From NCBI GenBank assembly GCA_944325315.1, contig CALVAA010000020.1, forward strand, positions 1-33,977: DNA of 33,977 bases, given 5' to 3'. Shown one piece after another: positions 1 through 33,977 of the stretch. The stretch's first letter is position 1; every line of letters starts with the position of its first letter. The notes beneath the pieces are model-generated. The model was not told where the DNA came from, did no database searches, and was given only the letters and a program-made list of their open reading frames with translations. Both the position numbers and the translations under genes were made by a program. This DNA comes from Candidatus Gastranaerophilales bacterium (lineage in GTDB: Bacteria > Cyanobacteriota > Vampirovibrionia > Gastranaerophilales > Gastranaerophilaceae).

Positions 1-220
1 CTTTTTTTGTTTGTTTGTAAAGATTTCCGCTCACGATAATACTTTAAAGGGTAGTCGCAACCTTCGAAGATAGGTAGCGTTATATTATTACCTTGAAGAA
101 CAAAAATATTAAAAATATTAATTTTTCTAAATAATTTTATAAAAATTATATGTAAAAAATTTTAAATATTACCTTATTTTGTGTAAAATTAAAATTAATA
201 AAAAGTTTGGGAGCAGATAT
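1..220. other. Unassigned left-edge region upstream of kdsB-like gene
   Basis: No gene can be supported here. Bases 1 to about 105 are less AT-rich than the rest, so they may be the edge of a neighbouring gene. A plus-strand frame is open from base 2 to a TAG at 71-73. A minus-strand frame is also open from about 160 to the window edge, but it has no ATG, GTG or TTG start. Bases 106-208 are very AT-rich and look non-coding. I found no tRNA, rRNA or clear hairpin terminator. Confidence 0.3.
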
Positions 221-964
221 ATGAAAATAATTGGGATAATTCCTGCAAGGTATAAATCAAGCAGGTTTGAAGGTAAACCATTAGCTGACATTTTGGGTAA
301 GCCAATGATTTGGTGGGTGTATAACAGTGCTATAAAAGCCAAAGGCTTAGATGAGGTTTATGTTGCTTGTGATGATACACGAATTGAAACTGCATGTATT
401 GAAAACAATATTAAAGTAATAATGACTTCTACAAGTCATAAAACAGGTACAGATAGAATCGGTGAAGTTGCAAGAAAAATTGAAGCTGATTTATATATAA
501 ATATACAAGGCGATGAGCCTATGATTGAGCCACATACAATAGAAAAAGCTATTGAACCTTTTTTAAAAAATAAGAATCTGCAAGTTTCAAATCTTATGAC
601 AAAAATTAAAGACCCTGTTGAAGTTGTAAATTTTACTGTTCCAAAAGTTATTGTAAATAAAGACAATATTGGAATTTATCTTACAAGAAGTGCAGCTCCA
701 TACCCCAAAGCAAGTATTGACTATCATTACTATAAGCAAGTTTGTGTTTACGGCTTTACAAAAGAAGCGCTTGATTTTTATTGTAACAGCCCCAGAGGAA
801 GAGTTGAACAAATTGAAGACATCGAAATTTTAAGATTTATTGAAGCAGGCTATAAAGTTCAATTTATTGAAGTAGAATCTGATACCGTTGCCGTTGACAC
901 AAAAAAAGATCTTGAAAAAGTAAGAATGTTATTAAAGCAAAATAGAGGCGGATGTGAGTATTAA
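221..964 (+). CDS. kdsB: KdsB-like CMP-ulosonic acid synthetase
   Basis: This is a 3-deoxy-manno-octulosonate cytidylyltransferase family protein, which uses CTP to activate a 2-keto-3-deoxy sugar acid as its CMP form for envelope glycans. ATG 221 is chosen over an upstream TTG because GGGAG at 209-213 sits 7 nt before it and the protein then starts directly at the nucleotide-binding IIPARYKSSR. It has 247 residues, normal for the family. The CTP loop (residues 5-20), QGDEP (96-100, metal Asp98) and VAVDT (metal Asp226) are intact. Arg156 matches the E. coli sugar-binding Arg157. The positions matching E. coli His181 and Gln211 are Gln173 and Ile203, so the substrate may not be Kdo. The gene overlaps the next by 11 nt. 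Family assignment is firm; substrate is open. Confidence 0.9.
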   Translation: MKIIGIIPARYKSSRFEGKPLADILGKPMIWWVYNSAIKAKGLDEVYVACDDTRIETACIENNIKVIMTSTSHKTGTDRIGEVARKIEADLYINIQGDEPMIEPHTIEKAIEPFLKNKNLQVSNLMTKIKDPVEVVNFTVPKVIVNKDNIGIYLTRSAAPYPKASIDYHYYKQVCVYGFTKEALDFYCNSPRGRVEQIEDIEILRFIEAGYKVQFIEVESDTVAVDTKKDLEKVRMLLKQNRGGCEY

Positions 965-2504
965 AATTTTAGACTGTACATTAAGAGATGGCGGGTATGT
1001 AAACAATTGGGATTTTAAAGAAAAAAATATAAAATTTATTCTTAAAAACTTAACTGATTCTAATGTTGATTATATAGAATGCGGTTTTTTAAAGCAAAAT
1101 GATTACAATATAGATAAAACATTTTTTCAAAATTTTAGCCAATTAGAAAGCATGCTTCCCCAAAGACAGAGTTCAATTTACACTCTTATGATTAATTTTG
1201 GTGAAATCCCAATAGATTCAATTCCAAAGTGCAATACAAAAGTTAATCTTAGAGTAGTATTTAAAAAAGAAAAGCGCTTTGAAGCAATTGAATACTGCAA
1301 ACAACTTGTCAGCAAAGGTTATAAAGTTTTTATCAATCCGATGAATACAAGTACTTATTCAAGCGGTGAATTGCTTGAAATTATAGAGCTTGTAAACAAA
1401 ATAAAACCAATAGGCTTTACAATCGTTGATACAACAGGAGCGATGAACAAAAAAGATATTATAGCTATGTATTATCTTATTGAAAATAATTTAGATAAAG
1501 ATACTGCTCTTTGTTTTCATTCACACAATAACCTCCAACTTTCTTTTTCAAATGCTCAAGTTTTAATGGAACAAAACACTAAAAGAGAACTTATTATTGA
1601 TTCAAGCGTTTTTGGGATGGGCAGAGGTGCGGGTAATTTATGCAGCGAATTACTAATAAAATATATTAATGATAACTACGACGGCAATTATGATATTATC
1701 CCAATATTGAAAATTATAGACGAGCAAATAAATAAAATTTTTGCAATATCTCCCTGGGGCTATTCCGTACCTTATTATATGGCTGCTATTAATAATTGCC
1801 ATCCGAATTATGCAAAGTTTTTAATAGAAAAACAAACTGTTCCGGTTGAACTTATAAACAAAATCTTGAATAATATCCCATACAAAAATCGAGGAATTTA
1901 TAGCGAAGATTTAATTTTGGAATTGTATAGAAAAACAATAGAACATTTTATTGATGATGGCAAAGATTTAAATAAACTTTCAAAACTTTTATCAAATAAG
2001 CCGGTTTTGCTGATTGCTTCAGGTAAAAGCATAGTTCAGGAAGAAAGAAATATAAATAATTTTATCAAAAAAAACAATCCTTTTATAATTTCTCTAAATT
2101 TTATTCCAAAAAAGTATAATCCAAATTTGGTGTTTGTAACAAACATTAAAAGGTATAATAATTTAGATAAAACAAATATTCCTTTAGCTTTAACATCAAA
2201 CATCAAAGCTTTTTCCGATTACAAACTAAATTATTCATCATATGTTGAAGACAATGAATTCAGTGATAACGTAGCTTTGATTGCGCTAAGAGTTTTATTA
2301 AATGCTGGAGTTAAAGAGGTTTCAATAGCAGGCTTTGACGGTTATAACAAAGATGCAAACGATAATTATTCAGAAAGTGAACTTACAAATATTGCATTTA
2401 TACAAAACAGTGTCGTTAAAAATCAACAGATTAAATTACAATTGTCAAAAATAATAAAGCATATTAAAATAAATTTTATCACTAAATCGTATTATGAAAT
2501 ATAG
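954..2504 (+). CDS. HMGL/DmpG-type aldolase fused to a MptE/DUF115-like domain
   Basis: The protein has 516 residues and a GTG start inside the end of the kdsB-like gene. Residues 1 to about 270 form a DRE-TIM metallolyase barrel. TLRDGG (9-14) carries the metal Asp and catalytic Arg, HSH (189-191) supplies metal histidines, and GMGRGAGN (221-228) resembles 4-hydroxy-2-oxoacid aldolases. Residues from about 348 form a second Rossmann-like domain starting VLLIASGKSI and ending near VSIAGFDGY. This resembles the MptE/DUF115 or sialyltransferase-like fold, but the match is weak. The barrel family condenses or cleaves pyruvate or acyl donors. Here it may build the 2-keto acid that the preceding enzyme activates, which is inference from the overlap. 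The exact reaction is unknown. Confidence 0.75.
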   Translation: MSIKILDCTLRDGGYVNNWDFKEKNIKFILKNLTDSNVDYIECGFLKQNDYNIDKTFFQNFSQLESMLPQRQSSIYTLMINFGEIPIDSIPKCNTKVNLRVVFKKEKRFEAIEYCKQLVSKGYKVFINPMNTSTYSSGELLEIIELVNKIKPIGFTIVDTTGAMNKKDIIAMYYLIENNLDKDTALCFHSHNNLQLSFSNAQVLMEQNTKRELIIDSSVFGMGRGAGNLCSELLIKYINDNYDGNYDIIPILKIIDEQINKIFAISPWGYSVPYYMAAINNCHPNYAKFLIEKQTVPVELINKILNNIPYKNRGIYSEDLILELYRKTIEHFIDDGKDLNKLSKLLSNKPVLLIASGKSIVQEERNINNFIKKNNPFIISLNFIPKKYNPNLVFVTNIKRYNNLDKTNIPLALTSNIKAFSDYKLNYSSYVEDNEFSDNVALIALRVLLNAGVKEVSIAGFDGYNKDANDNYSESELTNIAFIQNSVVKNQQIKLQLSKIIKHIKINFITKSYYEI

Positions 2505-2514
2505 GGTAAATTAT

Positions 2515-3969
2515 ATGAAAGAAAAATATTTTAAATTTTTAAACTCACCTTTTTTATTAGCTTTGTGCTGTGCTCTTTTTACTTTTTTCGGCAAATGCTT
2601 TTTAGATTTTGCATGCATTAGCGCAGTTTCAAGCATATTTCTTTCGATTCTTACTACATTAGAATATAGAGAAAAAATTAACATACGCTTTATGGTAAAA
2701 TATTCTCTATTTTTCTTTTTGCTTTTTATATTAAGAGTTATAGTTTTAATTTGTTTTAAATATGACCCAATTAACCCATTTGTATACGTTACACTTGCTT
2801 TTAAGCTCCCCGCTATATTGAGCTTATGTGTTTTAGGGATTCCTTTTTCTTTTGTTTTCTTTTTTATTGCTTCAAAACTTACAATATTGTTTTTAAATAA
2901 AACTTCTTTTAAAAATAATATAAAAACTAATATCATACTTTTAGTACTGCTTATATTACTTATTGTTGGCTATTCGTTAAAAAACATCAATATTAACTTT
3001 TTGTTTGACAAAAGTATTAATTTATCAAATTTTAAAGAAAAAGTTTTTGATAAATTAGTTCCCAAGGTGAATACTTGGTCATATAGGGACCTTCCTTTTG
3101 GAGAACAAATTGAATATAAGAAAAAAATGTATTTATCTTATTATATTTATTTATACTTAATAAATAAATATCCAAATCAAATTACAAAAGACACTGTTAT
3201 AAGTTGTGATATGCTGTTTGACAATATGGAAACGATTAATCGTAAAAAATATTATAATCTATTTATCAAACAAAAAAATATTTTGAATAGAATTAAAAAT
3301 CCAAATCTAAATACATATCTTGCTTTAAGTGAAATTTACAAATTAACGCACTACTATAACTGTAGTTCTATAGAAGTTGATTTATCTAAAGAGTGTTTAG
3401 AGCATCAAAGAGAAGAATTAGAAATAAATAAAAATGTATGTAAATTAGGCGGAAGCTGTATGCTTGGAGACAGAGTGAGCGTAAGCAACTATATAGTTTT
3501 CAGCTCGGTTAATAATAAAAATGTCGTAATTATAAAAGAAGTAGAAAAAAAATATGATGATATAATTAGCTTTTTAGAAAGTCTGGATACTAATGATAAA
3601 AGAGTAGCATTGGGATTAAAAACATATCTGATTGGTAAATATTATACTATATTTAATTTAAATATGTCGGATAAAAAAGTAAAAGAATACTATAAAAATA
3701 ATAAAGAACAAATAGATAAAAACATTGAAAAAGCGCTTGAATTAAATGAAAAATTTAAATTAAATGAAGATGGAATAAGAGATGGGCGTCTTGTTTCTAA
3801 AAGTGATGATTATTATGATATTGCATATATTTATAAACATGCAGGCGATAAAGAAAAATATGAACACTTTAATAAACTATATAATACTTACAAAAAAGTT
3901 TACAAGCCTGCAAAAAGCCCGGCGTATGTACCTCCAAAGCATTTACTTAATTCTGTGAATAAGAGTTAA
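2515..3969 (+). CDS. Membrane protein of unknown function, four N-terminal helices
   Basis: I do not recognise this gene. ATG 2515 is preferred (AGGGT at 2503-2507, spacing about 7) over the in-frame ATG 2494, giving 484 residues. The first about 160 residues hold four hydrophobic segments, for example ALCCALFTFFG, FFFLLFILRVIVLICF, SFVFFFIASKL and ILLVLLILLIVGY. The remaining about 320 residues are Lys/Asn/Tyr-rich and soluble, with alpha-helical stretches that could be solenoid repeats near the C-terminus. It follows the aldolase fusion with almost no gap and is probably co-transcribed. That makes an envelope role plausible but unproven. Its 3' end overlaps the convergent gene by 27 nt. Confidence 0.7.
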   Translation: MKEKYFKFLNSPFLLALCCALFTFFGKCFLDFACISAVSSIFLSILTTLEYREKINIRFMVKYSLFFFLLFILRVIVLICFKYDPINPFVYVTLAFKLPAILSLCVLGIPFSFVFFFIASKLTILFLNKTSFKNNIKTNIILLVLLILLIVGYSLKNININFLFDKSINLSNFKEKVFDKLVPKVNTWSYRDLPFGEQIEYKKKMYLSYYIYLYLINKYPNQITKDTVISCDMLFDNMETINRKKYYNLFIKQKNILNRIKNPNLNTYLALSEIYKLTHYYNCSSIEVDLSKECLEHQREELEINKNVCKLGGSCMLGDRVSVSNYIVFSSVNNKNVVIIKEVEKKYDDIISFLESLDTNDKRVALGLKTYLIGKYYTIFNLNMSDKKVKEYYKNNKEQIDKNIEKALELNEKFKLNEDGIRDGRLVSKSDDYYDIAYIYKHAGDKEKYEHFNKLYNTYKKVYKPAKSPAYVPPKHLLNSVNKS

Positions 3970-4500
3970 TTCTTTATTCTTTTTAATTTTAACATGGCCT
4001 CCTTTGATAAAATTTGTAAGAGAACCCGTAGGAGGCAGTGGTGTCAATGCCCACTTTATCGGAAAAACAAGAAGACTTAAATCAAGACCGAATATTTCAA
4101 TAGTATTTCCAAGTTTTTGTTTTGAATCTTCTGTTTGAAAATCTCCAAGTATAATACTTGCAGGAATGCCATTCATGCCATTTGGAATTATGGTTTCTAC
4201 TTTTGCTGTTATAATTTGGTTTTTTCTTACAATAATTTGTGTGCCAAAGGACACTCCTTCAGGTGCTATAAATTTAATTATTTGTCCTTCAAAGATATCT
4301 TTTTCGGATTTAATTTCATCTATTGGTTTGAGTTTTATTGGAACATATCCAGAATTTTCATAATCGTAATTTAAATTTACAAAAGGTTTTTCTAAATTCT
4401 TGTCTTTAAGAGTTAAATCAACAATAAAATCATTCATTTGAGCAAACGAACAGGGGTATAACAACAGAAAAAATAATAAAAGACTAAAAATTTTATTCAT
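3943..4500 (-). CDS. Small secreted protein of unknown function
   Basis: The start is placed at ATG 4500, which gives 185 residues beginning with a signal peptide (MNKIFSLLLFFLLLYPCSFA, cleavage before Gln). An upstream in-frame ATG at 4539 would put a charged tail before the signal and lies inside the preceding gene. AAGGAAAA just before 4500 acts as the ribosome site. The mature part looks beta-rich and ends with a hydrophobic stretch followed by FIKGGHVKIKK. A remnant of the same ending (IRGGHVKLKPGK) occurs in the decayed copy at 30103-30246, so the M48-like gene and this gene form a conserved pair. The function is unknown; it is probably periplasmic or outer-membrane associated. Confidence 0.75.
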   Translation of the reverse strand: MNKIFSLLLFFLLLYPCSFAQMNDFIVDLTLKDKNLEKPFVNLNYDYENSGYVPIKLKPIDEIKSEKDIFEGQIIKFIAPEGVSFGTQIIVRKNQIITAKVETIIPNGMNGIPASIILGDFQTEDSKQKLGNTIEIFGLDLSLLVFPIKWALTPLPPTGSLTNFIKGGHVKIKKNKELTLIHRIK

Positions 4501-5185
4501 ATTTGATTTTTTCCTTTGAATTGGTTTTAATTTTTTCAAGCAATAAGTATCTGTTGTTTTCAGAATTTAAAAGAAAATTTTGATAGTTTTCATTTGTTTT
4601 ATATTCGTTATTAACTAAAAAATAAGGATATTTTGTATAAATATATTCATAAATCATCATAAGGCGTTTTGAAGTAAGATTTTTATTGGAAATTATATCG
4701 TATCTTTTTTGAGGCTGTGTTTTTTGAATATAAGTGATTAATGCAATCGGGTTATAGCCTGCTTTTACCATATAATCAACAGCAATTTTATCAGCTACAA
4801 TTTCAAATTTTTTAGGTGCGGCTTTCATCTGCAAAGACCTTAAAGCACCGTTAAAAATTCCGTCATAACTTCTTGCGGCAAAAACAATTTGTCTTGCAAG
4901 GTAAGCTGCAAGCTCATTTTCGTCTTCAAGAAACTTATAATCATCTCTATATACAATTACTTGTCTTTTTGTAAGAGTTTTATCAATTTTAAGCTTCACT
5001 TCTTTTTCTCTGTTGTCATATACAAAAACAACAGGCTTATTTATTTCGTTTGCATTTAAAATTTTCATTGCACAATGATTAATTCTTGTTTGAACGGTTT
5101 GTTCGTTTTTTAATGCTTCGTCATTTGCAAAAGATAAAAAAGGTAGCAATAATAAGATAGCCAATAAAAAAATCTTTTTTTTCAT
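4493..5185 (-). CDS. M48-like peptidase paralogue lacking the HExxH motif
   Basis: The protein has 230 residues with a signal peptide (cleavage near LSFA|ND at 20/21). It aligns over its length with the decayed copy at 29431-30102. That copy shows the M48 zinc-metalloprotease pattern GHEIAH followed by EEKADKRAVDYM. In this intact gene the equivalent of HExxH is RQIVF (residues 98-102). The downstream region with the third ligand survives as EIVADKIAVDYM (Glu128, Asp132). The gene is therefore read as an exported protein with an M48 fold that has probably lost zinc-dependent proteolysis, perhaps acting as a chaperone or binding protein. It overlaps the start of the following secreted protein gene by 8 nt, so the two are translationally coupled. 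Confidence 0.75.
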   Translation of the reverse strand: MKKKIFLLAILLLLPFLSFANDEALKNEQTVQTRINHCAMKILNANEINKPVVFVYDNREKEVKLKIDKTLTKRQVIVYRDDYKFLEDENELAAYLARQIVFAARSYDGIFNGALRSLQMKAAPKKFEIVADKIAVDYMVKAGYNPIALITYIQKTQPQKRYDIISNKNLTSKRLMMIYEYIYTKYPYFLVNNEYKTNENYQNFLLNSENNRYLLLEKIKTNSKEKIKYE

Positions 5186-5261
5186 ATTTCTTCCAAAAAG
5201 TTAATACCTACTTTAAAATATTGTCATTTTTGGCTGTTTTTGTCAAATTATTAATGTAATA

Positions 5262-5576
5262 CTAATGGCGATCTATTGAAGTTTTTATAAGAGCTTCTTT
5301 ATCCACAATTTTGGAATTGATTTTATTAATAATGCCGTCAACTGCTGTGCCAAGTCCAAAAGCTGCAAGCGTAGCATAGATTGAACAAGCTATCAAAGCT
5401 GCGGTTTTATCCCCTTTTAAATTGTCAACACTTTTTGCCACTTTTGAACAACTGTTTATTGCAATTACTGCCGCACTTAAAGTGAGGGCTGTTTTAGCGC
5501 AATTACTTTTAATATATTTATTGCCGTTATTGGTATAAGATTTTTGAGCTAATAAATTTACAGGATTAATCGTCAT
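5262..5576 (-). CDS. Small hydrophobic protein, lineage-specific type
   Basis: I do not recognise this 104-residue protein. The start is secure: a full AGGAGGT site (plus-strand 5581-5587) lies 4 nt upstream of the ATG. The N-terminus (MTINPVNLLAQKSY) resembles the opening of the 248-residue protein at 22605-23351 in style. Two hydrophobic stretches follow, at about residues 30-45 and 58-85, rich in Ala, Gly and Ile and fit for membrane insertion. It has no signal peptide and no known motif. It stands alone between the M48-like pair and the DXS-like gene. Confidence 0.65.
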   Translation of the reverse strand: MTINPVNLLAQKSYTNNGNKYIKSNCAKTALTLSAAVIAINSCSKVAKSVDNLKGDKTAALIACSIYATLAAFGLGTAVDGIINKINSKIVDKEALIKTSIDRH

Positions 5577-5626
5577 AGATACCTCCTATGCTCTATGAAA
5601 AAACAACACCTAACAATATATTTATT

Positions 5627-7369
5627 TTACACTATTTTTAGAATGTCTTCAACTATTAATTCTTTTTTGAGTCTGTATTTTTCATATAACTTATCAACCG
5701 GCACTCTGTCTGTAAATTCCTTGAAAGCTCCGTAATTTAAAACTTTCATATCTGAATTTGCGTAATACCTTGAAATTTTTTCTCCAAAACCGCCGTCTAA
5801 AACACCATCTTCAAGAGTCACAACAATGCTGTGACCGTCTTTTAAATCTTCAAGTAAGTTTTCATCCAATCCGGTTAAAAATATAGGATTTATTATAGTG
5901 GGATTGATATTTATTTTTTCAAGCTCCCATTTTACTTCTTTTGCAAGATTTAAAAAGTTACCTGCCCCAAAAACGGCAACTTTTGAGCCTTTGCAGATAG
6001 TTTTAAATTTATTAAGTTTTGAAAAATCTGTTTTGCAATTAATCTCATTTTGAACAATTCCAAAAGGTACTCTTATAACAACGGGATGGTTATTTTGATT
6101 GTATGACCAATTAAGAGCCTTTATATATTCTTGTTTGTTTGTCGGCGACAAATAAACAATGTTTGGAATATTTGATATTAAAGGAATATCGAATATTCCG
6201 AGATGAGTAGCATCTGCTGAACTTATTGCGCCCCAAAAGACAAGAATAACCGCAGGAGAATTATTCAAGGCTAAATCTTGAGAAAGCTGGTCATAAGTTC
6301 TTTGAACAAAAGAACTTAAAATTGCAAGTATCGGTTTAGCTCCATTTTTTGCCAGAGCCGAAGCAAAAGCAACGGCGTGCTCTTCCGCTATTCCAACATC
6401 AACATAGTTTTCGTTTAATTTATCTCTAAACTCCTGGTAAAATCCGTAAGCTCCGGGTGTTGCAGGCGTTATAGCTACAACAGGTTCACCAAGCGCTTTT
6501 TTTTCGAGAATAAAATCGGTTGTAATTGTTTCATATGTTTCTTCTGAAACAGTTTTTTTGTTTTGATTCAAAAATCCGGGCTGTTGCCAGTGGTATTTTT
6601 CTTTTTCGCTTTCTGCAGGATAATAGCCTTTTCCTTTTAGTGTATGAATATGGACAATAACCGGCTTATTTATATCTTTTACATTTTTAAATGTTTGAAT
6701 CAATGCTTCAATATCGTTGCCTTCTTCAAGATAAGTATATTCAAAACCTAATGATTTAAAAAAGTTATTTTGAATTTGTCCTTTACTTTCCCTTAATTCT
6801 TTGAGGTTTTTATACAGGCCGCCTTGGTTTTTTGCAATAGACATTTCATTGTCATTTACAATTATTATTATGTTTGAATTAAGTAATGCTGCATTATTTA
6901 AGCCTTCGTATGCCTCTCCTCCTGATAGAGAACCATCACCGATTAGTGCTATTACATTATATTTTTCTTTTTTTAAATCTCTTGCTTTGCTAAGTCCGCA
7001 AGCAAGTGAAACGGATGTTGACGTGTGCCCTATTATAAAGTTATCATGCTCGCTTTCATTTGGATTTGAATAACCTGTTATAGAAAACAGTTTATCATCA
7101 TCAAAGAAACCTTGTTTTCTCCCTGTTAAAATTTTGTGAGGATAAATTTGATGTGAAACATCGAAGACAAATTTATCTTTTGGCGAATCAAAAACATAAT
7201 GCAAAGCTATTATTGCTTCAACTATTCCCAAATCAGGGCCCAGATGCCCCCCTATTTTATTGACCCTGTTTAATATTCCTTTTCTGATATCATCCGCAAG
7301 GCTTTTCATTTGTTCTAAAGATAGTTCTTTTAAGTCTTTTGGTGAATTGATTTTGTTTATAACTTCCAT
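5627..7369 (-). CDS. Short DXS-like transketolase-family enzyme
   Basis: The protein has 580 residues and resembles 1-deoxy-D-xylulose-5-phosphate synthase, which joins pyruvate and glyceraldehyde 3-phosphate using thiamine diphosphate (MEP isoprenoid pathway). Visible conserved parts are GGHLGPDLG (His42), DVSHQIYPHK (His73), GDGSLSGG to NDN (144-173), HTLKGKGYYPAE (242-253), IAEEHA (catalytic Glu329) and QRTYDQ (Tyr359). It is about 40 residues short between ELRESKG and FFKSLGF compared with typical 620-640-residue DXS. The usual DRAGLVGADGPTH stretch reads VFWGAISSADATH, so the phosphate-binding Arg (position 378, Phe) and the Asp four before His389 (Ala385) are lost. It may be a true but divergent DXS or a paralogue with another aldehyde substrate. 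AAAGGA precedes the ATG. Confidence 0.8.
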   Translation of the reverse strand: MEVINKINSPKDLKELSLEQMKSLADDIRKGILNRVNKIGGHLGPDLGIVEAIIALHYVFDSPKDKFVFDVSHQIYPHKILTGRKQGFFDDDKLFSITGYSNPNESEHDNFIIGHTSTSVSLACGLSKARDLKKEKYNVIALIGDGSLSGGEAYEGLNNAALLNSNIIIIVNDNEMSIAKNQGGLYKNLKELRESKGQIQNNFFKSLGFEYTYLEEGNDIEALIQTFKNVKDINKPVIVHIHTLKGKGYYPAESEKEKYHWQQPGFLNQNKKTVSEETYETITTDFILEKKALGEPVVAITPATPGAYGFYQEFRDKLNENYVDVGIAEEHAVAFASALAKNGAKPILAILSSFVQRTYDQLSQDLALNNSPAVILVFWGAISSADATHLGIFDIPLISNIPNIVYLSPTNKQEYIKALNWSYNQNNHPVVIRVPFGIVQNEINCKTDFSKLNKFKTICKGSKVAVFGAGNFLNLAKEVKWELEKININPTIINPIFLTGLDENLLEDLKDGHSIVVTLEDGVLDGGFGEKISRYYANSDMKVLNYGAFKEFTDRVPVDKLYEKYRLKKELIVEDILKIV

Positions 7370-7500
7370 TTTTATCCTTTCTTAATTCTTCATTAAAAAT
7401 TTTAATACCTGGAGTCAGCTTTATGTCAATAAGATATAAACATTCGGGGATTATAAAAAAAATTATTTTTGAATATTTTAAAAAACAAAAGGATATAACT

Positions 7501-8166
7501 ATGACTAAAAAAATTTTAATTGTAACAACAAATTCAACCGGCGAAGGAAAAATCAAAGACAATGGTGTTTATCTTGAGGAGTTTGCACGACCTTATTTAA
7601 TTTTTAAAAATGCAGGCTATACAATAGATTCCGCAAGCTTAAAAGGTGGATTGTCTCCAATTGATATAAATTCTATGTCCTGTTCGAATCCTATTGAATG
7701 GGATGATTGCATAAAGGTTTTAAGAACAACAAAAAGCCTTTTGGATGTTGATATGAACTTTTATGACGCAATATATTTCCCGGGCGGACATGGGTGTTTA
7801 TTTGATATAGCAAATAATGAAGAAATAAACAATCTTGTTGAATATTTTTACAATAAGAAAAAAGTAATTGCGGCTATTTGCCATGGCGTTATAGCTCTTG
7901 TTGGCGCAAAAGATGAAAACGGTGAATCAATTCTTAAAAAAAGATTTGTAACAGCTTTTACAAATAAAGAAGAACAAATTGCAAAAATGGATACTATTGT
8001 CCCGTTTTCCGTAGAAGACAAAATTAAAAAAACCGGAGCGAAATTTATTGAAGCAAAGCCATTTAGTGAGCATGCTGTTGCGGATGGCAACATAATCACG
8101 GGGCAAAACCAAAATAGTGCCGGTTTGTGTGCTAAAAAAATTATGGAATTACTTGAAGATAAATAA
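7501..8166 (+). CDS. DJ-1/PfpI superfamily protein (Hsp31-like)
   Basis: The protein has 221 residues from ATG 7501, supported by AAAAGGA at 7487-7493. An upstream ATG at 7423 also has GGAG before it, but would add a 26-residue lysine-rich tail not usual for the family. The nucleophile elbow is AAICHGV (Cys127, His128). The conserved acidic partner lies in VYLEEFARPY (Glu26/Glu27), and PGGHG (95-99) marks the Rossmann loop. This set is typical of the Hsp31 / type 1 glutamine amidotransferase-like group, which acts as a stress chaperone, glyoxalase III or protein-damage enzyme. Which activity applies cannot be read from sequence. It is monocistronic, ending at a strong hairpin terminator. Confidence 0.85.
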   Translation: MTKKILIVTTNSTGEGKIKDNGVYLEEFARPYLIFKNAGYTIDSASLKGGLSPIDINSMSCSNPIEWDDCIKVLRTTKSLLDVDMNFYDAIYFPGGHGCLFDIANNEEINNLVEYFYNKKKVIAAICHGVIALVGAKDENGESILKKRFVTAFTNKEEQIAKMDTIVPFSVEDKIKKTGAKFIEAKPFSEHAVADGNIITGQNQNSAGLCAKKIMELLEDK

Positions 8167-8167
8167 T

Positions 8168-8196
8168 AAAAGGCGCAATTTGCGCCTTTTTAATAA
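8168..8196. terminator. Bidirectional intrinsic terminator
   Basis: AAAAGGCGCAA and TTGCGCCTTTT form an inverted repeat (8168-8178 and 8180-8190; the innermost pairs open to make the loop), followed by a T-rich run. It lies 1 nt after the stop of the DJ-1-like gene. It is also just downstream of the convergent small gene that ends at 8203, so it can serve both strands. Confidence 0.85.
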
Positions 8197-8202
8197 TTTT
8201 TT

Positions 8203-8454
8203 CTATTGTGCTTTTGGAGCTTTTTTGGGAAGAATATTTGCAAATTGGGTTTTTAAAATACCAAAGCCTTCTTTTATTGCCTCGCCTGCTTTGATTTTAA
8301 CCTTTTGAGCACCTTCGCTTTTTGTAAACTGGTCAGCTAAAGATTTCTTACCCTTTAAATAGGCAACAGTAACCGTGCCTGCGGCAGCCGCACCTATAAC
8401 TGCACCTGTAATTGCAGCGGCTTTTTGTCCTGCGGTCATTTTTGAAATTTGCAT
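8203..8454 (-). CDS. Small single-helix membrane protein
   Basis: This 83-residue protein is not recognised. After MQISKMTAGQK comes an Ala/Gly-rich membrane-type segment (about residues 11-33). A basic, amphipathic C-terminal half ends in lysine and alanine. AAGGTG upstream of the ATG is a fair ribosome site. The layout (one glycine-rich helix followed by a charged tail) recalls small YtxH-like or membrane-anchored helical proteins, but no motif supports a name. It lies alone, convergent with the DJ-1-like gene. Confidence 0.6.
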   Translation of the reverse strand: MQISKMTAGQKAAAITGAVIGAAAAGTVTVAYLKGKKSLADQFTKSEGAQKVKIKAGEAIKEGFGILKTQFANILPKKAPKAQ

Positions 8455-8595
8455 AACACACCTTGCTTTCTATAACTTGCAATTTTACAACACCTGTGAA
8501 TAAAAATAATTATTATATGTACTGTTGTTTCTTAATAATTTTTTACATGATACTAAAAAATCAGTTAAAATTCAACAGTTTTGTTAATTATATGC

Positions 8596-8601
8596 TAATA
8601 T
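8596..8601 (+). promoter_or_regulatory. -10 box for a probably leaderless mRNA
   Basis: TAATAT is preceded by TGC, giving an extended -10 (TGnTAATAT). It ends exactly 6 nt before the ATG of the TPR gene, so transcription would begin at or next to the start codon. No purine-rich ribosome site is visible. Confidence 0.5.
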
Positions 8602-8607
8602 TTTGTA

Positions 8608-9099
8608 ATGAATGAAAAAGAAGAATATAAAGTCCTTATAGATGAGGGGATTTACAATATAAACAATGGAAAATACGATATAGCGATTGATTTTATCAAT
8701 CAATCAATAAAAATTAAAAATGATTGGGATATTTCATATTTCTATCGTGGTGTTGCTTTTCAGTGTCTTTCAAAATTTGATGATGCGATATTAGATTATA
8801 CAAAAGCAATATCTTTGAATCCAAAAATGACTGATGCTTATTATAACAGAGCTCAAATTATATTAAAGAAAAAAAATAATACAAAAAAAGCAGTTGAATA
8901 TGCAATAGATGATTTAAGTTCGGCAATTAGTCTGGATGAAAAATTTATAGATGCTTTGTATTTAATGGCGGTTGCTTATATGAGAATAGAAAAGTATCAT
9001 ACTGCTTTAGAATACTTAGAAAAACTTTTAAAGACAGAACCTCAGGCAATTTATGCAAGGGCGCTTAAAAAATTAATTCTTCAAAAATATATTGTTTAA
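8608..9099 (+). CDS. TPR-repeat protein
   Basis: The protein has 163 residues and is almost wholly tetratricopeptide repeats. Four units are visible, for example GKYDIAIDFINQSI (about 17-30), SKFDDAILDYTKAISLNP (about 55-72), AIDDLSSAISLD and EKYHTALEYLEKLLKTEP. TPRs form a helical scaffold that binds partner proteins. There is no signal peptide, so it is cytosolic. It is followed after 9 nt by the helicase gene and should share its mRNA. A role as an adaptor for the helicase is possible but rests only on neighbourhood. Confidence 0.8.
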   Translation: MNEKEEYKVLIDEGIYNINNGKYDIAIDFINQSIKIKNDWDISYFYRGVAFQCLSKFDDAILDYTKAISLNPKMTDAYYNRAQIILKKKNNTKKAVEYAIDDLSSAISLDEKFIDALYLMAVAYMRIEKYHTALEYLEKLLKTEPQAIYARALKKLILQKYIV

Positions 9100-9108
9100 G
9101 GAAAGAAA

Positions 9109-12100
9109 ATGTTAATTGAAAAAGAAATTAAAACAGAATTTGAGCCAAACAAAGAACAAAAAGAATGCATTGAATTTAAAACAGGTATAACTCTTGCACT
9201 CGCTGGTCCCGGTACCGGAAAAACATTCTGTATTACAAAAAGGATTGAATCTTTAATTAGAAATAATGTTCAACCTGATAGAATCCTTTGTCTTACATTT
9301 ACTGAAGTTGCGGCACTTGAAATGAAAAAAAGGCTTTCAAAAACACTCGAAAAAAAAGCTGCAACGGATGTTAATGTTTATACTTATCATGGCTTGTGTA
9401 TGGACATTATTCAATCGAACGAGTTTGAATTTTCTTTTAAAGATGTAAAGATAATCAATGATATAACAAGTTATTATTTCATAAAGGAATGTATAGATGA
9501 GATTGAACCGACAGAATACAGAGATTCAAACAACGATCCTTATAGCAAGATTCCTGTTTTATTGGAAGAAATTTCTCAAATAAAGAAGAATATGCTAACA
9601 AAAGAAAAGTATTTTTATAATATTAAAAACCATCCCGAGTGGGAAAGAATGCTCAAAGAAAAAATAAGAGAAAGAGATGAAAAACTAAATTCAGGAAAAA
9701 AAGTAACAAAGCAGCTTGAATCCACAATAAAAAAACTTGATGAAAAAATAAGAAAAGCAAAAGAATTGTGGCGGTTCTATGAACTTTATAATTCTAAAAT
9801 GAAAAAAAATAATTTTGTCGATTTTAACGATATGATTTCACTTGTAGTGCAAAAATTTGAAGAAAACCCGTCTTTTTTAGAACAAATTGCATCTAAGTAT
9901 GACCAGATTTTAATCGATGAATATCAAGATACAAGCAGACTTCAAAACAAGATTATTTTCTTTTTGATTGACGGTATGAAAAGAAAAAATGTTTTTTTAG
10001 TTGGTGATGATAATCAGACAATTTTTTCTTTTCAGGGAGCTAATATAAATAATTTGGCCAATTTTATTAAAAAGTATCAAAATGAGCTCGGTTTTAAAGT
10101 AGTCTGTTTAAAAGAAAATATGCGCTCTACGCAAAGTATTTTAGATTTTAGCTATGCTGTATCAAATAATGATCCGTTGAGGTTGGAAGGAATAAACGAA
10201 TTTAAAAAGTTTAATATAGATAAAAAGCTAATTTCTAAAAACACTCTTTTGAAAGACAAAGATTCTCCGGTTAAATATATTCAATATTGTTCAAGCGAAA
10301 GAGAACAAAATGCTATAGTAGAAAAAATTGAAAATATTATAAATTCACCTTTTTGTCCTTTGGATGAGCGCAGTGAAAAAAAATTATCAGAAATTGCAAT
10401 TTTATTAAAGACGAATAAAGAAATTGATAATTATGCAATGAAATTAAAAGCAAAAAATATCCCCTACGAATTAAAAGAAGGAAAATCGATATTTAATGTT
10501 AAATCGTCCTGTGTTACTTATTCATATTTAAAATTTCTTCTAAATGAAAATATATATGAAAATGAAATATTAAAATTGTTTTTGTTTGAGCCTTTTAAAA
10601 TTCATAGTCTTGATTATGAAAAAATTTGGATAGAAAGGCATAAAAATAACCAAACTTTAATAAGTGAAGATATTAAAAAATTGATTGCGGAGGGTAAATT
10701 AAAAGAACCCGAAAAGTTAAAAAATTTTCTGGACAGTTACTTTGAGCTTAAAGAAATTGTATCATCAGAAGATATAAGAACAGTTGTATTAACAGCAATG
10801 GAAAAAAGCGGAATTTACAGATATTTTATAAATTGTCCGGTTAATAAATTTGAAAATGTACAAGGATTAAAAAAACTGACAGAAATAACAGAAGAATTTT
10901 ACACATCATCTTTTCAGAATTCTTTAGCTGACTTTATAGATTATCTTGACTTATCAAGACAAAACGATTTTGAAATTAAAACGGATAAACCCCAAAAAAC
11001 GCTGAATGCTGTACAATTGAGCACTTATCACAGTTCTAAAGGAAGAGAATTTGAATATGTCTTTATGCCAAATTTAAGAAAAAGACTCTGGGAATCTAAT
11101 TCAAATCCTGCAACTGCGAGCCAAAATATTCCATTGGATGAAGTTATAGATGAAAATGAGAAAAAATTGTACAAATACTCAAACGAACTAAAACTTATGT
11201 ATGTGGGTTTAACAAGAGCAAAACATTCTTTATATTTATCTTGTGCCGAAAATGTTTCTTTGGGTCTCAGTGATATTATAAGCGATAAACTTGATATGAC
11301 GGATAGTTTTTTTGAGCAGGACAGTTTAGAATTACTTGAAGAAGACACCAAAAAAGAACTTGAAGTTAAAAGTTACGATTATGATAGAGAATTTTTTGAA
11401 TTTTTAAATTCAATTATTGAAAATATAATTTATTCTCCAAGTGCAATCAACAACTACATTGCTTGTCCTAAAAAATATTTATATCAAAATATTTTAAAAT
11501 TAGATTCATTATCCGACCCTAAAGACCATGCAAACTATGGTTCAAGCATGCATTATTGTCTCGAGAGGGCTTTTTCTTTTGCAAAAAAAGAAAAAAACTA
11601 TCCCGAAAAGGAAAAATTTTATGAATGGTTTAAAGAAAAATTTGATACATTAGCTATATCAGATAAAAGCATAAGAAAAGTTATGGAACAAAGAGCAAAA
11701 GAAAACCTTGAAACTTTTTATACATATTTTATCCAAACGCCCGTAAATCGACTGTATGCCTGTGAGTATAAGCTTGATAATACTAATATTGATGGCTATA
11801 ATACAACCGGCTTTATAGACAGAATTGAATTAAACGAAGATAACACTTATACGATTTGTGATTATAAGACAGGCAAAAAAGATAAGAAAAATTTCAAAAT
11901 AAACGGCTTGAATCAAGATTACCTGATGCAGCTTTATATATACAAAATGCTTTTCGAGAAGAAAAATCCCGATAAAAAAGTTACAAAATTGAAAATAATT
12001 TTGCCTGACAGTGCGTTTGACAGTTTTGAAATTGAAATTCTTGAAAGCGCTGAAGTCTTTTTTAAAGATTTATTTGTTAAGGCTTGTTTAGACATATCTA

Positions 12101-12183
12101 AACAAAAATTTGAACCAAAAAAAGACAAAAAAGTATGTAAATACTGTTCTTATAAATCCGTATGTGAAAGTTTTATAATGTAA
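9109..12183 (+). CDS. UvrD-type helicase with C-terminal RecB/AddB-like nuclease domain
   Basis: This is a 1024-residue superfamily 1A helicase. Motif I is GPGTGKT (33-39), motif II IDEYQDTS (269-276), motif III GDDNQTIF (299-306), motif IV near LKENMRSTQSIL, motif V near STYHSSKGREFEYVF and motif VI near LMYVGLTRAKHSLYLS. The C-terminal 250 residues form a PD-(D/E)XK nuclease: GSSMHYCLERAF, GFIDRIE and DYKTGK (about 918-923). Four cysteines (Cys786, Cys1010, Cys1013, Cys1019) have the spacing of the AddB-type 4Fe-4S staple. It probably processes DNA ends or damaged forks, combining unwinding and cutting in one chain. AAGGAAAG gives the ribosome site. The preceding TPR gene is co-transcribed. 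Confidence 0.88.
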   Translation: MLIEKEIKTEFEPNKEQKECIEFKTGITLALAGPGTGKTFCITKRIESLIRNNVQPDRILCLTFTEVAALEMKKRLSKTLEKKAATDVNVYTYHGLCMDIIQSNEFEFSFKDVKIINDITSYYFIKECIDEIEPTEYRDSNNDPYSKIPVLLEEISQIKKNMLTKEKYFYNIKNHPEWERMLKEKIRERDEKLNSGKKVTKQLESTIKKLDEKIRKAKELWRFYELYNSKMKKNNFVDFNDMISLVVQKFEENPSFLEQIASKYDQILIDEYQDTSRLQNKIIFFLIDGMKRKNVFLVGDDNQTIFSFQGANINNLANFIKKYQNELGFKVVCLKENMRSTQSILDFSYAVSNNDPLRLEGINEFKKFNIDKKLISKNTLLKDKDSPVKYIQYCSSEREQNAIVEKIENIINSPFCPLDERSEKKLSEIAILLKTNKEIDNYAMKLKAKNIPYELKEGKSIFNVKSSCVTYSYLKFLLNENIYENEILKLFLFEPFKIHSLDYEKIWIERHKNNQTLISEDIKKLIAEGKLKEPEKLKNFLDSYFELKEIVSSEDIRTVVLTAMEKSGIYRYFINCPVNKFENVQGLKKLTEITEEFYTSSFQNSLADFIDYLDLSRQNDFEIKTDKPQKTLNAVQLSTYHSSKGREFEYVFMPNLRKRLWESNSNPATASQNIPLDEVIDENEKKLYKYSNELKLMYVGLTRAKHSLYLSCAENVSLGLSDIISDKLDMTDSFFEQDSLELLEEDTKKELEVKSYDYDREFFEFLNSIIENIIYSPSAINNYIACPKKYLYQNILKLDSLSDPKDHANYGSSMHYCLERAFSFAKKEKNYPEKEKFYEWFKEKFDTLAISDKSIRKVMEQRAKENLETFYTYFIQTPVNRLYACEYKLDNTNIDGYNTTGFIDRIELNEDNTYTICDYKTGKKDKKNFKINGLNQDYLMQLYIYKMLFEKKNPDKKVTKLKIILPDSAFDSFEIEILESAEVFFKDLFVKACLDISKQKFEPKKDKKVCKYCSYKSVCESFIM

Positions 12184-12220
12184 ATATACGTTCATTAAGG
12201 TGACAAAGGATATTTTTTGC

Positions 12221-12226
12221 TATATT
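12221..12226 (+). promoter_or_regulatory. Extended -10 promoter for the nfnA-leuC operon
   Basis: TGC-TATATT is an extended -10 box 34 nt before the start codon of the flavoprotein gene. No good -35 is visible. GGAGGAAAG follows closer to the gene, so this mRNA has a normal leader. Confidence 0.45.
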
Positions 12227-12260
12227 ATATTTTTAAATAATACTATCGGAGGAAAGCTAA

Positions 12261-13136
12261 ATGGGATATGAAATTCTATACAAAAAGGAACTATGTCAAA
12301 ATCAATATGAAATAAAAGTCAAAGCTCCTTTTATTACAAAAAATGCTAAAGCGGGACAATTCATAATTTTGAGAACAGATAAAAATTCAGAGCGAATTCC
12401 TCTAACAATTGCAGATTGCGATAAGCAAAATGAGATTTTAACAATTGTATATATGGCAGTAGGTTATACTACAAAAAAACTTGCTTCATTGGATGTAGGT
12501 GATTGTATAGAAGATATAGTAGGGCCTCTTGGTGTTCCGACACACATTGAAAAGTATGGTACGGTAATTTGTGTAGCCGGCGGGTATGGTGCAGCTCCTT
12601 GCTATTTGATTGCAAAAGCATTCAAAGAAGCCGGCAATAAAGTGCATATGGTAATGGGAGCCAGAACCAAGGATTTAATCTTTTGGGAAGATAAAATGAA
12701 AAATGCCGTAAGCGAGCTCCATATTACAACCGATGACGGCACTTACGGCACAAAAGGCTTTACAACTGATGTTACTAAAAAAATTATAGATACGCAAAAA
12801 GTAGACTATGTTATAGCAGTTGGGCCAATGCCAATGATGAGAGCGGTAGCAGAGCTTACCCGTCCATATAAAATTAAAACAGAAGCTTCTATGAATCCTA
12901 TAATGGTAGACGGTACCGGCATGTGTGGAGCTTGCAGACTTACTGTAGGCGGTAAGGTGAAATTTGCTTGCGTAGACGGACCTGACTTTGATGCTCATTT
13001 AATTGACTTTGATGAAGTGATTAACAGAACAAAAATATATAAAGACGAAGAAAAAAGATGCGACGAAACTAAATGTAATTTAATTAAAAAAGGTATAGAG
13101 TTAGAAAAAACAGGAGTTTCAAATGGCAGAAATTAA
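12261..13136 (+). CDS. nfnA: NfnA/SudB-like FAD/NAD-binding reductase subunit
   Basis: The protein has 291 residues, typical of the small subunit of ferredoxin-NADP transhydrogenase / sulfide dehydrogenase and related to the dihydroorotate dehydrogenase electron-transfer subunit. It has an FAD site at RIPLTI (45-50), an NAD-binding GGYGAAP (107-113) and a 2Fe-2S region DGTGMCGACRLTV with Cys222, Cys225 and Cys237. The usual large partner (NfnB, glutamate synthase small-subunit-like) is not adjacent. A 59-residue cysteine protein follows instead, overlapping by 14 nt. A strong GGAGG site precedes the ATG. It is cytosolic and moves electrons between NAD(P)H and an iron-sulfur partner. The true partner is unknown from this window. 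Confidence 0.85.
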   Translation: MGYEILYKKELCQNQYEIKVKAPFITKNAKAGQFIILRTDKNSERIPLTIADCDKQNEILTIVYMAVGYTTKKLASLDVGDCIEDIVGPLGVPTHIEKYGTVICVAGGYGAAPCYLIAKAFKEAGNKVHMVMGARTKDLIFWEDKMKNAVSELHITTDDGTYGTKGFTTDVTKKIIDTQKVDYVIAVGPMPMMRAVAELTRPYKIKTEASMNPIMVDGTGMCGACRLTVGGKVKFACVDGPDFDAHLIDFDEVINRTKIYKDEEKRCDETKCNLIKKGIELEKTGVSNGRN

Positions 13137-13302
13137 CAAAAAAAGAATACCTTATTGCCCGTTATTATCAGCAGGTGCACCTGACTACAGGGTTTGTCTT
13201 CAGGAAAATTGCGCATGGTGGCAAGCAAGTACTAAAACATGTATAGCATCTGTTATATCACACAATGCAATTTTGGATATTAAACAAAAACAAGGAAAAT
13301 AA
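13123..13302 (+). CDS. 59-residue cysteine protein coupled to nfnA
   Basis: This short gene starts at ATG 13123 inside the end of nfnA, with AGGAG at 13112-13116 and 6-nt spacing. It ends 1 nt before the leuC start. The product has four cysteines, C12-x12-C25-x4-C30-x9-C40, including CLQENCAWW. This arrangement could bind zinc or an iron-sulfur cluster. It has no signal peptide or membrane segment. I do not recognise a named family. Tight coupling to an NfnA-like electron-transfer protein on one side and an iron-sulfur dehydratase on the other suggests an electron carrier or assembly partner, which is inference. Confidence 0.8.
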   Translation: MAEINKKRIPYCPLLSAGAPDYRVCLQENCAWWQASTKTCIASVISHNAILDIKQKQGK

Positions 13303-13303
13303 A

Positions 13304-14581
13304 ATGCCTGAAATTAAGCCAATGACAATTACGGAAAAAATCTTTGCAAAACATTCAAATAAATCTTTTGTTGAACCCGGAGATTTGATTGAAGCAAAGG
13401 TTGATATTGTTTTAGCTAACGATATTACCGGTCCGATTGCAATTCAAGAGTTTGAAAAAACAGGATGTAAAAAGGTTTTTGATAAATCAAGAGTTATTTT
13501 AGTGCCTGATCATTTTACTCCAAACAAGGATATAAAATCTGCCGTTCAGGCTAAAATTTTAAGAGATTTTACAAAAAAAGAGGATTTGGATTTTAAATTT
13601 GATGTAGGTACAATGGGGATAGAACATGCACTATTGCCTGAAAAAGGAATTGTCACATCGGGAGATTTAATAATAGGTGCTGATTCTCATACTTGCACTT
13701 ACGGTGCTTTGGGTGCTTTTTCAACCGGCGTTGGCTCAACTGATCTTGGCTGTGCTATGGCATCGGGGTCTACTTGGTTTAAAGTACCCGGTAGTATAAA
13801 AGTGATTTTTAACGGCAAATTAAACAAATATACAACAGCAAAAGACCTTATCCTTTATTTGATTGGTGATATCGGGGTGGATGGTGCTTTGTATAAGGCA
13901 ATAGAATTTTCAGGAAGTGCAATATCTTCTCTTTCGATGGATGGAAGATTTACAATTTGCAATATGGCAATTGAAGCCGGGGCTAAAAACGGCATAATTG
14001 AGCCTGACGATACCACAATAGAATATTTAAAAAACCGCTCAATCAGAGAGCCTCTATATTTAAAAAGCGATAGCAGTGCAAATTATGAAAGAATTATTGA
14101 ATATGATGCATCTAAAATTGAACCCCAGGTTGCTTATCCGCATTTACCTGAAAACACTCATTCAATAACAGAAGCCATTAAAGACAATATTAAAATCGAC
14201 CAAGTTGTAATCGGAAGTTGTACAAACGGCAGATTGGAAGATATGAAAATGGCGGCTGAAATTTTAAAAGGAAAAAAAGTTCATCCAAACGTAAGAGTAA
14301 TTGTTTTTCCTGCAACACAAGATATAATTTTAAAATCAATTGAGCTTGGATATTACCAAACACTTATTGAAGCTAATGTTGCAATTTCTACACCTACATG
14401 TGGGCCTTGCTTGGGTGGTCATTGCGGAATTTTAGCAAAAGATGAAGTTTGCATTTCAACAACAAACAGGAATTTTGTTGGCAGAATGGGTGATATTGAT
14501 TCTAAAATTTATCTTGCAAGTCCTTATATTGCAGCTGCCAGTGCTGTTATGGGCAGAATAGCAGGCCCTTGGGAGTTGTAA
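13304..14581 (+). CDS. leuC: 3-isopropylmalate dehydratase large subunit
   Basis: The protein has 425 residues from ATG 13304, which follows AAGGAAAA; an upstream in-frame codon at 13265 lies inside the preceding gene. It belongs to the aconitase superfamily and isomerises 2- to 3-isopropylmalate for leucine, or acts similarly on citramalate. GADSHTCTYGALGAFSTG (125-142) and FTPNKDIKSA (71-80) are classic LeuC signatures. The 4Fe-4S ligands are Cys306 (GSCTNGR), Cys366 and Cys369 (TCGPC). The length fits the short archaeal/HacA-type LeuC. The small subunit gene leuD is not adjacent. It lies in an operon with nfnA upstream and the carboxypeptidase 2 nt downstream. Confidence 0.9.
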   Translation: MPEIKPMTITEKIFAKHSNKSFVEPGDLIEAKVDIVLANDITGPIAIQEFEKTGCKKVFDKSRVILVPDHFTPNKDIKSAVQAKILRDFTKKEDLDFKFDVGTMGIEHALLPEKGIVTSGDLIIGADSHTCTYGALGAFSTGVGSTDLGCAMASGSTWFKVPGSIKVIFNGKLNKYTTAKDLILYLIGDIGVDGALYKAIEFSGSAISSLSMDGRFTICNMAIEAGAKNGIIEPDDTTIEYLKNRSIREPLYLKSDSSANYERIIEYDASKIEPQVAYPHLPENTHSITEAIKDNIKIDQVVIGSCTNGRLEDMKMAAEILKGKKVHPNVRVIVFPATQDIILKSIELGYYQTLIEANVAISTPTCGPCLGGHCGILAKDEVCISTTNRNFVGRMGDIDSKIYLASPYIAAASAVMGRIAGPWEL

Positions 14582-14583
14582 TT

Positions 14584-15921
14584 TTGAAAAAAGTTTTATT
14601 ATCATTATTTTTATTTTTATCTTTAACATTAACAGGCTTTTCAAATGAAATTGATAAACTTATTAAACAAAATGATTTTGATTTAAAATCAATTGTTGCT
14701 ATTTATGTCGAAAATCAAAAAGATAGAAATGTAGTATATAAAAAAAATTCCAAAAAACTTTTAAACCCTGCAAGCACTTTAAAAACGCTAACGTTCGGAG
14801 CTTCTTATATAGTCCTTGGTGATGACTATGATTTTGAAACTGTTTTATATAAAGATAAGCAGAATAATATTTATATAAAACTTTCAGGTGACACTCTTTT
14901 AACTTCATCTGATCTTAAAGAGTTGTTTTCAAAGTTAAAAAAGAAAGTTAATGTTGAAAAAATTCAAAACATATACATCGATGATTCTATTTTTGATAAT
15001 GATCCATATCCAAACGGCTGGATGAAAGATGACATGTGGCCAAATCAAAAACCCATTACTGCATACATAGTTGACAATAATACGGTTAAGTTAAATATAA
15101 GACGCTCAAGTCTTGCAACTAAAGTTGATATCATCCAAAGTGATGACTACAAATTTCCGATTGTTAATGAATTAAAACCCGGTGAAGTCCATGATTATGA
15201 TATACTAAGAAAATACGGGGAAAAATCTCCTATTATCAGTTTTGCCGGTTCTATAAATAAGGATGAAACTTTAGTTTTACCGGTTTTATTTCCCCAACTA
15301 AACTTTAATATCAAGTTAAAAAATGCAATTGTTAAAAATGATATTCCTTATTTTAAAAAAATAGAAGTCAAAAAAATACCCAATGATGTTTCAAAAATTG
15401 CTTCGGTTAAACATTCGATTGAGGATGTTTCGAAAAGTATTTTATTTGATTCGGATAACTTTGCTTCGGAAGTTGTTTTTAGAGTTGCTGCAGCTAAATA
15501 CATAAACTATAAAAGAAGCGCAACTTTAAAAGATAGCATAAATATGTTTTATGATATATACAAAGATGAAATTACAGAAGGCATAAAAGTTGTTGATGCT
15601 TCAGGTGTTTCTCATTATGACCTTGTTAGTGCCGAGTTTTTAACAAATTGCCTTGTGATGCTTTTCGAAAAAACAAATATTGAAAAGCTTTTACCGACTG
15701 CCAATCAAGGAACACTTAAAGACCGTTTAGGTTTCCTTGAAGGTAATATTAAGGCAAAAACAGGTACGCACAGTCAACTGTCTGCACTTTTGGGCGGTTT
15801 TAAGACAAGGAAAGGAAAAAATATTGTTTTTGCAATAATAATTCAAAATTCTCCAAAGAGAAAAGCAATTTTAAAAAACTTTGAAAATACTTTGGTTGGA
15901 ACAATATATAAAAATTATTAG
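14584..15921 (+). CDS. dacB: PBP4-type D-Ala-D-Ala carboxypeptidase (S13)
   Basis: This is an exported 445-residue enzyme that trims or cleaves peptidoglycan peptides. The start is a TTG at 14584, with GGGAG at 14571-14575 overlapping the end of leuC. The product opens with a signal peptide (KKVLLSLFLFLSLTLTGFSN). The three active-site motifs are present: STLK (Ser64, Lys67), SDN (290-292) and KTG (392-394). The typical S13 insertion lies between the first two. It is slightly shorter than E. coli DacB. It closes the nfnA operon, though it has no obvious metabolic link to leuC. Its TAG stop abuts the convergent patatin gene with no intervening base. Confidence 0.88.
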   Translation: MKKVLLSLFLFLSLTLTGFSNEIDKLIKQNDFDLKSIVAIYVENQKDRNVVYKKNSKKLLNPASTLKTLTFGASYIVLGDDYDFETVLYKDKQNNIYIKLSGDTLLTSSDLKELFSKLKKKVNVEKIQNIYIDDSIFDNDPYPNGWMKDDMWPNQKPITAYIVDNNTVKLNIRRSSLATKVDIIQSDDYKFPIVNELKPGEVHDYDILRKYGEKSPIISFAGSINKDETLVLPVLFPQLNFNIKLKNAIVKNDIPYFKKIEVKKIPNDVSKIASVKHSIEDVSKSILFDSDNFASEVVFRVAAAKYINYKRSATLKDSINMFYDIYKDEITEGIKVVDASGVSHYDLVSAEFLTNCLVMLFEKTNIEKLLPTANQGTLKDRLGFLEGNIKAKTGTHSQLSALLGGFKTRKGKNIVFAIIIQNSPKRKAILKNFENTLVGTIYKNY

Positions 15922-17103
15922 CTATTTGAGTTCATCAATTTTAACACTTATAAGTTTAACTATATCGAAAAGTTTTTTGGAAAGTTCTTCTTTGTTGGTT
16001 AAAATTGCAGTTTTGAGTGTCAAAAAACTTGTTTTTTTGTAGTTTAAAATATAGTTGTTTTTGAATTCCACTATTGAATCATAGACTCCTGAATCTAAAT
16101 ATTTTTTTTCTTCGCATAAAAACATAAACATTTCGCACATGGTTAAATATGAGTTAATCACATTTGTTTTATTGAAATCTTTTTGAAATTTTAATAAGTA
16201 TTTCAATAAAGCTTTATATTTTTTATAGAGCATACTTCTTTTATTGGGCAGAAATGTGCTTAAATATTTGTTTGTTGCAATATAACCGGTATCAAAAAGC
16301 TCTTTTTTCTTTTCTTTATTGATTAAAAAATCTACAACGGAAACATCTTTTGTATTGATTTTGATGTAGTCAAATTTGTCTTTTTCTTTGTATAAATCAA
16401 CAATATAATCTGTTGCAAAACCGCAAATTGCATTATAAACTCTATTTAAATATTCGAGAGAATTGGTTATTTGTTTTGGTGTTTCGTTATCTTCAAGCCT
16501 AAATTCAATGATTCTTTCGGAAAGATTTTTAATGGTTTCACTCACTCTCCACAATGGAGTTGATTTTAGTAAATCACCGTCTACAATTAGAGAATCTTCA
16601 ATTTCAAGCGGTGTAAACAGGCCAGGCATTGAAACACTTGCTCTTATTGCTTTTGCAACTTCAAAATCCGGAGTTTTTTCGTTTGAAAATTCTTTAAATT
16701 TCAGATTTGTTAAATCCACGGAGTAAATAACCAGTTTTTGCGTGATGTCGCTGAATTTGACAGGAGGCATTTTGCCTTTTTCGTAGTTTTCTCCGTAGAA
16801 TTTTTTTTCAATTTGTTCTTTCATCCAGTCTAAAAATATCTTTCCTTTTGAAAGAGCAAGTTCTTTTGTAAAATCCATATTTATATCTATAAACATTTCA
16901 AAACCGGTATTAGATAAGATTTCATATATTTCATCATACTTATAACCAATTGCAAGCAAACTTGCAAATACCGCCCCAATGGAACTTCCGGCACAGCCGG
17001 TAATTTTGATGTTATTTTGCTCAAGTGCTTTATACGCTCCGCAATATGCAAGACCTCTTATACCGCCTCCTCCGAATATAACAAAATAATTATTTTGTGC
17101 CAT
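15922..17103 (-). CDS. Patatin-like phospholipase
   Basis: The protein has 393 residues. The patatin serine/aspartate dyad is visible: oxyanion loop GGGGIRG (11-17), nucleophile elbow GSSIG (Ser41) and VDGD (Asp175). The family hydrolyses acyl chains of phospholipids or lysophospholipids. There is no signal peptide, so it is cytosolic or peripheral. The C-terminal about 190 residues are helical, lysine-rich and not a known domain. The gene starts inside motB (14-nt overlap), making it part of the motA-motB unit, an unusual neighbour for a lipase. Confidence 0.87.
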   Translation of the reverse strand: MAQNNYFVIFGGGGIRGLAYCGAYKALEQNNIKITGCAGSSIGAVFASLLAIGYKYDEIYEILSNTGFEMFIDINMDFTKELALSKGKIFLDWMKEQIEKKFYGENYEKGKMPPVKFSDITQKLVIYSVDLTNLKFKEFSNEKTPDFEVAKAIRASVSMPGLFTPLEIEDSLIVDGDLLKSTPLWRVSETIKNLSERIIEFRLEDNETPKQITNSLEYLNRVYNAICGFATDYIVDLYKEKDKFDYIKINTKDVSVVDFLINKEKKKELFDTGYIATNKYLSTFLPNKRSMLYKKYKALLKYLLKFQKDFNKTNVINSYLTMCEMFMFLCEEKKYLDSGVYDSIVEFKNNYILNYKKTSFLTLKTAILTNKEELSKKLFDIVKLISVKIDELK

Positions 17104-18079
17104 TTTTTTGCTCCATAAAATCAGGCATATTACCGTCGTGCATATAATCGTTGTCTAGTGTGTCCAAGCGTTTGTTTTCGTTTTCGTATTGCTCAGACAT
17201 ATCTATAACATTTTTTAAAAGTTCTTTATCATTACCTACAAGTCCTTCTATTGCCTTTGAAGGGTTTGTATAATTTTTATTTTGCCTTAAAAATTGCGCT
17301 TCTTTTAGAATTTCCTGCATGTTTTTTTGCGACAGGTTTTTATTTTTGTTTCTTAAAATGACTATTTCGACACGTCTGTTTTTGGCTTTATTAGCTGCCG
17401 ATGTATTTGGTGCTAATGGTACGGTATCTGCAAGGCCGACTGCTGAAAATAATTTTGAGTTAAATGAATGTTTGTTAATTAAATATCTTACAACGCTGCT
17501 TGCTCTTGCCCCTGAAAGTTCCCAATTGGAAGGATATTTTAGATTGCTTCCGATTTTATCGGAGTCGGTATGACCTTCAACTTGTATATAATGAATTGAA
17601 AATTTTTCTTTGATTAATTGTGCAACTTTATCAAGTATATCATATGACTTTTGATTCAATTCAGCCCCGCCGGAGCTAAATTGAATTGCATAACTGTTTA
17701 GTTTGATAACGAGTCCTCTGGGGTCGATTTCTGCACTCAAGCCTTCTTGGTTAAGGCTGTTAATGCTGTCTTTTATATCTTCATAAGAGCTTTGTTCGTA
17801 TTTTTGGCTCATATATTCGAGCATTAAAGGATTCATCGCTCCGTTTTCGCCTTGAAATATTGAATCAGACCCTTCCATTATACTGGTTTGATTATCAAAA
17901 ATATTTTGACTAAAAGCTTTTCTTAGCGCTTCTTCAATATTTTTAAATGAATCAATGTCTGATTGGGAAAGCGCATATAACACAACAAATGTTGCAAAAA
18001 GCAACGTCATAAAATCTGCATAACTAACAAGCCAGCGCTCCAGATTTTCGTGTTCTTCGGGTGGTTTTTTTCTTGCCAT
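17090..18079 (-). CDS. motB: MotB-like stator / OmpA-family protein
   Basis: The protein has 329 residues. The N-terminus has the MotB pattern WLVSYADFMTLLFATFVVLYAL with the proton- or sodium-binding Asp22 in its single membrane helix. A plug-like linker follows, then an OmpA-type peptidoglycan-binding domain (about 125-243) with VEGHTDSDKIG and NRRVEIVIL. Beyond it is an extra tail of about 85 polar residues that is not usual for MotB. It pairs with MotA as an ion-driven stator anchored to the wall. The MotA stop and MotB start overlap by 1 nt. No other flagellar gene is in the window, so the driven machine is unknown. Confidence 0.88.
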   Translation of the reverse strand: MARKKPPEEHENLERWLVSYADFMTLLFATFVVLYALSQSDIDSFKNIEEALRKAFSQNIFDNQTSIMEGSDSIFQGENGAMNPLMLEYMSQKYEQSSYEDIKDSINSLNQEGLSAEIDPRGLVIKLNSYAIQFSSGGAELNQKSYDILDKVAQLIKEKFSIHYIQVEGHTDSDKIGSNLKYPSNWELSGARASSVVRYLINKHSFNSKLFSAVGLADTVPLAPNTSAANKAKNRRVEIVILRNKNKNLSQKNMQEILKEAQFLRQNKNYTNPSKAIEGLVGNDKELLKNVIDMSEQYENENKRLDTLDNDYMHDGNMPDFMEQKNGTK

Positions 18080-18849
18080 TAAACATTAGTTCCTTGTTTT
18101 TGTTTTTTATCAACAATGTAACATTCAAGTTTTCTTTCTATTAGGGCCGGCGACTCTCCTGCTTGTATTGAAAGAATACCTTCTATCATAAGTTCCATTG
18201 ATGTAAATATTTTTGCATATTTTCTCTTTGCTCTTGTCGAATACGGTATTGTTATTAAGTTTGCAATTACAAGACCATAGATTGTTGCAACGAATGCAAC
18301 GGCAATACCTGCTCCTAATTTGGCAGGATCAGACAGGTTTTGCATAACTTGAATTAAGCCTAAAACTGCCCCGATAATACCAAGTGTGGGAGAATAACCA
18401 CCTGCCGATTCAAGAACTTTAGCACCCGAGGCTATTTTTTCCTGTATTTGACTCAATTGCGTTTCCATCATATCTTTGACCAAAGTAGGGTCTGCTCCGT
18501 CTGCTACTGCTTCAAGACCTAATTTTAAAAGTGGGTGTGAAGCGTTTCTTGCTTCTTTTTCAAGAACAATAACCCCTTCTTTTCTCGCTTTTTGCGCATA
18601 ACCTATAATTTCTTCGATTAAAACTTCAAACTTTGGTTGTTTTCCAAAATACACCACGCCAATACAGTGTCCTGCAACTTTAAAATCTTCGATTGGAAAA
18701 CTCAGAAAAACAGCCCCTAAAGTACCGCCTCCTACAATAAATAATGCGGTAATTTGCAATAGTTGGCCTATATTTCCGCCTTCAAGAGCCTGACCTAAAA
18801 GAATAAAACCAATCCCTATAAAAGTACCGATTAATGCTGCTATATCCAT
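18079..18849 (-). CDS. motA: MotA-like stator protein
   Basis: The protein has 256 residues and four membrane segments: about 5-20, 30-50 (ITALFIVGGGTLGAVFLSF), 150-170 (GIIGAVLGLIQVM) and 180-205 (GIAVAFVATIYGLVIANLI). The large cytosolic loop lies between segments 2 and 3. GYSPTLGIIGAVLGL and the following GIAVAFVATIYG are hallmark MotA/PomA stretches. It forms the ion channel with MotB. AGGAG lies upstream of the ATG. It is first in the motA-motB-patatin unit. Confidence 0.9.
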   Translation of the reverse strand: MDIAALIGTFIGIGFILLGQALEGGNIGQLLQITALFIVGGGTLGAVFLSFPIEDFKVAGHCIGVVYFGKQPKFEVLIEEIIGYAQKARKEGVIVLEKEARNASHPLLKLGLEAVADGADPTLVKDMMETQLSQIQEKIASGAKVLESAGGYSPTLGIIGAVLGLIQVMQNLSDPAKLGAGIAVAFVATIYGLVIANLITIPYSTRAKRKYAKIFTSMELMIEGILSIQAGESPALIERKLECYIVDKKQKQGTNV

Positions 18850-18942
18850 TGATTATAAAACTCCTAATTTATTGCTTTATTATCGTAAAAAAGGCTCTTT
18901 TTGTTATCATATAATTAAACGAAATATTATTTTTGTTTGGGT

Positions 18943-18948
18943 TATAAT
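18943..18948 (+). promoter_or_regulatory. -10 box for the leuC paralogue
   Basis: TATAAT occurs 30 nt before the chosen start of the second LeuC-type gene. No convincing -35 box is visible. It lies in the divergent gap with motA. Confidence 0.4.
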
Positions 18949-18978
18949 AATCTTGTCAACTTTATGAGGAATAGTTTT

Positions 18979-20211
18979 ATGGGTTTAACTTTAGCGCAAA
19001 AGATTTTGTCATCTCATTCAGGGCATACAGTTTCTGTTAATGAGCTTGCAATAGTTGATGTTGATGTCTGCGCAACACAAGACGGTACAGGGCCTTTAGC
19101 TATAAAGGAATTTAAAAAATTAAACAAAAAATTAAAAAACCCAAAAAGAACCATTCTTTTTATTGACCATGCTGCTCCTTCGCCAAGAAAGGAGTTGTCT
19201 AATGCACATAATACCATAAGGGAATTTGCAAAAGAATACGGCGCAGTGCTGTCAGATATCGGTTCAGGTGTTTGTCACCAAAGATTGGTTGAAAGTTTTA
19301 TTAATCCCGGTGAAGTACTGGTAGGTGCTGATTCTCACACATGTACATCAGGTGCTTTGGGTGCTTTTGCAACAGGAATGGGTTCAACAGATATAGCGGT
19401 TGCTATGGCTTTTGGCAAAACCTGGTTTAAGATTCCTGCTTCAATTAAAATTGAAGTAAACGGAAAATTTAATCAAAATGTTTCGTCTAAAGATTTAATG
19501 TTATATTTAATAGGTCTTATAGGTGCAGACGGTGCTACTTATAAAGCTTTAGAATTTTTTGGTGAAACTATTAAAAATATGTCAATGTCTGAAAGATTTA
19601 CCCTTGCAAATATGGCAGTTGAAGCAGGTGCTAAGGCAGGATTATTTGAAACTGATGAAAAAACAAAAGAATATTTAACTTTAAAAGGAAGGCCGGACAA
19701 GTTCAAAGAAATTAAAGCTGATATTGATTGTGAATATGAAAAAATTATAAAAATTGACGCTTCTGCAGTCAAACGTATGGTTTCTTGCCCTCATACCGTT
19801 GATAATACCAAGGAAGTAAATGAACTTAATAATGTCAAGGTTAATCAGGTTTTTATCGGGACTTGTACAAACGGAAGAATAGAAGATTTAAGAATTGCTG
19901 CAGATGTATTAAAAAACAACAAAGTTAATCCCGATGTACGCTTAATTATTGCTCCGGCAAGCAAAGATGTTTATCTTCAAGCGTCACAAGAAGGTCTTCT
20001 TGATATATTTTTGCAAGCAGGTGCTAATCTTATCCCTTCCGGCTGCGGCCCTTGTGTTGGTGTCCATGGCGGAATTTTAGGTGACGGGGAAGTTTGTCTT
20101 GCAACACAAAACAGAAACTTCCAAGGAAGAATGGGGAATACAAACGGTTTAATATATCTGTCAAGCCCATACACTGCGGCTAAATCTGCCATAGAGGGGT
20201 ATATTTGCTAG
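18979..20211 (+). CDS. LeuC/homoaconitase-type dehydratase large subunit, paralogue
   Basis: The protein has 410 residues from ATG 18979, which has GAGGA at 18966-18970; in-frame codons further up lack a ribosome site. It is of the same family as the gene at 13304 but clearly distinct: FIDHAAPSPRKELSNAH replaces the FTPNKDIKSA signature and GSGVCHQRLVE replaces GIEHALLPE. The cluster ligands are Cys296, Cys356 and Cys359 (SGCGPC). GADSHTCTSGALGAFATG is intact. It could be a second isopropylmalate/citramalate isomerase subunit or a homoaconitase-like enzyme; specificity is set largely by the small subunit, which is absent here. It is monocistronic, and its stop overlaps the convergent gene by 4 nt. 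Confidence 0.82.
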   Translation: MGLTLAQKILSSHSGHTVSVNELAIVDVDVCATQDGTGPLAIKEFKKLNKKLKNPKRTILFIDHAAPSPRKELSNAHNTIREFAKEYGAVLSDIGSGVCHQRLVESFINPGEVLVGADSHTCTSGALGAFATGMGSTDIAVAMAFGKTWFKIPASIKIEVNGKFNQNVSSKDLMLYLIGLIGADGATYKALEFFGETIKNMSMSERFTLANMAVEAGAKAGLFETDEKTKEYLTLKGRPDKFKEIKADIDCEYEKIIKIDASAVKRMVSCPHTVDNTKEVNELNNVKVNQVFIGTCTNGRIEDLRIAADVLKNNKVNPDVRLIIAPASKDVYLQASQEGLLDIFLQAGANLIPSGCGPCVGVHGGILGDGEVCLATQNRNFQGRMGNTNGLIYLSSPYTAAKSAIEGYIC

Positions 20212-22244
20212 TTTAGCTTAATTTCATTTTTTAATTCATTAATAAATTCATTTCTGTATAAAAATCCAAGATGACTTCCGTTACTGAATAATACTAATTT
20301 ATTATCACAATATCCTTTAAGCTTTTTTAAACTGTCTTTATTTATAAGATAGTCATCAAGTGAATGATATATTTTATAGTTATCGTTGTTGATTAAATAA
20401 TCGGATATGGAGCTTAAACTGTTAATTTCTTTAATTTCATCATAACTGTATTTTGTAAGCAGATATTTTTCAAAATATCCTCTATAATTTGTTTTGTACA
20501 CTGTTGTGTAGAATTCTTTATTGTCTATTTTTTCTTTCTCTTTTAAATTTGTCATATATATAATATCTGAGAGTTTTTGATGAAATATATAAGCTGTGAT
20601 TAGTTTTGCTTCATAATTCGATAAAGGCATTGTAGTAAAATTTTTTGTAAGCTTTTCTTTATTGTTGTATGCTCTCATTGCTTTTGCGGCAGTGATAGCA
20701 ACTTTTTCTTTAAAATCATCAGGGTATCTTTTCCAACTATCAATTATTTTATCCACCTGTTCTATTGCATAAACCAGATCAAAAGGCGGACAAATCGCTA
20801 TGAATTTGTCTATATTACAAGCTCCTTTTTCATATTGATCAGCTGCAAGAAAAAGTATTGCATAAGCTCCTAATGATGTTCCGATTGCTGTTCTTTTTAA
20901 GAAAAATCTGTCATATTTTTTACTTAAATATGCTGTTGAATTATTCACAAGCTTATTTATATATTTCATGTCATCTTTTATTATGCCTGCTTGATGATTT
21001 TTATCAGTACTTTTTAAAAATTCCCACTGAAAGTGAGAACCGAAAATAATAACGCTATATCCTTCATTGTAGAAAATTTCTGCTATAGTGTCGTTATGTG
21101 CGCTATTTATGCCTTCTCCCACAGACGGAAATATTAAAACCAAAGGAGAGGTTTTGTTTTTTTGAAGTGCGTATCTGAATTTATATTTTGGTCTGTCTTT
21201 TGTTATTTCGACTTCTGCTGATTGAATTTTTTTGCTGAAATTCCTGTTCCAAACCGATATTTCTTTCCAAAATTTTTTATCTGTATCTTTTATATCGAAA
21301 AGTGCTGTCCGCATGGAGTCTAATACGGGGTTTTGCGGGTTGTAATTTTCAAGAATAATATCAGCAGTCAAATTTTGACTTGGAAGTGTGTGTACAATTA
21401 GGTTTTCATTTCGGTGTATTCTTCCTTTGACATTTTTATTTTCTCGTTTAATTGTGTTATCAACAAGATCTACTTCATCATAATCATTTTTGATACTCTC
21501 CAATACTTTCAATCTGTCGTAATTTGCAAGTTTGATATATTTTTCAATTCCGAAAAATTTTCTTGCAATATCATAAGGATCTGAAAAGTTTGATTCAACC
21601 ATTTTTACTATAGGCTGGATATATGCTGTTCTGTTAATTAAAAGCCCCATTTTTATTGCTGCTGCAACAGGGGATGCTATGTATGTTGTAGGGTTTAAAA
21701 GGAAATCAAAAATTCTCCCTATTATATCTCTTGAACTTGTTGATGAAATAAAAGGTAAGACAAGGTAACTGCCGCATTTTACTTTACATTTTGCAAGCGC
21801 TTGCTCTATATCTTCATTGTACATCTCAAGATTAAAAATTTTATATGCAACATCTATTAATCCGCCAAATCCTATTATTGTATTGATTAAAAATCTTTTT
21901 GTTTCGTTTTTAACTGCATCAAAGTCTCTTTGTAAAAGCGAACTTATAAGTCTTTTTGGATATTCAATATTACTATAGGCATGGCTTAGGGAATCAATTA
22001 AAAAATTCGGCATAACAGATGCCCATATAATATGAATATTTCTTACAAAAATTTTGTTCATTTTAAGATTAAAATCAAAAATTTTTCTGTTGAAATTTTC
22101 ATATTTATCTTCATTTAAAAAAATGTTATCATATCTGGGATGCTTTTGTGTTTTTTTGGCATCTATACTTTCAAAAGCAAAAGCAGGCACTGTATTGAAG
22201 GATAAAAAACAAAAAATCAAAAGTAAACTAATAAGTTTTTTCAC
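20208..22244 (-). CDS. MlaA-like domain fused to an alpha/beta hydrolase
   Basis: The protein has 678 residues with a GTG start. Its signal peptide ends VPAFA (23/24) and there is no lipobox Cys. Residues about 45-250 match MlaA/VacJ: YENFNRKIFDFN, then INTIIGFGGLIDVA, NEDIEQALAKCKVKCGSYLVLPF and FLLNPTTYIASP. MlaA sits in the outer membrane and removes misplaced phospholipids. A linker (250-355) leads to an alpha/beta hydrolase with nucleophile elbow GTSLG (Ser457) and a late histidine in NGSHLG (His658). One exported chain thus joins lipid extraction to a likely esterase or lipase. The hydrolase half could instead be non-catalytic, since the acid residue is not clear. Confidence 0.8.
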   Translation of the reverse strand: MKKLISLLLIFCFLSFNTVPAFAFESIDAKKTQKHPRYDNIFLNEDKYENFNRKIFDFNLKMNKIFVRNIHIIWASVMPNFLIDSLSHAYSNIEYPKRLISSLLQRDFDAVKNETKRFLINTIIGFGGLIDVAYKIFNLEMYNEDIEQALAKCKVKCGSYLVLPFISSTSSRDIIGRIFDFLLNPTTYIASPVAAAIKMGLLINRTAYIQPIVKMVESNFSDPYDIARKFFGIEKYIKLANYDRLKVLESIKNDYDEVDLVDNTIKRENKNVKGRIHRNENLIVHTLPSQNLTADIILENYNPQNPVLDSMRTALFDIKDTDKKFWKEISVWNRNFSKKIQSAEVEITKDRPKYKFRYALQKNKTSPLVLIFPSVGEGINSAHNDTIAEIFYNEGYSVIIFGSHFQWEFLKSTDKNHQAGIIKDDMKYINKLVNNSTAYLSKKYDRFFLKRTAIGTSLGAYAILFLAADQYEKGACNIDKFIAICPPFDLVYAIEQVDKIIDSWKRYPDDFKEKVAITAAKAMRAYNNKEKLTKNFTTMPLSNYEAKLITAYIFHQKLSDIIYMTNLKEKEKIDNKEFYTTVYKTNYRGYFEKYLLTKYSYDEIKEINSLSSISDYLINNDNYKIYHSLDDYLINKDSLKKLKGYCDNKLVLFSNGSHLGFLYRNEFINELKNEIKLN

Positions 22245-22342
22245 GTTTCAACTCTTTCAAATAAACTACTTTTTAAAGTTATATTATTTATTTGAAAAAA
22301 TAATTAGCTTACTATTTATATTCTGTTGATAAATAATTTTTA

Positions 22343-22594
22343 TCAGTCTTTGTCTTTTATTTCTTTAACTTTGTCTTTTATTTCTTTAATACACTTTATG
22401 GATAACATCAAAGCCCCAAACCAAACTACTCCTCCTGCTATACTGTATTTATTCGGTTTTAGGCCGCTTTGTACTGTATTTTTATATGTATCCCCAGGTG
22501 TTTTTTCAAAAGGTTTAAAAATCATTTTTCCTGTGTCTTGCGTTGCAATCAACGCTCTTTGACAAATATTTTTTGCAATGGGTTTAATATTCAT
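22343..22594 (-). CDS. Small membrane protein with a C-terminal heptad duplication
   Basis: This 83-residue protein is not recognised. One hydrophobic helix (about 50-67, IAGGVVWFGALMLSIKCI) is followed by a charged repeat, KEIKDKV-KEIKDKD, encoded by a perfect 21-bp tandem duplication at 22348-22389. AGGGGGA precedes the ATG. It lies 10 nt after the 248-residue gene and probably shares its mRNA. Confidence 0.6.
   Translation of the reverse strand: MNIKPIAKNICQRALIATQDTGKMIFKPFEKTPGDTYKNTVQSGLKPNKYSIAGGVVWFGALMLSIKCIKEIKDKVKEIKDKD
22348..22389. repeat. Perfect 21-bp tandem repeat (two copies)
   Basis: The two copies at 22348-22368 and 22369-22389 are identical, start CTTTGTC on the plus strand, and are in phase with the coding frame of the small membrane protein. 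Each encodes the seven residues read as KEIKDK plus one. The identity suggests a recent slippage duplication. Confidence 0.85.
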
Positions 22595-22604
22595 TTATTT
22601 CCCC

Positions 22605-23351
22605 CTAGTCTTCTGCAAGTTCAATAATTAAGTCTTTTACTGCTTCTGTTGCCGTTGTTTTTGTTTTTTTAATATCATAGTTATCAAGGGCATTTTCTAC
22701 AACATCAGAAGTTTTATCAACAGCGCTTATCCCTACAAGTGAGGCGATAGCTGCGTCAAAAAGCCTTACGGGGTTTGTTATGTTGTTTTTGGTTAGAAAG
22801 TTTTTAATGCTTTCGCCTTTTTTTTCATCTGTAAGCTTTTCAACGGCATTTTTTATTCCGTCAAGCATTTTTTCATTTTTTGCACAGTTTTTATCTCTTA
22901 AAACTTCAGCTCCTTTTGTAATTTTATCTTTTTTTGCAAGAACCTTAGAAGCTGTATCAGGTTTTTTTAATTTATTCAAAACAGAGCCTGTTACATTAAT
23001 TGCTGCTTTTGCTCCGTATTCTCCAAGTGTAACAACGCCTTTTCTTACATAACTTACAACTTTTTTACCTTTAAGAGCAGCTGCAAGCATTAAGCCGACA
23101 GAAGCAAATATTGTTGCAGGGTGAACATCCTGTCTTGCTTTTTCAACAGCTTTTTTGTATTTATCTGTAAAAAAGTGTTTTTTTTCTTGTTCTTTGTTAT
23201 TTATAGCCTCTGTTGTTGAACTTTCAAATGTATCTTCTGCTTCGGGAGTTAATTCAATGTATTCAGCATCGATGGCATCATTAGTATCAAAGTCGTCTGA
23301 AAAAATATATTGTGACTTAAAATTTTGAGGGCTAACTGCATTAATTTCCAT
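22605..23351 (-). CDS. Hypothetical protein with NFKS-type N-terminus
   Basis: This 248-residue protein is not recognised. It begins MEINAVSPQNFKSQ, continues with an acidic stretch (20-60) and a hydrophobic segment (about 79-93, TIFASVGLMLAAALKG), and then a long lysine-rich helical part. A second mildly hydrophobic stretch (FDAAIASLVGISAV) lies near residue 210. It has no signal peptide. GGGAG lies about 8 nt before the ATG. The short N-terminal opening resembles other small proteins in this lineage and may be a shared sorting or interaction signal, which is speculation. Confidence 0.65.
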   Translation of the reverse strand: MEINAVSPQNFKSQYIFSDDFDTNDAIDAEYIELTPEAEDTFESSTTEAINNKEQEKKHFFTDKYKKAVEKARQDVHPATIFASVGLMLAAALKGKKVVSYVRKGVVTLGEYGAKAAINVTGSVLNKLKKPDTASKVLAKKDKITKGAEVLRDKNCAKNEKMLDGIKNAVEKLTDEKKGESIKNFLTKNNITNPVRLFDAAIASLVGISAVDKTSDVVENALDNYDIKKTKTTATEAVKDLIIELAED

Positions 23352-23486
23352 TTTGTATGTCTCCCGACTTTACCATTACGATTTTATAAAATTCAAAAAT
23401 AAAAATAATTGCTTAAATGTTAACAAAATTTAACATAAATTATCAACAAACTTATTTTATCGCTTAATAATTTTTTTGCAATATTG

Positions 23487-24704
23487 CTAAAAATTAAAAT
23501 ATTTTCTGTCTTTTATCTCATCCGGCATAAACTGTTGTTTAAATTCCGGATTGTCGTGCGTGTATACGTATCCTGTTCCAAAACCGTATTTTTTTGCATC
23601 TTTATAATGCGCATCTTTCAAATGATCGGGCGGAGGGAAATCCAGTCCGGATTTAATATCGTTCATTGCTGCATCTATTGCGACTATTGCTCTGTTTGAT
23701 TTTTTGGCTCTTGCAACAAATTCCGTTGCCTGCGCAAGTGTGATTCTTGCTTCCGGCATACCTAAATGTTCAACGGCGCTCAGAGCGGCTTGTGCTATTA
23801 AAAGTGCTCTAAAATCAGCATTTCCTACATCTTCCGAAGCAACAACAATTAACCTTCTTGCTATAAAGCGAGGGTCTTCTCCTGATAACAGCATTTTTGC
23901 AAGATAATAAACGGCTGCATTAGGGTCTGATCCTCTTAAACTTTTTTGATAAGCGCTTGCATAGTCATAATGAGCATCAATTGAATATCTTATGTTTGTT
24001 TTTTGCAAAAGTTTTTCAAGTAGTGTTTTTGTAATTTTTTCATCACTTGCAAAATAGCTGTTTTCTATTGCGTTTAGGCAAAATCTGGCATCACCGTTAG
24101 ATAAATCCACAATAAAATCAAGAGCATCTTTTCCAAGTTCTTTTGAACCGTATGTATTTGTTAAATAATTAAATCCTTTAAGGGTAATTTTTTCAATTGA
24201 TTCTTTGTTTATTTTGTTGAGTATAATAACCTGAGCTCTTGAAATCAGTGCAGGTGTTGCGTGAAAAGAAGGGTTTTCGGTGGTTGAACCTATAAAAAAG
24301 AAAAGCCCATTTTCAATATGCGGCAAAAGCGAATCTTGTTGTGTTTTTGAAAAACGATGTATTTCATCAACAAAAACAATTGTTTTTGTTCCTTCTCTCA
24401 GTTTTTGTTTAGCTATTTCTACCGTTTCTTTAATTTCTTTTACGCCGGAATTTACTGCAGACAATTCAATGAAATTGGCATTATGATAATTAGCGCATAA
24501 CCTTGCAAGGGTAGTTTTGCCGCACCCCGGAGGCCCCCAGAGAATAAATGAAAAAAGTCTTTTTGCTCTTAAGAGCTTTATAAATGGCGAATTTTGATTA
24601 ATTACATTTGTTTGTCCGAGGTACTCATCAAGGGTCTTAGGGCGCATAAGTTCGGCTAAAGGTATTTGTTTATTGCTATTTTCAAGTGAATCAAACAGGT
24701 TCAT
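23487..24704 (-). CDS. rarA: Replication-associated recombination protein A
   Basis: This is a 405-residue AAA+ ATPase of the RarA/MgsA (WRNIP1) family, which acts with SSB at stalled forks. Walker A is GPPGCGKT (57-64), Walker B is FVDEIHRF (Asp113/Glu114), sensor 1 lies in GSTTENPSF, and RGSDPNAAVYYLAKML is the family signature of the oligomerisation region. LAELMRPKTLDEYLGQ opens the ATPase. No Shine-Dalgarno is visible; a TATAAT box ends 6 nt before the ATG, so its mRNA is likely leaderless. Confidence 0.93.
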   Translation of the reverse strand: MNLFDSLENSNKQIPLAELMRPKTLDEYLGQTNVINQNSPFIKLLRAKRLFSFILWGPPGCGKTTLARLCANYHNANFIELSAVNSGVKEIKETVEIAKQKLREGTKTIVFVDEIHRFSKTQQDSLLPHIENGLFFFIGSTTENPSFHATPALISRAQVIILNKINKESIEKITLKGFNYLTNTYGSKELGKDALDFIVDLSNGDARFCLNAIENSYFASDEKITKTLLEKLLQKTNIRYSIDAHYDYASAYQKSLRGSDPNAAVYYLAKMLLSGEDPRFIARRLIVVASEDVGNADFRALLIAQAALSAVEHLGMPEARITLAQATEFVARAKKSNRAIVAIDAAMNDIKSGLDFPPPDHLKDAHYKDAKKYGFGTGYVYTHDNPEFKQQFMPDEIKDRKYFNF

Positions 24705-24710
24705 ATTTAA

Positions 24711-24716
24711 ATTATA
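24711..24716 (-). promoter_or_regulatory. Extended -10 box for rarA, leaderless type
   Basis: On the minus strand TGG-TATAAT ends exactly 6 nt before the rarA ATG. Transcription would start at about the A of the start codon. Confidence 0.6.
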
Positions 24717-24770
24717 CCATGACTATATAAAACCATGGATTTTTAGTGTAGAATAAAAAAGGAGTTTTTT

Positions 24771-26018
24771 ATGAAAAAAAGCATATGTATCATTTTACTG
24801 ATTTTTTTAACCGGTGTTATTTTTTGGTATGTTCTTTTGAAAAACCAAAATGAAAATGATAAAGAAAAATTTGTTTTTTGGTCAATTCAACTAAAACCTG
24901 TTTACGAAAAAGAGATGAGTTCAATTATAAAGGATTTTGAAATTAGACATCCGGAAATTAAATTTATCTGGGTGGATATTCCGATACAGGAAGCACAAAA
25001 AAGGACTCTTGCTTCCGTTCTTTCTTCTAATCCTGCGGATTTAATTAATTTAAATCCTGATTTCTCCGTTATTTTGGCGCAAAAAAATGCACTTGAATAT
25101 TTTAAAATCGAAAATACCTCTCAATTCAACAGTTCGCTTGTTGACAAATTAAAATATAAAGAAAAAATTTATGCACTTCCTTTTTATGCAACAAGTCCGG
25201 TTACAATGTATAACAAAGAAGCTTTTAGTAAATGTCTTAACGGCTATTTTATTGAAACATACGAACAGCTGTATGAAACATCTTCAAAACTTTTTAATTG
25301 TTCCGATACACCCGTTTTTGTCTCAAGTTTAAACGAGAACGACAATTTGGTCAAAATTCTAAATAAATTCGGAATAACCGATACATCGCAGGAGTCTGAA
25401 AATAAGGCTATTGAAGTTTATTCAATGTTTAATGATATGTATAAAAAAGGGTATCTGCCAAAAGATATTTTAACGATTAACCACAGGGAAGCTGTTGAAA
25501 AATACATGGCACAAAAGGCAAACCTTATTGTTGCAGGGTCAAATTTTATTAATATGGTTAAGCAAAACTCTTTAGAACAGTATAAAAAATCTGATATTGC
25601 GCCTCAATTAACAACAAAACAAGCAGGCTATGATGTTGCGCTTATGAATTTGATTATTCCAAAAAAAGCAAAACATAAAGATTTAGCGCTTGAATTTGCG
25701 CTTCTTTTGACAAATAAACAAAATCAATTAAAACTTGCAAAATTAACAAATGTCTTGCCTGCAAATAAGTATGCTTTGGAAGATGAGTATTTTAAAAATT
25801 GTTCAGATGATTTAGTTGAAAAAGCACGTTGTATAAGTGCAAATCAGCTTGACAATCTTCAAAAAGAAGGTTTTGGTGATGAAAATAAAAAAACAATAAA
25901 CGAATATGTAAACAGAACCTTAGAAGAAATTCTTTTAAATAAAGCATCTGACGAAAAGTTTGTAGCTATAAAAGTAAATAAGTTATTTTTAAATTTAAAA
26001 ACTTTAATAAAACAATAA
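24771..26018 (+). CDS. Orphan extracellular solute-binding protein, family 1
   Basis: The protein has 415 residues and resembles carbohydrate ABC-transporter binding proteins: FVFWSIQLKPVYEKEMSSI, then DFEIRHPEIKFIW, NPADLINLNPDF, and the middle signature YALPFYATSPVTMYNKEAF. An N-terminal hydrophobic segment (5-24) has no lipobox Cys, so it is either membrane-anchored or secreted. AAAAGGAG precedes the ATG. No permease or ATPase gene is nearby, so the transporter partner must lie elsewhere or the protein acts as a sensor. It ends at a hairpin terminator. Confidence 0.83.
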   Translation: MKKSICIILLIFLTGVIFWYVLLKNQNENDKEKFVFWSIQLKPVYEKEMSSIIKDFEIRHPEIKFIWVDIPIQEAQKRTLASVLSSNPADLINLNPDFSVILAQKNALEYFKIENTSQFNSSLVDKLKYKEKIYALPFYATSPVTMYNKEAFSKCLNGYFIETYEQLYETSSKLFNCSDTPVFVSSLNENDNLVKILNKFGITDTSQESENKAIEVYSMFNDMYKKGYLPKDILTINHREAVEKYMAQKANLIVAGSNFINMVKQNSLEQYKKSDIAPQLTTKQAGYDVALMNLIIPKKAKHKDLALEFALLLTNKQNQLKLAKLTNVLPANKYALEDEYFKNCSDDLVEKARCISANQLDNLQKEGFGDENKKTINEYVNRTLEEILLNKASDEKFVAIKVNKLFLNLKTLIKQ

Positions 26019-26045
26019 AAAAAATCCCTTTTAGGGATTTTTTTA
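26017..26045. terminator. Bidirectional intrinsic terminator
   Basis: AAAAATCCCT and AGGGATTTTT form a stem with a short T loop and T/A runs on both sides. It lies directly after the solute-binding protein gene and 20 nt from the end of the convergent unknown gene, so it can serve both. Confidence 0.8.
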
Positions 26046-26064
26046 ACCTTCTACAAAAAGAATC

Positions 26065-26754
26065 TTATATATTTACACTTTGACCGTTTATAATTTTATT
26101 TAAATTTTTTTTTGCTACGGAATTTTGTACAATGATTTTTTTTACAAAGTCTATTGCTTCAATGTCTCTTTTTATTGCGCTTTTTAATTGTATTATTTCC
26201 TCAAAATCAAGTTCGTTTATTTTCGTTGTTTCGCATATATCAAATACGTTTTTAAACTTTTCTTGAGTGTCGTTTTCATAGCCATCCAACTTTAGCTTAT
26301 AACAATACCAATTGTAAAAGTGGTATACAAGGTTACAAATGTCTGTTTTTTGATTATCCAAAACAAATATTTCTTTTGTTTTAAAAGATAATTTTTTATT
26401 TAAAATGAAGTTCAAATAAAGTGCACTTATTCCTTTTTTGGGATATATAAGTCCTTCTTTTTCGTTTATAAAAGATAAAGCTTTATTTGCGTTTTTTATT
26501 AAATATACCGTGGTTTTGTTTTTTTGAATATAGTCTAAAATTGCTTTCGGGTTTTTTAAATTTTCATTTATAAATTTTTCTATTTTATCTTTTTCGTTTT
26601 CTTCTCTGTCGGATTTATTGTTAATTGTTAAAGTTACTCCGTTTGAAGCGAGATATTTTGCGCCGGCAATATTTCCTGTTAAAATATTTTTTCTAAGCGG
26701 TTTTTTTCTTTTAAGTATAAAATATTTAATAATTTTTTTAAAAGTTTTTTTCAT
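26065..26754 (-). CDS. Unknown lysine-rich protein
   Basis: This 229-residue protein is not recognised. The first about 45 residues are very basic (KKTFKKIIKYFILKRKKPLRKN). The rest is a helical, Lys/Asn/Glu-rich body with YHFYNWYCYKLKL near the middle. There is no signal peptide, membrane helix or known motif. The divergent gap to the pseudouridine synthase gene is 78 nt. Confidence 0.6.
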   Translation of the reverse strand: MKKTFKKIIKYFILKRKKPLRKNILTGNIAGAKYLASNGVTLTINNKSDREENEKDKIEKFINENLKNPKAILDYIQKNKTTVYLIKNANKALSFINEKEGLIYPKKGISALYLNFILNKKLSFKTKEIFVLDNQKTDICNLVYHFYNWYCYKLKLDGYENDTQEKFKNVFDICETTKINELDFEEIIQLKSAIKRDIEAIDFVKKIIVQNSVAKKNLNKIINGQSVNI

Positions 26755-26820
26755 TATATATCCAAAGTTATCCTCTTAAATTAATAAAAACTATTTATTT
26801 AAAAAAATTGCCTTTTTGGA

Positions 26821-26826
26821 TATAAT
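26821..26826 (+). promoter_or_regulatory. -10 box for the pseudouridine synthase gene, leaderless type
   Basis: A perfect TATAAT ends 6 nt before the ATG at 26833. No ribosome site is present between them, so the mRNA probably starts at the start codon. Confidence 0.6.
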
Positions 26827-26832
26827 TGTTTT

Positions 26833-27558
26833 ATGAGAATTAACAAATATATAGCACAGAGCGGCTACTGTTCAAGAAGAAAGGCGGATGAACTTGTTGT
26901 TGAAGGAAGAGTTAAAGTCAACGGCAAGGTTATCACTATGCTTGGGTTTGAAATTAGAAAAAAGGATAAAGTAACAATTGACGATAAAATTATCCGCTCT
27001 GATAAACTTGAATACTTTAGGTTTTATAAACCAACAGGTTATATTACAACAAAATCAGATGAAAAAAACAGAAAGACAATATATGACATTATCCCTAAAG
27101 AGTATCATCATTTAAATCCGGTCGGAAGGCTGGATAAAGATTCAAGCGGACTTATAATTTTAACAAATGACGGTAATTTGACCTATGAACTTACTCATCC
27201 TTCAATTAAAGTTGCAAAAACATATATAGTAAGAATTGACGGCAGATTAAAAAATCATGAACTCGAGTTGTTAAATAAAGGAATTGAAATCGAAAAAGGA
27301 AAAGTTGCTTATTGTGATTGGATGGTTTTGGAGGAAAAAAAGGATGAAACGCTTTTTGAAATTGTGTTATATCAGGGTTTAAACAGGCAAATTAGAAAAA
27401 TGTTTGAGTTTTTAGGCTACAATGTAGTTTCTCTAAAAAGAATTCGTCATGGAAATATTGAGCTTGCAGGTTTAAAGAAAGGACAAATTAAAGCAATTAA
27501 GCCAAGGCAGATTAAAGAACTGAAATCTTATTTGGAAAAAATAAGAGATTATACATAG
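26833..27558 (+). CDS. rluB: rRNA pseudouridine synthase, RluB/RsuA family
   Basis: The protein has 241 residues. The S4 RNA-binding domain comes first (1-60; INKYIAQSGYCSRRKADELV). The catalytic domain has GRLDKDSSGLIILTNDG with the nucleophilic Asp101, and the late motif GLNRQIRKMFEFLGY is typical of the RluB/E/F and RsuA group. It isomerises a uridine in 23S or 16S rRNA. Assignment to RluB rather than RsuA is by general resemblance only. The mRNA looks leaderless. Confidence 0.88.
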   Translation: MRINKYIAQSGYCSRRKADELVVEGRVKVNGKVITMLGFEIRKKDKVTIDDKIIRSDKLEYFRFYKPTGYITTKSDEKNRKTIYDIIPKEYHHLNPVGRLDKDSSGLIILTNDGNLTYELTHPSIKVAKTYIVRIDGRLKNHELELLNKGIEIEKGKVAYCDWMVLEEKKDETLFEIVLYQGLNRQIRKMFEFLGYNVVSLKRIRHGNIELAGLKKGQIKAIKPRQIKELKSYLEKIRDYT

Positions 27559-27603
27559 TTTTTATTTAACTTTCAACCTTTTTATCATTTATACTTTGTG
27601 TGC

Positions 27604-27609
27604 TATAAT
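27604..27609 (+). promoter_or_regulatory. Extended -10 promoter for serS
   Basis: TGC-TATAAT lies 31 nt before the serS ATG. AAAGGA at 27625-27630 is the ribosome site, with 10-nt spacing. No clear -35 is seen. Confidence 0.6.
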
Positions 27610-27640
27610 ACTTTTAAAACAGCAAAAGGAATAAGACAGT

Positions 27641-28903
27641 ATGTTGGATATTAAATTAATAAGAGAAAATCCCGAAAAGATTAATGAACTTTTAAAGAGA
27701 CGTAATTCTGATTTATCAATTGATGAAGTAATTGAAATTGATGAAAAAAGAAGAAAAATTCAATTTGAATTAGATAATCTTAGAGCAAAAAGAAAAAGTG
27801 AATCTAATAAAATCGGCTCTATGAAAAAAGAAGGCTTAGATACAACTCAAATTCAGGCGGAAGTCAGAGAATTGGGTGACGAGATAAAAACCTTTGAAGA
27901 AAAGTTGAATGAGCTTGATTTAAAACAAAAAGATATACTCTTAAGAATTCCAAACACTCCTGATGAAACTATTCCTGTCGGATGCGATGATTCTTTTAAT
28001 AAGGAAATTAAAAGATGGGGCGAGCCTACTAAATTTGATTTTGAATTTAAACCTCACTGGGATTTATGTCCTCAGTTAGGAATGCTTGATTTCGAAAGAG
28101 GAGTAAAACTTGCTCATACAAGATTTACTCTTTACAGAAACTTAGGAGCGAAATTAGAACGTGCAATAATTAATTTCTTTTTAGATACACATACACTTAC
28201 AAGAGGTTATGAGGAAATTCTTCCTCCTGTTCTCGCAAATTCAAAAACAATGACAGGAACAGGTCAATTACCTAAATTTAAAGAAGACATGTTTCAATGT
28301 GTAGATGAAGATTTGTTCTTGATTCCGACAGCAGAAGTTCCTGTTACAAATATATACCAGGATGAAATTTTGGATGAGTCTGATTTACCTAAGTATATGA
28401 CAGCATATACTCCATGCTTTAGAAGAGAAGCCGGTTCAGCGGGAAAAGACACAAGGGGACTTATAAGACAACATCAATTTAACAAAGTGGAACTTGTTAA
28501 ATTAACTAAGCCGGAAGAATCGGAAATTGAACATGAAAAATTGACCCAAGATGCTGAAAATGTACTTGAGCTTTTAGGCTTACCATACAGAAGAGTAGTT
28601 TTATCGACGGGTGATATTGGATTTAGTGCAAAAAAATGTTATGATTTAGAAGTGTGGATGCCATCTTATAATTCATATAAAGAAATATCATCTTGCTCAA
28701 ATTTCGGTGATTTCCAAGCAAGACGCGCAAACATTAGATTCAGAAGAAAAGAAGGGAATGTTGAATTTGTACATACTTTAAACGGATCAGGACTTGCAGT
28801 CGGAAGAACATTGGCTGCAATTTGTGAAAATTTTCAAACAAAAGACGGTCACATTATAATTCCTGAAGTTTTAAGAAAATATACAGGTTTTGATAAAATA
28901 TAA
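27641..28903 (+). CDS. serS: Seryl-tRNA synthetase
   Basis: This is a 420-residue class II synthetase that charges tRNA-Ser. The N-terminal tRNA-binding coiled coil spans about residues 30-105. Motif 2 is [15 protein letters not shown] (from 260) followed by [10 protein letters not shown]. Motif 3 is [17 protein letters not shown] (from 381, with Arg389). TAEVPVTN (serine pocket) is also present. The length is normal. It is preceded by its own extended -10 promoter. Confidence 0.96.
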
Positions 28904-28934
28904 ATTAATGCTAACTTTTAACAGGAGATAAAAA

Positions 28935-29342
28935 ATGAAGAAGATTTTAATACTATTTATGGCATTTTCTCTGGCAGGTTCTTTAGTGACTTTTGCTGCA
29001 GACAAAACTGCGAAAGCCCAAAAGGAAGCTCAAAAATCCATTGAAAAAGCCCAAAAAGAAGCTTTAAAAGCTCAAAAGAAACACGAAAAACAGCTGGCCA
29101 AGGAATTAAAAAATAAGGATGATATTATAAAAGATGCTGAATATAAAGAAATTAAAACTCAATATTTTCAAGCGGAAGGTTACGGTGACACTTATAATTG
29201 CAAGGTTGCAAAGCAAAGATTTTGCAAAGTAAAAGATTTGGACTCGGGATTGTATGTACTGTGTGACAGAGATGTTTCAAGAACGCAAATGGAATCAGCT
29301 AAAATATTTTATAAATACGGTAGATGCGTAAAATTAAACTAA
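28935..29342 (+). CDS. Small secreted Ala/Lys-rich helical protein
   Basis: This 135-residue protein has a clear signal peptide (KKILILFMAFSLAGSLVTFA, cleavage before ADK). A highly charged helix of Lys/Ala/Gln/Glu repeats follows (22-60, AQKEAQKSIEKAQKEALKAQ). The C-terminal domain has four cysteines (NCKV, RFCKV, LCDR, GRCVK) that probably form disulfides after export. It is not recognised. ACAGGAGA gives the ribosome site. It may read through from serS and ends at a strong terminator. Confidence 0.7.
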   Translation: MKKILILFMAFSLAGSLVTFAADKTAKAQKEAQKSIEKAQKEALKAQKKHEKQLAKELKNKDDIIKDAEYKEIKTQYFQAEGYGDTYNCKVAKQRFCKVKDLDSGLYVLCDRDVSRTQMESAKIFYKYGRCVKLN

Positions 29343-29348
29343 AATAAA

Positions 29349-29384
29349 AACAAACCCTCAATTGTTGAGGGTTTGTTATTTTTT
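29349..29384 (+). terminator. Intrinsic terminator
   Basis: AACAAACCCTCAA (29349-29361) and TTGAGGGTTTGTT (29365-29377) make a 13-bp stem with a 3-nt loop, followed by ATTTTTT. It closes the serS region and the small secreted protein gene. Confidence 0.88.
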
Positions 29385-29430
29385 GTAAAATATCAGTCCT
29401 TTGTTTTTAATTTAGATATTATTATTTTAA

Positions 29431-30102
29431 ATTAAAGTCAAAGAAGTTTATATTAAAAAAATATTTTTTGCGTTGATATTAATGTTTTTTGCACTTTCAA
29501 GCTTCGGCATAGTTATTGATAAAACAAAAGACGGCAGCATTCGAGAACTTGTTGTAAAGACAGGCTTAATTTAAATGCTAACAGAATTCCAAACAGAATT
29601 GTTTTTACGGTAGATAAAAAAGATAAAATTAATGCAGGGGCTTATTTTAGAAATTCTGAAATTTTTGTATACAAGGAATTATTATCTTACATAGATAACA
29701 AAGATGAACTTGCTGCAATTTTGGGCCATGAGATAGCGCATTCCATAGATATGAGGCAGGGTGTTCCAGGGGCTATTTTTTTCCAATTACAATGGGCTTG
29801 AATTCAAAAAAATATGAAGAAAAAGCAGACAAAAGAGCAGTTGATTATATGGTTAAGGCAGGATACAACCCTGTTGCTTATATAACTGTCGGAAATAAAA
29901 TATTTAACCGGGAACGATACGATATTTTTCGTCCCACCCATTGGGTTTAAAAAGACTTGCCAAAGTTTATGAATATATATAACATTTAAAATATCCGCAG
30001 TATCTTGTTCAAAATGAGTACAAAGATAATATTTACTATCAAAACTTTCTTCTTGTTTCAAAAGAAAACAGAAAGAAACCGAAAGACAAGTCATATAAGT
30101 AA
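29431..30102 (+). pseudogene. Decayed M48-type peptidase, paralogue of 4493-5185
   Basis: A secreted M48-like peptidase gene is broken by at least four frame changes and has no start codon. The signal-like stretch (KKIFFALILMFFALSSFG) ends at a stop at 29572-29574. The next frame reads LNANRIPNRIVF to DELAAILGHEIAHSIDMRQG, with the zinc motif HEIAH at 29727-29741. Then come EEKADKRAVDYMVKAGYNP (about 29816-29872), RLAKVYEYIY and YPQYLVQNEYKDN, each in a different frame. The matching intact gene has the same order of motifs but lacks HExxH. The antisense frame across this region is a by-product. Confidence 0.85.
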
Positions 30103-30246
30103 ACGTGGTGCAGACAGAGTTTTGTGGGTTTATCTTTCCGTTTATATTTTCAGCTGCTTTTTGGAGCAGGATTGCTCTTAATTCCAATTAGGGGCGGACA
30201 TGTGAAATTAAAACCGGGCAAGGTATATGAGCTTGAAACTTTTTAA
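30103..30246 (+). pseudogene. Remnant of the secreted partner gene, paralogue of 3943-4500
   Basis: Only the 3' part survives: a hydrophobic stretch and then IPIRGGHVKLKPGKVYELE before a TAA at 30244-30246. It matches FIKGGHVKIKKNKELTLI at the end of the intact partner. The order (peptidase then partner) is the same as at 5185-3943, so a two-gene unit was duplicated and one copy has decayed. Confidence 0.7.
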
Positions 30247-30593
30247 TTGTCTTTAAGAAATTTTTTTGCTTTTATATATTTGTTTTTTAATAATTTGTTT
30301 AACTCTTTTTCAAAATTGTCTTTCAGGTTTTTTTGAACTTTTTTGATTTTTTCTGCCATTTCGAAAAGTTCTTCTTGCCCTGCTTTTGAATAGTCAATTG
30401 AATATTTGATTTTTTCAATTTTTTCTTCTGACTTTTGAATAATTATAAAAAGTTTGTCTATCTCGCTGTCGTTAAGATAGTATTTTTTTAATCTTTCCCT
30501 GAGTTTGTCTTTGTGTTCTTGTCTCAAGCTTTCAACTTCTTCTTGAAGTTTTTCGCTAAAATTGTTTTTTTTATGATTTTTAAATAAATTCAT
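30243..30593 (-). CDS. Small coiled-coil protein
   Basis: This 116-residue protein is almost entirely charged helix (for example LQEEVESLRQEHKDKLRERL) with heptad-like spacing. It has no membrane segment, cysteine or known motif. It lies 21 nt downstream of the radical SAM gene and has AGGA before its ATG. It is probably co-transcribed and could be an accessory or scaffold protein for it. Confidence 0.65.
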   Translation of the reverse strand: MNLFKNHKKNNFSEKLQEEVESLRQEHKDKLRERLKKYYLNDSEIDKLFIIIQKSEEKIEKIKYSIDYSKAGQEELFEMAEKIKKVQKNLKDNFEKELNKLLKNKYIKAKKFLKDN

Positions 30594-30614
30594 TTTAAAT
30601 TCCTGCTTACTTTA

Positions 30615-32420
30615 TTATTTTTTAAATTTGAAATTGCATACATCATCAATTGAATATTTGCATAAATAAAGCATTATTAATTCTCTGCCCAAAAGGTAAA
30701 AGGCAAGCGAATCACCGTATGCTTCATGCGCCCTTTTTGTGCATAGATTAACTATGTCGTTAAGTTCTTTTTTATTCATGCCTGAAGCCTGATAAGTATA
30801 TGTCGGAGAGAATTCCGCTTCTTGATATGTCTTTCCTATTACTCCATATTTTTCAGGCGCTTCTCTTAATTTTGTGTGTTTGCCCATTGTAAAAACACTT
30901 TTTGCATAGGTATTTATTATATCTGTATTTGAGCAGATGGTATCTATTGTTTCAAGTGCATCTTCTTTTGTTTCTGCCGGAAAACCGAAAAATATGAAAG
31001 CAAAGTTATATATTCCTGCTTGGCGTGCTTTTTTTAATATGTTTAATCTGTTATCTATATCAACACCTTTATTGATTAGTTTCATGATTTTCTTTGAACC
31101 TGATTCAAATCCCCACAAAACCATCTTTAAGCCTGCTTTATGTGCAACTTTAAAAATTTCTTCGTCAAATTCACTTTCAAGCCTTGCGTCACAAAAGAAG
31201 CTTATCTTTATATTGTTTCTTAAGATTGCTTCAGACATCTCTTTCATATACGAAGGGCTTATAGCTTCATCTATCAATTCAAATTTGTCAATATTATATT
31301 TTTCTTTGAACATTTTGAATTGATTCATCAACTTGTCGATTGATTTAATATTGTAATGCAGTCCGTAATCATGATCGCAAAAGCTGCATTTTCTCCAATA
31401 ACAGCCTCTCGATGTTTGAAATGGCATTACTATTTCGGGTGCAAAATATTTTTTAAAATCGTAATCGTCTAAATTTGGGGCTTTCATGTTGTTTAAAGAC
31501 ATAGGCATTGCAATCCGGTTTTTTCTTATTTTTCCGTCTTTCAGGTACATAAGATTGTGCACTTTTTCTATCGGGATTTCGCCTGCTATATATTTTGCAT
31601 GCTCTATTATCGGGATTTCGCCTTCTTCTACTATTAATGAATCGCAAAAAATGTCAAAAATTTCACTATATTTTTCTATACTTTCGCTGACTCTTCCGAA
31701 ATGGTTTCCGCCTATAAAAATGTGTGCTTTTGTATTTTTTTTGAGCATGTTAGAAAGAGTCAACCCCGGAATTATTTGGCTTGAGGAATTGATTGAAATT
31801 CCTATGCTGTCTGCATTTTTGCTTTTTATTAACTCAAGTTTTTTTTCGAAAAATTCAATAAAGGGGTTTGTTGATTTGTCAAAGACATAATATTTTATAT
31901 TGTCATAATCCAATTTGAACAGTTGGTTTTTGTATGAAGAAAAACCTATTTGTGAAGGTGAGTACGGGAGTGAAAAAATGTCTAATGCAAGATTTATGTT
32001 ACTATTAGCCTGATTAAATAGGTATGGATTGTAAAAGTGTTGTTTTGACTTAAAAATTGAAACTGAATTTTCAATAAGAAGTATGGTTTTATTAACTTTT
32101 TTTGAATTTTCCCTGATGAAGTTATCTATCATTGAGGCTTTTGCGATTTTATTTTGCCATTCAAAGGGGTAATCATTAAAGCTTTTGTTTTTATCAAATA
32201 CTTCTTTTATTTCTTCTTTTAGTATCGGCAAAAGTTCTTTTGCCTTATTATATGAATCTTGTATACTTTTTTTGGTTAGAATTTCATTATAAAAATCAAT
32301 ATTTAAATCCAAAGCGCAAGCTTGGTGACCGCTGTTTTCAAATTGTCCTATTAAAGTGGGCAGTGAAAAATGCGGACTTGTGGGCATCCATTGCGGAGGA
32401 AATATTAGTAAGGTTTTCAT
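30615..32420 (-). CDS. B12-domain-type radical SAM protein, CX4CX2C variant
   Basis: The protein has 601 residues. The N-terminal half has the Rossmann-like layout of cobalamin-binding radical SAM proteins (MKTLLIFPPQW..., SIGISINSS, IFIGGNHFGR, VEEGE at 264-268) but no DxHxxG motif, so cobalamin binding is doubtful. The iron-sulfur motif is CYWRKCSFC (Cys340, Cys345, Cys348), with four rather than three residues between the first two cysteines. FELIDEAIS, VLWGFESGS and FIFFGFPAET follow the normal radical SAM barrel order. The target is unknown. The gene starts 1 nt after the upstream gene, without a clear ribosome site, so translation is coupled. Confidence 0.85.
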   Translation of the reverse strand: MKTLLIFPPQWMPTSPHFSLPTLIGQFENSGHQACALDLNIDFYNEILTKKSIQDSYNKAKELLPILKEEIKEVFDKNKSFNDYPFEWQNKIAKASMIDNFIRENSKKVNKTILLIENSVSIFKSKQHFYNPYLFNQANSNINLALDIFSLPYSPSQIGFSSYKNQLFKLDYDNIKYYVFDKSTNPFIEFFEKKLELIKSKNADSIGISINSSSQIIPGLTLSNMLKKNTKAHIFIGGNHFGRVSESIEKYSEIFDIFCDSLIVEEGEIPIIEHAKYIAGEIPIEKVHNLMYLKDGKIRKNRIAMPMSLNNMKAPNLDDYDFKKYFAPEIVMPFQTSRGCYWRKCSFCDHDYGLHYNIKSIDKLMNQFKMFKEKYNIDKFELIDEAISPSYMKEMSEAILRNNIKISFFCDARLESEFDEEIFKVAHKAGLKMVLWGFESGSKKIMKLINKGVDIDNRLNILKKARQAGIYNFAFIFFGFPAETKEDALETIDTICSNTDIINTYAKSVFTMGKHTKLREAPEKYGVIGKTYQEAEFSPTYTYQASGMNKKELNDIVNLCTKRAHEAYGDSLAFYLLGRELIMLYLCKYSIDDVCNFKFKK

Positions 32421-32421
32421 T

Positions 32422-33513
32422 TTATTTAACTACAGGCTTTACTATCTGCTGTTGTGCTGCAATTATATCTTCCTGTTCATATGTTTTAGAAAGCTCTTGA
32501 CCAATAGATTGTACTATGCTATCATATTCGCTTCCTGTGGGCTCAACGCCGTCGTTTTCTGTTTTGTATTTTTGAATTGCAGCTTCCAGTTTTTGATTGT
32601 ATAGTTTTTCTAAAGCATTGTCAAGACCATCTTTGTCTTTTTTCATTGAGCCTTCCGCTTGCAGGGCTGCAAGGGTTGCAAGTTCATTTTTATCTTTAAA
32701 CCTACCTCTTATATATACGCCCAATTCTCCATAGACATCTTCTATGCTGTCTTTACCTTGGTATTGCCCGCTATTTATTTTTTCTTCTACTTGTTGGAGC
32801 GTTTTTTGGTACTCTTCTTCATTGCCTATAAAATCAGCTTTTGAAATGCAGTCATATCCTAATTGGTCAAGAATACTTGACAATTCAAGTTCGACTCCTT
32901 GTGCGTATCCGTCTGCATTCAGGCCATCAGCAAAAATTATGCTTCCTTTTGCTCCGTTTTCGTCTTCTAAAATATTTCCGTTTTCGTCAACAAGCGAAAA
33001 TGACCAAACTTTATTTTCAAGTCCGCCTTCTGTCATAACATTGTTTGCTATTATCCCTTTTGAGCGTAAATATTCAAGTGAATCTTCACCCAAAAAACCG
33101 GTGTCATCAGTTGCAGAACCATATGTTTTAACTGCATATACCAATTGTTCCTGAATATATAAATCAAGCTCACTGTCAAATGAATTTGCTATGGCTTCCG
33201 CCATATCAACTTGTTCAAATGTACCGTCAGCGTCAATATCCACAACAGCCTTTCCTCTTTGTCCGTTTAACATTTTGTCTAACCCGCTCATATCATGTTT
33301 GCTTTGGGTGATTTTAACCGACTGGTTAAAAAGACTGCTTGAATTGATTTTATTAAAAGCTTCCTCAATGCTTAAGCTGTTAGTATCTTGATAAAATGAT
33401 GAGTCCATGATTGAATCTGAGGTTGCCTGGGTGCTTTCTTTGTTTTCTGTTGTTCCTGTTTTTTGTGTTTGTGATTTAGAAATTTCAATATCAAAACCAA
33501 GTTTTGTTATCAT
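32422..33513 (-). CDS. Unknown protein with an EF-hand-like loop, first of radical SAM operon
   Basis: This 363-residue protein is not recognised. It has a low-complexity Ser/Thr/Gln-rich N-terminus (10-50), then a 12-residue calcium-type loop DIDADGTFEQVD (92-103; acidic at positions 1, 3, 5, 9 and 12). A mixed acidic body follows, then a charged helical tail. It contains no cysteine-rich stretch apart from one Cys near DCISK, and no signal peptide. GGAG lies about 10 nt before the ATG. It is tightly coupled to the radical SAM gene, so it may be its partner or substrate. Confidence 0.65.
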   Translation of the reverse strand: MITKLGFDIEISKSQTQKTGTTENKESTQATSDSIMDSSFYQDTNSLSIEEAFNKINSSSLFNQSVKITQSKHDMSGLDKMLNGQRGKAVVDIDADGTFEQVDMAEAIANSFDSELDLYIQEQLVYAVKTYGSATDDTGFLGEDSLEYLRSKGIIANNVMTEGGLENKVWSFSLVDENGNILEDENGAKGSIIFADGLNADGYAQGVELELSSILDQLGYDCISKADFIGNEEEYQKTLQQVEEKINSGQYQGKDSIEDVYGELGVYIRGRFKDKNELATLAALQAEGSMKKDKDGLDNALEKLYNQKLEAAIQKYKTENDGVEPTGSEYDSIVQSIGQELSKTYEQEDIIAAQQQIVKPVVK

Positions 33514-33873
33514 ATCCTTTACTCTCCATTTTGTGCAATATTTTATATTTATATAAAATATTTTTATTAAATAAAATTAATATATTTTTTATATATTCTT
33601 AATAAAACTTAACATAAGGGTATGTGAGACAAGCAATTAAAGACTATATTAGGTCGGTTGGTTTGATGATATAGTATAAGCTATAAAATTAGCTAATTCA
33701 TTGGTTTTGCTATTGTGATTTTTTCTAACTTTGAAACCGGTTATGGTTTGAAACTTTTTCCTAAAAGCATTAATTTTTTGTTTGCTTTTGGAGAAAGTTA
33801 CACAAAATTTATCCCGTTGTTGTATTTATTAATTCTATATTTTAAGCTGTAAAGTTTTTATAGATGATATAAT
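33514..33873. other. 360-nt AT-rich gap, no gene recognised
   Basis: No coding frame of note is present. Visible items are a 12-bp palindrome AATTAGCTAATT at 33687-33698 and a direct repeat of TTTGAAAC flanking CGGTTATGG near 33731-33753. A short hairpin (AAACC with GGTTT) lies in the same place, followed by a T run. The latter could be a weak terminator or part of a small RNA; the evidence is thin. Confidence 0.3.
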
Positions 33874-33900
33874 AAAAGACACCCTTTTTGGGTGTCTTTT
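33874..33900 (-). terminator. Strong intrinsic terminator
   Basis: AAAAGACACCC (33874-33884) and GGGTGTCTTTT (33890-33900) make an 11-bp stem with a five-base loop and T runs on either side. It lies 14 nt past the stop of the minus-strand frame entering from the right edge, which fits termination of that gene. Confidence 0.8.
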
Positions 33901-33914
33901 ATGGAGCGGAATGC

Positions 33915-33977
33915 TTATACGTTTTTGAGCTTTGCGAAAATTACGTATAAGTATACGTTAGTAAGAGGTTTCCTCGT
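33915..33977 (-). CDS. Possible 3' end of a gene entering from the right edge
   Basis: On the minus strand one frame is open from the edge for 20 codons, ending ...YVIFAKLKNV and a TAA at 33915-33917, followed by a strong terminator. That arrangement suits the end of a gene. The opposite strand also has an open frame from ATG 33901, but it lacks a ribosome site and follows the terminator. The family cannot be named. Confidence 0.35.
   Translation of the reverse strand, partial: TRKPLTNVYLYVIFAKLKNV

Follow-up and report, generated by a model that had tools for sequence, protein, structure and literature searches.

A KdsB-like synthetase and a fused DRE-TIM aldolase as a candidate kit for a CMP-activated ulosonic acid other than Kdo

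The window analysed here, 33,977 nucleotides in length, represents one whole 34-kb contig of a 1.81 Mb genome, and the genes of interest lie at its very beginning on the forward strand. The first encodes a KdsB-like CMP-ulosonate synthetase of 247 amino acids (221–964; ATG at 221, stop ending at 964), preceded by a candidate ribosome-binding site, GGGAG, that we read at 209–213. It is followed by a gene for a protein of 516 amino acids (954–2504) that starts with GTG, has the sequence AGAGG five bases upstream of this start codon, and comprises a DRE-TIM (HMGL-like) aldolase and a domain with the predicted fold of sialyltransferases, MptE and Maf. The overlap of 11 nt between the two genes claimed in an earlier note on this DNA is borne out by the open reading frames, which share positions 954–964, and the corresponding junctions overlap or abut in many relatives as well. 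The possibility that the overlap merely reflects a chance reading frame was dropped, as the product is conserved across phyla. A further gene (2494–3969) overlaps the aldolase gene by another 11 nt and probably belongs to the operon as its third member. It encodes a membrane protein of 491 amino acids for which no relative was found in Pfam, NCBIfam or the PDB and which is absent from the related loci. The same layout is present in metagenome-assembled genomes (MAGs) of Candidatus Gastranaerophilales, with KdsB-like proteins of up to 85% identity, and the source organism very probably belongs to this order. Further downstream the window holds two aconitase-family genes (13265–14581 and 18937–20211), about 4 kb apart and separated by patatin, MotB-like and MotA-like genes.

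With 297 bits against PRK13368 (cut-off 255) and 168 bits against the kdsB model TIGR00466 (cut-off 155), the first protein would be labelled a CMP-Kdo synthetase by automatic annotation. In an alignment to E. coli K-12 KdsB, residues R10, R15, K19, R79, D98 and D226 are retained and a serine, S14, replaces T14, so that the CTP and metal residues are indeed kept, as had been claimed; the CTP loop including S14, R79 and the metal aspartates D98 and D226 is that of a canonical KdsB, where functions have been described for the equivalent residues (PMC3149649). The C-terminal half of KdsB binds Kdo (PMC3149649), and here the canonical pair His181/Gln211 is missing: the alignment confirms Q173 in the position of H181 and I203 in that of Q211. 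Among 81 aldolase-adjacent KdsB-like proteins, positions 173 and 203 are Q/I in 27 cases, F/E in 14, Y/H in eight, H/T in seven, H/E in five and I/L in four, with other pairs being rarer, and not one of the 81 carries His/Gln. As Q/I recurs in a third of this set and the canonical pair never appears in it, the substitution is not a matter of chance. The two positions switch jointly, as pairs (Q/I, F/E, Y/H, H/T), and the Q/I type of the window is one of several chemotypes. From these exchanges we infer that the putative acid pocket of the enzyme is altered.

The earlier note had raised the question whether this might be the only kdsB in a genome with kdsA and kdtA. It is not, and its role as the housekeeping kdsB of the genome was discarded once a second copy had been found. 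This paralogue (C2:81113–81826, also read as L007:7105–7836) retains the His/Gln pair, is 35% identical to the protein of the window, and is followed by a gene whose product, by our reading of the sequence, looks like LptD, with housekeeping genes in the surroundings. Also encoded elsewhere in the genome are kdsA, recognized with 370 bits and above its cut-off, and waaA, identified by the WaaA N-terminal domain. The Kdo pathway thus looks complete without the gene of the window.

The aldolase makes up only the N-terminal part of the second protein (residues 1–310, 954–1883), which matches the HMGL-like family of Pfam. The assignment as a DRE-TIM aldolase of the 4-hydroxy-2-oxoacid (HOA) type held for the fold, whereas the relationship to HOA aldolases is a distant one. 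The RD, HxH and Asn motifs of the DRE-TIM metallolyases are present, and the residues of the metal and pyruvate motif, R11, D12, H189, H191 and N228, show no variation among 53 relatives. The predicted model is closest to 3dxi, the N-terminal domain of the uncharacterised Bacteroides protein BVU_2661, with a Z-score of 30.5, and superimposes on the HOA aldolase 1nvm with a Z-score of 27.8. Against the 4-hydroxy-2-oxovalerate aldolase model TIGR03217, however, the protein scores 66.5 bits, far below the cut-off of 286, and the catalytic histidine of the HOA motif RDGxH is replaced by a tyrosine, Tyr15, as in 47 of 53 relatives. Because of this exchange the direction and the chemistry of the reaction are uncertain. 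The same genome encodes two more, unfused aldolase paralogues (G000:C7:68102–69070 and C12:43518–44516; L049 and L050), the latter of which abuts the halves of a TPP-dependent enzyme. A more distant fusion of an aldolase with an MptE-like domain is found at L052:5920–11207 and L053:5937–10851 together with a TPP-dependent enzyme, a HAD phosphatase and an LdpA-like Fe-S protein, and this gene group is possibly another keto-acid pathway.

The remainder of the chain, from about residue 314 to residue 516 (1893–2501), is a separate domain that was absent from the earlier note. Its structure is predicted with a pLDDT of 93.5. By sequence only sub-threshold matches to the PDB were obtained, and within the family MptE-like of Pfam is matched by eight of 51 members and CST-I by one. 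Structural comparison with VIA-align placed the model near MptE (8sd5, Z 11.7), the sialyltransferase CstII (1ro8, Z 11.4; 3.4 Å over 157 residues) and Maf (5mu5, Z 11.2), and the range from 8 to 11.7 further includes CstI, SteA and mammalian sialyltransferases, followed by thiamin pyrophosphokinases at about 7 and a fall to 4.7. Structures of GT42, GT29 and Maf occupy most of the top rows. The sialyltransferase match depends on VIA-align; Foldseek alone ranked SteA first, with an E-value of about 0.01. The domain has the Rossmann-like fold of GT42 and Maf, a fold that is also found in MptE and is therefore not specific. In CstII the catalytic histidine is His188; in the family alignment of the domain, no column has a histidine in more than eight of 51 rows. 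The predicted fold fits both a transferase and a pyrophosphokinase-like function and does not decide between them. We favour a transferase because the partner enzyme would make a CMP-sugar, yet such an activity is a guess, as the fold is common to pterin and thiamin pyrophosphokinases and a conserved histidine was not observed.

The combination of the two genes is widespread. In a search of 383 genomes of the order we read the 18 loci with the closest accessory KdsB-like genes, and in 16 of them the fused aldolase adjoins the KdsB-like gene or is one gene off. When GTDB genomes were scanned with the Q/I group, 80 loci were retrieved, seven of which repeat genomes of the order; they were picked by similarity to the window, so that the counts are not population frequencies. 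They include members of the Bacillota and Bacteroidota, Akkermansia, Treponema, Saccharibacteria, Elusimicrobiota and two archaea, and in 66 of the 80 the aldolase lies within three genes of the KdsB-like gene, so that the pair recurs across phyla as the earlier note had proposed to ascertain. In the other 14 it was not seen nearby, some of these loci being at contig ends. The KdsB-like gene precedes the aldolase in 62 of 69 adjacent pairs, more than half of them with overlapping reading frames. Among 20 carriers tested, KdsA exceeded the cut-off in two and WaaA in three. Those without either include RefSeq isolates, among them Proteocatella, Bacillus, Paenibacillus and Clostridium as well as the archaeon Methanocorpusculum; some carriers are MAGs, where absence weighs less. 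Sub-threshold KdsA matches in carriers are, judging from length and score, probably DAHP synthases. In most carriers the product is thus unlikely to be the Kdo of lipopolysaccharide (LPS) made by KdsA.

We found no paper that names the pair of KdsB-like gene and aldolase. A kdsB reported from a Bacillus belongs to a Kdo island with kdsA (PMC4744853) and was for this reason rejected as an instance of the same system. A phage origin was likewise rejected: none of nine viral contigs from IMG/VR with KdsB-like proteins (L188–L196; 28–42% identity and one partial protein at 65%) has an aldolase beside it, and no full-length fusion was found in phage or plasmid records. Several sister genomes carry the fused aldolase beside a NeuA-type cytidylyltransferase of 219–227 amino acids that replaces or accompanies the KdsB type (L039:8436–9098, L042:8839–9510, L040:8262–8921 and 11389–12072), L040 with two tandem units. 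At two further loci (L106:5780–7174 and L107:162–1547) a NeuA-type and a KdsB-type cytidylyltransferase are fused into a single protein of 461–464 amino acids with no aldolase beside it.

The two enzymes are linked by residues that change together. In a set of 68 loci with a clear pair, 23 of type Q/I and 45 of other types, the aldolase has M130 in all 23 Q/I loci and in one of the 45 others, an archaeal locus with a KdsB of type N/M. Position 81 is N, S or T in 23 of 23 against one of 45, and position 102 is A, V or I in 23 of 23 against five of 45. By mutual information these are the top three positions of the barrel, and they map to the C-terminal ends of the predicted strands 3 (residue 81), 5 (130) and 4 (102), where the active site of a TIM barrel opens; such strand ends account for four of the five top-ranked barrel positions (p = 0.0008). 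The aldolase of the window has N81, V102 and M130 at this mouth and thereby shares the signature of the Q/I proteins from Bacillota (39–46% identity), despite its overall proximity to the Y/H and F/E proteins of its own order (51–54%). On the aldolase tree the Q/I type requires six changes, and independent contrasts across well-supported branches agree in four of five cases and disagree in none; with n = 5 they cannot reach p < 0.05 and are suggestive. The correlation of KdsB and aldolase distances is modest (Mantel r 0.37), and co-inheritance over the whole tree is hence not our main argument. As pocket type and barrel-mouth residues co-vary, both enzymes probably handle one metabolite, which is probably not Kdo.

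The genes next to the pair differ with the type. The third conserved gene encodes a HAD phosphatase and is present at 27 loci; it occurs in 23 of 45 non-Q/I loci, mostly directly after the aldolase, but in only two of 23 Q/I loci (p = 5e-4, Fisher's exact test ignoring relatedness). Conversely, a PfkB gene resembling KDG kinases comes next after the pair in five of 23 Q/I loci and in none of the 45 others (p = 0.003, likewise ignoring relatedness), a hint, to be taken as a lead, that the Q/I acid may be small, C6-like and similar to KDG. Six loci of the order, half of which are of type Q/I, have a member of a second HAD-like family 5' of the KdsB-like gene. No such gene precedes the KdsB-like gene in the window, where the contig begins only 220 bases upstream. 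Genes for glycosyltransferases, flippases and nucleotide sugars abound in these loci, many of which are also flanked by separate MptE-like proteins.

Taken together, we regard it as rather probable that the unit is a compact biosynthetic kit that makes a 3-deoxy-2-ulosonic acid distinct from Kdo and activates it with CMP for transfer by the fused domain. The aldolase would join pyruvate and an aldehyde to a 4-hydroxy-2-oxo sugar acid at a divalent metal, the HAD phosphatase, in the many relatives that have it next to the pair, would remove a phosphate, the KdsB-like enzyme with its altered acid pocket would convert the ulosonic acid to the CMP-sugar, and the C-terminal domain with its sialyltransferase or Maf fold might pass this on to a surface glycan or a protein. 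The central idea of the earlier note, that one enzyme could make a 2-keto sugar acid and the other activate it, gains support from the conservation of the pair, the co-varying pockets and the second, canonical kdsB.

Three other readings were weighed against this. That the gene encodes an ordinary second CMP-Kdo synthetase for a surface polysaccharide, comparable to the KpsU of capsules, with the aldolase serving another step, would agree with the presence of kdsA in this genome, where Kdo may be available, with the NCBI models that call the protein KdsB, and with its nearest solved relative 1gq9, annotated as CMP-Kdo synthetase and presumably the KpsU of E. coli K5. Yet Q/I relatives occur in isolates devoid of KdsA and WaaA, the His/Gln pair is found in no aldolase-adjacent member, and the aldolase is nearly always adjacent, with a barrel mouth that co-varies with the KdsB pocket, all of which makes this explanation improbable. 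HOA aldolases are catabolic, and with the KDG-kinase-like gene next in five Q/I loci one might also picture the aldolase working in the breaking direction, in salvage or degradation, with the pair keeping a free ulosonic acid in balance instead of producing it. The abundance of glycosyltransferases, flippases and nucleotide-sugar genes in these loci argues for synthesis instead, as do the HAD phosphatases at non-Q/I types, a feature of Kdo synthesis, and we give this idea very little credence.

A further alternative concerns the C-terminal domain and leaves the CMP-ulosonate reading in place: the domain may be nucleotide-binding and pyrophosphokinase-like, with an MptE or thiamin pyrophosphokinase fold, and regulate or assist the aldolase, with a different glycosyltransferase encoded at the locus transferring the sugar. 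MptE ties for first place among the structural matches, thiamin pyrophosphokinases follow, and both the lack of a conserved histidine and the separate MptE-like proteins at many loci are in line with such a role. On the other hand, GT42, GT29 and Maf dominate the upper rows, the CST-I match of one member points the same way, and a CMP-sugar, the predicted product of the neighbouring enzyme, is the type of donor used by that fold. We consider this assignment rather unlikely.

Returning to the biosynthetic kit, we tentatively extend it to a widespread and so far undescribed route that does without PEP. Gram-positive bacteria, archaea and other organisms would use a pyruvate aldolase together with a KdsB paralogue and a fused domain of sialyltransferase fold to make and transfer a family of CMP-ulosonic acids that are neither Kdo nor sialic acids. 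The sugar type might then be read from KdsB positions 173 and 203 and aldolase positions 81, 102 and 130, the Q/I acid being short and six-carbon-like. If this is true, a testable function would be assigned to many genes annotated as CMP-Kdo synthetase in LPS-free organisms, the CMP-ulosonic acids used to decorate microbial surfaces would gain a new route and new members, and the two-domain protein would both make and transfer one sugar within a single chain. With a residue code leading from sequence to sugar type, such glycans could be read out of metagenomic data.

In comparison with known systems, the synthetase shares with the KdsB and KpsU CMP-Kdo synthetases (TIGR00466, PRK13368; 1gq9, 3k8d) the fold family, the CTP and metal residues and R156 (R157 in E. 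coli), but its equivalents of H181 and Q211 are replaced and co-vary in types, it has an aldolase as neighbour, and it often occurs in organisms without KdsA. The aldolase has the barrel fold, the metal ligands and the RDG and HxHNN motifs in common with HOA-like DRE-TIM aldolases (DmpG, AmnG, BphI; 3dxi), and differs from them in the tyrosine in place of the catalytic histidine, a score far under the HOA cut-off, the C-terminal fusion, and a partner that is a CMP-sugar synthetase rather than an aldehyde dehydrogenase. The C-terminal domain resembles GT42 sialyltransferases such as CstII and the Maf flagellin glycosyltransferases in its predicted fold and in the logic of a CMP-ulosonate donor; unlike these, it is fused to a sugar-acid aldolase, is weakly similar in sequence, and has no conserved histidine that we could see. 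The proposed sequence of a C3 condensation, a HAD phosphatase at many loci, CMP activation and transfer parallels the KdsA-KdsC-KdsB-WaaA and NeuB-NeuA pathways, from which it would differ in that the condensing enzyme is a pyruvate-type aldolase and not a PEP-dependent synthase.
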